DNA of 64,000 bases, from assembly GCF_003023845.1 (NCBI RefSeq), contig NZ_PYFT01000001.1:2480001-2544000 (forward strand). Direction: 5' to 3'. The notes under the pieces were generated by a model. The model was not told the DNA's origin. It worked only from the letters and a program-made list of their open reading frames with translations, and did not search any database. Source of the DNA: Adhaeribacter arboris (GTDB taxonomy: Bacteria > Bacteroidota > Bacteroidia > Cytophagales > Hymenobacteraceae). Shown in pieces: positions 1 through 64,000 of this stretch. A program made the translations under genes and the position numbers. The first letter of the stretch is position 1; each line of letters begins with the position of its first letter.

Positions 1-169
1 TCATGCTAATTTGAGGTGCCAGTGGTGTAATTTTCAAAGTTTTTGTTCGGGCTTACGAGACAATACTATTTGGCTACAAAAGTTATTACTAGCTTTTTCT
101 TTACTTTGTTCTATTTTCAATAACGATAATGTCTTTTGCTGGTAATACGTATAACTTGTTACTTCAAAC

Positions 170-361
170 CTAATGCGTGTTTTCTAGCTTAAACCAATGA
201 AAAGTGGCGGAGGCGGGGGCGGGACCTTTGGCCGTTAAACCGGCGCGCACTCCACGATCCCAGGGAGGTAGGTAAGAAACATCAATGGCCTGGCCTTTGT
301 TCATTTGGTTCCAGGTGGTGATTTGTGAAAGATGCTTCACTCCTAGTCTCTCGCGATGAGA
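170..361 (-). pseudogene. C-terminal fragment of an unrecognised protein
   Basis: On the minus strand this stretch is open from just after a stop codon to TAG at 170-172, has no start codon, and encodes about 60 residues with coding-like composition (for example LSQITTWNQMNKGQ and DVSYLPPWDRGVRAG). The flanking DNA is AT-rich, while this piece is locally GC-rich. It looks like the remnant of the 3' end of a gene. I do not recognise the family. Confidence 0.25.
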
Positions 362-444
362 TTAAGAACTTAGAGATAGATATGCCGTTAAGTTATCTCT
401 TAAATGGTGTGTTCTTGTAGCTCTTATCGGAATAGATATAGTAA

Positions 445-991
445 TTAATTTCCATCAATTAAAAATACTTTAATTTCCTTCTCTAATTTTCTTTTAAAAT
501 GGTAAAATTCTCCCATGTTTCGGTCCAGGAACTTTGCCATTTCTTCATTATTCAACCCTAATTGAGTATTATCTTGGCCTCTTTCATGTTTACATAATTT
601 TCTACTTTATTACTAATCACATCAATGATTGTAATGATTTTACCGAATAAAGCTTCAAATGGCTCATGTAAGAAAAACCTGTTCTGATAGTAGTAACTTT
701 TCATAGGAAAAATGGTCGATTTTAAGAAAGTAGCATCTAGGTCAGAAATAAATCTAGATAATTCAGTTTCTATTAGCTGCAAATTTTCACTTAACTTTCT
801 TAATAATTCAATTTGTAATTCATTATATTTAGTATTTCTAAACAGCTTCTTACTTAAATCTGCTTTTAAAATCTCTATTCTTCTACCTGTTTTCTAGTTG
901 AAAAAACTGTGAGTACAACTCCAGATAAAGCAAGTAGGGCAGCCACAATTGCAGCATGGCTTGCTTGTATATTATTAAGTAAATGAAGCAT
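445..991 (-). pseudogene. Small membrane-anchored protein, frameshifted twice
   Basis: Reading from ATG at 991, an N-terminal hydrophobic segment (AAIVAALLALSGVVLTVF) is followed by a charged, helical cytoplasmic-type region. The frame breaks near 878 and again near 589-591. Adding one A at each place (one in an AA pair, one in an AAA run of the coding strand) restores a single product of about 182 codons ending KVFLIDGN. The start lies 5 bp after the stop of the preceding membrane-protein gene, so the two probably form one transcript. No family recognised. Either a decayed gene or a gene with homopolymer sequencing errors; the second is favoured because the same kind of lesion recurs across the window. 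Confidence 0.45.
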
Positions 992-996
992 TAAAC

Positions 997-1355
997 TTAA
1001 ATTTTATATTCTTTATTTAAATGGTTGTATGTAAACAAGAGCCGTAGCACGATCACGATAAGAACCAATGAAATATAATGCAGGTCATCTTTTAGAATGG
1101 TATAATCTGAATAGGTAGATTCTATGAGTTTATTTAGTTCAGCATAATTAGGAACATTTTTATCTAAACGTTGAGATAGTTTAAGCGCATAAAAGAACAT
1201 ACCCATATTCCAACCAGCAACTGGTAGTAAGAAAATAATTAAAAGAAATAAGAGCCAAAAAAAAGCTTTATTAAAATCACTTTTTTTATTATGGGCAAGA
1301 TAAAAAGGGTTGATATTAAACTTACTAATAAAACGTATAAAATTCCTTCCTTCAT
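997..1355 (-). pseudogene. Two-to-three-span membrane protein, frameshifted
   Basis: From ATG at 1355 the frame encodes a hydrophobic N-terminus (MKEGILYVLLVSLISTLFIL) and then shifts at the A7 run (T7 at 1281-1287 on the plus strand). One added A joins it to a second hydrophobic segment (FFWLLFLLIIFLLPVAG) and a third near the C-terminus (ISLVLIVIVLRLLF), giving 120 codons. Without the correction only an internal start at 1206 (69 residues) remains. Downstream is the similarly broken membrane-anchored gene, probably cotranscribed. No family recognised. Confidence 0.45.
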
Positions 1356-1450
1356 TTACTTAATAAATTGACTCGTTTAAATTACTCCAATAAAAGAAAT
1401 TAATGAGTTTGCCCTCTGCTGTTCTGAATGGTTGTTTTTGCACCATCCAC

Positions 1451-2458
1451 TTACTTTAAAGACCGGCTCGGTACTCCTTCAAAGGTAATTTTTACGGGTT
1501 TTATCATTCCCTGGGCATCAAAATACATCCGGTCGATGCAGGTTACCCGGTGGTTGCCGTCGGTTTCGTCCAAGGGGCGGCGGTGATAGACAATGTACCA
1601 TTCGTCTTTGCCCGGTACTTGGATAATGGAATGGTGCCCAGCACCGGTAGCCACTTTGGGATCTTGCTGTAACACGGTACCAATGCGTTTAAAAGGACCA
1701 AAAGGCGAATCGCTAATGGCATAAGCTACCCGGTAATCAGGTCCGGTCCAGCCACCTTCCGACCACATAAAGTAGTATTTACCGTTGCGGATAAACATAA
1801 AAGGCCCTTCTACATAACCTTTCGGGGTAATTTCTTTAAAAGTAACGCCGTCCGGGAATGGGGTAAACCCGGTAAAGTCATTTTTTAACTTAGCCATGTT
1901 GCAGCGGCCCCAGCCACCGTAAATCAGGTAATACTGCCCGTCTTTGTCTTTAAACACAAATTGGTCAATCGGTTGGGCTTTGTTGTGAATTTTGCCAATT
2001 AAGGGTTTTCCCAGTAAATCCTTGAATGGTCCGGCTGGGTTATCGGCTACCGCTACACCAATACCGCCTACTTCTTTGGTATCGTCGTGAATATCGTTGC
2101 CCCCGAAGAACAAATAATATTTATTTCCTTTTTCTACCATGGCCGGGGCCCACATAGCTTTTTTCACCCATTTAACGGCCGAGGAATCAATAATGCGGCT
2201 GTGCTTAGTCCAGGTTATTAAATCCGGTGACGAAAAAGCATCCAGGTGCACCTGTTGCTCGTACGGCGCCGAATAGGTAGGATAAACCCAGTATTTATTT
2301 TTGATAATGATGCCTTCCGGGTCGGCGTACCAGCCAGGAAAAGTAGGATTACCCGAGGTAGTTTTCTTGACTAAAGGTTTTTTAATTGTTTGTTGCGAAA
2401 ATACCGGTAGGTAAACGAATAGAATAAGGCAACAGAATAGGAATGATTTTTTAATCAT
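1451..2458 (-). CDS. Secreted glycoside hydrolase family 43 protein
   Basis: Five-bladed beta-propeller glycosidase of the GH43 type (arabinofuranosidase, xylosidase or galactosidase activities are known in the family), acting outside the cytoplasm on plant or algal side chains. The start is taken at the ATG before IKKSFLFCCLILF, because it gives a clean signal peptide; an ATG 90 bases upstream would add an atypical leader. The three family acidic residues are visible: base Asp46 in WYADPEG, the pKa-tuning Asp165 in PIDQFVF and the acid Glu217 in VEGPFMF. At 335 residues it is a single-domain enzyme without a carbohydrate-binding module. Exact substrate cannot be read from sequence. It lies at the edge of a carbohydrate-use block with GH2, GH36 and sugar-acid genes. 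Confidence 0.9.
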   Translation of the reverse strand: MIKKSFLFCCLILFVYLPVFSQQTIKKPLVKKTTSGNPTFPGWYADPEGIIIKNKYWVYPTYSAPYEQQVHLDAFSSPDLITWTKHSRIIDSSAVKWVKKAMWAPAMVEKGNKYYLFFGGNDIHDDTKEVGGIGVAVADNPAGPFKDLLGKPLIGKIHNKAQPIDQFVFKDKDGQYYLIYGGWGRCNMAKLKNDFTGFTPFPDGVTFKEITPKGYVEGPFMFIRNGKYYFMWSEGGWTGPDYRVAYAISDSPFGPFKRIGTVLQQDPKVATGAGHHSIIQVPGKDEWYIVYHRRPLDETDGNHRVTCIDRMYFDAQGMIKPVKITFEGVPSRSLK

Positions 2459-2571
2459 GATAAATAGCACTCTAATTTTTAAATATTTGACCTGATTCCT
2501 GTTATTACAGAAAGGGAGCAAGAAATAGATGAGGCTTGCCTTATGCACCTTAATATTGAAGGCTTCCTACT

Positions 2572-2940
2572 TTATTTATTAAATTCACCAAAATGCCACA
2601 ACACCCCCGCTGGATCATGCATAAACAACTCTCTTCCCCATTCGAATTGCTTGATTTCTGTAAATTTTACCTCCTGGTATTTGCTTTGTAAATCCTTGCG
2701 CAACAAATCTTCCGCGCATTTTTCTATGTCATCTACCTCCAGAAACACCATGGAGTTATTAATCCAATCTTCTACATAATAGTCTTGCAAATAAAAACCT
2801 AAATTCTCATTTATCCGGAAAAGGCACATCTTGTCGCCAATTATAACTTCTTCAAAGTCCAGGTCCCGGTAAAACGCTCTGGATTTATCGTAATCTTTTG
2901 CGCCAATAAAGGTGCGAATTGTTTTAGGGATGTAGTTCAT
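2572..2940 (-). CDS. VOC superfamily (glyoxalase/bleomycin-resistance fold) protein
   Basis: 122 residues with the two-repeat beta-alpha-beta-beta-beta pattern of vicinal-oxygen-chelate proteins. The N-terminus (IRTFIGAKDYDKSRAFYRDLDFE) and the C-terminal LFMHDPAGVLWHFGEF are typical of the family. Candidate metal ligands are the C-terminal His and Glu, but the activity (lyase, dioxygenase or drug binding) cannot be assigned. Transcribed on the same strand as its neighbours but with separate spacing, so probably an independent unit. Confidence 0.8.
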   Translation of the reverse strand: MNYIPKTIRTFIGAKDYDKSRAFYRDLDFEEVIIGDKMCLFRINENLGFYLQDYYVEDWINNSMVFLEVDDIEKCAEDLLRKDLQSKYQEVKFTEIKQFEWGRELFMHDPAGVLWHFGEFNK

Positions 2941-3140
2941 TTTTAAGGGGCTTCATTTATAGCCAATTAGTAGGTAACATTAGCATTATTAAAATGATGA
3001 AATAACATTTTCCGCTTAAACAGCTTTTTACTTTATTCTCATTCAACTATCAAGTTAGCAGAATATAATTTTTACTCGGTAGAAACTGCAAAAAACAATT
3101 CTAAAGTAAGTCAGATGATTGAAAAAAACTTTTTTAAGTA

Positions 3141-4460
3141 TTAGGAACGGATTATTAAATCAATTATCATCACCCCAATAATTCCTACAACGGAAACCAG
3201 GCTTTCCATAATGGACCAGGAACGAATGGTTTGTTTGATGGATAAATTAAAATATTCTTTAAAAAGCCAGAACCCGGCGTCGTTTACGTGCGAAAACATG
3301 AGGCTGCCGGCGCCAATAGCTAGCACCATTAAATTAGGGTCAACGGGAATTTGCTTCATGAGGGGCGAAATTATACCGGCGGTAGTTAAACCAGCTACGG
3401 TGGCGGAACCTAAACATACCCGGATTATGGCCGCAATCAGCCAGCCCAATAGCAGAGGATGTAATGTCCAGCCTTGTAAAACGGAGGCAATCTCCGCGCT
3501 TACGCCACTATCCAACAGTACTTGTTTTAAAATACCGGCTCCGCTCACAATTAACAAAATCATGGCGACATCTTTTACCGCATCGGCATAAACGCCCATA
3601 ATAGAAGCCATACTCCTACCTTGGTTTAAACCTAAAGTAACAGTAGCCAGCAGCACGGCCAGCAGCATCACAATATTAGGCTCTCCCACAAATTTGAGCA
3701 TGCCGCTTAACACCCCATCTTTGGGCACAAAAACCAATAATAAGGTAGTAAGCATCAGCATAAAAACGGGGAATAACGACGATAACAAACTATTCGTTAT
3801 ACCGGGCAACTTTTCGGAAGGAATATTCTGCACCACAAAACCTTCTAGTGGCTTGGATACCATATTTTTTAAAGTTTTGGCGAAAATAGGGCCGGCTACA
3901 ATAATGGCAGGAATAGAAACGATTAAACCGTACACGAGCGTCCAGCCCATATCGGCCTTAAACTGGGTAACCAAGGCCGCGGGAGAAGGATGCGGCGGTA
4001 AAAAACCGTGCGTTACCGATAAAGCCGAAAGCATGGGCACGCCAATGTACACCGAGGGAAGTTTGTACGTATAGGCTACCGAGAAGATTAAGGGTATCAT
4101 TAGCACGAAACCCACATTGTAAAAAAGCGGAATTCCCACTACCAAACCCGTAATCATGAGAGCCCAGTGAATGTACTTTTCGCCGAAAGCCGACATCATA
4201 GAATTGGCAATCCGTTGGGCTGCCCCACTTTCGGCCACCAGTTTACCCAGCATAGCACCCAGCACTACCACAATTACCAGTGACCCTAAGGTATCCCCAA
4301 TTCCTTTTTGTACCGATTGGTTAATATTGGCAAGAGGAATGCCTAAGCCAAGCCCGGTAAAAATAGAAACTAACAGAAAGGCCAGAAAAGCATTTACCTT
4401 ACCCCAGGTTATTAATAGAATAAGTGATACAATGCAGATAATAACGACGAGTAGGGTCAT
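3141..4460 (-). CDS. GntP-family gluconate:H+ symporter
   Basis: Integral inner-membrane permease of 439 residues with about a dozen hydrophobic helices, matching the usual GntP length. Family-like stretches include GLGIPLANINQSVQKGIGDTLG near the N-terminus, SALSVTHGFLPPHPSPAAL mid-protein and GSATVAGLTTAGI in the C-terminal half. The family takes up gluconate or related aldonates with protons. The two genes immediately upstream in the transcription direction (sugar-acid dehydratase and KDPG-type aldolase) would convert such a substrate to pyruvate, so the three genes form a plausible aldonate uptake and catabolism set. A repeat-rich spacer of about 260 bp separates it from them. Substrate is inferred, not shown. 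Confidence 0.92.
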   Translation of the reverse strand: MTLLVVIICIVSLILLITWGKVNAFLAFLLVSIFTGLGLGIPLANINQSVQKGIGDTLGSLVIVVVLGAMLGKLVAESGAAQRIANSMMSAFGEKYIHWALMITGLVVGIPLFYNVGFVLMIPLIFSVAYTYKLPSVYIGVPMLSALSVTHGFLPPHPSPAALVTQFKADMGWTLVYGLIVSIPAIIVAGPIFAKTLKNMVSKPLEGFVVQNIPSEKLPGITNSLLSSLFPVFMLMLTTLLLVFVPKDGVLSGMLKFVGEPNIVMLLAVLLATVTLGLNQGRSMASIMGVYADAVKDVAMILLIVSGAGILKQVLLDSGVSAEIASVLQGWTLHPLLLGWLIAAIIRVCLGSATVAGLTTAGIISPLMKQIPVDPNLMVLAIGAGSLMFSHVNDAGFWLFKEYFNLSIKQTIRSWSIMESLVSVVGIIGVMIIDLIIRS

Positions 4461-4468
4461 TGGGTTAG

Positions 4469-4720
4469 AGTTGGAAGGTTGGTAAGTTTTAAGGTTGAAA
4501 AGTTAGAAAGTTGAAAGATTAAAAAGTTGGAAAGTTGAAAGGTTTTTTTAAAATTCTAGGAATTTCTGGATATCAGGATTTAGCATCGTATTTCAAATTA
4601 GGAAACTCTTTGATGTTGTTATTTATAACTATTTATCGTTGCGGCTTTCTTCCTTTCCAACCTTGAGACCTATCTACTCTCCTGCTCTATAACTTTCTAA
4701 CCTTTCACAACCTTCCAACT
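4469..4720. repeat. Imperfect inverted minisatellite-like repeats between permease and dehydratase genes
   Basis: 4469-4547 is built of degenerate units resembling GTTGGAAAGTTGAAAG. 4647-4720 carries the same units in inverted orientation (CTTTCTAACCTTTCACAACC and CCTTCCAACT). The word AGTTGGAAGGTTG occurs in opposite orientations near both outer ends, so the two blocks could pair around an AT-rich loop. Function unknown: could be a fold-back RNA, a terminator-like element or an old palindromic repeat. Confidence 0.55.
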
Positions 4721-4723
4721 AAA

Positions 4724-6439
4724 TTAATGTGAATCGCGGCTTACTTTGTCGCCGGAGCCACCTACCAGAAAATCCAGGTCGGCGCCTTTATCGGCTTGCT
4801 GCACGTGTTTGATGTACATGTTTACGTAGCCTCGATCTGCCACCGGCTCTGGTCTTTTCCATTTTAGTTTCCGGCGAACCAATTCTTCTTCCGTAATATC
4901 CAGGTGCAGACGGCGATTCGGTACGTCTAACTCAATATAATCTCCGTTTTGCACTACCGCTAAGGTACCCCCAATAGCCGCTTCCGGCGAAACGTGGAGC
5001 ACTACCGTACCATAAGCGGTACCGCTCATGCGGCCATCGGAAATGCGCACCATATCTACCACTCCTTTTTCCAGAATTTTTTTAGGCAAGGTCATATTTC
5101 CTACTTCGGGCATTCCCGGATAGCCTACGGGTCCTACATTTTTCAAAACCATAATGCAGGTTTCGTCAATGTCTAAATCCGGATCATCTACGAGGGCATG
5201 GTATTCTTCAATGGTTTCGAAAACCACGGCCCGGCCCCGGTGCACCATCAACTCCGGCGTAGCAGCCGAAGGTTTAATAACCGCACCATTTTCGGCCAGA
5301 TTGCCTTTTAGCACCGCAATACCACCTTCCTGAATCAGCGGGTTGGTAATAGAAGCAATTACCTCGGTATTGTAATTATTTATCCTACCTTTTATATTTT
5401 CGGCGTGTCCTTTACCAGTTACCGTAGTGGTATGCAGGTGCAGGTGTTCCCGCAGTTCATTAATAATAACCGGTAAACCTCCCGCGTAGAAAAAATCCTC
5501 CATCAGGAATTTTCCGGAAGGCATCAAATTTAACAAAAGCGGAATTTTACTACCTAAATCATCATAATCTTCCAGGTTTAGGTCTACCCCAATGCGTCCG
5601 GCTATAGCGGTTAAGTGAATAATTAAATTGGTAGAGCCTCCTACGGCAGCGTTTACCTTAATGGCATTTTCGAAGGCTTCGCGGGTTAAAACTTTCGAGA
5701 TCCGCAAGTCTTCTTTTACCATTTCTACGATGCGGCGGCCCGATAGATGGGCTAGTACTTTCTTCCGCGAATCAACGGCCGGAATAGCGGCCGCGCCGGG
5801 TAAGGTTAAGCCCAAAGACTCCACCATACACGCCATAGTAGAAGCCGTTCCCATGGTCATGCAGTGGCCCGCGCTTCGCGACATACAGCTTTCGGCGAAC
5901 ATATAATCCTCTTGCAGCATTTTACCGGTTTTCACGTCGGCGGCAAATTTCCAGACGTGGGTGCCCGAACCAATATCCTGCCCCTGAAATTTCCCGTTCA
6001 GCATGGGTCCGCCGGGTACCACAATGGTAGGTAAATTTACGCTGGCGGCTCCCATCACCGTGGAAGGTGTGGTTTTATCGCAACCAGTTAAGAGCACTAC
6101 CCCATCAATCGGGTTCCCCCGGATAGATTCTTCGGCATCCATACTGGCCAAGTTGCGGAACAGCATAGCCGTTGGTTTCAGCAAGGTTTCACCCAACGAC
6201 ATAATCGGGAATTCCAGCGGAAAGCCACCCGCTTCGTACACTCCCCGTTTAACTACTTCGGCAATATCGCGCAAATGAGCGTTGCAAGGCGTTAGTTCCG
6301 ACCAGGTATTACAGATTCCAATTACCGGTCTCCCATCAAACATATCTTCCGGATAACCTTGATTTTTCATCCAGCTCCGGTAGATAAAACCCATTTTATC
6401 GGTTTTGCCAAACCAATCGCTACTTCTGAATTTAGACAT
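4724..6439 (-). CDS. IlvD/Edd-family dehydratase, probably sugar-acid (aldonate) dehydratase
   Basis: 571-residue Fe-S dehydratase. The cluster and active-site motifs are clear: CNTWSELTPCNAHL near residue 44, GCDKTTPS near 119 and ESCMSRSAGHCMTMGTAST near 185. The C-terminal part has the family GRMSGTAYG motif. This subset resembles arabonate, xylonate or gluconate dehydratases more than branched-chain IlvD, and the setting supports that: a KDPG-type aldolase starts 11 bp upstream in the same direction and a gluconate permease lies downstream. The reaction would be dehydration of an aldonic acid to a 2-keto-3-deoxy acid. Which sugar acid is used is not determinable here; a dihydroxy-acid dehydratase role in valine/isoleucine synthesis is less likely. 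Confidence 0.9.
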   Translation of the reverse strand: MSKFRSSDWFGKTDKMGFIYRSWMKNQGYPEDMFDGRPVIGICNTWSELTPCNAHLRDIAEVVKRGVYEAGGFPLEFPIMSLGETLLKPTAMLFRNLASMDAEESIRGNPIDGVVLLTGCDKTTPSTVMGAASVNLPTIVVPGGPMLNGKFQGQDIGSGTHVWKFAADVKTGKMLQEDYMFAESCMSRSAGHCMTMGTASTMACMVESLGLTLPGAAAIPAVDSRKKVLAHLSGRRIVEMVKEDLRISKVLTREAFENAIKVNAAVGGSTNLIIHLTAIAGRIGVDLNLEDYDDLGSKIPLLLNLMPSGKFLMEDFFYAGGLPVIINELREHLHLHTTTVTGKGHAENIKGRINNYNTEVIASITNPLIQEGGIAVLKGNLAENGAVIKPSAATPELMVHRGRAVVFETIEEYHALVDDPDLDIDETCIMVLKNVGPVGYPGMPEVGNMTLPKKILEKGVVDMVRISDGRMSGTAYGTVVLHVSPEAAIGGTLAVVQNGDYIELDVPNRRLHLDITEEELVRRKLKWKRPEPVADRGYVNMYIKHVQQADKGADLDFLVGGSGDKVSRDSH

Positions 6440-6450
6440 ATAGTATTATA

Positions 6451-7107
6451 TTAATTAGAAGGTAAACCTTTAAATTGATGATATTTTTTTACAAAATCCA
6501 GAAAAAGATTTTTCAATTCCGGCCATTGCTCATTCTGAATAAGTTGCTTCGGAAAAATATCGCTGCCTATACCCACTCCTTGCGCTCCCGCCTGAAAAAA
6601 CTGGGTAATATTACTTAAAGAAATACCTCCGGTAGGTACCAGTTTTAAGCCGCTTAAAGGGGCCAAAACGTCTTTAATAAATTCCGGCCCGAGCTTGGTA
6701 GCCGGAAAAACCTTTATCATACTCGCTCCTAATTGTGCAGCCTGGTAAATTTCAGTGGGCGAAAAAGAACCGGGAAAAATAGGAATATGGGCGGCTAAGC
6801 TGGCTTTTATTACTTCCGGGTTTAAAATAGGCGTAACAATAAACTGGGCTCCAGCAGCTAAGGCTTGTTCTAAATCAGCTAAGGAGCAAACCGTTCCGGC
6901 TCCAATATTTAATTTCCCGCTAAACTCGTTTACCAGCGTGGAAATAGTTTTGGGTGCATTAGCTGAGTTAAGCGTGATTTCAAGGGTGGTTAAACCAGCT
7001 TCGGCGTATAAACCGGCTATTTGGCGGGATGCGGCCGGCGGTAAATTCCGCATTATACCTATTAACGGAACCCGCTGAAAAAGCTCCCAGGAAAAAGCAT
7101 GACTCAT
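6451..7107 (-). CDS. eda: KDPG/KHG-type aldolase
   Basis: Class I aldolase that splits 2-keto-3-deoxy-6-phosphogluconate-type substrates to pyruvate and an aldehyde. The start at 7107 (MSHAFSWELFQRVPLIGIMR) gives 218 residues, the usual family size; an upstream in-frame ATG would add a non-homologous tail. The Schiff-base lysine is Lys132 in GASMIKVFPA and the catalytic glutamate is Glu43 in TTLEITL. The phosphate-binding GGISLSN loop is present. It precedes the sugar-acid dehydratase by 11 bp, so the two are almost certainly cotranscribed. Whether the substrate is phosphorylated depends on a kinase that is not in this window. Confidence 0.91.
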   Translation of the reverse strand: MSHAFSWELFQRVPLIGIMRNLPPAASRQIAGLYAEAGLTTLEITLNSANAPKTISTLVNEFSGKLNIGAGTVCSLADLEQALAAGAQFIVTPILNPEVIKASLAAHIPIFPGSFSPTEIYQAAQLGASMIKVFPATKLGPEFIKDVLAPLSGLKLVPTGGISLSNITQFFQAGAQGVGIGSDIFPKQLIQNEQWPELKNLFLDFVKKYHQFKGLPSN

Positions 7108-7579
7108 AGTTATATTGTATGTTGAAGATTTTAAATTGCTTCCAGAATACAGCCTCATTCACCCACCGGCCCGGAAATGTATGAACTCTTTCGGATAAGC
7201 CCAACACCAGCCAAGTAGTTTATAGTAAAAGTTTTAAGTTTGGAACCGCTAATCAGGTTTTTCGTATTTTATTTACCGATAAGTCTTGCCACACCAATAT
7301 TACCGCGCTTAAATTAAGAGAAAATTTCCGAGAAGCTTCCTTTGTAAAAAGCCGTCAGTGCGTACCTGAAAAGCAAGGTGCACTAAATTTCTATCGGCGC
7401 CGCTGCTTCCTTATCTAAAAAGATGAGGCACTTCCTTTGTAGCTTAGAAATTTACCGGACGAACAATCTTTTTTCATTAGGATGATCCTGATCCGGAACC
7501 CTATTCCTAGGAGATTATATAAAAGGTTGGCCTTTTTTTATTTAAAACAGGTCAACTTTTTTCTGAAACAGCAGATACC
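7108..7579. other. Intergenic region, nothing assigned
   Basis: About 470 bp between the aldolase start and the 3' end of the DUF4965 gene. No convincing gene in any frame. The leader and promoter of the aldolase-dehydratase pair should lie in the 7110-7300 part; I saw no clear box. Confidence 0.5.
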
Positions 7580-10057
7580 TTATTTATATTTTTGTTCCAG
7601 CATTTTGATAAAGTAACCCCCTACCACCGAACGGGCCCGAAATCCTACCGACTTGCCATCGGTAGTTTCGTGCCAATCGCTCACGGGCATGCGGGTGGTA
7701 GTTTCGTTTACGTATTTAAATACGGGTTGTATTAATTTCTGGAAATCGGCGGGATCATTAGCCATGGTGGCAGTCCAGATAATCCAATCGCTTTTAGTGT
7801 AGGTTTTGCGGCTATCCAGGGGTAAACCGTAGGATTGCTGTTTCGTGAGGTAGTATTTAATTTCTTTTTCTTCTACTTCGTCCGGGAAAATATTTAAGTC
7901 TAATAATTCATCCCAAACTAAATTATACTTCTGGCTCCAGGTATCCGGCTTCTCAAATACCAAGCTGTAGTGGTCGCCGGCATTGGCGAGTTGCATCCAT
8001 TTTTGCGCCATTTCTTTAGCGGTAGTTTGGTAAGCTTCTGCGGTTTTAATGTCGCCTAACTGACCTGCTAATTGGCCGTAACTGGCTAAGCCCATAATGG
8101 CTTTAATAGATAAGTTCGCATTGCGGGCAATATGACCGGCAAAGTCGTCGGTACAAAGCTGATTAGCCGGGTCAAAGCCTTCCTTTTTTAAATATTCGGC
8201 CCAGGTAGTTAATACTTTCCAGTGTTTTTTGGCGTAGTTGGCGTTCTTTTCGGCTTTGGCAATGGCGGCCGTTAAAATCAGCATATTGCCGCTTTCTTCC
8301 ACTGGCATGTCTTCACCGTACGTCTGGCCATTGGCTAAGGGGTAGGTTCCTACGTCGTGGGCGGCAAAAGGCTTGGTCCATTTACCACTTTCGGAATAGT
8401 AAAATATGGGTTCCATCATGCCCTGCAGCAATAATGGGTTATACAACAAGAACAGGGGAGCAGAAGGATAAGTAATATCTACGGTGCCGATAGAACCGTT
8501 ACTGAAGTTTTCTTTCGAGAAAAAGATAGGAGTTCCACCGGTATTAACTACCAATTTATGCGCCGCAATGGCTTGCCGGTAACTTAAGGCACACAGTTTG
8601 GCGTAGGCCTCTCCCCCGGCTTTTAAAGCGTCGGCGTACAGGCGTTTATCAAAAGCAGCACATTGCGCTAATAAAGAGCTATAATCTTTTTCAGCGGCCG
8701 TCAGCATGGATTCGGCAGTAGCTTTGCCATCGCGCCGCCACCAGGCCGGTAATTTGGTACCGAAGAACTCTACCGAATAAATATCGTCGTAACCCACCAT
8801 TACGTGGTTACTCACCGGGGTGGTACTTACTTTTCCTAAATTCTGGACTACCGCTAAAGCAATTGGTTTATCGCTGGCCGCTCGGGGCATGTTGGTATCC
8901 AGGGTGGTAGTTAATGAGCCCGATTTGGAAAAGGCTGCCCGGGCGGCTGAACCATTAGTAATGGTAGTACCAGTTTGGGCTGATTGAGGAACGGCCACGT
9001 ATAAATAGCCCCAGTCAATACGGACATCATCGCCTTTTTTGCCTAAGATTTTTTGATCAGCGGTTCCTACGCGTAGCAGATTTAAGTTATTAGCAACTGA
9101 TTTTTCCCAAGTAATTTTTTGGTCGGGTTGATCCACGGCTAAATCGGCAGAGGCATCGAAGTATACTTTAACCTCGTGGGTTTTACCATCGTTGGCTTTG
9201 GCCTGCCAGGTAATGTAAGATGCAGGTCGCGATAAAATATCGAGTTTATTCAGGAGCAAGGGCGAGGTAAACGTTACTTTTAAATCTACCGGACCGGCAG
9301 TAAAATCGTAAATACTCTGCGTGGCATTTACCTGCACCGATTTTTGCGGCGCTTTATCAATGGATACGGTTACGGGTAATTCTTTCACCAGGCCAAAATC
9401 AATTAAAGAAGGTCCGGCGGTATTTTTAACGTGGGCGGCCACCAGGTTTTTTCCTTTTTTTAAGGAGGCTTTTACTTCTTTCGATAAGGGGTATTGTTGG
9501 TATTTATTCGTAAAGCAGGCACATTCGTAAGCAGGCAGGCCGTTGATGTACAGTTCTACATTATCGTCGTGAAATAGGGTTAAGATTAACTGCTCCGGAT
9601 TTACTTCGGGGAGAATAATTTCCCGACGTAACCAAACTTCCTCGGTATTCCAGGAGGTGGTTGGTTTCGGATTCATGTTATCCGAGCCCAAGGAACCTTT
9701 CCCTGATTTCCAGGCCGCGGCGCTAAAAGTTGGTTTCATCCAATCGCCAACTGGTTTTTCGAAAGTATATTGTACCGGATAGGCCTCAGAAACGGCGGTA
9801 GGTACGATGGTTTGGTAAACCGGCGCTTCGGCGCCTAAAAATTGGTACGTTTTACCATCGACCCGGATTAAACCATTTAAAGCTTGATTGCGACCGGTCC
9901 AATGTTTGGTGGGTTCTTCGTTTAACTTATTCGCGAACGACCATACGCTGGTGTAAGGGTCGATGGTAACTAAAGGTACCGCTGGCGGTCGCAGTTCCTG
10001 GGCTTGCAAGCCAATTAGGTGGAAAAAAATATAAATAAAGGCAGTTAGTTTTTTCAT
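7580..10057 (-). CDS. Secreted glutaminase A-like protein (DUF4964/DUF5127/DUF4965/DUF1793 architecture)
   Basis: 825 residues with a signal peptide (KKLTAFIYIFFHLIGLQAQ). The N-terminal RPPAVPLVTIDPYTSVWSF is the characteristic start of the DUF4964 domain; a beta-rich DUF5127-type region follows, and the C-terminal (alpha/alpha)6-like half carries DLNIFPDEVEEKEIKYY and DWHETTDGKSVGFRARSVVGG. Homologues are annotated glutaminase GtaA in fungi and are common beside polysaccharide-degrading genes in Bacteroidota, where the true substrate is unclear. An insert around residues 95-215 (VWLRREIILPE, ELYINGLPAY) resembles a carbohydrate-binding jelly roll. Flanked by sugar-acid genes and GH2, so a glycan-related role is possible. 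Confidence 0.85.
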   Translation of the reverse strand: MKKLTAFIYIFFHLIGLQAQELRPPAVPLVTIDPYTSVWSFANKLNEEPTKHWTGRNQALNGLIRVDGKTYQFLGAEAPVYQTIVPTAVSEAYPVQYTFEKPVGDWMKPTFSAAAWKSGKGSLGSDNMNPKPTTSWNTEEVWLRREIILPEVNPEQLILTLFHDDNVELYINGLPAYECACFTNKYQQYPLSKEVKASLKKGKNLVAAHVKNTAGPSLIDFGLVKELPVTVSIDKAPQKSVQVNATQSIYDFTAGPVDLKVTFTSPLLLNKLDILSRPASYITWQAKANDGKTHEVKVYFDASADLAVDQPDQKITWEKSVANNLNLLRVGTADQKILGKKGDDVRIDWGYLYVAVPQSAQTGTTITNGSAARAAFSKSGSLTTTLDTNMPRAASDKPIALAVVQNLGKVSTTPVSNHVMVGYDDIYSVEFFGTKLPAWWRRDGKATAESMLTAAEKDYSSLLAQCAAFDKRLYADALKAGGEAYAKLCALSYRQAIAAHKLVVNTGGTPIFFSKENFSNGSIGTVDITYPSAPLFLLYNPLLLQGMMEPIFYYSESGKWTKPFAAHDVGTYPLANGQTYGEDMPVEESGNMLILTAAIAKAEKNANYAKKHWKVLTTWAEYLKKEGFDPANQLCTDDFAGHIARNANLSIKAIMGLASYGQLAGQLGDIKTAEAYQTTAKEMAQKWMQLANAGDHYSLVFEKPDTWSQKYNLVWDELLDLNIFPDEVEEKEIKYYLTKQQSYGLPLDSRKTYTKSDWIIWTATMANDPADFQKLIQPVFKYVNETTTRMPVSDWHETTDGKSVGFRARSVVGGYFIKMLEQKYK

Positions 10058-10641
10058 TGTAAATAGGCTACAGTAGTAGTAAGTTTGTTTGGGGTGGATA
10101 TACTAAGTAGTTGTTCGTTATTAGTTACTCGTTATTAGACTTATAAAATACTTAAAACCAAATAGTTACTTGAAAACATTTGCTTATTTAATTTTGTCCT
10201 ATTACTTATCTTCTTAAAAAAAGTATAACTCTAAACTTATAATAAAAAGAAGTAAAAATTTCAATTCATCAAAAGCAAGTTAAACTAAGCTTTATAAGAT
10301 TTAGCAACTATCGCAGGCGACTTCGCTCGTGACGTTTATCGTCCGGCCTCCGGCCGGTGATAGATTAACTTTCATCCGCTGAATCAAGGCCCATCGGTTC
10401 GGCCAGCCGGAGATCTCCCAGATAGTAGACACGAGCGTAAACGCTCGCACCAGCTTAACTATATCTTTCATAATCATTTTATTGATCCTGGTATAAGTGT
10501 ACCTTCGGGCTAGGATGAGCTTGTAACTCGGAACCTTTTTAAATCAGGTAATGGAACGCTCGCGCCAGCAATAAAGCCGGAAAAATATTCTTTAAAACAA
10601 TCAGCCTCATTTCTTACAGGAGAAGGGGCTGGAAAAAAATG
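10058..10641. repeat. Intergenic region with palindromic GC-rich repeats (REP/MITE-like)
   Basis: The AT-rich spacer contains a sharply GC-rich island at about 10310-10450. It holds the interrupted palindrome CCGGCCTCCGGCCGG (10343-10357) and the perfect 7-bp stem CGAGCGT-AA-ACGCTCG (10432-10447). The word CGCTCGTG near 10324 recurs inverted as CACGAGCG near 10430, so the island is flanked by inverted copies. No coding capacity seen. It resembles a dispersed palindromic element or a MITE remnant. Confidence 0.5.
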
Positions 10642-12498
10642 CTATTTTAAATTAACTAACCCGGGATTGTAAAGTTTGTTGTGTACTTCTTTTAAGCGGT
10701 TAGTGGGCACTTTTATTTCTTTGCGGTCGTAGGTCATTAAACCGTTTACCTCTACTTCCACGTCGGTAGTTTGCGTGTACACCGCCGCCGATAAGCCTCG
10801 CTTGATCAAATCGGTCATAATATCCATAAACGGTGCGTACCTTTTAAATAAATCTTCGGCATTCTTAAAGCTTTGGTAACCCCAATTATCTTTTTGCTGC
10901 CAAGTGTGGCCCGTTAGCGGTAAACCTAAACCACCAAATTCACCTAGCACAATTACTTGCTTGGCGCCGAATAAATCAGCCCGGGGCATAGCCGGCGAAG
11001 GATAATTATGCAAATCTAATATGTGCCCCACATCATGAAAGTTACCGCCGCTGGCGCTGTTTACTAACCGCGATGGGTCTTTCTGCATGGTCCAATTAGT
11101 AATTTCAACGGTTTTGAATTGTCCCCAGGCTTCGTTAAAAGGTACCCAAACCACAATGCTCGGAAAATTGTGCAGGTCCTGCATGATTTCGGTCCACTCC
11201 TGCCGGTAAATTTTTTCGGATTCTGGCGTCCGGGTCATATCGGCATCGCGCATCTCAATACCGGGCTGGTTTACCCAACGGGCGCCCAAATCGCCGCTAG
11301 GCATATCCTGCCATACCAACATACCTATTTTATCGCAATGATAATACCATCGGGCCGGCTCTACTTTTACGTGCTTCCGAATTAGGTTAAAGCCCATTTC
11401 TTTGGTTTTCTCAATATCAAATTTTAAAGCTTCCTCGGTGGGAGCGGTATATAACCCATCGGGCCACCAGCCTTGGTCAAGCGGGCCGTATTGAAACACA
11501 AACTTGTTATTCAGCAACATGCGTTGGGTACCCTGCGCATCAGGAGCCATGCTAATTTTACGCATAGCAAAATAACTTTTTACCTCATCCACCACTTTAC
11601 CTTTGCGTACAACAGCTACCCGCAAGTCATATAAAAAAGGCGTTTCCGGCGACCAAAGTTTGGGATTAGATATGGGCAATACGGCTTCTGCTCCGCCTGC
11701 TACTTCTTGTTCAGCTACTTTCTTTTTACCATCCCAGGCACTTACCCTAATTTTATCGCTGCTTTGCCCGTTTTGTACTTGGGCGCTTACGCTAAGCGAT
11801 TGTTTATCGATGTCGGGAGTTTGTTTGGTTGCCGTAATGTAAGTTTTAGGCACGGCCTCCAGCCAAACGGTTTGCCAGATTCCGGTAACCGGCGTATACC
11901 AAATGCTTTCCGGTTTTTTAACTTGTTTGCCTCGGGGCTGCGGACCCTCGTCGGTCGGGTCCCACACCCGAATAACAATCTCCTGTTGATTACCTGATTT
12001 TAAAGCAGTGGTGATGTCGAATGAAAAGGGATCGTAGCCACCCTGGTGCGTTCCTACGGATTTGCCGTTTACAAAAACTTCGGCCAACCAATCCACCGCC
12101 CCAAAATGCAATAACACATTTTGTTTTCTTAGTTTACTTGGAATTGAGATAGTTTTCCGGTACCATAAAACGCTGTCTTTCCCTACAGTTTTCCCAACGC
12201 CCGACAAAGCAGATTCTACGGCAAAAGGCACCAGAATTTTACCGTTGAAAGAAGTTGGCCGGGTAGCTTCCTGACTTTTAGGTTGAAGCGCGTAGTCCCA
12301 CAAACCATTTAATGTTTGCCAATTTTCCCGGACCATTTGGGGGCGCGGGTATTCGGGCAAGGGGTTAGCCGGATTAACTTTCTCGGCCCAGGGTGTCCGG
12401 ATTTTATTGCCTACCGGCTGCCAGTTACCCGATTGCGCTTGGACCAATGCATACTGTAAAAGAAAAACAACCGCGAGAGAAACAATTTTTCTAATCAT
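10642..12498 (-). CDS. Secreted glycoside hydrolase family 2 protein
   Basis: 618 residues with a signal peptide ending near ALVQAQ. Domain order follows GH2: N-terminal jelly-roll sugar-binding domain (about 40-220, with ENWQTLNGLWDYAL and WYRKTISIP), an Ig-like domain (about 220-315), and a TIM barrel. The acid/base is Glu456 in WVPFNEAWGQ and the nucleophile is Glu520 in VLGEFGGLG. Family members are beta-galactosidases, glucuronidases, mannosidases and arabinosidases; I cannot choose among them. It lies upstream of the GtaA-like gene on the same strand, separated by a 580-bp repeat-bearing spacer, and is the largest cytoplasm-exported glycosidase of the block. Confidence 0.92.
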   Translation of the reverse strand: MIRKIVSLAVVFLLQYALVQAQSGNWQPVGNKIRTPWAEKVNPANPLPEYPRPQMVRENWQTLNGLWDYALQPKSQEATRPTSFNGKILVPFAVESALSGVGKTVGKDSVLWYRKTISIPSKLRKQNVLLHFGAVDWLAEVFVNGKSVGTHQGGYDPFSFDITTALKSGNQQEIVIRVWDPTDEGPQPRGKQVKKPESIWYTPVTGIWQTVWLEAVPKTYITATKQTPDIDKQSLSVSAQVQNGQSSDKIRVSAWDGKKKVAEQEVAGGAEAVLPISNPKLWSPETPFLYDLRVAVVRKGKVVDEVKSYFAMRKISMAPDAQGTQRMLLNNKFVFQYGPLDQGWWPDGLYTAPTEEALKFDIEKTKEMGFNLIRKHVKVEPARWYYHCDKIGMLVWQDMPSGDLGARWVNQPGIEMRDADMTRTPESEKIYRQEWTEIMQDLHNFPSIVVWVPFNEAWGQFKTVEITNWTMQKDPSRLVNSASGGNFHDVGHILDLHNYPSPAMPRADLFGAKQVIVLGEFGGLGLPLTGHTWQQKDNWGYQSFKNAEDLFKRYAPFMDIMTDLIKRGLSAAVYTQTTDVEVEVNGLMTYDRKEIKVPTNRLKEVHNKLYNPGLVNLK

Positions 12499-13468
12499 AA
12501 TTTAAAAAGTAGTACATAATAATTAATCGGGAAAGCCCACCACTAAAAGTTTCTATTCTCAATTATTAATTTGAGTAAGTACCAGATATTAAATTCTAAA
12601 TTCTTTATCTATTGATTAGATTCCTGGACCCATCTGGCGAAATATCTTTTACAATTATAAAGGTTGAATTACAAAATTTAATAGCTCTAAAAGAAGAAAT
12701 CTTAAATAATTTACCCGCAAATAAATTAATTTTTTTGTTAAAACTTGTACCTAAAATAGCGCCCAACAACTGCCAAAATCTTTTGGTACCAGCCACGTTA
12801 GTGAATAGTTATTTTCTGAACCGACGAAAAGATCATGGCTTCGACACCGGTAATTTCTACTCCTACTTCTACCTGTAATTGGTCCGATGGATTATTTTTA
12901 CATTAAAAGTTAACATTATCAGTCGACCCAAAATGTTATCATTCCTCTAGAGAGTTAAGTATAAATCTTGCAAAAAATCTTTTACTACTTCTAGTTCGGG
13001 TTTGCTCGGCAACCTTGAGTAAATAAGAATACTACATATTTTCCGTAAATAGTGGCATAAGCCGCCTCAATCCCGCTTCTCAGGTCGTTCTACCACTTAA
13101 GTTATTCTGTTTCTAAATATAGTATTTCCTTCTTATTCCGCATAATTTTAGGCTACCGCAACAGATTATTGTTACTTCTTTGTATTATTTAAACTCCTTC
13201 TTTCCCCATATATAAAAAGCCTTTTATTGATACGGAACGTACTGCTTATGCCTGCAAGTAAAGTACAATATTTTGAATTATTCTAACGCCATGAAATTAA
13301 ACCTATTTTCTGACTGCGTCTTATTGCTTTTTAATAAGTACATCCAAGTATTACAATGCATAAAATAGAATAAAGTACAACTTATTAAGCCATTAACCGT
13401 ACACGACCTCTACAATTAATTATATAAAAAAACCCTTAAACACCAAAAACTATTAAAAAACTTCAATT
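12499..13468. other. Intergenic region, AT-rich, nothing assigned
   Basis: About 970 bp between the divergent GH2 and OmpA-like genes. A short open frame at 12612-12878 (88 codons) lacks a recognisable domain and a clear ribosome-binding site and is not called. The region should hold two divergent promoters, which I cannot place firmly. Confidence 0.5.
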
Positions 13469-14101
13469 ATGGCTGAACTAAATGTACAACCGAAAAGTAA
13501 GCGACCTTGGTGGCTTTGGCTTTTATTAGCGTTATTGGCGCTAGCCTTACTATTTTTCTTACTCCGGGGCTGCAACCGCGATCAAGCAACTGCTCCAACT
13601 GATACGGGTGCCGCTGCCGATTCTACTGCTATGGCGGGCGATACTACCAGTGAATTTGATTGGAATACCGTCGACTTTGGCGCTCCGGCTGCTACCTACG
13701 ACGAAATCACCGATGCCGATATTAATGTAAGGGGCAACGACGATTATGCCATTTACTCCTTAGACGAAACAATTCTGTTTGACACCGATAAAAATACCAT
13801 TAAACCTTCGGCCGCTGAAAAGTTAAAACAGGTAGCCGCTTCCATGGGGAAACGCTTTGCCAATGGCCAAGTTCGGATTTACGGCCACACCGATGCCAAA
13901 GGATCGGCGGGTTATAATATGCAATTGGCCGAACAACGAGCCGAAGCAGTTAGAAACTGGCTAACCCAAAATGGTAATATTACCGCAGATCAGGTTTCCT
14001 TGCATCCGGTAGGTGAAGCCCAACCGGTAGCCTCAAATGCTACTGCCGAAGGCCGTCAGCAAAATCGCCGGGTAGAAATTGTGGTCCGGCGGGGTGCTTA
14101 A
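13469..14101 (+). CDS. OmpA-family protein with N-terminal membrane anchor
   Basis: 210 residues. A basic N-terminus (KPKSKRPWW-like) leads into one transmembrane helix (about residues 15-31, WLLLALLALALLFFLL), then a low-complexity Ala/Thr/Asp linker, then the OmpA C-terminal peptidoglycan-binding domain (about 95-208). The domain core is DTDKNTIKPSAAEKL, YGHTDAKGSAGYNMQLAEQRAEAVRNWL and EGRQQNRRVEIVV, with the conserved Asp and Arg that grip diaminopimelate. It therefore probably tethers the envelope to the cell wall from the inner membrane side. The next gene, a PRC-barrel/DUF2382 protein, starts 95 bp downstream; such pairs are often stress-linked. Confidence 0.9.
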   Translation: MAELNVQPKSKRPWWLWLLLALLALALLFFLLRGCNRDQATAPTDTGAAADSTAMAGDTTSEFDWNTVDFGAPAATYDEITDADINVRGNDDYAIYSLDETILFDTDKNTIKPSAAEKLKQVAASMGKRFANGQVRIYGHTDAKGSAGYNMQLAEQRAEAVRNWLTQNGNITADQVSLHPVGEAQPVASNATAEGRQQNRRVEIVVRRGA

Positions 14102-14196
14102 TTTATTGTTTCGCAATAAAATGCAAGTGCCGGGTAAACCTGATTTTATTTTTTCAGTATTTATTATTTTAATGTTTAATTAAACGCTTTACAATC

Positions 14197-15087
14197 ATGG
14201 CTTTAAACGAAAATTCAAATAAAGATTACCGCCTGCAGGAGTTAGGTGGCAGTGACTATGAAATTGCGGAAGGACAACCTGATATTCGGGGATGGACGGT
14301 GAAAGACCGTCAGGGAAATACCCTTGGTGAAGTAGAAGAATTGATTTTTGATCCGCAATCGCTCAAAGTGCGCTACATTGTGCTGGATATAGAAGATAGT
14401 TTGTTGGATACCGAGGAGGATGACGTACTTATCCCCATTGGAGTAGCGGAATTACACAGCTCGGATGATGATGTAATTTTACCAAATCTGGATGCCTCTC
14501 AGTTAAAATCATTGCCTAAATACGATAAAAGCTTGCTTAACCGAGATTACGAAAACTCGGTTCGTAATGCGTTTACCGGATTCGGAGCTGGCGGTGCAGT
14601 AGCGGGTTCGTATGATGATGACTACTACAACCACGAATATTACAACGAAGATAATCTGTACCGGAACCGGCAAGCGGCAACTACCCAGGATACTGAGTCC
14701 ATTCCGATTATTGAGGAAGAATTACAAGTAGGTAAAAAAGTAGTAGAAACGGGCGGCGCCCGCTTACGCAGCCGTGTTATTGAGAAACCTGTAGAAGAAA
14801 GTATTAACCTGCGGGAAGAACACGTGCATGTTGAACGTACTCCCGTGGATCGCCCGGCTACCCAGGCAGATTTATCGAACTTCCAGGAAGGTGAAATTGA
14901 AATCACCGAGCATGCCGAAGTACCTGTAATTACGAAGGAAGCACGGGTGGTAGAAGAAATTTCGCTGGAGAAAGAAGTAGAAGAGCGGGAAGAAACCATT
15001 CGGGATACCGTTCGCCGAACTGATGTAGAGATTGAAAACCTGGATCCGGACACTGATCTGGAGAACCGTCGTTCTCCTAACCAATAA
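14197..15087 (+). CDS. PRC-barrel and DUF2382 (YsnF/AvaK-like) domain protein
   Basis: 296 residues. Residues 25-105 form a PRC-barrel (DIRGWTVKDRQGNTLGEVEELIFD, VRYIVLDIEDSLL). The C-terminal part (about 165-285) is a DUF2382 domain with the typical IPIIEEELQVGKKVVETG and ESINLREEHVHVERTPVDRP stretches, and is strongly acidic and charged. Homologues are linked to general stress responses, but the molecular function is not known. A tyrosine- and asparagine-rich hinge (DDDYYNHEYYNEDNLY) separates the domains. Follows the OmpA-like gene in the same direction and is ended by a strong terminator. Confidence 0.9.
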   Translation: MALNENSNKDYRLQELGGSDYEIAEGQPDIRGWTVKDRQGNTLGEVEELIFDPQSLKVRYIVLDIEDSLLDTEEDDVLIPIGVAELHSSDDDVILPNLDASQLKSLPKYDKSLLNRDYENSVRNAFTGFGAGGAVAGSYDDDYYNHEYYNEDNLYRNRQAATTQDTESIPIIEEELQVGKKVVETGGARLRSRVIEKPVEESINLREEHVHVERTPVDRPATQADLSNFQEGEIEITEHAEVPVITKEARVVEEISLEKEVEEREETIRDTVRRTDVEIENLDPDTDLENRRSPNQ

Positions 15088-15091
15088 TTCA

Positions 15092-15155
15092 TTTAAATAC
15101 CCGTAAAAAAAACGGCAACCTATTAAGGTTGCCGTTTTTTTTACGGGTATTTAAA
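15092..15155. terminator. Perfect 29-bp-arm bidirectional terminator
   Basis: Arms at 15092-15120 and 15127-15155 are exact reverse complements around a 6-base loop (TATTAA). The core GGCAACC...GGTTGCC is followed on both strands by an eight-T run, and the pairing continues beyond the T run. It sits between the convergent PRC-barrel gene and the T9SS gene, so it can serve both. Confidence 0.92.
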
Positions 15156-15205
15156 ATTCTATACTGATTTTATCCGTTCGTACTTCCATTTACTTAATCA
15201 AAATT

Positions 15206-18040
15206 TTAATTGTTATAGATTACTTTATGATTTTGCACTCCGGCGTTTGTTACTAAGCGAACAAGGTAGATACCTGGCTTCATCTTGCTAGAAGCTGCCC
15301 AGTTTACTAGTACTTTCTCCCCAGCCTGTGCTTTCCCAGATTGTAGTTTAGCTATTATATTGCCGTTTACATCGTACACCTGTAGTTGGTAATCGGTAGA
15401 AACTGGGGCGGTAAAAGTAATGGTTGTTTGCTGCTGGAAAGGATTTGGATAATTACCTAACTGAACATTTTGGTTAGAAGCTTTTGCCGCTTGCCCAGGA
15501 GCTTTTGTAGATTGTACGGTCGTTACAGAAGAGACTGGTATGGTAATTTTTTGCACGACTCCGTAAGAAGTACCAATCGCATTAGTAGCGTAAGCCCGTA
15601 CGTAATAAGTAAGACCTGCCTTTAAATTAAGAGTACCTGAAAAAACTCCTTCTCCCAAACCTAGTAATAATTTTGCGCTGTTGATGGTAGGGGTAGTGGA
15701 GGTAGTGCTATAGGCAATACCACGAGCTAATACCAGACTTCCACCGCTAGTAGTAACATTGCCTCCTACGCTCATAGTAGTAGCAGTAAGAAGAGTTATT
15801 GGGTTAGTAGTAACTACCGGAGTTGTAATAGGCGATACGTAGTTAATAGTTAAAGTAGTTGCTGCTGTATTTTTGTTTCCGGCGGCATCTTGCACTATTC
15901 CAACTGGCATACTAATAGAAATTGTAGCCGATTTAGTGGGTAATAAAACAGGTGGCAGCACATTTAATGTAAAGTATTTGCCGCTACCAGATAAAACACC
16001 TTTAATACCGTTGCTCACTGTAATTGAATTAACCGTGAAATCTGTTACATTCTCCGATAAGGTAATTTTAACCGGAATAGTAAGCACACTGGTCGGACTT
16101 GTTACCGTGGTGGTAAATACCGCCGTAGGAGCAGTTTGATCTAAGGTAATGTTATCTGAAACTGAAATAGACATATTGCCAGCGGCATCACGAACCTGCA
16201 ATTTTATCCACTTACTGCCACTGCCGCTAGATAAGGTCCAGGCTTTGGTTGAATTTACGGGTTCCCAGTTAGACCAAATCGAATTATCATTATCATCGTA
16301 AAACCGCATTTCGACAGCATCAGGAGCTACAATGTTCAGAGTTGCCTCATTCAAGTTAGTTAAGCCAGCATTATTGTTAATGAGCACAGAAGGTACCGGA
16401 GCTGTTTTATCAATGGTAAAGTGAACACTCGTAGAATTACCGGCAACATCATTAATTAATAAGGTATAGTCGCCTTCAGCTCGGATCAGGGTATCGCTTA
16501 CGTAGGGTAAGTTGTTTAAAGTTGCGGTTCCGCCGCTGTAAGTAATTGCTTTATCGGTACGATAGGCAACTCCTTCGCTAACTCCACTGAAAACAGGCGC
16601 AGTAAAATCAAAATAAAGAGTTAAAGATACACTAGCTGCGCTAGTATTAGCCAGGCTATCGCTGGCAGTGGCTGTTATTAAACGGTGACCCGCAGCTAAT
16701 GCAGCAGTAAAAGTATAGGTCCAGCGGCCGGTGCTGTCTGCCTTGCATGTTCCAACACTAGCCCCATCTACATAAACGGTTACCAAAGCTTTTGGATCGG
16801 CCAGGCCGGTAATAGTTGGCATACTTACATTTGTAATACCATCGGTTGCGCTAATTCCTTTATCACTACTTGGTAAAATAGCTAATTGCGTGGGTGCTTT
16901 GGTAGTAATTACTAATTTTGGCACATCTAATCTTAAAACAGTGGCTGGACGAGCCTTAGCAACGTCGGCAAAAGCTACGTGCAATATACCGCTTTCGGCC
17001 ACTGCCAGTGAAACATCCGTAACTGAACCAGAGGTAAAATTACTGGTACCAATTTCTTCCCATTCCCGTCCGTTTAAACGCTTAACCTTCGTCAAACCCG
17101 GGTTACCAATACCGGTAGAACTTTCGCGGTAAGCCACGTACGGAGTATTATTTTTATCTATACTCATTGCCGCTGAGTAAACCCATGAATCTGAAAAAGT
17201 GGTTACTCCTACTTCTTCCCAGGTAGTACCGTTAAATTGTTTCATTTTCATTTTGCCCAGTTTATCTAAGGCATCTGCCCGAAACTCGCGAAAAACTACG
17301 TAAGGCGTACCATTGTTCGCCAGAGAAAGGGAAAGGTCGCAAGCAGCACCGGAACCCACGCCGTTAGTCCCTACTGCCACCCAATTCGAGCCATCCCAAC
17401 GTTGTACCGCTACTTGTCCGCCTTTGCTAGGGTCAGCGAAAGCGATATAAGGAATATTTTGAGCATTCAGGGTTAATACCAGTTTATCGGTCGGGTTTAA
17501 GGGAAAGCCATTTACGCCAACTATTTGCCAGTTAGTACCATTAAACTGTTTTACCCAACCCCGGCTATTATCGGTGTAAGCTAAATAAGGAATTCCGGTA
17601 GTAGAAATCGCTAATTGCAAGCCTTGCGCATAGCCCGTGGCTATACCACTAGCACCCACGTTAACCCAATTAGTACCGTCAAACTTTTTAACGTTGAGTT
17701 GACCATTGCTGGCATTATCGGTATAGGCCAGGTAAGGAACGTTATTTTTATCTAATGCTAATTTCAGTTCACCGGCATAATCTACGGAAATATCGCCGGC
17801 CCCTATTTGTACCCACCGAGTACCATCAAATTTCTTAACTACTGCCCGTCCTGCCAGCAAACTTTCGGAGTAAGCCACGTATGGAACACCCGTTTTAGTA
17901 AGCGCAAAACTTAAATTAGTGCCTCTTCCGCCAGAAATTTCAGATGAGTTTACATCAGACCAATTCTGCGCCATACCATTCAGGTTCGTGAAGATTAGGA
18001 AGAGAATAACAAGGGGAAGAAAAGTAGAAGTTTTTATCAT
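15206..18040 (-). CDS. Large secreted adhesin-like protein with Ig-type domains and type IX sorting signal
   Basis: 944 residues with a signal peptide (ending NLNGMAQ). Residues 28-375 contain about seven repeats of a 50-residue unit (consensus PYVAYSD...VKRFDGTNWVxVG), likely a beta-propeller. Next come Ig-like domains: about 395-480 (VTVYVDGASVGTC), a MRFYDDNDN...SKWIKLQVRDAAGNMS module near 555-625, an Ig-like block to about 725, and an Fn3-like stretch (RGIAYSTTSTTPTINSA). The C-terminus (YPNPFQQQTTITF to IYLVRLVTNAG) is a T9SS type A sorting domain, so the protein is exported through the outer membrane and attached or released. No catalytic motif seen. The MRFYD module is shared with the polysaccharide-lyase lipoprotein at 37.3-39.4 kb. 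Confidence 0.85.
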   Translation of the reverse strand: MIKTSTFLPLVILFLIFTNLNGMAQNWSDVNSSEISGGRGTNLSFALTKTGVPYVAYSESLLAGRAVVKKFDGTRWVQIGAGDISVDYAGELKLALDKNNVPYLAYTDNASNGQLNVKKFDGTNWVNVGASGIATGYAQGLQLAISTTGIPYLAYTDNSRGWVKQFNGTNWQIVGVNGFPLNPTDKLVLTLNAQNIPYIAFADPSKGGQVAVQRWDGSNWVAVGTNGVGSGAACDLSLSLANNGTPYVVFREFRADALDKLGKMKMKQFNGTTWEEVGVTTFSDSWVYSAAMSIDKNNTPYVAYRESSTGIGNPGLTKVKRLNGREWEEIGTSNFTSGSVTDVSLAVAESGILHVAFADVAKARPATVLRLDVPKLVITTKAPTQLAILPSSDKGISATDGITNVSMPTITGLADPKALVTVYVDGASVGTCKADSTGRWTYTFTAALAAGHRLITATASDSLANTSAASVSLTLYFDFTAPVFSGVSEGVAYRTDKAITYSGGTATLNNLPYVSDTLIRAEGDYTLLINDVAGNSTSVHFTIDKTAPVPSVLINNNAGLTNLNEATLNIVAPDAVEMRFYDDNDNSIWSNWEPVNSTKAWTLSSGSGSKWIKLQVRDAAGNMSISVSDNITLDQTAPTAVFTTTVTSPTSVLTIPVKITLSENVTDFTVNSITVSNGIKGVLSGSGKYFTLNVLPPVLLPTKSATISISMPVGIVQDAAGNKNTAATTLTINYVSPITTPVVTTNPITLLTATTMSVGGNVTTSGGSLVLARGIAYSTTSTTPTINSAKLLLGLGEGVFSGTLNLKAGLTYYVRAYATNAIGTSYGVVQKITIPVSSVTTVQSTKAPGQAAKASNQNVQLGNYPNPFQQQTTITFTAPVSTDYQLQVYDVNGNIIAKLQSGKAQAGEKVLVNWAASSKMKPGIYLVRLVTNAGVQNHKVIYNN

Positions 18041-19003
18041 AAAACAAACATTAAATTAACAACCAACAAATACGACCAGTTTTATTTTTTTGTACTTATT
18101 TTCTTATTACAAAAATACAGATGGGAATGAAGGAGTAAAAGAACCAGGCATTATAAAACTATAAATACTTTTATATTAAATTTTTATGATATAGATTTAT
18201 TAGAAATGTACAAATACACAAACAATAGTACGTACTAAAATAATTAATTAAATAGCCTTATATATCAATTTTAAGCAGTTTTCATTGGTTTACACAACCT
18301 ATAAATTGGCAATACCTTACTTAAAATAATAAAATAAATGATTAACTAAGCAGTAATATCTAAAGCATATTTTAGCAAAGTCTTAAGCCTTACTCTTAAT
18401 AAAAAAATTTTCTCTATTTATATTTTTTCAAGAAAGTGTAAATAGATAATTTTAAATATATTATGATTTTAATTGCACTTTAATTATATTCCACCTGAAT
18501 TAACTAATTATCGATTTACTTACTTCTACCAGAAGTTCTTCAGGAAAGCCTAGCTTAATCCTAAAGTCAGTTAGTTAGAAGGCCGAGAATGATTAAATTA
18601 TTGTTATAATTTATCAGGCTCTATTTTCTAATACTTTAGATGAGAAGGGAAAGAAAGCTGATTTCAACAATCTAATTTTTAAATAATTAGGAAGTTTATC
18701 CTTGCTTTATTACAAATTATGTAATAATATTTAGTATAGATTAACAATTTTCTTAAATCTGTGGATCTATTCTGTACATCATAGGATTTAGGAATGTCCC
18801 GAAATAATAAGTTTGCCGTTTACTTAATTTTAAATTGCCGTTACTTTAACAGCGGAAGTTTACTTAAAATAAGTTTTACGCTACTGTTTAACTAAAATCA
18901 TATAGAAAACTTAGCTATTAGTTAAAGAGAAAATTAAAACCAACCTATTTATACACGCAACTAGTTAAGAGTTCATTATTAAAACAAATTACACTGGTAG
19001 AAC
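18041..19003. other. Intergenic region, very AT-rich, nothing assigned
   Basis: About 960 bp between divergent secreted-protein genes. Dense stop codons in all frames, no palindrome or repeat of note. It presumably carries both promoters. Confidence 0.5.
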
Positions 19004-20566
19004 ATGAAGAAAACACTGATACTTTTAGTAAGCCTTGTTTACGGCAGTACACTGGCCCAGGCGCCGAAACCCAGCTCCAACCAACCTGCACCAGCCACTA
19101 AAAATGCCATTACTCTTACTAAAGAAGTTTTACAAGATAAAATCAAAGGTGGCTGGGCTGGACAAACCATTGGGGTAACTTACGGCGGTCCCCTGGAATT
19201 TCGTTATAACGGCACCCTTATTCAGGAATATCAGCCAATAGCCTGGTACGATGGCTATTTAAAGAAAACAATGACGGAAAATCCGGGATTGTACGATGAT
19301 GTTTACATGGATCTGACCTTTGTAGATGTTTTTGAAAAAGAAGGCTTAGACGCCCCGGTGAGTTCATTTGCCAAGGCTTATGCCAACGCTGGCTACGCCT
19401 TATGGCACGCCAACCAGGCCGGCCGTTACAATATTTTGCACGGCATCCCGGCTCCTAAATCCGGACATTGGTTAAATAACCCGCACGCCGATTGCATCGA
19501 TTACCAGATAGAAGCCGATTTTGCCGGATTAATGTCGCCGGGTATGCCTAATACAGCTTCAGAAATTAGTGATAAAATCGGGCATATTATGAATTATGGC
19601 GATGGTTGGTACGGCGGGGTATACTTAGGCGCCTTGTATACTTTAGCCTTTACTTCTAACGATATGACTTACATAGTAAAAGAAGGTTTGAAAACTATTC
19701 CGGCCAAAAGTAATTACTACCAATGTATTAACGACGTTATTCGTTGGCACCAGCAGTATCCGACTGATTGGAAACAAACCTGGTTTGAGGTCCAGAAAAA
19801 ATGGACTTCGGATATTGGCTGCCCCGAAGGCGTGTACCGGCCCTTTAACATTGATGCAACGGTTAATTCGGCCTACGTGGTCATTGGATTGCTCTACGGC
19901 AATGGGGATTTTGGTAAAACTGTAGAAATTGCTACCCGTTGCGGCCAAGATGCAGATTGTAATCCTTCTTCAGCGGCCGGTATTTTAGGTACCATGCTGG
20001 GCTACAATAAAATTCCGGATTATTGGAGACAAGGTTTAAAAGAAGCCGAGCCGTTAGATTTTAAGTTTACAACCATGTCGTTGAATGATGTATACGAAAT
20101 TGGTTTTAAACATGCCCTGCAGCAAATTGTCCGGAATGGTGGTAAGGTAACAGGCAATACTATTACCATTGCGGTACAACAACCTAAGCCGGTAAAATTA
20201 GAACAAAGTTTTACGGGACATTTTCCTAGTAGCCGTACCAGCATTAACAAAAATCTGCAAGAGGAATACACCTTTGATTTTGAAGGAAACGGCTTTGTAG
20301 TAACCGGCGAAACCGCAAAATGGGAGTCAAAATCAGAGTACATATTTAAAACAGAAGTTTACTTAGATGGCAAATTGCTGGAAACCGTAGAACTTCCTAC
20401 CAGTTACACCGGCCGGCGTTATGAATTGTTCTGGAAATACCAGATACCCGTGGGTAAGCATACCGTTAAATTAAAATTATTAAACCCAACCACCGAACAT
20501 ACCTGCCGGCTGGGCGATGTAATTACGTATACGGATAAGCCTTCACCAACCGTTGCCGGCAAGTAA
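19004..20566 (+). CDS. Exported ADP-ribosylglycohydrolase-family protein
   Basis: 520 residues with a signal peptide (LILLVSLVYGSTLAQ). The DraG-like fold is marked by IKGGWAGQTIGVTYGGPLEF near residue 49, the YDDVYMDLTF metal-site stretch (about 98) and the C-terminal metal-binding GQDADCNPSSAAGILGTMLGY (about 312). A C-terminal beta-rich domain of about 130 residues (FTGHFPSSRT...GKHTVKLKLL) looks like a sugar- or surface-binding module. The family removes ADP-ribose from macromolecules or hydrolyses related N-glycosides; secreted Bacteroidota members have no firmly known substrate and may act on nucleosides or glycans. Isolated gene with its own terminator. Confidence 0.87.
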   Translation: MKKTLILLVSLVYGSTLAQAPKPSSNQPAPATKNAITLTKEVLQDKIKGGWAGQTIGVTYGGPLEFRYNGTLIQEYQPIAWYDGYLKKTMTENPGLYDDVYMDLTFVDVFEKEGLDAPVSSFAKAYANAGYALWHANQAGRYNILHGIPAPKSGHWLNNPHADCIDYQIEADFAGLMSPGMPNTASEISDKIGHIMNYGDGWYGGVYLGALYTLAFTSNDMTYIVKEGLKTIPAKSNYYQCINDVIRWHQQYPTDWKQTWFEVQKKWTSDIGCPEGVYRPFNIDATVNSAYVVIGLLYGNGDFGKTVEIATRCGQDADCNPSSAAGILGTMLGYNKIPDYWRQGLKEAEPLDFKFTTMSLNDVYEIGFKHALQQIVRNGGKVTGNTITIAVQQPKPVKLEQSFTGHFPSSRTSINKNLQEEYTFDFEGNGFVVTGETAKWESKSEYIFKTEVYLDGKLLETVELPTSYTGRRYELFWKYQIPVGKHTVKLKLLNPTTEHTCRLGDVITYTDKPSPTVAGK

Positions 20567-20591
20567 AAAGTAAATTTTACCTTTATCTTAC

Positions 20592-20634
20592 AAAGTACTT
20601 ATTCCGTAGCTAATCCGGGATAAGTACTTTTTTT
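20592..20634 (+). terminator. Rho-independent terminator after the ADP-ribosylglycohydrolase gene
   Basis: AAAGTACTTATTCC pairs with GGGATAAGTACTTT (one G-T pair) and is followed by a T run, 25 bp downstream of the stop codon. Confidence 0.8.
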
Positions 20635-21243
20635 ATTATTATTTCTGATAAAATAAGCTTTTCTGCTGGTTTTCTAATTTAGATAGGTATTCTATAAAAC
20701 CACGTCTGCTTTTTTTTTCCTCCCAATCTACTCTACGCAACAAGTTTGGTTAATTAGTAGTATGCTTTAGCCGAATAAAGTATAAAATACTAGAGCGCCT
20801 TATGAGAAATAAAAGAAGTAAAAAAAGAGAAGCATTCGTTTTTACAAACGCCTTACCCAAAGAGTAAAACCATAAAATCCAATAATTTAATTACCTAAAT
20901 CGACAGGTTATTTTTAGTTTAACTTCTTTCATTTCGGATAAAATAAATTTACTTTGCAATAAGCGCAAGAGAATTTCTTGACTAATAAAAAGATTTTCTA
21001 CTACTATTTGGCTGTAAAAAGAGATTAACCCGATACGGTAAGAGGTAAAAACTAATTAGCCGGACTTTAATCTACTCTTTACTCCTCCTAGGTAATTACT
21101 TGGAGTAATACTTATATTTTGAACCATAATACCACTTCGATCACCTTGTGCCACGGACAAAGTTTTTTGTTTAAAAACTTACCCTGGAGTTATACCTGAT
21201 ATGTTAAAAAATAATTAAAAGTACCTTAAGCCTTAGCACACTC
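20635..21243. other. Intergenic region, nothing assigned
   Basis: About 600 bp of AT-rich sequence before the subtilase gene. No gene or clear structure seen. Confidence 0.5.
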
Positions 21244-24057
21244 ATGATTCACCTTTACCCCAAACCACTATCTCCTTTAAAATGGATGGGCCTTTGTTTA
21301 TTTTTTATTGGTTTTGTAGTACTATCGAGTAAAGCCCAGTCGGTAAGGCCTTCTTTTAAGATGGCTCCCGGACAAGCTCTGCAAAAAATTGGACCAGAAC
21401 TAGCGGTTTTAGCTATCCAGCAAGCTCCTGACAACCGGAGCGCCGCAGCTAAAACTTTAACGCGCTTTCCGGTTAATAAAAGTTTATTACAAATTAAAGG
21501 CAACCAGGTGGTGATACAGGCGCTGGCTGAAAATAATACGGAACAATTGCTAATAGATTTAAAAGCCCTGGGCTTAACGTATCCGGCAGCTTATGGCCGA
21601 CTGGTATCGGGCCTGATACCTATTGCGGCTTTAAATAAAGTGGCTACCCTTAAAAGTCTGCGGGCGGCTCGTCCGGCATATAAACCAGCCACCAAAATTG
21701 GCAAGGCCACTACTCAAGGCGATAGAGCCGTATACGCCGATTCCGCCCGTAAACAACAGGTGGTAACCGGCAAAGGATCGAAAGTCGGACTTTTATCGGA
21801 TAGTTTTAATTCTGCCGGTGAGGCCGAAAAAGGCGTTAAATCCGGTGACTTACCCGGTAAAAATAATCCGAATGGCTATACTACTCCCGTACAGGTACTT
21901 TTAGATGAAGCTCCGGGTTGGGGAACCGACGAAGGCCGGGCTATGGCAGAAATAGTACATGATGTAGCCCCGGGTGCTCAATTGGCTTTTTATTCCGCTG
22001 ATTTTGGTCCGGCTAGTTTTGCGCAAGGTATTTTAGATTTACAGCAAGCCGGCTGCAACATTATTGTAGATGATATTCTTTATTTCGACGAACCCATGTT
22101 TCAGGATGGGATTGTGGCGCAGGCGATAGATGCCGTTCGAAAAAAAGGAACCACTTACTTTACCGCGGCCGGTAACCAGGCCCGTGATTCGTATCAGGCG
22201 GCTTATAAACCGGGCGGGGTAGCTTACTTTGGCAGCAAATCTTTTATGGGCCCTCAGAAAGCTCATAATGCCCATAATTTTGCCCCGACCGGTAAGAAAA
22301 AAGATGTTACCCAAAAAATATTTATTCCGGTAGGAACTTCCCTTACCATTTCTTTTCAGTACAGCGAACCCTTCTATTCCGTGGGGGATGGCAGCAGCAA
22401 AGGAGCACAATCGGATTTAGACATATTCCTGCTGACCGAAGATACCACCGATGTGGTAACTTCATCGAACTACTCGAACAAAGGCAGCGACCCCGTAGAA
22501 ATACTTTCTTTTTTTAATGATGGCTCCTACGATAGCAACTACTTTAACATATTGATAGATAAATACGAAGGAGCTTCGCCGAGTATTATAAAATACGTAC
22601 TTTTCAAAGATGACACCGATATCACTATAAAAGAATACAACACGGCCAGCAGTACTATTTACGGGCACAACAACGCAGCAGGAGCCATTACCACCGGCGC
22701 GGTATTTTTTCTGGATACCCCGGCCTTCGGCATCGAAGACCCGGTAGCGGAAAGTTTCTCCTCGGCGGGCGGCACTCCCATACTGTTTGACGAAAATGGC
22801 AAAGTCCGGAACCGGCTGGTGCGCCGAAAACCCGAGATTATGGCTCCGGATGGAGGAAGCAATACTTTTTTTGGTAATGCATTTTTAGATGAGTTTTATT
22901 TTTACGGCACCTCGGCTGCGGCGCCACATGCTGCGGCAGTAGCAGCCCTGATGCAAGAAGCCAACGGCAATAACTTAACTCCCGACCGAGTAGAAAATAC
23001 GTTGCAGCAAACGGCCCAGGACATGAATGATCCTGGTTTTGACTTTGAAACTGGTTATGGGTTAATAAATGCTCCGAAAGCCTTAAATCTGGTGTCAACA
23101 CCGCGAGTACGGGAATTTAACCTGGTAGATGCCGACTCCCGTAAAACCATTAAACGCTTGAAGGAAGGCGACATTATTAACCTTACCCGTTTACCGACCC
23201 GCAATGTATTTCTATACGTCCGTACGGGACCTACCCACGTAGGCAGTGTGCTTTTTGATGTAAACGGAGATCAGAAAACGGAAAGCAAAGTACCTTACAA
23301 TTACCCGGGCTCAACAGATAATTACTTTAAAATTACGGAAGGTAACTATACCATTACCGCGGTTCCGTATACCCAGGCCAATGGTAAAGGTGAAAAAGGC
23401 GTACCGCTTACGCTTAATTTCCGGGCGGTAGAAGAAAAAATTATTCGGTTTGAGCTATATAATGTAAATAATGGCAGCGTTGTCCAAGAACTCGAAGAAG
23501 GCGATGCGTTAAACCTGGCCAATTTACCGGGTTCCTTAAATATTCGCGCGGTTACTAACCCGATAATAGTGGGCAGTGTACAATTTAGCTTGAACGGTAA
23601 AACTACCACCGAAAATTTGAATACCTACGACCTAGCCGGCAGTTCGGGGCAGAGCATTGATTTTAAGCCGGGCAATTATACTTTATCCGCATCCATTTAC
23701 CCTTACGAAATGGCGCGTGGTTCGGTGGGTGGTTCTAAAACCATTACTTTTGAAGTAATAGATACTGCTACTAACCCAAGCCACAATACCAACGGACAGT
23801 TAGCGGTTTATCCGAATCCCTTTCCTCAAAAAACAAAGCTGCAGTTTAGCGTACCGGAAACCGGCAATGCTACTCTTACCATCTATGACCTGAACGGTTT
23901 ACCCGTGGCAATTTTGCATAACGGCCAAGCGGTGGCAGGAAAACATTACGAATATGTACTAGACGGAACTTCGCTGCCAGGAGGCTGGTACATTAGCCTT
24001 TTGGTAACCAATAAAAACACGTATCATCAAAAACTAAGACTGACGAAGCAAAACTAA
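21244..24057 (+). CDS. Secreted subtilisin-like serine peptidase with type IX sorting domain
   Basis: 937-residue S8 peptidase. After a hydrophobic leader (LCLFFIGFVVLSSKAQ) and a pro-region, the catalytic triad reads Asp186 (VGLLSDSFNS), His239 (AEIVHDVAPGAQ) and Ser557 (YGTSAAAPHAAAVAAL); oxyanion Asn is in TAAGNQA (near 311). Two beta-sandwich repeats follow (about 617-715 and 720-825), both with an EFNLVDADS/RFELYNVNN start and an 'xxVGSVxFxxNG' core. The last 80 residues (YPNPFPQKTKLQF to GGWYISLLVTN) are a T9SS type A sorting domain. It should act at the cell surface or in the medium on proteins. Monocistronic, ended by a terminator shared with the convergent gene. Confidence 0.9.
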   Translation: MIHLYPKPLSPLKWMGLCLFFIGFVVLSSKAQSVRPSFKMAPGQALQKIGPELAVLAIQQAPDNRSAAAKTLTRFPVNKSLLQIKGNQVVIQALAENNTEQLLIDLKALGLTYPAAYGRLVSGLIPIAALNKVATLKSLRAARPAYKPATKIGKATTQGDRAVYADSARKQQVVTGKGSKVGLLSDSFNSAGEAEKGVKSGDLPGKNNPNGYTTPVQVLLDEAPGWGTDEGRAMAEIVHDVAPGAQLAFYSADFGPASFAQGILDLQQAGCNIIVDDILYFDEPMFQDGIVAQAIDAVRKKGTTYFTAAGNQARDSYQAAYKPGGVAYFGSKSFMGPQKAHNAHNFAPTGKKKDVTQKIFIPVGTSLTISFQYSEPFYSVGDGSSKGAQSDLDIFLLTEDTTDVVTSSNYSNKGSDPVEILSFFNDGSYDSNYFNILIDKYEGASPSIIKYVLFKDDTDITIKEYNTASSTIYGHNNAAGAITTGAVFFLDTPAFGIEDPVAESFSSAGGTPILFDENGKVRNRLVRRKPEIMAPDGGSNTFFGNAFLDEFYFYGTSAAAPHAAAVAALMQEANGNNLTPDRVENTLQQTAQDMNDPGFDFETGYGLINAPKALNLVSTPRVREFNLVDADSRKTIKRLKEGDIINLTRLPTRNVFLYVRTGPTHVGSVLFDVNGDQKTESKVPYNYPGSTDNYFKITEGNYTITAVPYTQANGKGEKGVPLTLNFRAVEEKIIRFELYNVNNGSVVQELEEGDALNLANLPGSLNIRAVTNPIIVGSVQFSLNGKTTTENLNTYDLAGSSGQSIDFKPGNYTLSASIYPYEMARGSVGGSKTITFEVIDTATNPSHNTNGQLAVYPNPFPQKTKLQFSVPETGNATLTIYDLNGLPVAILHNGQAVAGKHYEYVLDGTSLPGGWYISLLVTNKNTYHQKLRLTKQN

Positions 24058-24071
24058 TTTTTATGCCTGCC

Positions 24072-24125
24072 TCCGGCGTTGGTTAACTGGTTTGTTCCGG
24101 TATAATCAACGCCGGAATTTTTATT
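24072..24125. terminator. Terminator between subtilase and convergent STAS-like gene
   Basis: TCCGGCGTTGGTT pairs with AATCAACGCCGGA around a loop of about 20 bases, followed by a T-rich tail on the plus strand. It sits within 15 bp of the subtilase stop and just before the 3' end of the convergent gene. Confidence 0.7.
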
Positions 24126-24560
24126 TTAGCTAGGTTCAATGGATAATAAAGCCGCATTCAGGCTGGTGTAAATTACTATTTCCACTTGCCGGCTTTCTTT
24201 TAAAAATTTTTGGGCTTTTTCAATAATGGTATACCCTACCAGCAACCGGGTAGATTCTTCGGGTAAGATGCCAATAATTTTACGCCTTGGTACCATTTCG
24301 TGATCCGGCATAGTCGCTACCAGGCACGGAAATTCGGTAGCTAACCAATGTTGATCACTCATTTCAACGTAATCCAAGTGATGCGAATTTATCATTATAT
24401 GCTTCGAGTGGTATTTTTGCGCGACATCTATCGCTTTCAGAATTGTTTGTCTTAGTTCCCCGTTCGAGATATGCTTTTTAAAAACTAAATAAACCAATGA
24501 TAACGGCGAGTTTATCTCCAGCGAATACGTATCCGTTTCGGCTAGTTTCAGGTATTCCAT
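24126..24560 (-). CDS. Hypothetical STAS/SpoIIAA-like protein
   Basis: 144 residues, no signal peptide or membrane segment. The alternating beta/alpha pattern with TILKAIDVAQKYHSKHIMINSHHLDYVEM resembles the SpoIIAA-like/STAS fold seen in small Bacteroidota hypotheticals. A role in partner-switch signalling is possible but not supported by specific residues. Single gene, convergent to the subtilase. Confidence 0.6.
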   Translation of the reverse strand: MEYLKLAETDTYSLEINSPLSLVYLVFKKHISNGELRQTILKAIDVAQKYHSKHIMINSHHLDYVEMSDQHWLATEFPCLVATMPDHEMVPRRKIIGILPEESTRLLVGYTIIEKAQKFLKESRQVEIVIYTSLNAALLSIEPS

Positions 24561-25093
24561 GTTCTAAAACGGATAATTTTAATTTCTACTCAGAAATACT
24601 AGTAAGCTTAAAAAATTTAGAACAATCTAGGTCTTTTGTGCCGGACCTTTGTTTCATCAGCCAAGCCAATATCTTTAAAAATTATTCTGAAACAGAGGGT
24701 CTGAAAAGTAATACAGAATTGAAATGGTTTATTCTTAAAATGAAATTATCTTTAATAAATAAAAGAATACAGATTTATTTATTACTGAGGCGCAAAAATT
24801 AAAATAGGGCTGATTTCCCTTGCCTACGACAAGGTATCCATCACTATTTATAGAAGTAGTTCCGGAATTTTGTTTTAAAAGTTAAAATAAGCACAAATTT
24901 AGATCAAAACCAGAAATTTTAGTGATTTTTCAAATTTCACACCTACCTTTTTCCGGTAATTTTCAAGAAAACCGTTTTTCGACTATTAATTCGCCTTGAC
25001 CTTTGCATTTCTGATATTTAAGCAAATCCAAGCAAACAAAAATCACAATTCGAAGTTGGGTTTTTGCTGTTTGAGTAACAATTTAGCCAACAA
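24561..25093. other. Intergenic region, nothing assigned
   Basis: About 530 bp. A 101-codon open frame at 24497-24802 overlaps the start of the STAS-like gene, has poor coding character and is not called. Confidence 0.5.
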
Positions 25094-26503
25094 CTATTGG
25101 CTATCGGCAAAGTTGTCTCCGGTGTGAAAAGTAGAGGCCGGTAAACCGGCTTTGTTAAAAAGATTGGGTTCCGCCGTGTTATCCCAGGCAAACCGGACGG
25201 CCACCGGATTTTTTACTTCCGGCGCTTGTACAAGTACCGTTTTACCAGAAATACGGGCAGTAGCTTTTACAAATTTCTGGTCGGCCCCGGCAATCTCAAA
25301 ATGAGTTAAATCCTTGCTATCTTTTGCCACCAGCCCCGGCTCGGCATGTTCGAAATAAACCCGCACTCTGTTTCCTTCTACTTTCATGCTCTTGTAAAGC
25401 GGACCCGAATAAATAATGTCTTTTTTGCCGTACGTTTTAGCTAACGCCAGATTAGCCAGGCGCAATCCTACGTCAATTTTATTGCGCGGGTGAATATCGT
25501 CTTTGTTGCCAATGTCGCTGATGACGATCATCCCGGTATTAGGAGTAGCTAAACTTCTTCGTTGCGCTTCGCGCAACATGGCGCCTTCGTGCGGCCGGCC
25601 GTATTTGTAAGGTGCCAGTTGCACGAAATAAAACGGAAAATCATTGCTCCATTCCTGGCGCCAGTTCTGAATTAAAGCCGGTAACAACTGCGCGTAATTT
25701 CCCGGGTCGCTTACGTTAGCTTCGCCTTGGTACCACAGGGCACCTGCCAAACGGTACGGAATAAGTGGCGCAATCATGGCGTTGTAGGCTTTACCGGGTC
25801 GGACGGGTCCCCATTCTACCTCGTTTAACTTAGCGGCCGCTTGGGCAATAGTTTCGTTCTTCGCAATGGCCAAGGCATTAACCCACACTTCGGCGGGCGT
25901 GCCGCCCCAGCTACTGTTGATTAAACCCACCGGAATTTTTAAATTTTGGTGAATTTGCCGGCCGAAAAAATAACCCACCGCGCTGAAGTGCGGCATGGTT
26001 GCCGGACTACACACTACCCATTCCCCATCGAGGTTAATTTGCGGATTATCGGCCGTTTTATGCGGCACGGTAAAAAAACGGATGGACGGAAAATTAGCTT
26101 TGGGAATTTCGGGAGCGCCGTTATCAATGCCGGCGCTGGTAGTCCACTGCATATTCGATTGTCCGGAACAAAGCCACACTTCGCCTAGGAGTACATCCTC
26201 CATTACCAGGGTATTATAGCCCTTTACCGTAACGGTAAAAGGTCCGCCCGCGGCGGGCGTTTTTAATTTAACCTGCCACTGCGCCAAATTACTCGCCACG
26301 ATTTTAACGGGTTCCTGGTTCCAACTTGCCGTTACGGTAATTTCTTCTTTTGGATCACCCCAACCCCATAAGGTAACCTCCGCATTTTGCTGCAATACCA
26401 TGTGGTTCCCGAATATTTTGGGTAGAGAAACTGCATGGGCAGAAAAATGAATACTCAGCCAACTAAAGAAAACCGTAAGAGAAAACAGGAAAAATTTTTT
26501 CAT
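25094..26503 (-). CDS. Secreted sialate O-acetylesterase-family (SGNH) protein
   Basis: 469 residues with a signal peptide (LFSLTVFFSWLSIHFSAHA). After an N-terminal beta-rich part (FGNHMVLQQNAEVTLWGWG), the SGNH hydrolase motifs are block I LCSGQSNMQW (nucleophile Ser, near residue 120), INSSWGGTPAEVWV and LWYQGEANV (Gly and Asn oxyanion blocks), and a DIHPRNK stretch for the acid pair. The family removes acetyl groups from sialic acids or from acetylated plant glycans. Next to GH36 and GH43, it more probably strips acetyl groups from polysaccharide. Divergent from the GH36 gene. Confidence 0.9.
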   Translation of the reverse strand: MKKFFLFSLTVFFSWLSIHFSAHAVSLPKIFGNHMVLQQNAEVTLWGWGDPKEEITVTASWNQEPVKIVASNLAQWQVKLKTPAAGGPFTVTVKGYNTLVMEDVLLGEVWLCSGQSNMQWTTSAGIDNGAPEIPKANFPSIRFFTVPHKTADNPQINLDGEWVVCSPATMPHFSAVGYFFGRQIHQNLKIPVGLINSSWGGTPAEVWVNALAIAKNETIAQAAAKLNEVEWGPVRPGKAYNAMIAPLIPYRLAGALWYQGEANVSDPGNYAQLLPALIQNWRQEWSNDFPFYFVQLAPYKYGRPHEGAMLREAQRRSLATPNTGMIVISDIGNKDDIHPRNKIDVGLRLANLALAKTYGKKDIIYSGPLYKSMKVEGNRVRVYFEHAEPGLVAKDSKDLTHFEIAGADQKFVKATARISGKTVLVQAPEVKNPVAVRFAWDNTAEPNLFNKAGLPASTFHTGDNFADSQ

Positions 26504-26870
26504 AAAATACGTGCGAGAATTATTTAGCGTGAAAATACATTACAACCTTCATTTTTGATAATTAGTAAAAAGAAATTGCTTGCTTTCTGGATTTAAAAAT
26601 TAAAACACATAGAAGCTTATTGCAAAGAGGAAGGCTGCCCTAGTTTTCCTACCTAACCAGATACGGCTGGTTGGTTTATACAATTCAACTTACTTAACCC
26701 ACTTAAATAAAAAAAGATTAATTACTTAAAGCCAGGGCAGCAAACCAGCACGTTTGGAGCAATATTTCCAAGCTAAATTTAAAAATATTCCGAAACTTAC
26801 GAGTAATTTACCGGTCTTAATCAACGGAACTCAGCCCTTAATTTGATTTAATTTTGTAAAACTTTAATTT
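26504..26870. other. Divergent intergenic region of esterase and alpha-galactosidase genes
   Basis: AT-rich 367 bp. A TAATTTTG box at 26849-26856 fits the Bacteroidota -7 consensus TAnnTTTG but lies only 15 bases before the GH36 ATG and lacks an obvious -33 TTG, so it is weak evidence for a promoter. Confidence 0.35.
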
Positions 26871-29101
26871 ATGATGAACAGCGGTACCAGCGGTAATTAT
26901 TTTTCCGGCTTATTCTTAAAAGTAAGCCATTTCTTGTTTTTTTTATTTGTCCTAAATATGGCGGCATCCGCACAGCAAGCTACCGTTATTCCCATCGAAA
27001 CGCAGCATTTTGGCCTGGCCTTGCAAGTAGGCACCGACAAACGAGTAGGCATTATTTACTTCGGCACCAAACTGAATAATACCAGCGAGTACCAGTACGC
27101 TCCCGGCATGTACCGCCGCGGCGACGATTATTCCGGTATTTTAAATTCGGCGTATACTCCCAGCGGTTCCCGCAACCTGGTAGAACCGGCCTTGGAGGTA
27201 AAACACGCCGACGGCAATACCTCTTTAGATTTGCAATACGTACGCCACAACGTGCAAAAAACGGATAATAACGTATCTATCACCAGCATTTTACTCCGTG
27301 ACCCGATTTATGGCCTGGAGGTTACCTTACATTACAAAGTATACGCCACCGAAGACGTAGTGGAGCAATGGACGGTAATCAAAAACAACGAAAAAGGCAA
27401 CGTAACTTTGAACAAATACGCCTCTGCCAATTTATATCTTTCAGCCAATAATTACTGGCTCAAACACTACCACGGCGACTGGGCCAAAGAAATGCAAACC
27501 GAAGAAATTCGCCTGACTTCCGGCATAAAAGTACTCGACACCAAGCTGGGCACCCGCGCCAATTTGTATCAACCGCCCACCTTTATGGTATCCCTGGACC
27601 GCCCTGCTACCGAAGACGAAGGCCGCGTACTATACGGCTCCGTGGAATGGACGGGTAATTTCCGGGTTGATTTAGAAGTAGATCCACTAAACAATTTGCG
27701 CTTGATTGCCGGTATTAACCCCCACGCTTCGGAATATACCTTAACGAAAGGTCAGGAATTTACGACTCCACTGTTTTTGTACACTTACTCCGATAAAGGG
27801 AAAGGAGCGGCCAGTCGTAGTCTGCACCGCTGGGCCCGTAAATACCGGATTATGCAGGGAAATGGTTCCCGGCTTACTTTATTGAACAACTGGGAAGCCA
27901 CTTTCTTTGATTTTGATGAACCTAAACTGACCGAGTTAATTAAAGACACGAAAAAGCTAGGCGTAGATATGTTTTTATTAGACGATGGCTGGTTCGCGAA
28001 TAAATATCCCCGCAACGCCGACAATGCCGGCCTCGGTGATTGGCAGGAAAACGTAAAAAAACTGCCGCACGGCATCGGCTACTTAGTAAAAGAAGCCCAG
28101 AACAACCAGGTAAAATTTGGGATTTGGATAGAACCCGAAATGGTGAATCCCAAAAGTGAGCTCTACGAAAAGCACCCCGAGTGGGTCATTCGCGAACCCA
28201 AGCGGCCCGAGCATTTGTATCGCAACCAATTGGTTTTAGACCTAAGCAACCCGAAAGTGCAGGATTTTGTGTTTGGCGTACTGGATAATATTATGACCAA
28301 AAACCCGAACGTAGCTTTCTTTAAATGGGATTGCAACGCGGTTATTTACAACGCGCACTCCGACTATTTAAAAGATAAGCAATCGCATTTGTACGTGGAT
28401 TACGTGCGGGGTTTGTACAAAGTGCTCGAACGTTTCCGGGCGAAGTACCCGGATTTACCCATGATGTTGTGTTCCGGGGGGGTGGCCGGGTGGATTATGG
28501 CGCCTTGAAATATTTTACCGAGTTCTGGGTAAGCGACAATACCGATCCCTTGGAGCGTATTTTTATGCAGTACGAATATTCTTACTTCTTCCCGGCCATT
28601 GCCCATGACAACCACGTAACCGATTGGGGGAAGCAACCCATAAAGTTCCGTACCGACGTAGCCATGATGGGCAAACTGGGCTTTGATATTGTGGTAAGCA
28701 AACTGGAACCGAACGATTTGAAATACTGCCAGGACGCGGTAAGCACCTACAAATCGCTCAGCGATGTGATTTGGCACGGGGATATGTACCGATTGGCCAG
28801 CCCGCGGGAAAACGATTTTGCTTCGGTGATGTACGTAAACGAAGCCCAAAACCGAGGCGTGATGTTTAATTATTTAGTATCGAACCGCTACGGTGCCGGC
28901 ACTTTATCGCCGATTAAAATGGGAGGATTAAACCCCGATAAAAAATACCAGGTAAAAGAAATTAACCTATATCCGGGCACCAAATCCAACATTACCGGCG
29001 AAACTACCTATTCCGGCAATTACCTCATGACCATCGGTTTCAACCCCAACGTAAACGCCCGCCGCACCAGCGTTATTTTAGAAATAACCGAAGCACGATA
29101 G
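26871..29101 (+). pseudogene. GH36 alpha-galactosidase, one frameshift in the active-site motif
   Basis: Secreted (signal peptide ending NMAASAQQ) alpha-galactosidase, about 743 codons when joined. The N-terminal beta-supersandwich is followed by the catalytic barrel with NNWEATFFDF, FLLDDGWF, GIWIEPEMV and the nucleophile Asp487 in FFKWDCNA. The frame breaks in the G7 run at 28476-28482, in the middle of the CSGGGGRVDYG motif that carries the acid/base aspartate. With one added G the motif is exact and the frame continues (ALKYFTEFWVSDNTDP) to 29101. As written, the product is truncated at residue 545 and would lack the acid/base residue. A homopolymer error is the simplest explanation; a phase-variable or dead gene is the alternative. 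Confidence 0.92.
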
Positions 29102-29110
29102 TATTTAAGA

Positions 29111-29193
29111 TTTAGAGGTAAGTTCCGGTTATCTGCTGCTTTTGGCCGGATAACCGGAACTTGCCTCTAAACTATAATGCCGATAACCGGAAC
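29111..29193 (+). repeat. Long hairpin downstream of GH36 plus an extra arm copy
   Basis: 29111-29133 and 29149-29171 are reverse complements over 23 bp with one mismatch, around a 15-base loop. There is no T tract, so it is not a classic terminator. The arm core GATAACCGGAAC appears a third time at 29182-29193. May be an RNA-stabilising 3' hairpin or a palindromic repeat. Confidence 0.6.
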
Positions 29194-29233
29194 AGTTCCG
29201 TATATCTAGGAGTTGGATATAATAATAGAATAA

Positions 29234-29617
29234 ATGGTGAAAAGATATGTAATTGGCGGCTGGTTAGCATTTCTTCTATTCATAGTTCTTAATCATTGCA
29301 GAGAGGAAGCAACAATAAGAAGAAATTTAAAAGTAACAACCGGTGTAATAAAAAATGTTACCTCTGGTTATCGCGGAGGAATACAAATTGAGTATTGCTT
29401 TATTTACCATAGAAAAGAATATCAAGGTGCAGGTAAAATACTCATAAGTAGTGCTTTTGTAGAAAATTTTAAGAGTAAAAGAATTCCAGTAGCCTTTGAT
29501 AGTTTACAGCCAGAAAATAATGATTATCTATTATTACCTTATGACTTTAATAAATATGACCTTCTTTTTCCTGACACTTTGAAATGGGTGGTAGACTTAG
29601 AAAATAGGTCACTTTAG
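29234..29617 (+). CDS. Hypothetical membrane-anchored protein
   Basis: 127 residues. One N-terminal hydrophobic segment (IGGWLAFLLFIVLN) and a beta-rich remainder with GVIKNVTSGYRGGIQIEYCFIYHRKEYQG, which resembles small DUF3592-like envelope proteins (TGxV...VxYxY pattern). No catalytic residue recognised. Stands alone between the GH36 hairpin and a toxin-antitoxin remnant. Confidence 0.5.
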   Translation: MVKRYVIGGWLAFLLFIVLNHCREEATIRRNLKVTTGVIKNVTSGYRGGIQIEYCFIYHRKEYQGAGKILISSAFVENFKSKRIPVAFDSLQPENNDYLLLPYDFNKYDLLFPDTLKWVVDLENRSL

Positions 29618-29747
29618 TTAAAACCAATAATTACTTTGCCCAACCACACCTAAAAAGCACTAAAGCACTTTTTTAGCCCAGTCCGTTAGGGTAAAGCCAT
29701 TTTCAGACAGGCAGCTGACTTCGAAATAAAATTGTTACTTTTATTTC

Positions 29748-30082
29748 ATGGATTTAAAAAGTTCAATTGAAATTAAATCAGATGAATTCATTGCACTGTG
29801 CAAAACGCACGATGTCGCGTCATTATATGCCTTTGGATCATCCACCAATAAAACCTTTGATGAATCAAAAAGTGATATTGACTTACTCATAGAACTTAGG
29901 ACTGAAGATCCGATGGAACGTGGTGAGAAGCTGATGGATTTATGGGAGAAATTGAAATGTTCTTCCAAAGGAAGGTTGATTTACTAACGAATAAATCAAT
30001 TAAAAACCCATTTCTACGAAAAAGTATTGACGCATCTAAAATATTAATCTATGACGGACAAAGGCAAAAAGTATCTTTCTAA
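29748..30082 (+). pseudogene. mntA: MntA-type nucleotidyltransferase antitoxin, frameshifted
   Basis: MNT-fold protein that in the HepT/MntA system AMPylates the HEPN toxin. The catalytic site is intact: FGSSTNKTFDESKSDIDLLIEL, a GS-x11-DxD motif near residue 29. The frame breaks at about 29944-29948 after LMDLW; one added G gives the typical C-terminus (EIEMFFQRKVDLL, then KSIKNPFLRKSIDASKILIYDG) ending at 30082. It overlaps the start of the HepT gene by 32 bp, as in functional operons. As written, it ends early at 29987 (79 residues) after the nucleotidyl-transfer core. Confidence 0.83.
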
Positions 30083-30379
30083 TATTTTAATGGCAATTGA
30101 ACACTTAGAAGATTTTGTTGTCGGGATCAATGACTTTAATTCCTACGATGCATAAAAACGCAAAGTGCTGTTGAACGATAATTGGCTATTATTGGTGAAG
30201 CGCTTATCCATTTTCGTCGAATAGAACCATCCATTGAAATTGAGAATGCCAAACAAATTACCTCTTTCAGAAATAGATTAATTCATGCTTATAATAATTT
30301 AGACAATTCTATTATTTATGCAATTTTAAATAGACATTTAAAGCCGCTACAAAAAGAAGTTGAAAAGTTAATGGATTAA
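30051..30379 (+). pseudogene. hepT: HepT-type HEPN ribonuclease toxin, frameshift and stop
   Basis: HEPN toxin partner of MntA. The RNase motif Rx4HxY is intact in FRNRLIHAYNN. The reading frame from ATG 30051 is broken by a missing base near 30152-30154 (codon after YDA) and then by TAA at 30179-30181, where homologues have a glutamine (VERQLAIIGEAL). Two independent lesions, one of them a substitution, make this a better candidate for genuine decay than the single-base cases. If the toxin is dead, selection on the antitoxin is also relaxed. Confidence 0.83.
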
Positions 30380-30579
30380 TTGGCCTTCCCTAACAATGCA
30401 TAGCCACAACGGCTGGTTCTCAGCGCTTTCAGATGTGACTGAGGTAAGGGAAAATCCTCTGGTTGTACAAACTTATTTGCCAGCTTGCCGCCATTAATAG
30501 CTATGCGAACCGTTATTCTCAACTATATTAACTGAGACGAATTAAAAGAGACCTGATCATTAATAATACGTAGCTAGAT

Positions 30580-31032
30580 ATGGCAAAGAATAAATTACTT
30601 CGGATGGACAATGTCGGTATTGTGGTAGAATCCCTTGATGACGCTATTGCCTTTTTCACGGAAATAGGCCTGAAGCTAGAAGGGCGCGCCACAATCGAAG
30701 GAGAATGGGCGGGTCGGGTTACGGGACTGGGCTCCCAAAACGTAGAATTGGCTATGATGGTCACCCCCGACGGCCATAGTCGCCTTGAGATTTCGCGATT
30801 TGTCAGCCCACCTACTATTGCAGATCACCGGACTGCACCAGTCAATTCTCTCGGTTATCTGCGGGTCATGTTCACTGTGGAAGACATTGACGAAATGGTA
30901 GCAAGGCTCAGGAAACACGGCGCCCAGCTCGTTGGCGAGATTGTGCAGTACGAAAACTCCTATCGGCTCTGCTACATTCGTGGAACCGAAGGACTCCTAA
31001 TTGGTTTAGCGGAACAACTCAATAACAAATAA
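30580..31032 (+). CDS. VOC superfamily (glyoxalase-like) protein
   Basis: 150 residues. The N-terminal LLRMDNVGIVVESLDDAIAFFTEIGL and the second-module LGYLRVMFTVEDIDEMVARLRKHGA are the paired beta-alpha-beta units of the VOC fold. Candidate metal ligands include Glu in RLEISRF and Glu near the C-terminus (GTEGLLIGLAEQ). Higher GC than the surrounding small genes. Function could be lyase, isomerase or resistance; not decidable. Confidence 0.83.
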   Translation: MAKNKLLRMDNVGIVVESLDDAIAFFTEIGLKLEGRATIEGEWAGRVTGLGSQNVELAMMVTPDGHSRLEISRFVSPPTIADHRTAPVNSLGYLRVMFTVEDIDEMVARLRKHGAQLVGEIVQYENSYRLCYIRGTEGLLIGLAEQLNNK

Positions 31033-31257
31033 GCCATTAATAATAAAAGCAGCGCCTAACCCTGCTTTTACTCAACGCCTGCTTTTTAACTTCGCAGCAA
31101 CTATTCCGGGGTTACTTTTGAAAAGATTACCATATGTCTGATTAGTAAAAAGAATGATATTTTAAAAGGCACTTTCGAAGGACAAATCAAAATTGCTTCT
31201 GGTTTGGTAAAGTCAGTTTAAAAGGGGGAATTTAGAATTAAAATTGCAAGAAAATTT

Positions 31258-31698
31258 ATGACAAGAATTTACTATCTACCATTCCTTGCATTTTTAGCTT
31301 TTTTGCTGCTAATACTCCTATTCTCTTTTAATTTTGCTACTTCTGTAGATCCAGGTTGGCACACCACTATTTTTCCGTCATACTTTATTTGGACACTTGT
31401 CTTACTACTGGTGCTTTCATTTAGTATCATAGGATATTGGTTGGTACTAAAACAGATAAACAAATTTAATTGGACCTTATTTATCATTCATCTCCTATTA
31501 ACAGTTTCAACAGTAATCTTTGTTAAGTTTCCGTCGATATTTTTAGATGTTCCGGGTACAGAACAAGAAGAACTAATCAAGAACATATTCTTCCGGATAC
31601 AATTAATTTCCTGGTGTTACGGACTTTTTATGGCAGGACAGATTTTGTTTCTTGTCTACTTTATTAGAGTAATTAGAACCAGGCCTCTAAAAACATAA
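31258..31698 (+). CDS. Hypothetical four-span membrane protein
   Basis: 146 residues with four hydrophobic helices (about 7-27, 40-62, 72-92, 112-138) and short loops, including LPFLAFLAFLLLILLFSF and FIWTLVLLLVLSFSIIGYWLV. No family recognised. Low GC, lies in a block of small accessory genes. Confidence 0.6.
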   Translation: MTRIYYLPFLAFLAFLLLILLFSFNFATSVDPGWHTTIFPSYFIWTLVLLLVLSFSIIGYWLVLKQINKFNWTLFIIHLLLTVSTVIFVKFPSIFLDVPGTEQEELIKNIFFRIQLISWCYGLFMAGQILFLVYFIRVIRTRPLKT

Positions 31699-31806
31699 GA
31701 TACAGCCAACAGCCGTTTTGCAAAAAATCGGTTAACAAACTGCTCAACCTTGGTAATATTGATAGACAACAGCATTTATAAATTAGAAATTAAAAAATCA
31801 ACCATT

Positions 31807-32202
31807 ATGAAATATCTTATTATTGGATTAGTAATGCTGGGGGCAAATAGTAGAGCATTCGCTCAGAAAACGGATATGATGATTCGTATGGCCGAAATAG
31901 AAATTGATGCAAATTATCGGGAAGAATACAATAAAATTCTGCAAGAAGAAGCGGGGGCATCCGTGCGGTTAGAACCAGGGGTTATTTCCATTTTTCCCCT
32001 GTATCAGAAGGAGAATTTAAACCAGATTAGAATTTTGGAAATATATGCTAACCAAGAAGCGTATGAGTCACATTTAAAAACCCCGCATTTTCAGAAATAT
32101 AAAACCACCACGGCTAAAATGGTGAAATCGCTAAAACTGATAGACATGAAGGCACTAGATGCAGACACTATGCGAAAAATATTTGCTAAGTTGAAAAATT
32201 AA
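31807..32202 (+). CDS. Secreted antibiotic-biosynthesis-monooxygenase-like (ABM) domain protein
   Basis: 131 residues from the ATG at 31807, chosen because it begins a clean signal peptide (KYLIIGLVMLGANSRAFAQ); an ATG 57 bases upstream adds a charged leader. The mature part has the ferredoxin-like ABM pattern: MAEIEIDANYREEYNKILQEE, then EPGVISIFPLYQKENLNQIRILEIYANQEAYESHLKTPHFQKY. Such proteins are putative quinol or small-aromatic monooxygenases; the export signal is unusual but common in Bacteroidota members. Confidence 0.7.
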   Translation: MKYLIIGLVMLGANSRAFAQKTDMMIRMAEIEIDANYREEYNKILQEEAGASVRLEPGVISIFPLYQKENLNQIRILEIYANQEAYESHLKTPHFQKYKTTTAKMVKSLKLIDMKALDADTMRKIFAKLKN

Positions 32203-32327
32203 AATAAAAGCGCTTAAACCAACTTAAAATGTATTACAGTTGCTAACTAGGTCCATAAAACCTATTCCGGCCAACGATTTTGCTTGGAACAATTAAACGT
32301 AATTTTAAAGCGACACTTTCCTTTAAG

Positions 32328-33179
32328 ATGGAGCAAACCAATAAAATAATCGAGCCCGATAATACAGCCGTAAGAACCGCTTTATGGCGCGCTTTGCACC
32401 TGCAAGTCGACGCTAAGCCTCCTATATTAGAAGACAAAATCGGTTTGCAGTTGGTAGCTCCGCCGGATGATTGGCAGCAACGCCCTAATATGAAATTTAC
32501 CAAACGTCTTCGGGCTGCTATTGTAGCCCGCGCTCGTTTTATTGAGGATTTAATTGTGGAACAAAGCAGGCAAGGAATTACGCAATATATTCTTCTTGGT
32601 GCCGGGCTGGACTCCTTTGCTCAACGCAGACCGGATATTGCTTCCAAGCTTCAGGTGTATGAAATTGACCAACCCGCTACCCTGGCCTGGAAACAACAAC
32701 GATTAATCGAACTTGGCTTTAGTATTCCTGATTATTTGCATTTTGTGCCAGTTAATTTCGAAACGTCTTCCTGGTGGAATAAATTAGTAAAAGCCGGATT
32801 TAACCTGGATAAACCGGCCGTGGTGGCTTGTACAGGCGTTACTTTGTATCTTACCAAAGAAGCCATTATGGCCACGCTCCATCAACTGGCGACCTTAGCC
32901 CCCGGTTCCAAATTGGCAATCACCTTTTATTTACCCATCGACCTTCTTGATGAAGTAGACAAACCGATCCATGAAATCGGAGAAAAAGGGGCTCGTGAAG
33001 CCGGAACGCCATTCGTGAGCTTTTTTGCCCCACATGAAATAGTGGCTTTGGCTAATAAGGCAGGTTTTAAGGATATACAAACAATATCAACCAAAGAAAT
33101 GAAGCAACTTTATTTTGCCGACCGAACAGATAATCTATTACCCGCCAGCGGAGAAGTATTCCTGTTAGCATCTACCTAA
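32328..33179 (+). CDS. Class I SAM-dependent methyltransferase (LCMT/PPM1-like family)
   Basis: 283 residues from ATG 32328. The family marks are FTKRLRAAIVARARFIEDLIVE, the SAM-binding YILLGAGLDSFAQR, the acidic loop VYEIDQPATLAWKQQRL and ACTGVTLYLTKEAI. This group (often annotated TIGR00027) methylates carboxyl or hydroxyl groups of unknown small molecules; homologues are widespread in soil bacteria. A TTG start 48 bases upstream is possible but has no support. Apparently monocistronic. Confidence 0.84.
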   Translation: MEQTNKIIEPDNTAVRTALWRALHLQVDAKPPILEDKIGLQLVAPPDDWQQRPNMKFTKRLRAAIVARARFIEDLIVEQSRQGITQYILLGAGLDSFAQRRPDIASKLQVYEIDQPATLAWKQQRLIELGFSIPDYLHFVPVNFETSSWWNKLVKAGFNLDKPAVVACTGVTLYLTKEAIMATLHQLATLAPGSKLAITFYLPIDLLDEVDKPIHEIGEKGAREAGTPFVSFFAPHEIVALANKAGFKDIQTISTKEMKQLYFADRTDNLLPASGEVFLLAST

Positions 33180-33503
33180 ACCACTAATTTTACCAACACT
33201 TACACGAAATCTAAAAAAGCTACTGCCAACAAAGGCGTAAAAAATACAGGCTTAAGTGTAAAAAATTAATTGTATATCTTAGATGGACTTTAGTAAAACG
33301 ACAAATCTTTGAATGCCCTGTTGCTTAAAATTCTAATCCGGTAACAGTACTCGTATTGAGGCTAGCTTTTACCATTAGCAATCATACCGCTTGAACAAAT
33401 ATTTAGGTAAACGGAAAAGGCAGAAGATGTTAGTTTAAGACACATACAAAGTATTTATCAAAATGCTACCTCCATTATTTCAGGTAATTTATAAATAAAT
33501 AGC
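33180..33503. other. Intergenic region, nothing assigned
   Basis: About 320 bp, AT-rich, with no gene or structure that I can support. Confidence 0.5.
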
Positions 33504-34085
33504 ATGAATCCGAAGGCTGATTTTTATTTTAGTAAAGCCAAAAAATGGCAGGAAGCATTGGTACAATTGCGAATAGTCGTTCTTGACTGTGGATTAACCG
33601 AAGAATTGAAATGGGGGGTTCCTTGCTACCTGTTTGAGAACAGTAACATTGTTTTAATTCATGATTTTAAAGAATACTGCGCCGTATTGTTTTTTAAAGG
33701 TGCTTTATTAAAAGATGCAGATGGTATTCTCATCCAACAAACCAAGAATGTGCAGGCAACCCGCCAGATCCGGTTCACTCATGTTCAAGAAATACTGGAG
33801 ATGGCACCCGTCCTGAAAGCGTATATTTATGAAGCTATCAAAGTCGAAAAGGCCGGATTAGAAGTAAATTTTAAAAAGACTGCCGAATACGGCATTCCAG
33901 AAGAATTTCAAAATAAATTAAACCAAATTCCTGCCTTAGCAATTGCTTTTAATGCCTTAACGCCGGGGCGGCAAAGAGCATATCTTCTTTATTTTTCTCA
34001 ACCCAAACAATCCAAAACCCGGGAAGCAAGGATTGAAAAGTATATGGCGCCAATTCTCAATGGAAAAGGATTAAATGATCAGTAA
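33504..34085 (+). CDS. YdeI/OmpD-associated family protein (DUF1801)
   Basis: 193 residues. The N-terminal DUF1801 part has the typical LTEELKWGVPCYLFENSNIVLIHDFKEYCAVLFFKGALLKD. The C-terminal OmpD-associated part ends FNALTPGRQRAYLLYFSQPKQSKTREARIEKYMAPILNGKG. Cytoplasmic, function unknown; YdeI in Bacillus has been linked to cationic peptide resistance. Its stop overlaps the start of a haloperoxidase fragment. Confidence 0.82.
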   Translation: MNPKADFYFSKAKKWQEALVQLRIVVLDCGLTEELKWGVPCYLFENSNIVLIHDFKEYCAVLFFKGALLKDADGILIQQTKNVQATRQIRFTHVQEILEMAPVLKAYIYEAIKVEKAGLEVNFKKTAEYGIPEEFQNKLNQIPALAIAFNALTPGRQRAYLLYFSQPKQSKTREARIEKYMAPILNGKGLNDQ

Positions 34086-34268
34086 AAGCGTGGATGTACC
34101 TGTTTTGGAATTGCGCGGCGAAGATGATCCAATTGTTCCGTTTGAACTTACCGCAGTAAAGGCAGTAAAACTTTTGAAAACGGCAAAATTAATCTTCTAC
34201 CCAGGCTTCCCCACGGTATGCTAACTACAGAAGCAGCCACCCTTAATAAGGATCTTTTAACTGTCTGA
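34075..34268 (+). pseudogene. C-terminal fragment of an alpha/beta hydrolase (non-haem haloperoxidase type)
   Basis: The fragment starts at VDVPVLELRGEDDPIVPFELTA, the acid-Asp region of haloperoxidase-like hydrolases, and continues LLKTAKLIFYPGFP. At the C4 run (34209-34212) one added C gives PHGMLTTEAATLNKDLL, the His-bearing end of the family. The nucleophile-elbow half is absent, so this is a real truncation in addition to the frameshift. No intact copy is in the window. Confidence 0.68.
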
Positions 34269-34419
34269 AGTGCGGCTACCATGCGAAATCAGGAATTTGC
34301 TATAAGTTTGGCCAAAAAGCTGATTAGCTTGGATTGGTATAGCCCTGATTCTTTCACCACTTCCCTAAAAAAAGTTTTTAGAATTACCGGGCTAAATAAT
34401 TTTTCTTTGTTTTTCACCC

Positions 34420-34921
34420 TTGGAAAAAGATTCTAAAAAGTTAATTGCCGATTTCACCCACACCAGTGATTATTGGTTAGCGAGTTAGACCAATACAATT
34501 TTGCGCAGTTACGCACGAAACCTGCACCGAAAAGTTGGTCATTGGGGCAAGTATATTGTCACCTTTTAGAAGCAACTGCCTTCTTTGTGGAACAAGTAAA
34601 AACTTGCTTATCCACTACCGCTAATATAAATGAAGCCGCCGCACCAGCCGCTAAAATAATGTTTCAGAATAATAGTTTTCCGGACGAAATATTAGAAGGA
34701 CCACCGTTCAATAAATATACGCCGCAACCAGCTAGCTAGGAGCAACTAATCCTGGATTTAAAACTTTAAAAACCGAGATTACCGAGATTGAAATATTACT
34801 TCTTAACCGTGATTTAAAAGACAAAACGAAACATCCCGGGTTACACTATTTTAATTCCGCAGAATGGTTACAATTTGCTGAAATGCATTTCCGTCATCAT
34901 TTAAGGCAAAAGAATAGATGA
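34420..34921 (+). pseudogene. DinB-like protein, broken in three places
   Basis: DinB/YfiT-like four-helix protein. Recognisable parts are QLRTKPAPKSWSLGQVYCHLLEAT (first helix region with metal-type His) and the end HPGLHYFNSAEWLQFAEMHFRHH (metal His pair). The start is probably TTG at 34420. Breaks: a missing T near 34473, a TAG stop at 34737-34739 (homologues have Lys before EQLI) and a missing A near 34760-34763. The substitution stop suggests real decay. Confidence 0.72.
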
Positions 34922-34987
34922 TTTTTTAGAAATAAGCAGTAAGCCATTAAGAGCTTAATCCTGTAACCGGAACTAAATTATATTAAA

Positions 34988-35018
34988 AACCTATCGCCTT
35001 TTTTAAAGGCGATAGGTT
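34988..35018 (-). terminator. Terminator of the bestrophin gene
   Basis: AACCTATCGCCTTT pairs exactly with AAAGGCGATAGGTT around a 3-base loop; read on the minus strand it is followed by a T run. It lies 14 bp beyond the bestrophin stop codon. Confidence 0.85.
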
Positions 35019-35031
35019 CTCTGTTTAAACT

Positions 35032-35940
35032 TTATAAAACATAAAAGCTTTCCGCTTCTACTTTTTCCGGCACTTTTTGGTCGTTCATCATTTGTTTTAG
35101 ATTTCGTTCGATGGAGCGGGCAATGGTTGTTACCGGGGTATCGGTTGGTTTATTCTCAAAAGGATCCTGCAGGTGAATCGCCATTTTCTCGATTAAAAAG
35201 AAAGACACGGCAATTATAACAACCATCGGAATTTCAAATATCCCAAAGGTATCGAGCAAAGCAAAAGGCAACAAAAGAATAAAAACAAACAACGAAAAAT
35301 GAATGTATAAACCATACGTTACCGGAAATACCGTATTTTTAATGCGTTCGCATTTCCCCATGGAGTCGCAAAGGCGGGTAAGGGTATCGTCCAGCTCTAC
35401 TTGCTGGTATTTGTTTAATTGGCCTTCTTGCAGCATTCTTTTCAGGTCGCGGCCGTGTAGCTGAAGTAAGGCATTCGGTACATTATCGTGCTTACTCACA
35501 AATTCCAATTCTTCCGGTTGCAGGTATTTATTTAGCCGGTGGGTGGGCGATTGGTTACGGAGCGATTGCCCCAGGCTATAACACCAGGCAATCTGGCGGT
35601 TAACAAATCGGTCCTGAAAATCTTTTATACTTACCGAAATATAGGGATCGGCCATAAAGTAAAGCAGTTGTCGCACCAAGGTACGGGAGTCGTTCACAAT
35701 AGCGCCCCAAACAATGCGGGCTTCCCACCAACGGTCGTACGCTTGGTTTGATTTAAAAGCTAACAACAGCGAAAGTACCGTACCTAAAACCATGGGTACA
35801 CTCAAGGGAATAGAAATATTAATAACATGAAAATACTTATCCCAAACGCCAATTATAGTAGCGTAGATGATCACAAAGGTTATCTCATACTTTACTTTAC
35901 CAAAAACGTACGAGATGGGAATATTTTTTTTCAATAACAT
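35032..35940 (-). CDS. Bestrophin-family anion channel
   Basis: 302 residues, the usual bacterial bestrophin size. Four membrane helices: about 14-35 and 46-65 near the N-terminus, then 205-225 and 230-250. The signature FKSNQAYDRWWEARIVWGAIVNDSRTLVRQ follows helix 2. Bacterial members form pentameric chloride or cation channels in the inner membrane. The C-terminal tail has the amphipathic TIARSIERNLKQMM helix. A universal-stress protein gene begins upstream (58 bp gap, same strand), so the two may be expressed together. Confidence 0.9.
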   Translation of the reverse strand: MLLKKNIPISYVFGKVKYEITFVIIYATIIGVWDKYFHVINISIPLSVPMVLGTVLSLLLAFKSNQAYDRWWEARIVWGAIVNDSRTLVRQLLYFMADPYISVSIKDFQDRFVNRQIAWCYSLGQSLRNQSPTHRLNKYLQPEELEFVSKHDNVPNALLQLHGRDLKRMLQEGQLNKYQQVELDDTLTRLCDSMGKCERIKNTVFPVTYGLYIHFSLFVFILLLPFALLDTFGIFEIPMVVIIAVSFFLIEKMAIHLQDPFENKPTDTPVTTIARSIERNLKQMMNDQKVPEKVEAESFYVL

Positions 35941-35998
35941 AGTTTTACAGCTTAAAAGGGAATTTCAGATTATCTCTTTTATTTTAAATTTACAGGAA

Positions 35999-36826
35999 TT
36001 AAGCAATGGCTAAAAAAGGAACTTTGGTTTGTTTAACCACCTCACTCGAAATTCTTTTTCTGCTGAAGAGGTTGCCAAAAAACTTTTTCTTCCGGCCGGC
36101 AACTAACAGATCTACTTTAAATTCTTCGGCAAAAGTGTAAACCCCGCCTTTAAAATTGTTTTCCTGAATTAAATGCACCGAGCAGTTTTTATCTTTTAGT
36201 TTTTCGTGCCGGTAAATCTCTTTCAGCACATATTCCAGTTTCATGATGTTGGTACCGGGTTTAAAAATTACTAAAAACGTTACGTAATAATCTTTGCCGG
36301 AAGTAAGGTTCAGAAGAAGATCGTCGACCAGTAAGGTGTAGGTATCTTCCGGGTCCAGAACATACGCTATTTTACGGAAGCGAATAGCTTCAGTATCGTC
36401 CGGAATGTATAACACCGGGCAGGAAACATCCGTTATCAGGCTGTTAAATAAGTCAACGCTATTAGCCGCTGCCGTTCTAGCCTCGGTTACCGGACAAAGG
36501 ACTAAGTCAATGTTATTATCCTCCATAAAATTCCGGATTTTTAACGGGCTGTCGCCATAAAGAGGAACTACATCCAACTTACTAATTTCTACCGCATACG
36601 ATTTCCGAATGCGCTCTAAGGCTTTCTGGAAGGGAGTATTTAGGTTCGCCAGTTTATCTTCTTCGCGCGGCAACAAAATAAGATCCGTTATAGAATCCGG
36701 CAAGGGAATAAGTTGCAGCAGAATAATCTGGCACGTCTGGCCTTTCATCATCTGAAGACCGTATTTAATCAAACTTAATGATTGGTTCGTGAGGTCCGTT
36801 GGAATTACTATCTTTTTCACAGGCAT
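35999..36826 (-). CDS. Universal stress protein with two Usp domains
   Basis: 275 residues. The first Usp domain starts KKIVIPTDLTNQSLSLIKYGL and the second KIAYVLDPEDTYTLLVDDLL. The second domain ends VDLLVAGRKKKFFGNLFSRKRISSEVVKQTKVPFLAI, where the usual ATP-binding Gx2Gx9G(S/T) signature is degenerate, so nucleotide binding is uncertain. Tandem Usp proteins of this kind are common in Bacteroidota and act in the cytoplasm in stress adaptation. Upstream of the bestrophin gene in the same direction. Confidence 0.85.
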   Translation of the reverse strand: MPVKKIVIPTDLTNQSLSLIKYGLQMMKGQTCQIILLQLIPLPDSITDLILLPREEDKLANLNTPFQKALERIRKSYAVEISKLDVVPLYGDSPLKIRNFMEDNNIDLVLCPVTEARTAAANSVDLFNSLITDVSCPVLYIPDDTEAIRFRKIAYVLDPEDTYTLLVDDLLLNLTSGKDYYVTFLVIFKPGTNIMKLEYVLKEIYRHEKLKDKNCSVHLIQENNFKGGVYTFAEEFKVDLLVAGRKKKFFGNLFSRKRISSEVVKQTKVPFLAIA

Positions 36827-37226
36827 AAAACTTAAATTTTAAGAAACATCTCCACTAATTATGCGGCAAATGTTCCGTTTAATTATTAAGCTCCCGTTAA
36901 AAGCACATTAAAATGCAATTAAGCTACTAAATTTAAAACAGCGCTTAATTTTAATATCATTTTAAGGAATTTACTTCTGTTTCTTCCATTCCTACCTCAT
37001 AAATAATCGCATTTATTCTAATGAATCACTATATTTTTAATTTATCTATAAACATATGTAAAAGCAAATTCAACTAAAAATTAAATTAAAATCGCATTAA
37101 AAATCGTTTGTTCTATTAACTGAGAAGATTAAAATTCTATTAAAAGTTAAAAAAGTAGCTTTAAATTTTTAAGTAGGTTCTATTAATCTGCTATATTATT
37201 TTAAATAAACTACTTAAACTAACATA
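36827..37226. other. Intergenic region, nothing assigned
   Basis: About 400 bp of AT-rich sequence upstream of the stress-protein gene; no gene seen. Confidence 0.5.
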
Positions 37227-37269
37227 AAAGAATAAGGCTCTGGTTTAGTAAACCAGAGCCTTATTCTTT
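37227..37269 (-). terminator. Perfect 20-bp-arm terminator after the polysaccharide lyase gene
   Basis: Arms at 37227-37246 and 37250-37269 (core AATAAGGCTCTGG) are exact reverse complements around a 3-base loop, 41 bp beyond the stop of the minus-strand gene. Confidence 0.85.
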
Positions 37270-37310
37270 GAAAAAGTATGGATTTAAATTAAATAAGGAG
37301 CAGGTAGTAA

Positions 37311-39422
37311 TTATTTTAAGGTAATGCCATCCGAAACAGAGGTTGACATTTTACCAGCAGCATTTTTAGTTTGAGCTTTTACCCATTTAGAACCCGCTCC
37401 GCTGGATAAAGTCCAGGTTCTGGTAGTGGCTACTTTTTCCCAGGCCGTCCAGGTGCTGTTCGAATTGTCGTAAAAGCGGATGTGGGTAGAATTAGTAGCT
37501 TTGATATTAAGCGTAACTTTAGCAGAAGTAGTAGAAGCCGCATTGTTATTAATTACCATGGCTACGGTTGGAGTGGCATTCGGGTCAGTAACGGTTGGGC
37601 TTTCTAAGTTAATGCCGTCTGATACTGATTCTGACATAACCCCGGATGCATTTTTAACCTGAACTTTTACCCATTTAGAACCCGCTCCCGTAGAAAGTGT
37701 CCAGAATTTAGAGGCGGCTACTGGTTCCCAACTGCTCCAGGTACTGTTGCTGTTATCGTAGAAGCGCATTTCAGTGGCATTGAGCGCATTTATATTGAGG
37801 GTTACATTAGGAGAAGTAGTAGTTGCCTCGTTGTTATTAATCACCATTGTTACACTTGGAGCCGCATTCTGGTCGGTAACCGTTGGATTTTCTAAGTTAA
37901 TCCCGTCGGATGCTACTTCCGACATTACGCCAACGGTATTTAATACTTGTACTTTTACCCACTTAGAACCGGCACCGTTGGATAAAGTCCAAGGCTTTGT
38001 TTCGGCTATTGGCTCCCAATCGGTCCAGTTGCTGTTGGCATTGTCGTAGAACCGCATGTGAGTAGCATTTACCGCCGAAATATTAAGTGTTGCTAAAGTG
38101 GTAGTGGTAGTAGGTTCATTGTTGTTAATTACCAGTTTCACAGTTGGAGTACCTGAGCCATAAGTATCTGAGTTTACTACTTTAAAACTTACGCTAGCTG
38201 TAGCAAGAGCATTTCCGGTAGCATTGGCCCCGCTGTACGAGGTGGCTTTTAAAGTATAGTCACCGGAAGCAGGCAGCCAATTGTTAAAGTTCCCTCCTGC
38301 ATCGCCAAATAAAGAGTAAGGTGCTCCGGATTGAATCATTTCCTGGTTTTCGGTTCCGGATAAGTTAAATTTAACGCTACCTACCGCGGAGGCGGTAGTG
38401 GCCTCAATATTTAAATCGTAAGTGGGCAATGTGGCTAAATCAAACGTAGATCCGGGGGTAAGCTTTTGTAAAGGTTGGTCAGTATTCGCGTTGATTAAAG
38501 TTAATGTTATAGGTTCGCCAGTGGTAGGGTTTTCCGTACCAGTAGTATCGGTAGGCGGGTTAGGGTTAGTAGGAGGAGTTACCGCACCAGAAGGAACAAC
38601 GTCATTATAAGTAGCTTTCTCATTTCCAGCCCGTACTTCATCAATGTAAATTACTCTTTTCGTTACTTTATACCATCTTCTTTTATAGATACCGGTTTTA
38701 AAATACGGATAATCATTATCGTTATAGCAATTAGGGCCTTTGTAATCCACTACTTTCACGCCATTTTTCCAAACTTCCAGTACACCATCGGATTGATGCG
38801 AAAAATTCATGTGGTAAACCATATCCAACCATTTATCTTTTTCTAAGGGACCCAAGTCAAATACTTTTTTACCGCTGATAGTTGAATTAGTGTTGATAGA
38901 TTTAGTAGCCCAATAGATTACAAAGTTTAAACGACCTTTACTTACCACTAAAGATAAGGGGGGTAGACGGGCTGCCTCTCCTTTATCTTCTACGGCGTGC
39001 CACTGCGAAATAATGTCCCAACCTTCTGGATTATAATCGTTTTCCCAGGCATTACTAGGCAAATACAAGCTGTTGCCGTACCAACGGTTGCTGTTTGTTT
39101 CGTAGGGTAATAATATTTCTGAACGAATCTGGCTATCACTGCTTCTCATTTCGAATTTGGCTGCTTTAGAACCACTGCGAACAAAATCGCTGTTAATGGC
39201 AAATCCAAAAGAAGTAAATATTTGTTTGTTAAAATAACTACTTAAGGTAGGCTCAAATTTAGCTTCGGCTAATAAGTTGTTTCTGCCTTCAGAACTAAAA
39301 ACATTGCTGGAGGAAGTAGCTTTCGCATTAGAAAAAGGCTGCATTTCTTCTAATTCGTCTTTCTGGCAGGAGGTGGTTACAAAAGTTAAAAAAGAAAGGG
39401 CGATTAGTAAAAATTTTTTCAT
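37311..39422 (-). CDS. Polysaccharide-lyase lipoprotein with Ig-like repeats
   Basis: 703 residues. The signal peptide has a lipobox (LTFVTTSCQ, Cys19), so the protein is lipid-anchored. Residues about 50-270 match the heparin-lyase-I/PL20-like jelly-roll family: FEMRSSDSQIRSEILLPYE, RWYGNSLYLP, WDIISQWHAVED and MVYHMNFSHQSDGVLEVWKNG, with conserved surface Arg, Gln and His. The C-terminal half has one Ig-like domain (about 300-415) and three tandem copies of a roughly 95-residue module (core MRFYDNSNSTW, GAGSKWVKVQV), end to end to the C-terminus. The substrate is probably an acidic polysaccharide (uronic acid-containing), but this is inferred. The same module occurs once in the T9SS protein at 15.2-18.0 kb. 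Confidence 0.84.
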   Translation of the reverse strand: MKKFLLIALSFLTFVTTSCQKDELEEMQPFSNAKATSSSNVFSSEGRNNLLAEAKFEPTLSSYFNKQIFTSFGFAINSDFVRSGSKAAKFEMRSSDSQIRSEILLPYETNSNRWYGNSLYLPSNAWENDYNPEGWDIISQWHAVEDKGEAARLPPLSLVVSKGRLNFVIYWATKSINTNSTISGKKVFDLGPLEKDKWLDMVYHMNFSHQSDGVLEVWKNGVKVVDYKGPNCYNDNDYPYFKTGIYKRRWYKVTKRVIYIDEVRAGNEKATYNDVVPSGAVTPPTNPNPPTDTTGTENPTTGEPITLTLINANTDQPLQKLTPGSTFDLATLPTYDLNIEATTASAVGSVKFNLSGTENQEMIQSGAPYSLFGDAGGNFNNWLPASGDYTLKATSYSGANATGNALATASVSFKVVNSDTYGSGTPTVKLVINNNEPTTTTTLATLNISAVNATHMRFYDNANSNWTDWEPIAETKPWTLSNGAGSKWVKVQVLNTVGVMSEVASDGINLENPTVTDQNAAPSVTMVINNNEATTTSPNVTLNINALNATEMRFYDNSNSTWSSWEPVAASKFWTLSTGAGSKWVKVQVKNASGVMSESVSDGINLESPTVTDPNATPTVAMVINNNAASTTSAKVTLNIKATNSTHIRFYDNSNSTWTAWEKVATTRTWTLSSGAGSKWVKAQTKNAAGKMSTSVSDGITLK

Positions 39423-40483
39423 ATTCTATTTTTTGGTTACAATAAGGCCTACCTAGGATAGGATAGCACCGGAACTATTTTAAAAGTTTAGATTTTAATT
39501 AGAAAGAGTTAAACAAAACCAAAAATTATAAAATTTTATTGATCACTGTTTCTCTGTTTTACTTCACAAATGTAATATTTTTAATATCGTTATTTGTTGT
39601 TGTTCTTAATTTCTGATACAAATTTAGGTTGGGATTTTTTAAGCACAAAACTGTAACCCGAAATATTTATGCTATTTATAGTGATTTATTGGAAAAGTTA
39701 CAATTTTAACACTAAAACAGGTTAGTTTACCTTTGAGACGGGCTATTATTCAATCTTTATGCCAGATCAAGCATTTTAATAAAACCAATATTTTGTATTT
39801 TAATGAGGTCTTTTGTTCTGGCAGAAAATAGTATTTATTACTAAAATAAGGCTCTTACTTGCTGTAAAAGGTCTTATTCTAAATAAATGCATACATTGTT
39901 AAAGCAAAGTTCTATCTACTAATTATAAAGTAATCATAATGAATGGCATAAAACTGCTTTTTTAAGGAGGAAGGAAAATTGTTTAATTTAGAATAGTTGT
40001 AGTAGCCGTTACTTTCTTTTAAACTAAGATAAATAATTGTTCAAACTATCTTTTGCAAATAACCAAAGTAAAAGGGAAGGTTGGCGGTCTGTTACTGCTT
40101 TTGGTACTGTTGTCAAATTAAAAAAGAAGACTCGTTTTTGTATCTTGTCTTTACAGAAGCGAAAATTATATGAATTACTAGAGTAGTTACTATTATCTAC
40201 AATAAAGATGAATTGAATACCTGCGATCAAAAACTTACTTCTTAAATAATAGTACTAATTCTGGGCCTACCGAGCAGTTTAACTTTCTAAAAAGAATCGT
40301 CTGTTCTTTGGAGTAAACCCGGATAGATGAAGCTTATCAGCAGCATCTCTTAGAATCAAGAACTAGCTACAACGAAAAGCCGGCATTACCAGAAGCAATT
40401 CATCTTTAAAAATTCAATTTATGGTAAAAAGATTTTTTCTTCTAACTTAAACTTAAAGTCAAAAGCATCTAACTAAACAATCC
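39423..40483. other. Intergenic region, AT-rich, nothing assigned
   Basis: About 1.06 kb. A 68-codon open frame on the minus strand (40024-40230) has no recognisable content and is not called. No repeats or RNA genes seen. Confidence 0.5.
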
Positions 40484-41511
40484 TTATTTCCAGATTTTTT
40501 GAAAAAAGCTTGCGGCTATATTCGTCGTTTTAGCGTGTACCTGGTTTCGGTTCACGGAAGCATCATCCGAAAAATAAGTAGGATCCGATTTTTTAACTTC
40601 CTCGATTGCCTCGTTGAGCATTACATAATGGCTCGTTTTACCCGGAAATTCGTAATAGCCCGACCCCGCCAGAAGTTGATGATAATGCCGGACATTGGTT
40701 TTTACCGGCGCAATGCTATCGCTTTGTACCCCAACCAAGTACAGGGGTTGCTTTACCATTTTTACTTGTTGTTTGCCGGTAAACCCCGCTCCCAACGCGG
40801 GCGAAATGGCGAAGAAAGCTTTTATCCGGGTATCTTTTAAGGGCGGAACGTGTTTACTGGCCGCTATCAGTGAACTATCGTCTAAATAACGGGCTACTCC
40901 GGGCAGCTCGGGTATTTCTAATTCTTTGTGCCCAACGGTTTTATAAAAGGTAACCAGAGTAGTATAATCTAATTCTGCCCCGGCCAAGGCTATAACCGTA
41001 TAACCCCAAAAGAAAAACCGGCCGCCCCTATTTTTTGCGGGTCAATTACTTTACTGAATTCCGAATTCTGCAGCAAAGCAGTTAAGGCAAAACTAATATC
41101 CAGCGGCCGCTCCCACGGTTTTAGGAATTCCAAAGGTATTTTATTTTCGTAGGTATTTCCCCAATGATCTACCGCTGCTACTATAAATCCATTTTGTACC
41201 AGTCCTTGGGCCAGCCACTCCAAGGTAAGCCGACCGCCCCCCGTACCGTGCGAGAGCATAATCAAAGGCCGTTTACCCGTGGGTAGCCGGCCATTCCGGA
41301 CGGTATACCGCCGAATAAAAGGCGAAAATACTTTATCGCTTTTTTGCAAACTGTCCGGGGTTGGATACCAAACTTCGGTAACTATTGGGCGGTGGCGGCT
41401 TTCATCTTGCAATTGCAAGGTTCGCTGGCCAATGTTACCCACCCGATTACTTTGCGCAAAAATTACCCAGGGAAAAAACAACAAAAAAGCGAGGATCAGG
41501 TACTTATTCAT
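40484..41511 (-). pseudogene. Secreted alpha/beta hydrolase (dienelactone-hydrolase/acetylhydrolase type), frameshifted
   Basis: A signal peptide (YLILAFLLFFPWVIFAQ) precedes an alpha/beta hydrolase resembling platelet-activating-factor acetylhydrolase or dienelactone-hydrolase proteins. Visible are LIMLSHGTGGGRLTLEWLAQGL (oxyanion region) and the nucleophile elbow GAAGFSFGG. The frame breaks right at the elbow, at a G4 run (C4 at 41004-41007 on the plus strand); one added G gives GFSFGGYTVIALAGAELDY and continues to 40484. The second half has the PLYLVGVQSDSIAPV acid region and the GKTSHYVMLNE histidine. With the correction it is about 343 codons and looks complete. Confidence 0.8.
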
Positions 41512-41578
41512 AGCAGAAATTTAAGATTACCAAAACAAGAAAATTTTGGCCTCATAAAAATTGACAAATGTCAAATAA

Positions 41579-42147
41579 TTATTTTTTTGCTTTTAAACGG
41601 CTCAACGTTTCCTGCGAAATTCCCAGGTAATCGGCCACAATTTTAGAGGTAATCTTTGAATAAGTTCCGGGTGCTTTTGCAGCAATATATCGTAGCGGGC
41701 TTTGGCATTTAAAGTAATAAAACTTTCTATTCGTTGGATGGAGGCAATATAGTCTTGTTCTAAGCCGATGCGGTACATGGTTTCCCAGCCGGGAACTTCC
41801 CGGAGCAAAGTTTGCTGATCCAGATAACTAAGCACCAGCAACTCCGATGGTTCTAAACTCTCCACGGTAGCCACCGAGGGCTGATTTAAAATGAAACTGG
41901 GAAAAGCCGTGCCCATCCGTCCTTCAAACAACAGAAACCGCGTGGACTCGCTTCCATCGTCGCTGGTTAAAAACACGCGTAAACAACCCTTTGCTACTAA
42001 ATATATGTGTTTGGCAATAGCGCCTTTCGGTACCAGAATCTCATGGCGCTGGGCAAATTTTAAATGGAAACAACTGCTCACTAAGTACTCCTGTTCTGGG
42101 GTAAGAGCAATCTTTCCGTCCAGAAATTTCCTTAAAGCTGGATGCAT
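41579..42147 (-). pseudogene. Crp/Fnr-family regulator, frameshifted before the DNA-binding helix
   Basis: The N-terminal cyclic-nucleotide-binding-type domain is intact (ILVPKGAIAKHIYLVAKGCLRVFLTSDDGSESTRFLLFEGRMG). A missing base near 41651 replaces the helix-turn-helix with an unrelated tail; one added T restores TSKIVADYLGISQETLSRLK and an end at 41579. About 190 codons when joined. It is upstream of the alpha/beta hydrolase on the same strand with a 67-bp gap, and may regulate it; a small-molecule ligand is unknown. Confidence 0.83.
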
Positions 42148-42579
42148 GTGGCAAAGTAGTGGTTAGCCGGTCTAAATTCAAGCTATTATCGGTTCTAAAA
42201 ACCAGAATCTCTGAATAGCTATTTTAAAAAGTATTAATTAGAATTTACTTTAAGATTAGGCAAATTTTCTGGTGCTTACAATGTTTATAAGAGGACTTTT
42301 CGCTTCAATGATGAACAAGAAATATAATTTCAAAATTCTGATAGACTATGCTTTAAAAATAGTGGTGGAATTTGAACCTGACGTTTATTAAAAAAAACTT
42401 TTAAATGATTTAAAGACATCTTTTATAAGCTATTTTTAGTTAAAATGCTTGGATAATGCGGAAACAAGTGGCACAGAAAGACTTTGCTGTATTGGTACTA
42501 CTAATCACAAAGTACCAGGCACATAAAATTGCTAAGTAGCTGCCACAACTATAAAATCTAAATTACTCTTGATTTAGGT
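42148..42579. other. Intergenic region, nothing assigned
   Basis: About 430 bp without a supported gene; AT-rich. Confidence 0.5.
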
Positions 42580-43527
42580 TTAGTCTTTTAAATTTAATGA
42601 TGAGGCTGACTCAAATTTCTGCTGGCAGGAAATCAAAAAATTTATTGAAGTACCTGAGAGATACATTATATAACTTGCAAAATGCATGGGAACCTCTATT
42701 TTCTCTGTTCCTTGGCCATGGCCACCTAGTTTATTTCTCAAGGTGGGCACTCCACTTTCCAAACTAGATCTTAGACCTGCAAAATGATTAGCCAAATAGG
42801 CTGGAATCAGATTTTTTTGGAAACAAAGGTCGAGTAAATGCTTGGCTGTTTCACCCTTTTCTGACTTCCACCCGTTAAGTTTACATATAACTTTTAAGGT
42901 TGATTCTAAAGCTTTTAAACTATCATTCAAACACTCCTTAGTACGTCTATGACGGAAGTGCTTATGTGCACTTAAATACTCTTCATTGGCATTCTGATAT
43001 TTTGCAGAGGACAAGAAATGTAAAGTTGGAATAATTATTTCCTTATGTAAAAGTTTGTTATCAGATCTTATTATTATATTTTCACGGAATTCATACCCTA
43101 AGCCATTTTCTAAGAATCTAGTATTAAGATGTTCAATTGCATGTTCTGGGCTATAACTAAGTTTAGTTGAATAATATCCACCATTTTTAAGAATAGTAGG
43201 CACATTATTAATAAATTTAAATACTAGTTCAATTATATCAAGGCAGACTTCAACATCTGTACTCCAATCTAAATAGGTTCTTACCTGTATATCATAAGTA
43301 TCTGTATAATTAACATACTTAGATGGCAATTCTCTTTTTCCATGTTCTTTAAGCAGAATTATCCTAATACCTTGCCATATAACCTCCCTTAATTCTTTAG
43401 TTAATTGCTCAAAGAAATCATCCCATATATATTGAATCTGAACTTTGATTTTATCGCTTATTACATCATAAGTAAATACATCCGGTAACCCCTTGTTCCT
43501 CTTAGAATATAAATCATGAATCGTCAT
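42580..43527 (-). CDS. AbiJ-like abortive-infection candidate (STM4504/CBY_0614-type N-terminus, HEPN-like C-terminus)
   Basis: 315 residues, cytoplasmic. The start (IHDLYSKRNKGLPDVFTYDVISDKIKVQIQYIW) matches the N-terminal domain of STM4504/CBY_0614-type proteins, related to AbiJ N-terminal domains. The C-terminal part (about 165-290) resembles the Abi_C domain: a helical KECLNDSLKALESTLKVICK followed by TLRNKLGGHGQG, in which Arg264 and His270 form an Rx5H pair like that of HEPN RNases. It would act by RNA cleavage upon phage infection. It lies just outside the prophage attachment site and is AT-rich, consistent with an acquired defence gene. No partner gene is seen. The assignment rests on motif resemblance only. 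Confidence 0.62.
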   Translation of the reverse strand: MTIHDLYSKRNKGLPDVFTYDVISDKIKVQIQYIWDDFFEQLTKELREVIWQGIRIILLKEHGKRELPSKYVNYTDTYDIQVRTYLDWSTDVEVCLDIIELVFKFINNVPTILKNGGYYSTKLSYSPEHAIEHLNTRFLENGLGYEFRENIIIRSDNKLLHKEIIIPTLHFLSSAKYQNANEEYLSAHKHFRHRRTKECLNDSLKALESTLKVICKLNGWKSEKGETAKHLLDLCFQKNLIPAYLANHFAGLRSSLESGVPTLRNKLGGHGQGTEKIEVPMHFASYIMYLSGTSINFLISCQQKFESASSLNLKD

Positions 43528-43863
43528 ATTAAAATACTAATGTTACTGTAAACAATCTATTGTATACCAATTTTTAACCTTTATTTTAGTTAAGTAAAAT
43601 ATTGCATTTATCTATAAGGCAGTTAATTCAGTTAAATGCCATAAAAAATCGGCAAAGTAGCTGTGAGCATTTGCTACAAGTAGTTAAGAGATTCTACTTC
43701 TTCTATTATTCTAATTTCACAGCCATTAGCATTCAATATATGAATTTTAACTAACATATAATTACATCATTATTGCAAGATAATTACTGGTCAAAAGGTA
43801 TGAGTAACCAAATTTCTTGAATTCATTTTTGAATTTTGACATAAAAGCTGAGCAAACAAGAAT
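43528..43863. other. Intergenic region, nothing assigned
   Basis: About 335 bp of AT-rich sequence between the AbiJ-like gene and the tRNA-fragment terminator. Confidence 0.5.
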
Positions 43864-43912
43864 GACAAACAAAAAGGCCTTAAACAACTTGTTTAAGGCC
43901 TTTTTGTTTGTC
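43864..43912 (-). terminator. Perfect palindromic terminator of the interrupted tRNA gene
   Basis: 24-base arms (43864-43887 and 43889-43912, core AAAAAGGCCTTAAACAA) are exact reverse complements around one base. It follows directly the 3' end of a minus-strand tRNA fragment, as expected of a tRNA terminator, so this side is host DNA. Confidence 0.85.
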
Positions 43913-43941
43913 GGAGTGGCGGGATTTGAACCCGTTGCCCA
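43911..43941 (-). other. tRNA 3'-end fragment, putative left attachment site (attL)
   Basis: Read on the minus strand, ACGGG-TTCAAAT-CCCGC forms a T arm (one A-C mismatch) followed by CACTCCG and a discriminator A, the 3' acceptor strand. The expected anticodon and D arms are missing upstream (43945-44010), so only the 3' end is present. Tyrosine-recombinase elements commonly use tRNA 3' ends. The implied acceptor 5' strand would be CGGAGTG; the isotype is not determinable here (proline would fit). Confidence 0.7.
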
Positions 43942-44026
43942 ATATAGAAAAATGCGTTTAAACCACTTCTAAGGCACTTTTCTGGTGAGTATTTTTAAGT
44001 AAAATGGGGATTTATAAATTAAAAAG

Positions 44027-44046
44027 TGTCGGCAAATCTGTCGGCA
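44027..44046. repeat. TGTCGGCA direct repeat beside the attachment site
   Basis: TGTCGGCA occurs at 44027-44034 and 44039-44046, with a 12-bp period. It lies about 90 bp inside the prophage end, a position fitting arm-type recombinase or excisionase binding sites. Role inferred only. Confidence 0.4.
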
Positions 44047-44067
44047 GAAATTCCGGGTTAATCGGGA

Positions 44068-44349
44068 TTATTTGTCTGGAACCTCCCAGTCTTCCGTTCC
44101 TTCCGGATGATTAGGCACTAGCTTACCGTTCTCATCGTAATACATACCTGCCCAAAAGTAAGCAGCCGGAATACCCAGAGCATCAGCAACGGCATTGATG
44201 ACTTTAAAGGATTTAGGATCCACTGAATCCAGATTATGGTAGATATCCAGATAGGACATGTTTAACCTTTCTTCTAAATCCTCCATGGTTTTGTCTGAAT
44301 GCTCCAAAGCCGTTTGAAGCAGTTTAGTGCGGGAATAATTATTTTCCAT
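44068..44349 (-). CDS. Small XRE-like helix-turn-helix protein
   Basis: 93 residues. TKLLQTALEHSDKTMEDLEERLNMSYLDIYHNLDSVDPKSFKVINAVADALGI has the five-helix lay-out of XRE/Cro-type DNA-binding domains, followed by an acidic tail (PEGTEDWEVPDK). Located next to the attachment site, where excision or integration control genes are often found. Partner DNA sites unknown. Confidence 0.6.
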   Translation of the reverse strand: MENNYSRTKLLQTALEHSDKTMEDLEERLNMSYLDIYHNLDSVDPKSFKVINAVADALGIPAAYFWAGMYYDENGKLVPNHPEGTEDWEVPDK

Positions 44350-44737
44350 CTCTGAGTTGATTAATTAATTCGTTCTGTAAAGCGATAATGATATCCTTCA
44401 AGGCAATCTCTTTTTTTAAATTTTCATTATCTATCAAAAATTTTTTGCTTATATATTCAGAATCATCTATATTGTTTGCCGAACTTGCGCATTCTGTGCC
44501 TAAAGCGGAGCACTGTATATTTTTTGATTTTGGATGTTGTTTCCGGCATTGCCGATGCCATGAATTGCAATAAGTGGTACTGTACTAGACATTAGTTTGG
44601 TAATATTCTGATTGGTTTATTCTGAATGGGTATTTGAGTCAAATTGGCTTATAGCCAAGTCAGGTAATTAAATATGGATGTTACATAGGCTAAATTTGTA
44701 AGGTGATTCGAATATTTATATTTTTATAAAAATTGTT
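44350..44737. other. Prophage intergenic region, nothing firm
   Basis: About 390 bp. A 61-codon open frame at 44388-44573 has no ribosome-binding site or recognisable features and is not called. Likely to hold the promoters of the flanking divergent genes. Confidence 0.45.
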
Positions 44738-44956
44738 ATGGAAACTCCTGTTTATAAATGTGATTTAATACAACCTGTTCAAGATATTTTTCCAGCATTC
44801 CCATCATTTCAGAGCTGGTTGGTATACACTATCAAAGAAGGTTTTTCAGAAATCAATATGCAGATTAATGAAGCCGAAATCGAGCGCTTCGTTGATGAAA
44901 ACAGCTATATTCGTTTTACTTTCCAGGGTATACCTTTTACCATTAAGGTTGTCTGA
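44738..44956 (+). CDS. Hypothetical small prophage protein
   Basis: 72 residues, acidic, no membrane segment. Composition (INEAEIERFVDENSYIRFTFQGIPFTIKVV) suggests a helix followed by a beta hairpin. No family recognised. Lies 55 bp upstream of another hypothetical gene in the same direction, so probably cotranscribed; the immunity region position fits an accessory (moron) gene. Confidence 0.5.
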   Translation: METPVYKCDLIQPVQDIFPAFPSFQSWLVYTIKEGFSEINMQINEAEIERFVDENSYIRFTFQGIPFTIKVV

Positions 44957-45011
44957 CTAGCTTGCAGGCACCAGGTTCATTTTTGTTACAACTTTTAAAA
45001 TACTTCCTTTA

Positions 45012-45506
45012 ATGAAAACTGAGCAGGTAAGGCAGGAAACTTTAAAATCCAAATTCAAGAAGAATATAACTATTTATCCAGGTGAAGCCAGAGATAACCT
45101 ATCATCACAAGAATGGGAATCTTTGTTGAGTTCACTTGATAAATTGGCCGGTTCGAGTATTACTTTAAAAATAGTTTACACCAATGTCTCCTCAATTGGT
45201 CTTAAAGATTATAGCTTTACTTTATCACCTCTAACCAGAGAAAAACAGCCCTGTACAACTTTCTTTCAAAATTTGCTGGATATTCTGCTTTTAAGACCTT
45301 CTTCAATAAAATCTAAATTTAAGTCATTGCGTATTGAGGCAAAAAACTCCACATTACCTCATGGTACTACCCTCGAAAGCAAAATAGGAGAGCCTTTGAA
45401 AAACTTTGATGAAGAATTTGGTTTCATGTTAAATAATGGATACACTAATGAAGAATCTTACTTAGCAGTTAAGGAATATGCCCAGCAACATCGGGGGTAT
45501 TGTTAA
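45012..45506 (+). CDS. Hypothetical prophage immunity-region protein
   Basis: 164 residues. A Lys-rich N-terminus, then SSQEWESLLSSLDKLAGSSITLKIVYTNVSS and a C-terminal helical segment (EEFGFMLNNGYTNEESYLAVKEYAQ). No recognised domain or active-site pattern. AT-rich codon usage unlike the later phage genes. Converges with the winged-helix membrane protein gene, with 15 bp between the stops. Confidence 0.5.
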   Translation: MKTEQVRQETLKSKFKKNITIYPGEARDNLSSQEWESLLSSLDKLAGSSITLKIVYTNVSSIGLKDYSFTLSPLTREKQPCTTFFQNLLDILLLRPSSIKSKFKSLRIEAKNSTLPHGTTLESKIGEPLKNFDEEFGFMLNNGYTNEESYLAVKEYAQQHRGYC

Positions 45507-45521
45507 TTTTAAATGCATGTT

Positions 45522-46049
45522 TCATTTTTTAGATAACCAATCTTTAAAAATTGTATATAATATGGTAATCGCTCCAACAATTGCAGTAATGATCTTAGAT
45601 ATATTCTCTAATCCAGATATTGTTTTAGTTATTTGCGGCTGCTTGGGACTTTTTTGCTCTGGATATTCCTTAGGGTTTTCAGCCGGACGTTCCCGTAGAG
45701 ATGGGTGATCATTAATGGTATTTGTATTTAGATCCCCAGTGTTATAAATTACATTGTGGCCTGAAACGTAATTACCTTTACCATCTCGTTTTTTATCTTC
45801 AAAATACTTATTTATTCCATCTTTAGCAGCTTGCACACCTTCTTGGGTAAGTCCCACTAAGTACTTATCACTATCCTGAAATCGCAATAATCCTTCCTTG
45901 ACTAGATATTCACAGGCTCTGTACATGGTAAAGCCTTTTATACCATTTTGGCCCGCATAATAATCTAATTGATCCATGTTAATAGGCTTGCCTTGCTCAT
46001 TTAAAAGCTTCAAGAGAAAATCGGCTATGTGGTGTTGATCATTTACCAT
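45522..46049 (-). CDS. Prophage protein with winged-helix-like N-terminus and C-terminal membrane helix
   Basis: 175 residues. Residues 5-75 (HIADFLLKLLNEQGKPINMDQLDYYAG, YRACEYLVKEGLLRFQ, YLVGLTQEGVQAA) look like a winged helix. A polar, Asn/Pro-rich linker (about 95-135) leads to one C-terminal hydrophobic helix (IITAIVGAITILYTIFKDWL), so the protein may be tail-anchored. It sits between the repressor and convergent hypothetical genes on the lysogenic strand, 29 bp downstream of the repressor, so it is likely expressed in the lysogen. Position and membrane anchor suggest an exclusion or host-modifying role; this is inference. Confidence 0.58.
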   Translation of the reverse strand: MVNDQHHIADFLLKLLNEQGKPINMDQLDYYAGQNGIKGFTMYRACEYLVKEGLLRFQDSDKYLVGLTQEGVQAAKDGINKYFEDKKRDGKGNYVSGHNVIYNTGDLNTNTINDHPSLRERPAENPKEYPEQKSPKQPQITKTISGLENISKIITAIVGAITILYTIFKDWLSKK

Positions 46050-46078
46050 AACAAATTCTAACTAATAGTCTTTTTAGG

Positions 46079-46525
46079 CTACTTTTTTGCTTGTTCGAGT
46101 AATTGATCCTTCAGATTAATGATCTGATCCTTCAAGGCTATTTCATTTTGTAAGCTTTTTACTTTATCCGCACAAGCTTCCAGTTGTTGAGTAAGCTGGT
46201 TGATAATAACTGATTCCTCTACAGCTGTGTCCACATCCTTTTTACCAGGTCCAGTATTTATTTTTTGATTAGTAATTGCTCCTATAGCATTTCCAATTCC
46301 CCTAACTTGATTTCCACTTCGTGGTTCATCATCATCATATAGAAAGAAGTCAACACTCTTATTAGTTGCTTCCGCAATCTTAACCAGGTATTTGCTATCT
46401 ATAGAATCCCTTTTATAAATTTTATAAAGGTTAGTTAAACTCATCTCAGCATGCGCAGCTACTTGCTCAGGTGATGTTCTTGCATCCTCAATAGCCTTTT
46501 TAATTTTTAAGCCTAATAGCATCAA
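46079..46525 (-). CDS. Putative prophage repressor (XRE-type HTH plus coiled coil)
   Basis: 148 residues. The N-terminal HTH (LKIKKAIEDARTSPEQVAAHAEMSLTNLYKIYKRDSIDSKYLVKIAEATNKSVDFFL) is a Cro/CI fold. The C-terminal 50 residues (IINQLTQQLEACADKVKSLQNEIALKDQIINLKDQLLEQ) form a heptad coiled coil for oligomerisation. There is no S24/LexA peptidase domain, so induction by RecA-stimulated self-cleavage is not expected. It is divergent from the early lytic genes across 132 bp, the classical genetic-switch layout. Confidence 0.72.
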   Translation of the reverse strand: MMLLGLKIKKAIEDARTSPEQVAAHAEMSLTNLYKIYKRDSIDSKYLVKIAEATNKSVDFFLYDDDEPRSGNQVRGIGNAIGAITNQKINTGPGKKDVDTAVEESVIINQLTQQLEACADKVKSLQNEIALKDQIINLKDQLLEQAKK

Positions 46526-46657
46526 TATTTTTGTTGTTGATTATCAAATACTTAAACATAAGTGCAAAACTTTTATACAAAAGTGCTTGCCATTTGTGCA
46601 AAACATTCGTACACTTGTTTAATAATCTAGTCCAATATACTTAAACCGTATTATAAA
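46526..46657. promoter_or_regulatory. Divergent switch region with repeated operator-like words
   Basis: GTGCAAAAC occurs at 46562-46570 and 46596-46604 (34 bp apart), with further related AAGTGC at 46581-46586 and GTACACTT near 46609. AAGTgcaaaACTT at 46561 is a short palindrome. These are good candidates for repressor operators controlling both directions. No experimental support. Confidence 0.5.
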
Positions 46658-47017
46658 ATGTTAAACCAGAAGCAAAAAAAGTCTGGCAGAAAAGCTTTTG
46701 CCATAACTGAAAACCGCAAAAAGCAAGCTTCTAATCTAGCGCTAAACCAGCGTGACAGATTTGATAAGTGTAATCTGGATCAACAGCGTATCATTCGCAC
46801 ACAGTTTTCCAACCAATTGGGGGGTAATAAAAGTAGTTTTTACAATGCTTTAAACCGGGTTAATCCTCCCGTTTCTGAAGTAGTCTTTTGGTGCCAAATC
46901 TTTGATTGTAGGCTTCAGGATCTACTTAAAGAGCCAATTAATAAAATTCCTAGTGTAAAAGAGCTCGAGCGAAAAGTAGATAATCCATCATTTAAACAAG
47001 GCCAATTAGATATATAA
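46658..47017 (+). CDS. Early prophage DNA-binding protein (HTH-like)
   Basis: 119 residues, strongly basic N-terminus (KQKKSGRKAFAITENRKKQ). The part LDQQRIIRTQFSNQLGGNKSSFYNALNRVNPPVSEVVFWCQIFDCRLQDLL resembles an XRE-like domain. It is the first gene of the lytic strand opposite the repressor, so a Cro or early activator role is likely. The following gene, also HTH-like, is 78 bp away. Confidence 0.58.
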   Translation: MLNQKQKKSGRKAFAITENRKKQASNLALNQRDRFDKCNLDQQRIIRTQFSNQLGGNKSSFYNALNRVNPPVSEVVFWCQIFDCRLQDLLKEPINKIPSVKELERKVDNPSFKQGQLDI

Positions 47018-47095
47018 TTAATTTATATATACATATATACAATATTTATATCATTTGTTACCTAATAATTATAAAAAAAATATTTTTTATTATAT

Positions 47096-47437
47096 ATGGC
47101 TACGGAATTTAAATACAAGCTGTGGGCACAAATGGCGAAGGTGGCACCATCGCCGGATGAACAGAAGATTTACCGGATGAAACTAGCCGAGAAAACCAAA
47201 CTTTCCGGCCGTCAGCTAACCACCTTCTTTAATCTGCCGAAAGAATCTAAAAAAGATATTCCGGCCACCATTCTGCTCCAGCTGGCCGTGCTCCTGGGTA
47301 CCACTCCGGAGAACCTAGTAAACTTTCCGTTGCCCCCGCGCACCCTGGATCAGGAAATGAATGATCCTAGCCGCATTGCCGAAAGGTTCGGTATGCGCCG
47401 ATCTTCCACGAAAGCCCCCAAGCCTATGCATAGATAG
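47096..47437 (+). CDS. Early prophage helix-turn-helix protein
   Basis: 113 residues. RMKLAEKTKLSGRQLTTFFNLPKESKKDIPATILLQLAVLLGTTPENLVNF has the XRE helix pattern with the typical 'LLGTTPENLVN' end. From here the phage DNA changes from AT-rich to a GC level near that of the host's coding genes. It lies just upstream of the RNA cluster. Second candidate for an early regulator. Confidence 0.6.
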   Translation: MATEFKYKLWAQMAKVAPSPDEQKIYRMKLAEKTKLSGRQLTTFFNLPKESKKDIPATILLQLAVLLGTTPENLVNFPLPPRTLDQEMNDPSRIAERFGMRRSSTKAPKPMHR

Positions 47438-47498
47438 AAACTACATCCGCAGCCAAGGTCTCTTATAGGGTGGAGACGGCTACATTACAACAATCTAA

Positions 47499-47571
47499 CG
47501 CGGGATGGAGCAGAAGGCAGCTCGCTGGGCTCATAACCCAGAGGTCGGTGGTTCGAGTCCACCTCCCGCTA
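47499..47571 (+). tRNA. tRNA-Met(CAT), initiator type, prophage-encoded
   Basis: A complete cloverleaf: acceptor CGCGGGA with TCCCGCT, anticodon arm CTGGG-CTCATAA-CCCAG, T arm GGTGG-TTCGAGT-CCACC. The three G-C pairs (GGG/CCC) at the base of the anticodon loop and the unpaired first acceptor position (C1 with T72) are the marks of bacterial initiator tRNA. No CCA is encoded. It lies inside the prophage early region, before the long tRNA-like RNA. Confidence 0.85.
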
Positions 47572-47653
47572 CTAAGGATTACCAAAGAGCTCCTAGCCAG
47601 GTGAGTGATTGCCGGCAGTAGGAAGAAAAGACAATCGGGAAAGACCGGTGGAT

Positions 47654-47808
47654 TACCAGGTGGCGGAATTGGATATACGCTTGAGCAATTGTCATTCAAG
47701 TGAGGTCAGGGATTTAAGCACCAGCCAGCATCCTTAAAAAGTGACTTAATACCAACAGGGTATTAATAAGGCTCCTCACAAGTGCCGGTTCGAATCCGGC
47801 CCTGGTAG
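47654..47808 (+). tRNA. tRNA-like RNA, class II, with expanded variable arm (isotype undetermined)
   Basis: 155 bases. The acceptor TACCAGG pairs with CCTGGTA at the far end. A Leu-like D arm (TGGCGGAATTGG...CGC) and a perfect T arm GCCGG-TTCGAAT-CCGGC are present. The anticodon arm CTTGA...TCAAG has an 11-base loop instead of 7, so no anticodon can be read reliably. The variable arm is closed by GTGAGG/CCTCAC but encloses about 70 bases with their own nested hairpin (TTAATACC/GGTATTAA inside CCTT/AAGG). Could be a defective tRNA, a tRNA with an insertion, or a tRNA-mimic RNA. Confidence 0.55.
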
Positions 47809-47884
47809 CATACATGGGTAATGCAAGCGCTTTATAGGTGTCCCCAGTGGTGAAAAGGAGTAGCCACTAAAAGCAAGCCGTTAA

Positions 47885-47918
47885 CCGGAACCGCGTCAGT
47901 GTTCCGGCACTTTTTTCC
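47885..47918 (+). terminator. Terminator after the prophage RNA cluster
   Basis: CCGGAAC (47885-47891) pairs with GTTCCGG (47901-47907), followed by CAC and a T6 tract at 47911. It separates the RNA cluster from the following protein genes. Confidence 0.75.
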
Positions 47919-47942
47919 TTCTCACCTTTAAACGGAAAGCCT

Positions 47943-48212
47943 ATGAGTCAGGAAGTGCATTATTTTTTTAAGCAGGATAATAAAAAGGCCGTCATGATCC
48001 GGGCGCCGGACAGATTGCTGATCATTGAGCTGAACCGCCATCCGGAAGACGAACCCGATACTTACAGGGTCTACGGCTTTAAAGATAAATACATGGCCAA
48101 CCGAATTTTAAAAACGTGGGAAGAGCACCGGATCACTCCCGCTTATTATCAAATTTTAGTCAACTGTGCGCTGGGTTTAATTACCCAAGACACTCAAATT
48201 TTAACCTCATGA
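47943..48212 (+). CDS. Hypothetical prophage protein
   Basis: 89 residues with a good ribosome-binding site (GGAAAG, 4 bases before ATG). A short beta-rich start (VHYFFKQDNKKAVMIRAPDRLLIIELNRHPEDEPDTYRVYGF) and a helical end. No family recognised. First gene after the terminator and head of a tightly packed run; its stop overlaps the next start (ATGA). Confidence 0.55.
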   Translation: MSQEVHYFFKQDNKKAVMIRAPDRLLIIELNRHPEDEPDTYRVYGFKDKYMANRILKTWEEHRITPAYYQILVNCALGLITQDTQILTS

Positions 48213-48397
48213 AATCAAAACAAAATTATTACAAAATGATCGCGGATGGCATGGAGAAGCTATTCATGGATATTCGCACGACTTTGGCGGAAGATTTAAA
48301 ATCTGGCGTGATTGACCAGGCGACTTTTGATGCCTGCGATCTGGAGTGTGAACACTGCTTATTAGAAGTGCAGCAAGAAGCTAAGGACCTCCAGTAA
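48209..48397 (+). CDS. Hypothetical small helical prophage protein
   Basis: 62 residues from the ATG at 48209, chosen for its ATGA overlap with the previous gene; an earlier in-frame start would overlap that gene by about 100 bases. All-helical and acidic (MIADGMEKLFMDIRTTLAEDLKSGVIDQATFDACDLECEHCLLEVQQEAKDLQ) with a CxxxC-CxxC-like trio of cysteines. Function unknown. Confidence 0.55.
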   Translation: MKSKQNYYKMIADGMEKLFMDIRTTLAEDLKSGVIDQATFDACDLECEHCLLEVQQEAKDLQ

Positions 48398-48438
48398 GTT
48401 AAATTTTATTTTTCACCAAAATACCTTCCTATCTGCGC

Positions 48439-49491
48439 ATGGAATCAAATAACTATAAGACGGGTAAGCTGTCGCCGGAAGATGAGCAGTATTTACGAGA
48501 CAATTACCGGGTAAAATCTTACTCAGTTATAGCTAAAAAGCTTAAACGGAAAACGGGAGCTATCGCCAATACTGCCTGGCGATTAGGTTTAAAAAGAACT
48601 CCGGAAGAACAAAGAGCCATTTTCCTCAAATACAATACCGGTTGCTACAAAATCGGCCACCGCCCTACCAATGCTGATCAACTTAAAGGTAGACACCTGT
48701 CGCCACAAACCGAATTCAAGAAAGGTCAGCAAGCAATTAATCTAAAACCAGTAGGAACCATCACCATCCGAAATGATCAAAGAGGTGTGCCTTACCGATG
48801 GATAAAACTTAGTGATGGTACTTGGCAACCCTTACATATTCATAATTACATAAAGGCATACGGACCAGTGCCGGAAGGGCATATTGTAGTATTCCGCAAC
48901 AAGGATACCATGAATGCCGCCCCAAATAATCTGGAATGCATTACCAAAGCGGTGAATGCTTTGCGTAATAAAGGTTATATCCCGCGACCTCCGGTAAAAC
49001 CTGATCTGGCTCCAGCTCCCAAAAGAAAATACTTAAGTGCCTGTCATAAAGCCAAAGTAAAAGCGGCCGAGAAGGAGGCTCTTATCCTGAAAAGAAAACA
49101 AGAGCGAAAAAAACAGATCAAGTTAGCTATGCTTTGTTTAGATCCGGCCTTCAAGGAAAAAGAGGAAGCTAAGCAAAAAAAGGCAGCAGAAAGAGCAGAA
49201 CGCAAAGCGCACAAAGCTGCTTTAAAACTTAAATCTCAGGTAAAGTCGCTTTCAAATCATACTGCGGTGGAAGATAAAGGACTTAAGCGCCTGGTAAAAT
49301 CCATTGCGAAAGCTCGCCAGGTTCAAAAGCAAGAAGCACCTCCCAAAATTAGCTTGGTAGAAAAACTAAAGTCGATGACTTACCTGGAGCGTCAGGAATA
49401 TTTTAGGCAGAAAAACCAGGATAAAGTGCCCGTTTGGTTGGATGAAAAAACCTGTGTTTATCGAAGGGCACCTAAAACCCAATTACTATGA
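48439..49491 (+). CDS. HNH endonuclease-like prophage protein with N-terminal HTH and basic tail
   Basis: 350 residues. Residues 10-55 (LSPEDEQYLRDNYRVKSYSVIAKKLKRKTGAIANTAWRLGLKR) form a small HTH (GcrA/SANT-like). The HNH core at about 125-175 reads WQPLHIHNYIKAYGPVPEGHIVVFRNKDTMNAAPNNLECI, as in phage HNH homing or packaging nucleases. A long lysine/alanine-rich helical region (about 195-290) looks like a nucleic-acid-binding arm. Might be a homing endonuclease or a nicking enzyme in replication. Next gene overlaps by 4 bp. Confidence 0.72.
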   Translation: MESNNYKTGKLSPEDEQYLRDNYRVKSYSVIAKKLKRKTGAIANTAWRLGLKRTPEEQRAIFLKYNTGCYKIGHRPTNADQLKGRHLSPQTEFKKGQQAINLKPVGTITIRNDQRGVPYRWIKLSDGTWQPLHIHNYIKAYGPVPEGHIVVFRNKDTMNAAPNNLECITKAVNALRNKGYIPRPPVKPDLAPAPKRKYLSACHKAKVKAAEKEALILKRKQERKKQIKLAMLCLDPAFKEKEEAKQKKAAERAERKAHKAALKLKSQVKSLSNHTAVEDKGLKRLVKSIAKARQVQKQEAPPKISLVEKLKSMTYLERQEYFRQKNQDKVPVWLDEKTCVYRRAPKTQLL

Positions 49492-49739
49492 ACAAGCACG
49501 ATAAGTTGAAGGAGCTGCGGGAGCACGTGGCTTCTTTGAAGTTAGAAGAATGTGAGCTACATGAGCAAATTTTGGGCATTTTAACGCGCATGGCCAAAGG
49601 TAAAGTTTACGGCGACGAGCATACTGACATCAGTCAGAAAAGATCCAGAATTAATGCTCTTCGCCAGTTGGCCTCTAAAAAGCTCCAGGAGATTCGACAT
49701 ATAACAAAGTCTCTTCAACAACCTCTTTTTAACTCTTAA
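49488..49739 (+). CDS. Hypothetical coiled-coil prophage protein
   Basis: 83 residues, entirely helical and charged (KLKELREHVASLKLEECELHEQILGILTRMAKG, then a second helix). Start overlaps the HNH gene stop (ATGA). A small accessory or DNA-binding helper; no family recognised. Confidence 0.5.
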   Translation: MNKHDKLKELREHVASLKLEECELHEQILGILTRMAKGKVYGDEHTDISQKRSRINALRQLASKKLQEIRHITKSLQQPLFNS

Positions 49740-49742
49740 GTT

Positions 49743-50150
49743 ATGCAAAACAACAGCGCAAATACCTTAAATGGTCGGCCGCTCACCTTTGGTGATTTAG
49801 GCCAAATACTAAAGGCCCGGGAGCATTACGCCAAGTCGGCCGGCCAGTTACCAGTGGCCACCCTCGGAGAAGAGTATCATTTTGATACGAATACCACCTC
49901 GCTTAAATATGATTTTCAATGCATCAAAACCCGATGCCAGGAGCAGCATACCCGCGCGTTAACTTATAAGCAGTACTATGCCCTGGAGGATGCCGATTTG
50001 GATATACAATGCAGCTGCGGGGCAAAGTACCAAATGCGGCATGATGATTTTTTCGTGGTACCAGAAAGTTTGCTGCCTTCTTATTTCCCGCGCAAGCCGG
50101 AGCTGCCTACTCTTTTCAACTTAAATCCTGCTAAATCATGTGTTTCATAA
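49743..50150 (+). CDS. Hypothetical prophage protein with four cysteines (possible zinc ribbon)
   Basis: 135 residues. Cysteines lie at FQCIKTRCQEQH and DIQCSCGAKYQM, a CxxxxC...CxC pattern compatible with a metal site. Starts 3 bp after the previous gene; its end overlaps the HD-domain gene by 13 bp. Function unknown, in the replication module. Confidence 0.55.
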   Translation: MQNNSANTLNGRPLTFGDLGQILKAREHYAKSAGQLPVATLGEEYHFDTNTTSLKYDFQCIKTRCQEQHTRALTYKQYYALEDADLDIQCSCGAKYQMRHDDFFVVPESLLPSYFPRKPELPTLFNLNPAKSCVS

Positions 50151-50725
50151 AGACTTATTCGGGTCTCCAAGTGGAATTACTGGAGCCTAGAGCTGATCAA
50201 ATCGAATTAGAAGACATTGCCCATGGCCTGGCCATGAAGTGCCGCTTTTCCGGCCAGACGAATCAGTTTTACTCGGTGGCGGAGCACAGCGTCCGGGTTG
50301 CTTATTTACTGCTGGAAATGTATCAGAATCCGCTGCTGGCCATGGCCGGCCTGATGCACGATGCTGCCGAAGCCTACCTGCCGGATATTGCCACTCCTTT
50401 GAAAAGAATTATTCAAGGCTTCCATGTCATCGAAGAAGGCTTAATGCAGGTCATCACTTTAAAATTCAAGTTACCCCCACCCGTTATTACCCAGTTTAAA
50501 ATTAAGCTAGCCGATAGAACGCTCCTGGTTACGGAAGGCCGGGATCTGATGGCCTGGGATCTAAGCGAAGCCTGGTGCCAGGACTTCCCTCCCCCGATGA
50601 AAATTGAAATCCGGCCGCTGCCATGGGCGGATGCCAAGGCAATTTTCTTAAAAACTTACCTGGATTTGCAAGCCCGGATCCGAGCTTACGATGCAGAAGC
50701 AAACGAACTGGAGCAGGTAGCATGA
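50138..50725 (+). CDS. HD-domain phosphohydrolase (5'-deoxynucleotidase-like)
   Basis: 195 residues. The HD metal site is clear: YSVAEHSVRVAYLL (first His), GLMHDAAEAYLPDIATPLK (HD pair plus Glu/Asp) and a distal Asp in MAWDLSEAW. This resembles YfbR-type 5'-deoxynucleotidases and phage HD hydrolases that shape nucleotide pools during replication; the exact substrate is unknown. Within a dense operon: it overlaps the upstream gene by 13 bp and the downstream J-domain-like gene by 4 bp. Confidence 0.82.
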   Translation: MCFIKTYSGLQVELLEPRADQIELEDIAHGLAMKCRFSGQTNQFYSVAEHSVRVAYLLLEMYQNPLLAMAGLMHDAAEAYLPDIATPLKRIIQGFHVIEEGLMQVITLKFKLPPPVITQFKIKLADRTLLVTEGRDLMAWDLSEAWCQDFPPPMKIEIRPLPWADAKAIFLKTYLDLQARIRAYDAEANELEQVA

Positions 50726-51321
50726 GCGAAATCAAACCATTTCCGCTCATGTGGCCCCTGGGCTACCCCCGGACCGAAGAGCCGCGGCGTTCGCTGTTCT
50801 TTGCTTTAACCATTGCCAAAGCCCGGGATGGCATTCTCGAGGAGCTTCGCAAATGGAAAGCCGACAATGTCGTGATCAGCTCCAACGCCCCGTTGATGAA
50901 AAATGGCCAGCCATATTCTACTAAAACCATAGGCCACCAGGAAGATACCGGTGTGGCCGTGTACTTCAACCGCGCCGGCGAACAGTGGGTCGTGCCCTGC
51001 GATGAGTACGATACAATCTGGGACAACATGCAGGCCATCCGCTACATTATTGAGTCGCTGCGCACGATTGAGCGCCATGGCGGAGCGCAGGCCTTCCGAT
51101 CGGCTACCACCAATTTCAAAGCCTTACCGGAAAGAGGCACGGGTTTAACCGGCTGGGAAATTCTCAAAATAAAACCATGTGCGACGGAAGCGGAAATCAA
51201 AAAGGCTTACCGAGACCAGCTAAAAACTGCTCAGGGAGCCCTCGGCAATATCACATCTGAAAAATTAGACTTATTAGTCCGGGCCAAAGAGGAATGTTTG
51301 GCCGCAATTAACCGAAGTTAA
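50722..51321 (+). CDS. Prophage protein with C-terminal J-domain-like region lacking HPD
   Basis: 199 residues from ATG 50722 (ATGA overlap with the HD gene). The N-terminal 130 residues are unrecognised (SLFFALTIAKARDGILEELRKWKADNVVISS, then VPCDEYDTIWDNMQAIRYIIESL). The C-terminal 55 residues, GWEILKIKPCATEAEIKKAYRDQLKTAQG, match helices I and II of a DnaJ domain, but the HPD loop that stimulates DnaK is replaced by AQG. It may bind DnaK or helicase without stimulating ATPase, or the fold has been reused. Located just ahead of the candidate origin. Confidence 0.62.
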   Translation: MSEIKPFPLMWPLGYPRTEEPRRSLFFALTIAKARDGILEELRKWKADNVVISSNAPLMKNGQPYSTKTIGHQEDTGVAVYFNRAGEQWVVPCDEYDTIWDNMQAIRYIIESLRTIERHGGAQAFRSATTNFKALPERGTGLTGWEILKIKPCATEAEIKKAYRDQLKTAQGALGNITSEKLDLLVRAKEECLAAINRS

Positions 51322-51342
51322 ACTGATTATAGAATTAAATTT

Positions 51343-51840
51343 ATGAGCACGAAAAAGCAAACCATTTTTAAAATAAATTTTGAACGTACGCTTAAGAATA
51401 TCAAGGAGCTGGTGGATCAGCTCCCACCTCAGATCCGCAATGGCCAGGTTCGCCGGGCCATCAAGGGAAACGTGAACAGCACGGCCTTTCATATCTACCG
51501 CCTTTTTATGGCTGGCCTCAAGAAAACCAGTCGCGTCGTCCGGGCCTTCCGGACGACGAACACCAGCCTGGCCAAGGTATCCAACAACCACGTGCGCACC
51601 ATCCAGCGCCACATCCAAAAGCTGATCGATTTAGGAATAATTCAGGCGAAGGTACGGGTAGGTAATGGCTTGCAGTTAATGCTAAACGAAGCCCTGCTGG
51701 CGTTCGATGCGAGAGAAGTGGCATTCCACCCCCAATCATCCGTAATGAGCGCACCAGCGCCGGATTTTACGGCTACGATTGCACAAAAAACAGAAGCACT
51801 CCGCCTCAAATTTTCATTAAAAAATGCTCTGGGCGGTTGA
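51343..51840 (+). CDS. Prophage winged-helix protein, possible replication initiator
   Basis: 165 residues. VRRAIKGNVNSTAFHIYRLFMAGLKK then TSLAKVSNNHVRTIQRHIQKLIDLGIIQAKVRVGNGLQLML is a winged helix with a recognition helix and wing. The C-terminal tail is low-complexity. It directly precedes the inverted repeats and DnaA boxes of the candidate origin, so an initiator or origin-binding role is plausible but unproven. Confidence 0.6.
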   Translation: MSTKKQTIFKINFERTLKNIKELVDQLPPQIRNGQVRRAIKGNVNSTAFHIYRLFMAGLKKTSRVVRAFRTTNTSLAKVSNNHVRTIQRHIQKLIDLGIIQAKVRVGNGLQLMLNEALLAFDAREVAFHPQSSVMSAPAPDFTATIAQKTEALRLKFSLKNALGG

Positions 51841-51873
51841 TTTTTAGCTGATCGGACAGAAAGTCTCATATTT

Positions 51874-51954
51874 GTTCTTATAAGAACTATTCATATAATA
51901 TATGAATAATAAGAACGTCGATTTTGGGCTTACTTATCCACAAGCTAATCCACA
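51874..51954 (+). other. Candidate prophage replication origin (inverted repeats and DnaA boxes)
   Basis: Between the winged-helix and primase genes: the palindrome GTTCTTATAAGAAC (51874-51887); the 9-bp inverted repeat TATTCATAT-aat-ATATGAATA (51888-51908); ATAAGAAC (51909-51916), which also pairs with the first GTTCTTAT. Then an exact DnaA box TTATCCACA (51934-51942) and a one-mismatch copy TAATCCACA (51946-51954), 12 bp apart. This is the only cluster of its kind seen in the window. Confidence 0.55.
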
Positions 51955-52109
51955 GAACTAAAATTTATTGGTTCCGCTGAAAAAAAAACAGGCGGGGCCA
52001 GGCTGCGGCGGCCACGGAGGTAGCGCCGGCGAGTCAAATGGTAATATTCCGGGCGAAAAAATTGCCCGAAGGTACTGTATTGCATTATTTTAAGAACACG
52101 AATAAGCTT

Positions 52110-53303
52110 ATGAATCCGCAAAAACCCGATTTAACCGATATTAAAGCCCTTTCCATCGTTAAAATTTTGAGTTCGATAAACATATTTCCCCAGTTTAAAT
52201 CCGGAGGGGAGCAATACTATATTTCTCCTATCCGGAACCCGGAAAAAACGCCCAGCTTTACGGTCAATGAAAGAAAAAACTGCTGGTTTGACCATGGTTT
52301 TGAGGGCGGTGGTGTAGGAGGAGACGTGATTGATCTGGTAAGCCGGCTCTACGAGATAGAGTTTCCGGTAGCTGTGGAATTCCTGCAGCAGGCCATCCAT
52401 AATCCCGCACTACTCGGCTCCAAACTAACAAAAGTCGCGGCCGTGGCGCCGGCTGAACGAGAATACAAAAGCACTCTTACTTTACTGCAGGCCGGACCAG
52501 TCGAACATGCCATCCTTCTGAAATACCTCCGGAGCCGAGCCATTAACCTGGATCTACTCTCCGGTTGCTCCGATCTCTTGCACCAGGTATACTACCAGCT
52601 GGCCGGCAAAAATAAAATTTACTATGGCCTTGGCTTTAAAAATAATGCCGGTGGCTACGAGGTGCGCACGTACAATTTTCAAAGCTTCATCGGCTCGAAA
52701 AAGGATGTCACTTTTCTCAAAGGATCCTGGCCAGGGTTAGCGGTATTTGAAGGCTTTATGGATTATTTATCGGCTTTGACTTATTGGAAAACTACCTCGT
52801 TAAAGTACGATATCCTTATTTTAAATTCCACCCGGATGTTGAAGGCTGCTTTACCAATTATACTCTCCCAGCCTCATGTATATTCCTTCCTGGATAATGA
52901 CCAGTCCGGCCTTCAAGCCACCGAATTTATTAAAGAAAAATGCCAGGAAAATGAAATTGGTTTTACCAACCACAGTGAGATTTATAAAGGATACAAAGAT
53001 TTTAATGATTTACTGACCAATTCTGCACCGCCAAGACCGCTACCTGGAACCTCCAAGGATACTGTAAGTGAAATCAGCAAAAATAGCAAATGGTGGCTAT
53101 GGGTTATTTTCCGGGAAATGCAGTTTACCAAAGATGGCGTCGGCTTTACCAAATTCACCTGGTTTTCCTTTAACAGTGATGCATCCGGCTATCAGGCTCT
53201 GCTCCAGTTCAGGCAGAGCCTGGAGAGTAAAATTAAATATTACCGGCTTTGTGAACGCACTAAAGGTCGGGACTTTAAAATTTTAGAAGAGGGCCACGTG
53301 TAA
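52110..53303 (+). CDS. Phage-type DNA primase with toprim domain, cysteine-poor zinc region
   Basis: 397 residues from ATG 52110 (an earlier ATG at 52038 would add 24 residues from the GC-rich leader). The N-terminal region follows the CHC2 zinc-ribbon pattern (ISPIRNPEKTPSFTVNERKNCWFDHGFEGGGVGGDVIDLV), but the metal-binding Cys/His residues are largely missing. The toprim domain has the catalytic Glu in LAVFEGFMDYLSAL and the acidic pair in YSFLDNDQSGLQATEFI. It should make RNA primers at the fork. It lies directly downstream of the candidate origin and its stop overlaps the next start (TAATG). Confidence 0.8.
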   Translation: MNPQKPDLTDIKALSIVKILSSINIFPQFKSGGEQYYISPIRNPEKTPSFTVNERKNCWFDHGFEGGGVGGDVIDLVSRLYEIEFPVAVEFLQQAIHNPALLGSKLTKVAAVAPAEREYKSTLTLLQAGPVEHAILLKYLRSRAINLDLLSGCSDLLHQVYYQLAGKNKIYYGLGFKNNAGGYEVRTYNFQSFIGSKKDVTFLKGSWPGLAVFEGFMDYLSALTYWKTTSLKYDILILNSTRMLKAALPIILSQPHVYSFLDNDQSGLQATEFIKEKCQENEIGFTNHSEIYKGYKDFNDLLTNSAPPRPLPGTSKDTVSEISKNSKWWLWVIFREMQFTKDGVGFTKFTWFSFNSDASGYQALLQFRQSLESKIKYYRLCERTKGRDFKILEEGHV

Positions 53304-53662
53304 TGTTAGCAGTAAGGGAAAAAATAGTAATCAGTAAACTGGGGGCTCGCGCCTTAGTGCTAGCTATTGATAGTTGGATTGATGATAATTTCGTCTTAGA
53401 TGCGGAAAGTTTCGCCGGCCGGGTAAGCGTGGAGCAGGTTCTAAGCATAAACCATTTGTGGAGGTTGAAAAGCCGGCTGCTGTTGGCCTGTCACACTTGT
53501 AACCGACGCAAGAAACTTGAATTTTCTTTTGCCTTTTCGCTTGAAGAGATCCTGGCCATTCGGGTTTGCATTTGTTACGAAGGTAGCGACGGCCTGCTGC
53601 TCCAGCTCTTGGGCCAGGTTCAGCAAAAGAGCTTGAATTATGACCACATTATTGAATTTTAA
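53303..53662 (+). CDS. Hypothetical prophage protein
   Basis: 119 residues; ATG overlaps the primase stop, so translationally coupled. RLKSRLLLACHTCNRRKKLEFSFAFS contains a CxxC pair next to basic residues; the rest is helical. No family recognised; a primase-associated role is suggested only by position. Confidence 0.52.
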   Translation: MLAVREKIVISKLGARALVLAIDSWIDDNFVLDAESFAGRVSVEQVLSINHLWRLKSRLLLACHTCNRRKKLEFSFAFSLEEILAIRVCICYEGSDGLLLQLLGQVQQKSLNYDHIIEF

Positions 53663-53671
53663 ACAACTTTG

Positions 53672-53998
53672 ATGAAAACAGCAGAAGAAGTACTCAATAA
53701 ATACACCACAACTTTATCAGATGGTACAAAGGTCTGTCCTCATGAATCCAGGCTTAAAGCAATGGAAGAATATGCTGATCAATGGAAGCCACTACCCTCT
53801 CTTTCCATAATGTTCGATGGCGAATATTCTGAACAATATAACGCGTTGCAAACAGCCTTATTCTATGCCGCAGAGGGTGAGGAGAATGTTTACACTTACT
53901 TAAACACTACTCCCAAAACCAGTCTAGTTGTAGAACTAATACAGGCGCTACATCATATAGGCTATTCTATTAGCAAATTTATTCCTAATGAAAACTAG
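53672..53998 (+). CDS. Hypothetical prophage protein
   Basis: 108 residues from ATG 53672. AT-rich and acidic, with TAEEVLNKYTTTLSDGTKVCPHESRLKAMEEYADQWKPL at the N-terminus. No recognised domain. Its last base precedes the start of the next small gene. Confidence 0.5.
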   Translation: MKTAEEVLNKYTTTLSDGTKVCPHESRLKAMEEYADQWKPLPSLSIMFDGEYSEQYNALQTALFYAAEGEENVYTYLNTTPKTSLVVELIQALHHIGYSISKFIPNEN

Positions 53999-54136
53999 AT
54001 GAAACTAACTGAATTTTTAAAAGATCTATTAAACAGTTTTCGCATGATAGCAGCTGCCATTATTTTCATTAGTATCATAATCCTTTTAATTTCTTCTTTC
54101 ATAATCGGAGTAGTACAAATTATTAAAGAACTATAA
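53999..54136 (+). CDS. Small membrane protein of 45 residues
   Basis: Starts immediately after the previous stop codon (gap 0). Residues 15-40 (RMIAAAIIFISIIILLISSFIIGVV without polar breaks) form one transmembrane helix with an amphipathic start. Short, so easily missed. Could be a holin-like or host-targeting peptide; only the membrane nature is seen. Confidence 0.48.
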   Translation: MKLTEFLKDLLNSFRMIAAAIIFISIIILLISSFIIGVVQIIKEL

Positions 54137-54145
54137 ACTACAACT

Positions 54146-54352
54146 ATGGCTCAATATATTTTAAATGTTGATCAGAAAACTTCAATCGCTATTCAAAAGC
54201 AACTGGGCCTTAACCTTTCTTTTCAGCGAGTAGAACTTATATCCATTGTACCCAAAAACGGCTGTATGGATGTAGTTGTGGCAACTGACGACCCCACAAA
54301 TCTATTTACCTTAGGTTTTTTCGTTGGTGGAAGAATTGTAGCTGGTCTTTAA
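54146..54352 (+). CDS. Hypothetical small prophage protein
   Basis: 68 residues: YILNVDQKTSIAIQKQLGL, then a beta-rich end with NGCMDVVVATDDPTNLFTLGFFVGGRI. No family recognised; same strand and spacing as the neighbours. Confidence 0.5.
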   Translation: MAQYILNVDQKTSIAIQKQLGLNLSFQRVELISIVPKNGCMDVVVATDDPTNLFTLGFFVGGRIVAGL

Positions 54353-54459
54353 TTTTAGGGTATTTAATTAAAATAGTAGATGTTGAATTTTTAGAGAGCA
54401 AACGTCCTTTATACAGCACCTGGTCTGGCGTAATTTTAGTATATTCAAGACCAGGATAT

Positions 54460-54939
54460 ATGCAGATCACACCTACGGCTCAGGTTACAGTACCTGTTAA
54501 TAAAGAAGTAAAAAAGAAAGAAAAGAATATTACCTTACACTTACCGGTAAAATCTTATGTTCAAAAGTACCTGGTCAAACGTTACGGCAGTTTATACATC
54601 ATTAGCAAGCGGGATGCTATTGGCATTGTGTTGTTTCAAATGCTGCGCCGGCCATCCACGGAGAGCCGGGCTACCCAACGCCTGAAACAATATACCGCTA
54701 CTTACCCCATCGAGGTTTCTCCCAAAAATTTCTGGAAGCGGGGTTGCCGCAACCTGGATGATTCCCTTACCATCGAGTGGCATAAACTGGTAGAAGACTT
54801 AATTTACCAGGAATACTGCAGCTATATTGAGAATATGGAAGCGCACGGCGTTGAGCAACGTTATGCCATTGAAGCCTTTATGGCCAAGTATAATTTTGAT
54901 GAGACGGATATAAAATTCGAAACCATTAAGAAAGCTTAA
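54460..54939 (+). CDS. Hypothetical basic prophage protein
   Basis: 159 residues, basic N-terminus (VNKEVKKKEKNITLHLPVKSYVQKYLVKRYG), then helical. No recognised domain; the basic start and position at the end of the early run suggest a DNA-binding late regulator, but this is inference only. Confidence 0.5.
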   Translation: MQITPTAQVTVPVNKEVKKKEKNITLHLPVKSYVQKYLVKRYGSLYIISKRDAIGIVLFQMLRRPSTESRATQRLKQYTATYPIEVSPKNFWKRGCRNLDDSLTIEWHKLVEDLIYQEYCSYIENMEAHGVEQRYAIEAFMAKYNFDETDIKFETIKKA

Positions 54940-55005
54940 CAGCGCTACCGTAATGAACAAACGGAACAGGGAATAGTACCAATCAAAGTAGTAGAAATAT
55001 TACCG

Positions 55006-55013
55006 TACCTTTG
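55006..55013 (+). promoter_or_regulatory. Candidate Bacteroidota promoter box (TACCTTTG)
   Basis: An exact match to the -7 consensus TAnnTTTG in the 340-bp gap between early and structural genes. No clear -33 TTG at the right distance. Confidence 0.35.
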
Positions 55014-55122
55014 CGCCCTTAATTTGCTCGGCTCACGTAAAAAAATAAAAAAGGTTGTAAAATCGGCCGCTTAATGGTTCCGCAAATGTCCCGTAAAAAG
55101 ACTACTTTTTGAAGAGGGTTTT

Positions 55123-55155
55123 AAAGCTAGCTTTCCGCTAGCTTTTCTTTTTTTG
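55123..55155 (+). terminator. Terminator between early and structural modules
   Basis: AAAGCTAGC (55123-55131) pairs exactly with GCTAGCTTT (55137-55145), followed by a T-rich tail. It closes the early/replication transcript. The rest of the 54940-55279 gap shows only the two promoter-like boxes. Confidence 0.82.
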
Positions 55156-55254
55156 ATTTGCACTTACGAAAGCTATTAGATAATTGTTGCCGGCTAAACC
55201 CTTTCTTTGGAAATAGCCTTATTTCTCGTCCTATCTAACGCCTTACTCCCCAAT

Positions 55255-55262
55255 TACCTTTG
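55255..55262 (+). promoter_or_regulatory. Candidate late promoter (TACCTTTG) before the structural genes
   Basis: TAnnTTTG match 18 bases before the ATG of the first structural gene and downstream of the early terminator, the right place for a late promoter. Confidence 0.45.
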
Positions 55263-55279
55263 TTTGGAGTAATGTCAGC

Positions 55280-55918
55280 ATGAAAAACATTGAGCAGATT
55301 GCGGAAGATAACCTGGGCGGCCTGGCGGTGTGTTTCTACACCGACTGGGACAATATTGATTTTACCCAGTTTCCTAAACGCCAGGGTTTGCGCCTGATCG
55401 GCGATATCGTGCTCAAACCCGGCGCTACCTGGGGCATGCTGGTTTTTACCGCTAAAACAGCCGGCTACTCCCAGCCCACGAAGCAAGACCGGCGCGGCAC
55501 CATTTATCCGCACGAGATCAAAGGTTTCCTGCCCCGCGAAACGCCGGAGTTAGCGGAAACCTTGTTCGAAATGAACACGCAGCGCCGCTACCTGGTGCTG
55601 CACCGGGACCATAATGGTTTTATGCGCCTCTCCGGAGGGCCCGAGTACGGGTTAAAGTTTGAAAGTAAATTTTCCACCCAGGACTCACCCGATGGCCGCA
55701 ATGGATCCACGGTCAGCTTAAAAGCCGAGAGCTTACTGCCGGCATTGTTTTACTCCGGCGCCTTGACGGTGACAGATCAAGTCCTGGATCCTACTTCGGA
55801 ACCATCCGGCTTTGTGCGCTTTGAAAAAGGCAACGGGGAGCTAATCGCCCTGGTACCCGCGGGTGGCCGCTTCCAGATTCTTTCGGGCTTTAGTTACGGT
55901 TTTAGAATTTTATCATGA
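55280..55918 (+). CDS. Hypothetical phage structural protein (tail-associated by position)
   Basis: 212 residues. NLGGLAVCFYTDWDNIDFTQFPKRQGLRLIGDIVLKPGATWGMLVFTAKTAGYSQPTKQDRRGTIYPHEIKG is beta-rich and opens the late region. No family recognised. Overlaps the next gene by 4 bp (ATGA), so translation is coupled to a fibre-type protein. Confidence 0.58.
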   Translation: MKNIEQIAEDNLGGLAVCFYTDWDNIDFTQFPKRQGLRLIGDIVLKPGATWGMLVFTAKTAGYSQPTKQDRRGTIYPHEIKGFLPRETPELAETLFEMNTQRRYLVLHRDHNGFMRLSGGPEYGLKFESKFSTQDSPDGRNGSTVSLKAESLLPALFYSGALTVTDQVLDPTSEPSGFVRFEKGNGELIALVPAGGRFQILSGFSYGFRILS

Positions 55919-57252
55919 CACAATTCGCAACTAATAATGAATGGGCATTAAAATGGATTCCTCGCTTTAAACCCAATACAAACGGGGAAATAGAAGAAGT
56001 AGACCTGCAGGAATTTACGCAAGATGCGGCCGATACTTTCGTCAATAAAAACGATCCGACTACCGGTGGTGGGCAATCTTTAGCGTTGTATACCGAATCC
56101 TTTAGCTTTACTGCTTTCCTATCACTGAGGTACACCCCGGTAGCCGTACCCCCTTACTCGGCCAATGGTATCTTCAAAATCCGGGTATTTACTTCCGAAG
56201 GCATGTACCGGCCGGTTTATGCGCTGAACGGTAAAAAAATTACGATTTCTTCGCCGGCTACCTGGCTCAAGGCAGAAGTAGATTATTGGGTCGGCGCTAG
56301 TACTCCTGGGACCGGAGGAGACATTTTTTATGGCATTCCCGAATATGATCCCAATACTCCTTATCAGTACGGCGTAGAGCCTAAGATTTTGCAAGCCGTG
56401 GTAGATGGTAACCGCAGCCTTGTCACGCTTAAAAATACGCCTAACACCCAGGATTTGGAAACTCGCCTGGCTCCCAGCCTGGCACCGAATAGCCAGTGGC
56501 GCGTGGAGCAAATCGGGGTAAACGGTAATTTAACAGCTATTGAAATTCGGAATTCGCTACAAACTTTAACGGGTGATGATCGGTTGGATGCTTCCGCAAT
56601 CAAGAATTTACCCGGCACAAACTTAGAATACTCCGATTACGATGGCGAAATAACGGGCTTTAATAATATTCGAAATGGCATAACTCAAGAAGAAGGCACG
56701 GGTGAAATGTCTACTTTGCGCCAAAGGCTTATACAGACCGAGGAGGGAGATGTTACCACGCATCATGTAGGCGGCGGCGCCCTTATTACCCGTACTAGCC
56801 CGGAAAAAGCGACTGTTATCCTGGAAACAGAAATTGATGATTTAGTGAACGGCACCGGATCCCAGGTCAAAATCCAGCTAGGTTCCAGCCTGCCTAGCCA
56901 CCCGATCCCAGATTTTCCGATCGGTAACGGCTTACGTTTTCTGGTGCGGGATGCTAGCTCGGGTCAGGAATCCAATATGGAAATCCGGCTGGATGGCTTG
57001 TATTTGAATAATGAAAGTATAAAAACCTCTTCCTCCCAAGTGTGGAATGAAACCCCTATCGGTAATATTAATGGCAGTAACGCTTTATTCCATTCCGCTT
57101 ACCCCTTTAACCCCTCCAAATTTAAATTATATGTGAATGGCTTATTACAGAAAATAGTAACTGACTATCAGTTATTCAACAACCAGGATATTCAACTAAC
57201 CTTTTCACCCCAAACAGGAGAAGATTTAAAAATTAATTACGAGAAATTATAA
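55915..57252 (+). CDS. Tail-fibre/baseplate-type protein
   Basis: 445 residues, mostly beta-rich and low in cysteine. The C-terminus (ETPIGNINGSNALFHSAYPFNPSKFKLYVNGLLQKIVTDYQLFNN...GEDLKINYEKL) is a phage-tail module also present at the end of the next gene. Mid-region NLPGTNLEYSDYDGEI and the repetitive Asn/Gly composition fit a receptor-binding or fibre subunit. Function by composition and position only. Confidence 0.66.
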   Translation: MTQFATNNEWALKWIPRFKPNTNGEIEEVDLQEFTQDAADTFVNKNDPTTGGGQSLALYTESFSFTAFLSLRYTPVAVPPYSANGIFKIRVFTSEGMYRPVYALNGKKITISSPATWLKAEVDYWVGASTPGTGGDIFYGIPEYDPNTPYQYGVEPKILQAVVDGNRSLVTLKNTPNTQDLETRLAPSLAPNSQWRVEQIGVNGNLTAIEIRNSLQTLTGDDRLDASAIKNLPGTNLEYSDYDGEITGFNNIRNGITQEEGTGEMSTLRQRLIQTEEGDVTTHHVGGGALITRTSPEKATVILETEIDDLVNGTGSQVKIQLGSSLPSHPIPDFPIGNGLRFLVRDASSGQESNMEIRLDGLYLNNESIKTSSSQVWNETPIGNINGSNALFHSAYPFNPSKFKLYVNGLLQKIVTDYQLFNNQDIQLTFSPQTGEDLKINYEKL

Positions 57253-57254
57253 TT

Positions 57255-58067
57255 ATGGGAATTAGAACTAGACAAATCGAAGATGGGCAGATAACCGCCC
57301 CAAAAATTGCGGCCGGGGCCAATATTGAAACCAGTAAGTTAGCCGACGGAACCGAATTCTTTAAACGCGACGGTTCGGTGCTAGCTACCGGTACCCACGA
57401 CATGAATAATAACAAAATTCAGAACGTGGGTACGCCTACTAATACCGGGGATGCGACGAATAAAACGTACGTGGACAGCTTGATTGCCGGACTGAGTTCG
57501 GCTTACAAGTACCGCAACGTGCGAGCCGCCACCACGGGCAACGTGAACATCAGTAATCCGGGTACCGCTGTTTTTGACACCGTTACGATGGCGGTAGACG
57601 AACTTCTGCTGGTCTGGCAGAATACAACCCAGAGTCAGAACGGTATTTATTTATTTAAGGGTTCTGCCGTGCCTTTGGTACGAGCCCCCAATTCAGACGC
57701 CTGGAACGAATTTCCTGGCTCTCTGGTATCCGTCAATGAGGGTGCGGTACACGGGGACTCCCGGTTCTTTTCGCCGGTTAACGACGGCGGCACCTTGGGT
57801 ACGACCGCTATCACCTACACCAAAGATCCGACCAGCGGCCTGACTGCAGCCAACATGGTGGACCGGGAAACGCCTTCCGGTTCCATTAATGGCTCCAACA
57901 CCGCTTTTACGTTAGCCAATACCCCCGTATCCGGTTCGGAGCACGTGTACCTGAACGGTATTTTGCAGTTGCCAGGGGGTATCGATTACACTATTTCAGG
58001 TACGAGTATTACCATGGCGACGGCCCCTTTAAGCGGGGAATGGCTGCGCGTTAGTTACCGGAAATAA
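57255..58067 (+). CDS. Phage tail-fibre protein
   Basis: 270 residues. IRTRQIEDGQITAPKIAAGANIETSKLADGTEFFKRDGSV and NNKIQNVGTPTNTGDATNKTYVDSLIAGL are tail-fibre repeat signatures. The C-terminus ETPSGSINGSNTAFTLANTPVSGSEHVYLNGILQLPGGIDYTISG is the same module as in the previous gene. It starts 2 bp after it and overlaps the next by 1 bp. Confidence 0.77.
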   Translation: MGIRTRQIEDGQITAPKIAAGANIETSKLADGTEFFKRDGSVLATGTHDMNNNKIQNVGTPTNTGDATNKTYVDSLIAGLSSAYKYRNVRAATTGNVNISNPGTAVFDTVTMAVDELLLVWQNTTQSQNGIYLFKGSAVPLVRAPNSDAWNEFPGSLVSVNEGAVHGDSRFFSPVNDGGTLGTTAITYTKDPTSGLTAANMVDRETPSGSINGSNTAFTLANTPVSGSEHVYLNGILQLPGGIDYTISGTSITMATAPLSGEWLRVSYRK

Positions 58068-58393
58068 TGCCGAGCAAAGCCGCTTACCGGCAGTTGTTTG
58101 GGAAAGCAGCGCCGGCTCCCACTACTTTAACGACGAACACCAGTCAAACCATTGACCACGCGAATACCAGTGTAGCTACTGTTAGTAATAGCAGTAACGT
58201 AACCTACACTTTCAGTAACCCGGAATTTCTATGGACGGCTACTATTTTAGCTTCTGGAGCAGGTATACCGACTATTTCCGGTTCCACTTTAATCGGAGAT
58301 GGAGAATACGATCCGGCGAGGAATAACCGCATTGATATTGAGTGCTTAAATCCAACCGGTCCGGTTTACCACCATACCATAATTAATTATTGA
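58067..58393 (+). CDS. Small Ser/Thr-rich phage structural protein
   Basis: 108 residues, beta-rich and Ser/Thr/Asn-rich (TTNTSQTIDHANTSVATVSNSSNVTYTFSNPEF). No catalytic motif. Between the fibre protein (1-bp overlap) and the LamG-like gene (3-bp gap), so part of the same appendage. Confidence 0.55.
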   Translation: MPSKAAYRQLFGKAAPAPTTLTTNTSQTIDHANTSVATVSNSSNVTYTFSNPEFLWTATILASGAGIPTISGSTLIGDGEYDPARNNRIDIECLNPTGPVYHHTIINY

Positions 58394-58396
58394 TAC

Positions 58397-59110
58397 ATGC
58401 ACTTAGGTATTCTCGGTCAAACGAACCAGATCTTGCGCCGTTACATGCAGGCGGACGGAGTGTCGCAAATGATGCAGGTCAATCATTCGGCTTTATGGGC
58501 GGGTTATACCGGCGATTACACAGCAACCGGCTGGATTTGGATTGATCCGAATGATCCCCTTACTTCTGGCGGCACCATTCTGGAAAAAGGCACCACGAAT
58601 AATTATTTTACTATCACCAAAGGCTCCTCCGGCGCTTTCCTCCAGATGGGCACCTCAAACGTAACGGCTAACCGCCTAACTACCACAGCTATCACCAAAG
58701 GTGTCTGGACTCCCTTTGGATTCAGCGCCAAGCTACAAGCCGGTGGATCGGCGATGGATTTAAACGGTTACCTGGGCAATAGTTTTCACTCCAAGACAGG
58801 AGTAGCTTTACCCGTAGCCAATACCGCTAACTGGTTTGCGGGAGCTCGGAACAGTACGACGAAGAACCCTTTTTACGGAAAACTCGCAGTAATCCGGCAA
58901 TACCAACGTTCCATGACCGTCAGCGAACTCGAAAAATCCAGGTACTACCGTTATTCTGATAACCTGGTAGCCGAGTATTTATGGCTAGAACAAACCGGCA
59001 CCACGGTAGAAGATACCAGCAATAATAATAACCCCGGCACCATGCTTTTCAGTGCACAATGGGGAAAAGAATTTGTGACCAAACCACAGCGTTTATACCA
59101 AGCCGCTTAA
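58397..59110 (+). CDS. LamG/concanavalin-like phage tail protein
   Basis: 237 residues. WIWIDPNDPLTSGGTILEKG, WTPFGFSAKLQAGG and FYGKLAVIRQYQRSMTVSELEKSRYYRY are the features of LamG-like lectin domains found in phage receptor-binding proteins, which could bind sugars on the host surface. Coupled to the preceding structural gene. Confidence 0.72.
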   Translation: MHLGILGQTNQILRRYMQADGVSQMMQVNHSALWAGYTGDYTATGWIWIDPNDPLTSGGTILEKGTTNNYFTITKGSSGAFLQMGTSNVTANRLTTTAITKGVWTPFGFSAKLQAGGSAMDLNGYLGNSFHSKTGVALPVANTANWFAGARNSTTKNPFYGKLAVIRQYQRSMTVSELEKSRYYRYSDNLVAEYLWLEQTGTTVEDTSNNNNPGTMLFSAQWGKEFVTKPQRLYQAA

Positions 59111-59143
59111 AATTGACCCCTTTAACTTTTAATTGATCCACCC

Positions 59144-60721
59144 GTGCAACTACCGGAAACACCCCAAGCGGAACTGCTCTTTGCTTTCCCTTCGCTTACG
59201 CAAGTTAATCAGGCGAAAACTTTGGCTGAGAACGCGAGAGTTGCCGCTGAAACCGCTGAGGCTAATGCCGAGACGGCCGAAACAAATGCAGAAGCGGCTG
59301 CTACTAATGCTAACTCATCGGCCACGGCAGCAGCTAATTCGGCTACAACCGCTACCACCAAGGCTTCCGAAGCAGCTACCTCTGCTACATCGGCCAGTGG
59401 GGCTGCTTCTACGGCTACGACAAAAGCTTCGGAGGCTTCTACTTCTGCCACTACCGCTGGCAATGCGGCGAGTACTTCTACCACCAAGGCATCAGAAGCA
59501 GCTACCTCAGCCAGCAATGCCGCTAATTCGGCCACCGCAGCTAGTACCTCGGCTAGTACTGCTACCACCAAAGCTTCCGAGGCAGCCAGCTCTGCTACTG
59601 CGGCTAGCACTTCTGCTTCGAATGCTAGTACATCAGCCACAACAGCTACTACTAAGGCTTCAGAAGCTTCTACTTCGGCTACCAATGCAGCTGGCTCGGC
59701 AACTACGGCTGGTACTGCCGCTACCAATGCGGCCAGCTCCGCGACTGCGGCCGGCAATGCGAAGACCAGTGCGGAAACAGCTGCCACCAATGCTAATAAC
59801 TCTGCTACAGCAGCAGGCACCGCGAAGACAGCTGCGGAAACTGCCAAGACTGCGGCCGAAACAGCAGCATCAGGAATTAGCACCGATCTTACCTCCCTGG
59901 CAGAGGGAATTGCCAGTGTTAATCAACGAATAACTGATTTACCGGCAACCACTAAAACTAACTTAGGTTTGGATCAATTGGATAATACTTCCGACTTAAA
60001 CAAACCAATTTCCACCGCCACTAAAACCGAGCTGGACAAAAAGCAAGATGCCGTTGTTTCCAACTTCCTGGATCTACCGGCTCCCGTGGCGAACGTCATT
60101 ACTTTGGTTTACGATCCGTTAAAGCCGTACGGCTACGTCGAATTAAACGGTAATAATCTAACGATTCAGTTAGATGACTTAGAAGAAGGCGAACCTGGAG
60201 TAGGCATTAAAGTTAAAAAAGTGGTTGGAACGGAAGCGGTAACTTTTAAAAACGGCACCACGACCATTGCTCCCCCCGCTACGCCTACTCCTTCCACCGG
60301 AGCTAATTCCTGGGATTTATGGTTTGTGGAAAAATTTAAAAGTTTATTTTTCATTGATTTAAAGCCTTTCGGCACCCCAACTCCGCCACCGGCACCCGTA
60401 ACCAAATTACCCAATGTAACTGGCTTTGGCCTGCAGCAAACCGGGCCGCACCAGGTCACTATTTCCTATAACAATTACGCTACCTCCTCGGGTATCTCCG
60501 GTTGTACGCTTCAAATTATCCGGCCTACTTCGGCTACGGGAACGGCCCCCACGGTGGATTCTTCCACCAACCTGGCTAATCCGAAAGTGGATAATGGTCC
60601 GGTGGTAGGTAACGCCAACGCGACTTTGGATACCGGTAAAACTTACATCTACCGCATGCGAGCCACCAAGAGTGGCTATACCAGTTCGGACTGGGTTACG
60701 CAAAGCATAACCATTATTTAA
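59144..60721 (+). CDS. Long alanine-rich coiled-coil tail fibre
   Basis: 525 residues from a GTG start at 59144. Residues about 20-245 are Ala/Thr/Ser-rich heptads, with the word TTKASEA recurring at spacings of 21, 21, 28 and 28 residues, all multiples of seven, as in trimeric fibre coiled coils. Then a helical neck (SLAEGIASVNQRITDLPATTKTNLGLDQLDNTSDL), a beta domain and a C-terminal Fn3-like domain (KLPNVTGFGLQQTGPHQVTISYNNYATSS). Two other frames are open here only because of the skewed codon composition. Confidence 0.8.
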   Translation: MQLPETPQAELLFAFPSLTQVNQAKTLAENARVAAETAEANAETAETNAEAAATNANSSATAAANSATTATTKASEAATSATSASGAASTATTKASEASTSATTAGNAASTSTTKASEAATSASNAANSATAASTSASTATTKASEAASSATAASTSASNASTSATTATTKASEASTSATNAAGSATTAGTAATNAASSATAAGNAKTSAETAATNANNSATAAGTAKTAAETAKTAAETAASGISTDLTSLAEGIASVNQRITDLPATTKTNLGLDQLDNTSDLNKPISTATKTELDKKQDAVVSNFLDLPAPVANVITLVYDPLKPYGYVELNGNNLTIQLDDLEEGEPGVGIKVKKVVGTEAVTFKNGTTTIAPPATPTPSTGANSWDLWFVEKFKSLFFIDLKPFGTPTPPPAPVTKLPNVTGFGLQQTGPHQVTISYNNYATSSGISGCTLQIIRPTSATGTAPTVDSSTNLANPKVDNGPVVGNANATLDTGKTYIYRMRATKSGYTSSDWVTQSITII

Positions 60722-60724
60722 TTT

Positions 60725-62455
60725 ATGGGAGTATTGCAGCAAAGTTACCGGATCCGGTTAGCCTCCAACACCATTGCCCGGATTATCGAAGCCGTAGCCA
60801 ACATGACGGCTTCGCCTAAATCGGGCAATGCTCCGCTGGTGGTAGCTTTTGATGGCACAGGTAGTTCCGGAACCAATAATGCGGACCTCAAAGAATACCA
60901 ATGGGATTTCGGTGATGGTGTAACGGCTACCACTACTACCCCGACCACCACGCATACCTATACGGTGGTGGCCACCAGGAAGGCTAGTTTAGTGGTTAAA
61001 GATATTTATAACATTGTTTCCGACCCATTTTATTTAACCATAAACGTGGGGGGTACCCAACCACCGGAAGAAGAATATTCTACTTTCACGTTGGATCTGG
61101 CGGATATGGCTTTGAAATATAAGCGCCTGAAAGAAACCACCGCTAGCCCACCAACGGCTAGTTATCCGGAATACGTTACTGCCTTAGCGGCTTTAAAAGC
61201 ACGAATTGGCAACAACAGCCCCAAGGTGAGTACGCTCAGCTCAAATACCTTAACCCGGATAAATTATAATCTAACCTTAAAGCCGGACACCTACAATAAT
61301 TCAGCTATTAACTATGGTCTGAGTACCACCAAGCGCAACGCCTATACGTTGCCGCCTTATTGGTGGCCACGCCGGGTAAATACTACTACGGGTACCTACG
61401 ACTCATCCAAATCTTACAATGAAGCGGGAGCTATTGTGGGCAACGGAGAACCTTATGTAAAGAGAGATGGCATTGTAAATCCCGAAACGAGCATTTATAA
61501 AGATGCCGGCTACATTCAACAAATAGCCGCCGATGTTTTAACTTTAGGGGTTTATTTTTACTATTCCAGCGATCAATCTTACGCCAATAAGGCGGTGGCT
61601 CTGTTAAAATCCTTTTTTACCAGTACCACGACCGGCATGATGCCGCATTCTAAATTTATCGAGGTAATAAAGGGAAATGTTGATTGGAAAGGTTACGGCT
61701 CCAGTTCCGGCTTTGTGGCCACCGAAGTACTGACCGACATCGCGGATAGCTTCCAATTACTGCGGATTCGCGGAGCTTCCGCCCTCGACGATGTTTTTGA
61801 AACGGCCATGTTGCAGTGGATTACCGATTTCTGGGGCTATATGACCAAAGAATTTACTTCTAAACCCGCTACTACGGACGTAGAAAATTACATCCACTGG
61901 AAAAAACTGTGGGATCCTACTTCCTCCTCGGGTATTTATTACAACTATAATAACATTCGTACCCTGTATACTTTACAAGTTTGCACGTTTGCGGTTCTTA
62001 CCGGGAAAAAACAATGGGCCATTGACCACATAAACAAGTACGTGAAAGATGTAGGCTCCACCAAAGGGTTGATCTCGCGGCAATTTGAGGTCGTTACCCG
62101 GACCGGAACCAATGGGGTGAGCGAAACCTTTTGTGACCAACCTTTAGAACTTAGCCGAACCCGGCCCTGGACGTATAGTTGTAAAAATTTAACCGGTTGG
62201 TTGCAATTATGCCAATTAGCGCAATACTTAGGCATGGACCTGGCGAACTACGTTTCACCTGGTGGATCTTCGATTAAAAAGGCCATCAACGGAATGTTGT
62301 TTTATACCGAAAACACTTCGGTATTTCCCAAACTGGACAATGGCAAGCCGATCAGTGATCCGGTGCTGTACGACTTGTTTGATTCGCGTGCCCGATTGGC
62401 CTCCGGATTGTGGCCCAATGATGCCGCCTTACAAACCCGGATAAAAAATATTTAA
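60725..62455 (+). CDS. PKD-domain alginate-lyase-like phage depolymerase (C-terminus frameshifted)
   Basis: 576 residues as written. An N-terminal segment leads to a PKD domain (about 25-115: NAPLVVAFDGTGSSG, YQWDFGDGV, TTHTYTVVATRKASLVV) and then an alginate-lyase (PF05426-like) helical barrel: PPYWWPRRVNTT, EPYVKRDGIVNPETS, YAYYSS-like and KNLTGWLQLCQLAQYLGMDL stretches. It would cleave uronic-acid polysaccharide on the host surface during adsorption. At the A6 run (62443-62448) one added A extends the frame (KYLTALNTKYGTTSASSEAYYQAG) to TAG at 62562, about 612 residues. It follows the long fibre gene with 3 bp between. Confidence 0.8.
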   Translation: MGVLQQSYRIRLASNTIARIIEAVANMTASPKSGNAPLVVAFDGTGSSGTNNADLKEYQWDFGDGVTATTTTPTTTHTYTVVATRKASLVVKDIYNIVSDPFYLTINVGGTQPPEEEYSTFTLDLADMALKYKRLKETTASPPTASYPEYVTALAALKARIGNNSPKVSTLSSNTLTRINYNLTLKPDTYNNSAINYGLSTTKRNAYTLPPYWWPRRVNTTTGTYDSSKSYNEAGAIVGNGEPYVKRDGIVNPETSIYKDAGYIQQIAADVLTLGVYFYYSSDQSYANKAVALLKSFFTSTTTGMMPHSKFIEVIKGNVDWKGYGSSSGFVATEVLTDIADSFQLLRIRGASALDDVFETAMLQWITDFWGYMTKEFTSKPATTDVENYIHWKKLWDPTSSSGIYYNYNNIRTLYTLQVCTFAVLTGKKQWAIDHINKYVKDVGSTKGLISRQFEVVTRTGTNGVSETFCDQPLELSRTRPWTYSCKNLTGWLQLCQLAQYLGMDLANYVSPGGSSIKKAINGMLFYTENTSVFPKLDNGKPISDPVLYDLFDSRARLASGLWPNDAALQTRIKNI

Positions 62456-62572
62456 CGGCCTTAAATACTAAATACGGCACTACTAGCGCCAGCTCGGAGG
62501 CCTATTACCAAGCCGGGAAGAATTGGGAATTACTGGTCCAGAAAATCGGCTACACTTTTTAGATAAGATTTC

Positions 62573-62605
62573 AAAAAACACCTTCTGATCAGGAGGTGTT
62601 TTTTT
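62573..62605 (+). terminator. Terminator after the depolymerase gene
   Basis: CACCTTCTGATCAGGAGGTG folds into a stem (one mismatch) framed by A6 and T7 runs, 10 bp after the corrected stop codon. Confidence 0.82.
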
Positions 62606-62660
62606 GTCCTTTCAGTAGCCTGATCCTGACTTAATCTTTGCATCGAACTATTACGCACCG

Positions 62661-64000
62661 ATGCAAGTCAACCGCATACTTTCCGCTGTCCTCTCCCAAC
62701 CCTGGCTGATAGACCCCCTCGCCGCCGAAGGATTACTGCCCCTGGTTTTAAAAATGCTGGAGCAGGGCCCTACGGCTCAGCTGGAGGAGGAGCCCAAAGA
62801 CAAGAAGAAAAAAGGATGGCAATACGAGGTAGCCTTAGTCGGGCATGCCTCGGCCGGCCGGGCCAGTTTGATGAGCTACAGCAGCTACGACGATGCGCCG
62901 GCAGGATCCATTGCAGTAACGACGGTTTCCGGTTCGATGATGCGCAACGATTACTGCGGTTCTCCTGGTACCAGCACGCTGGGCCAGCGCATTAAGGAAG
63001 CGGATGCTCACCCGAATATTGGCGCTCATCTGGTGCGATTCAATACGCCGGGTGGTACCGTGGATGGTACCGAAGCTTTTGCTTCCATCATCCAGCAAAC
63101 GCAAAAACCCTTGGTAGCCTTTGCTGAATCCATGTGTTCGGCTGGTTACTGGTCCGGATCCGGCGCCAATCTAATTGTGGCAGCCGGTAAAACGGCCGGG
63201 GTCGGCAGCATTGGTACCATGATCTCCTTGGCTAGCTTCGAAGAATATTATAAGAAGATCGGCATTGCCACGCATAATATTCGCGCTACCAAGTCCAAAG
63301 ATAAAAATGAAGGCTACTACCAGGCCTTAGAAGGCAAGTACGATAAGCTCCGGACCGAAAGCCTGGATCCGATTAATGAAGCCTTTATGGCCGCCGTCCA
63401 AGAAAACCGGGGCGATAAATTAAATCTTAAGAAAGAAGATGTCCTAACGGGCAAAGTGTATTACGGTCAAAGTATCGTGGATGTCGGCTTGGCCGATGAA
63501 ATCGGAAACTTTGATTACGCCGTTCGCCGGGCGCAGGAACTCGCCCAGGAACACTCCTCCAGCAATCAATCCACCATCCATAACCAAGAAATGAGCTTAT
63601 TTTCTAAAAACAAATTTCCGAAGCTGAGCGCTCTGGCCGGCAAAAAAACGGAAGACATCACCGCCGAAGAATTCGATGCGGTGAACGAAGAGCTGGAAGC
63701 TGCCGGCATCGATACAGCCGGTTTTATTACTGCCGCGCAGTTGACCACTTTTGAAACGGGCTTAAGTGACGCCACTCGGTTACAAACCGAGAACAACACT
63801 TTAACAGCCGCCAACACCAAACTTACGGCTGACTTAGCTACCGCGAATTCCGAAGTTACTCGCTTAGGTGCGCTCGATGGCGCTGCTTCAACAGGATCTG
63901 CGAAAGCCGGTACGGAGATGGAAGAAGAAGCCGCCGAGGATGAAAACCAAAAAGCCATCGATGCACTGCCGCACAACCAGGCGCTGGCCAATAACCCTGC
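62661..64000 (+). CDS. S49-type prohead protease with C-terminal scaffold-like region (partial)
   Basis: Open from ATG 62661 past the window end (446 codons shown). The S49/SppA-like domain has VRFNTPGGTVDGTEAF, the nucleophile Ser160 in ESMCSAGYW, the TAGVGSIGTMISL strand and a candidate base Lys at 211 or 213 (ATKSKDKNEGYY). From Met311 (63591) the remainder is a charged, helical region (NTLTAANTKLTADLATANSEV), typical of scaffold. This is the phage-lambda C/Nu3 arrangement, in which scaffold may start at the internal ATG. It opens the head module after a terminator, with a near-consensus promoter box (AATCTTTG) at about 62632-62640. Confidence 0.85.
   Translation, partial: MQVNRILSAVLSQPWLIDPLAAEGLLPLVLKMLEQGPTAQLEEEPKDKKKKGWQYEVALVGHASAGRASLMSYSSYDDAPAGSIAVTTVSGSMMRNDYCGSPGTSTLGQRIKEADAHPNIGAHLVRFNTPGGTVDGTEAFASIIQQTQKPLVAFAESMCSAGYWSGSGANLIVAAGKTAGVGSIGTMISLASFEEYYKKIGIATHNIRATKSKDKNEGYYQALEGKYDKLRTESLDPINEAFMAAVQENRGDKLNLKKEDVLTGKVYYGQSIVDVGLADEIGNFDYAVRRAQELAQEHSSSNQSTIHNQEMSLFSKNKFPKLSALAGKKTEDITAEEFDAVNEELEAAGIDTAGFITAAQLTTFETGLSDATRLQTENNTLTAANTKLTADLATANSEVTRLGALDGAASTGSAKAGTEMEEEAAEDENQKAIDALPHNQALANNP

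What the first reader, a model, noticed from the sequence alone, without database searches (positions are those of the whole stretch)
47654..47808. tRNA-like RNA with a 70-base insertion in the variable arm
Acceptor (7 bp, exact), D arm and T arm are all well formed and Leu-like, yet the anticodon loop is 11 bases and the variable arm encloses a nested hairpin. The pairing of GTGAGG with CCTCAC and the inner TTAATACC/GGTATTAA hairpin argue for a selected fold rather than random insertion. It may be a phage tRNA-mimic, a processing decoy or a regulatory RNA, and I know of no named family with this layout.
Basis: seen in the sequence. Interest (0 to 1): 0.7.

Follow-up and report, generated by a model that had tools for sequence, protein, structure and literature searches.

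The report
Phage tRNA-shaped RNA that cannot decode
A dormant virus in this bacterium carries a gene for an RNA shaped like a transfer RNA but with a large extra domain in place of a normal codon-reading arm; similar RNAs turn up in many bacterial viruses and are not described in the databases we searched, so it looks like a widespread viral RNA type whose job is still unknown.

Summary
Window 47654-47808 encodes a tRNA-Leu-like RNA (154 nt; an ordinary tRNA-Leu is about 86) with a perfect 7-bp acceptor, D arm, T arm and U48, but a 103-nt middle holding a degenerate anticodon arm and a variable-arm domain with two nested hairpins. It lies in a prophage, between an initiator-like phage tRNA-Met and a probable terminator. 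Default ARAGORN and Rfam do not report it; 60 dinucleotide-matched random windows contained no such element. A syntenic copy in a sister species (80% identity) shows compensatory changes in the acceptor and one nested hairpin; the main insert stem is invariant and one anticodon-stem pair is broken there.

It is not unique. Capped scans of viral contigs returned 156 distinct Leu-like elements of this layout, nearly all without a canonical anticodon arm and with hypervariable middles, plus two further tRNA-like groups. A strict pattern occurs 5 times in 257 Gb of bacterial genomes; the two hits checked lie in prophages.

Best reading: a selected, non-decoding, tRNA-shaped phage RNA. That the tRNA body serves maturation and stability while the variable-arm domain does the work is inference. 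Decoy, charging, pseudogene, intron and Y-RNA readings are rivals. No transcript evidence was available.

The parts
47654..47660 (+). 5' strand of acceptor stem (TACCAGG)
   Evidence: 7/7 pairs with 47801-47807; two compensatory changes in sister copy
47663..47680 (+). D arm, tRNA-Leu-like (GCG-GAATTGGATATA-CGC)
   Evidence: sequence; identical stem in sister copy
47681..47699 (+). degenerate anticodon-like arm (TTGAG/TTCAA, 9-nt loop CAATTGTCA)
   Evidence: sequence; one pair broken in sister copy
47691..47696 (+). GTCATT, possible pseudoknot partner of 47740-47745 (AGTGAC)
   Evidence: complementarity read from sequence; invariant in both copies, so unproven
47700..47705 (+). 5' strand of variable-arm base stem (GTGAGG)
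   Evidence: pairs with CCTCAC 47774-47779; five pairs invariant, sixth lost in sister copy
47708..47735 (+). first nested hairpin AGGGAT[TTAAGCACCAGCCAGC]ATCCTT
   Evidence: compensatory changes against the sister copy, better still with a one-base register shift
47719..47729 (+). conserved loop motif CACCAGCCAGC
   Evidence: identical in sister copy; similar motif in a separate phage family
47746..47766 (+). second nested hairpin TTAATACC-AACAG-GGTATTAA
   Evidence: 8 pairs; one one-sided change in sister copy
47774..47779 (+). 3' strand of variable-arm base stem (CCTCAC)
47784..47800 (+). T arm GCCGG-TTCGAAT-CCGGC, preceded by U48 at 47783
   Evidence: sequence; invariant in sister copy
47801..47808 (+). 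3' strand of acceptor stem and discriminator G73; no encoded CCA
   Evidence: sequence
47499..47572 (+). tRNA-Met (CAT), initiator-like, same strand, 81 nt upstream
   Evidence: ARAGORN and Rfam
47885..47916 (+). probable terminator CCGGAAC...GTTCCGG then T-rich tract
   Evidence: sequence; near-copy in a second prophage of the same genome; not reported by the consensus scan, which allows loops of 3-8 only
47943..48212 (+). next phage gene (89 aa), conserved neighbour in the sister prophage
   Evidence: 69% identity

Best explanation
It is a phage-encoded, tRNA-shaped non-coding RNA that is not used for decoding. Shown by sequence: the acceptor stem, D/T elbow and U48 of a tRNA-Leu are intact, the anticodon arm is degenerate, and a roughly 80-nt variable-arm domain replaces the usual short one; it sits between a phage tRNA-Met and a likely terminator, and the same layout recurs in many phages with different domains. 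Inferred: it is transcribed with the tRNA-Met, its ends are matured like a tRNA (RNase P and tRNase Z/exonucleases), the tRNA body makes it stable, and the variable-arm domain carries the specific function, by binding a protein or RNA.
For: Intact tRNA body with an abnormal middle, not expected by chance. Syntenic copy in a sister species with double compensatory changes in the acceptor and one hairpin. Class: 156 distinct Leu-like viral elements; a canonical 5+7+5 anticodon arm in 4.5% against 1.6% in shuffles; base before the T stem is T in 99%; a helix ends 2 nt before the T stem in 46% against 21% shuffled; variable-arm helix z = 6. 69 of 190 elements lie within 500 nt of an ordinary tRNA, all 69 on the same strand. 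A strict pattern gives 5 hits in 257 Gb of bacterial genomes, two checked and both in prophages, against 32 viral loci in a capped sample.
Against: No transcript, processing or phenotype data. Only two copies of this exact element are known, and their covariation is matched by 31 of 500 shuffles. Middles are only slightly more stable than shuffles (mean z -0.7; window middle -1.3). The minimum-energy fold is not the cloverleaf. No antisense target of note in the phage. Elements of the class were found with tRNA-Leu patterns, so the prevalence of the Leu scaffold and its fixed bases is biased by construction.
Confidence: 0.55

Rival explanations
1. Decoy: the tRNA body competes for a host tRNA-acting enzyme, for example a defence anticodon nuclease, and is itself resistant because it has no normal anticodon loop.
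For: Intact elbow and acceptor with lost anticodon; phage location beside a phage tRNA. A published suggestion for YrlA RNA has the same logic: its tRNA-like domain is not cut by the anticodon nuclease and may inhibit it (PMC7790460).
Against: Does not explain the large, structured, lineage-specific added domain; a simple tRNA stub would do. No target enzyme known.
Confidence: 0.2
2. Substrate for a synthetase: G73 plus a long variable arm lets SerRS (or, in A73 relatives, LeuRS) charge it, so it sequesters or delivers an amino acid.
For: Discriminator A in 125 and C74 in 133 of 156 Leu-like elements; [quoted passage not shown] E. coli LeuRS does not need the anticodon (own knowledge).
Against: A second group (116 elements) with a similar Leu-like D arm has no conserved discriminator or C74, so charging is unlikely to be the general purpose.
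Confidence: 0.1
3. Decayed tRNA gene with a random insertion.
For: Only two copies; anticodon stem broken in one.
Against: Perfect acceptor, D and T arms kept with compensatory changes at 80% identity; same layout kept in many other viral elements.
Confidence: 0.08
4. Intron-containing tRNA spliced to an ordinary tRNA.
For: ARAGORN with introns allowed parses it as tRNA-Ile(aat) with a 62-nt intron; a split anticodon stem is somewhat enriched in the Leu-like group (25.6% against 15.3%).
Against: Not enriched in the second group (z = -0.8); the four elements parsed by ARAGORN with introns give unrelated isotypes and positions; the insert is far shorter than a group I intron and matches no Rfam intron.
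Confidence: 0.05
5. Bacterial Y RNA (YrlA type) for Ro60.
For: Weak YrlA match over the T arm, 22.4 bits against a 69-bit cut-off.
Against: Host and sister genome have no TROVE/Ro60 match; the matched downstream part is not conserved in the sister copy.
Confidence: 0.02

Closest known systems
Ordinary tRNA-Leu (Rfam RF00005)
   Same: Acceptor, D arm, T arm, U48, class II variable-arm position
   Different: 154 nt instead of about 86, no canonical anticodon arm, G73, not reported by the Rfam tRNA model or default ARAGORN
YrlA / bacterial Y RNA (RF02553)
   Same: Non-coding tRNA mimic made of tRNA arms with an added domain
   Different: YrlA has its T arm before its D arm and no acceptor stem, and works with Ro60, which this host lacks
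tmRNA (RF00023)
   Same: tRNA-like ends plus an inserted domain
   Different: Normal D stem here, no tag reading frame seen, no Rfam match over the element
Phage tRNA-like family with GACCACCAGC loop found here (model R2; not in Rfam)
   Same: tRNA body, G73-C-A end, GTC in the anticodon-like loop, CACCAGCNNGC in the variable domain
   Different: Window element scores 36.6 bits, in the range of unrelated tRNA-likes, against 106-155 for members; apical GGGG pairing absent

Membership tests
Functional tRNA | acceptor, D and T arms | tested here: met
Functional tRNA | 5-bp anticodon stem with 7-nt loop and U33 | tested here: not met
   9- or 11-nt loop; stem broken in sister copy
Functional tRNA | score above Rfam RF00005 cut-off | tested here: not met
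tRNA-Leu identity | A73 discriminator | tested here: not met
   G73 in window and sister copy
YrlA / Y RNA | score above RF02553 cut-off | tested here: not met
   22.4 against 69 bits
YrlA / Y RNA | Ro60 partner in the genome | tested here: not met
   no TROVE match in G000 or G007
tmRNA | Rfam tmRNA match over the element | tested here: not met
   only a 9-bit T-arm fragment match to a tmRNA clan member
GACCACCAGC phage family (R2) | full-length model score well above other tRNA-likes | tested here: not met
   36.6 and 32.1 bits
Class of phage tRNA-Leu-like RNAs with enlarged middle | 7-bp acceptor, Leu-like D arm, T arm, U48, enlarged middle without canonical anticodon arm | tested here: met
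Any of the above | transcribed and end-processed | not testable with these tools
   no transcriptome available

The most novel reading that the evidence does not exclude
Tailed phages of several bacterial phyla share an undescribed strategy: RNAs built on a class II tRNA core without a decoding arm, each carrying its own variable-arm domain, used as stable effectors during infection. The window element is one of them.
Probability: 0.4. Interest if true: 0.85.

Novelty: new variant of a known kind. Interest (0 to 1): 0.6.

Why it matters
Phage 'tRNAs' are usually counted and interpreted as decoding aids, and standard finders miss this class: only 5 of 190 were called by default ARAGORN. If real, many phages carry tRNA-shaped effectors that no annotation shows, and the regulatory or anti-defence use of tRNA mimicry becomes directly testable, including in cultured phages (Leuconostoc Ln-9, Weissella WC29P3, Brochothrix BtpYZU01) that carry the second group unannotated.

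Tried and rejected
Exact insert pattern and neighbour-protein searches in viral and genome contigs gave no relatives. The GACCACCAGC family was first taken for the parent family of the window element because of a shared motif (absent in 162 other elements; P = 0.00014 in shuffled middles); the covariance model does not support membership, so the motif stays suggestive only. A 27-nt insert match in another genome (L586) had no tRNA around it. Y RNA, tmRNA and intron readings were tested and set aside. Antisense to the phage's own genome: only 11-12-nt matches. Literature searches in an open-access library found no description of the class; subscription papers were not searchable. One script returned 0 through a regex fault and another used the wrong T-stem length; both were redone.

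Full report
Setting. The window is G000:C1:2480001-2544000 of a 7.25-Mb genome. The element lies in a prophage: downstream genes match HNH endonuclease, dNMP phosphatase, primase and virion protein families. Order on the + strand: two small genes, tRNA-Met 47499-47572, the element 47654-47808, a probable terminator 47885-47916, then an 89-aa gene at 47943. By its 1-72 mismatch and GGG/CCC anticodon stem the tRNA-Met looks like an initiator tRNA (own reading).

Observation. The scanner for acceptor + D arm + T arm finds one element of this size in the window and none in 60 random windows. Default ARAGORN and Rfam do not report it; ARAGORN with introns allowed gives a tRNA-Ile(aat) parse with a 62-nt intron. 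A second nested hairpin, AGGGAT/ATCCTT, was missed.

Relatives of this exact element. One copy, in a sister species (G007, 80% identity), has the same neighbours: tRNA-Met upstream and the 89-aa gene downstream. On the two-sequence alignment 94.9% of cells pair; the acceptor has two double changes and the missed hairpin two; the variable-arm base stem is invariant; one anticodon-stem pair is broken. The shuffle control reaches these values in 31 of 500 trials, so covariation is suggestive, not proof. With a one-base register shift the missed hairpin pairs fully in the sister copy (own reading). No further copy was found in 204 family and 390 order genomes.

The wider class. A second prophage of the same genome (L013) and a Mu-like prophage of another genome (L055) hold differently built elements with the same kind of tRNA body. 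Their middles are hypervariable, lack a canonical anticodon arm, end in U48 in 99%, and often have a helix ending 2 nt before the T stem. U8, the D-loop bases and T-loop bases were fixed by the search pattern and prove nothing; acceptor pairing was required by the scanner; U48, A73 and C74 were not. A strict pattern has 5 hits in the bacterial genome collection, of which the two Sphingobacterium hits lie in prophages and differ by a compensatory acceptor change.

Two further groups. Group G55: 116 elements with D arm TGGCGGAATAGGTAGACGC, 6-bp T stem and loop TGCAAAT, 7-bp acceptor in 103, U48 in all, variable-arm helix in 62-68% against 19-20% shuffled. It occurs in cultured lactic and Brochothrix phages without annotation, and among 20 neighbouring genes tested about half match terminase, head or HNH families (longer genes were picked, so biased). 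Group R2: 64 distinct elements with a GACCACCAGC loop; 28 of 45 consensus pairs show double compensatory changes in 18 sequences; no Rfam match over the element and no match in 50,697 phage records. The window element shares loop motifs with R2 but fails the model test.

Function. No direct evidence. The body is conserved where tRNA-maturation enzymes read it and the decoding part is lost, while the added domain differs between lineages. I therefore favour a stable tRNA scaffold carrying a lineage-specific domain, about 0.55 for the whole statement; that it is a selected non-decoding RNA is more certain (about 0.8) than how it works (about 0.4). A decoy is the main rival. Ro60-dependent function is unlikely since the host and sister genome lack Ro60.

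Limits. Counts from viral contigs come from capped scans of fetched loci and are lower bounds from biased patterns. E-values from the home-made models are rough. Literature search covered open-access papers only. No transcriptome was available.

Noticed in passing
window 47499-47572; L003 929-1002: Prophage tRNA-Met looks like an initiator tRNA: 1-72 mismatch (C.U here, A.A in the sister copy) and GGG/CCC anticodon stem.
   Followed up: partly
L014 9846-10165 (sister prophage): tRNA halves TATCGAT...ATTGATA with D and T arms, separated by about 225-270 nt that contain a 65-aa reading frame (L003 1183-1380) without a PHROG match.
   Followed up: partly
L013 9278-9399 and G000:C1:2881790-2881829: A second prophage of the same genome has its own Leu-like element, a tRNA-Thr and a terminator 90% identical to window 47879-47919.
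   Followed up: partly
L430-L545, L173, L224, L247, L287: Strongly conserved phage tRNA-like RNA family with GACCACCAGC loop and GUC in the anticodon-like loop; 28 of 45 pairs covary; not in Rfam.
   Followed up: yes
L304-L306, L310-L429: Second tRNA-like group with 6-bp T stem and TGCAAAT loop, often just upstream of packaging genes; in L319 a ROOL RNA lies directly upstream.
   Followed up: partly
L055 7992-8115 (-): Element in a Mu-like prophage whose insert holds ACGACCTAA, complementary to TTAGGTCGT in its variable arm, a possible pseudoknot.
   Followed up: no
L053 7200-8130; L579; L200: Arrays of YrlA-like tRNA-mimic RNAs between a Ro60-like/VWA gene, a PARG-like gene and RtcB (L053; gene names by eye), and similar inserts in a phage contig (L200).
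   Followed up: partly
window 47448-47484: Hairpin upstream of the tRNA-Met, partly conserved in the sister prophage.
   Followed up: no
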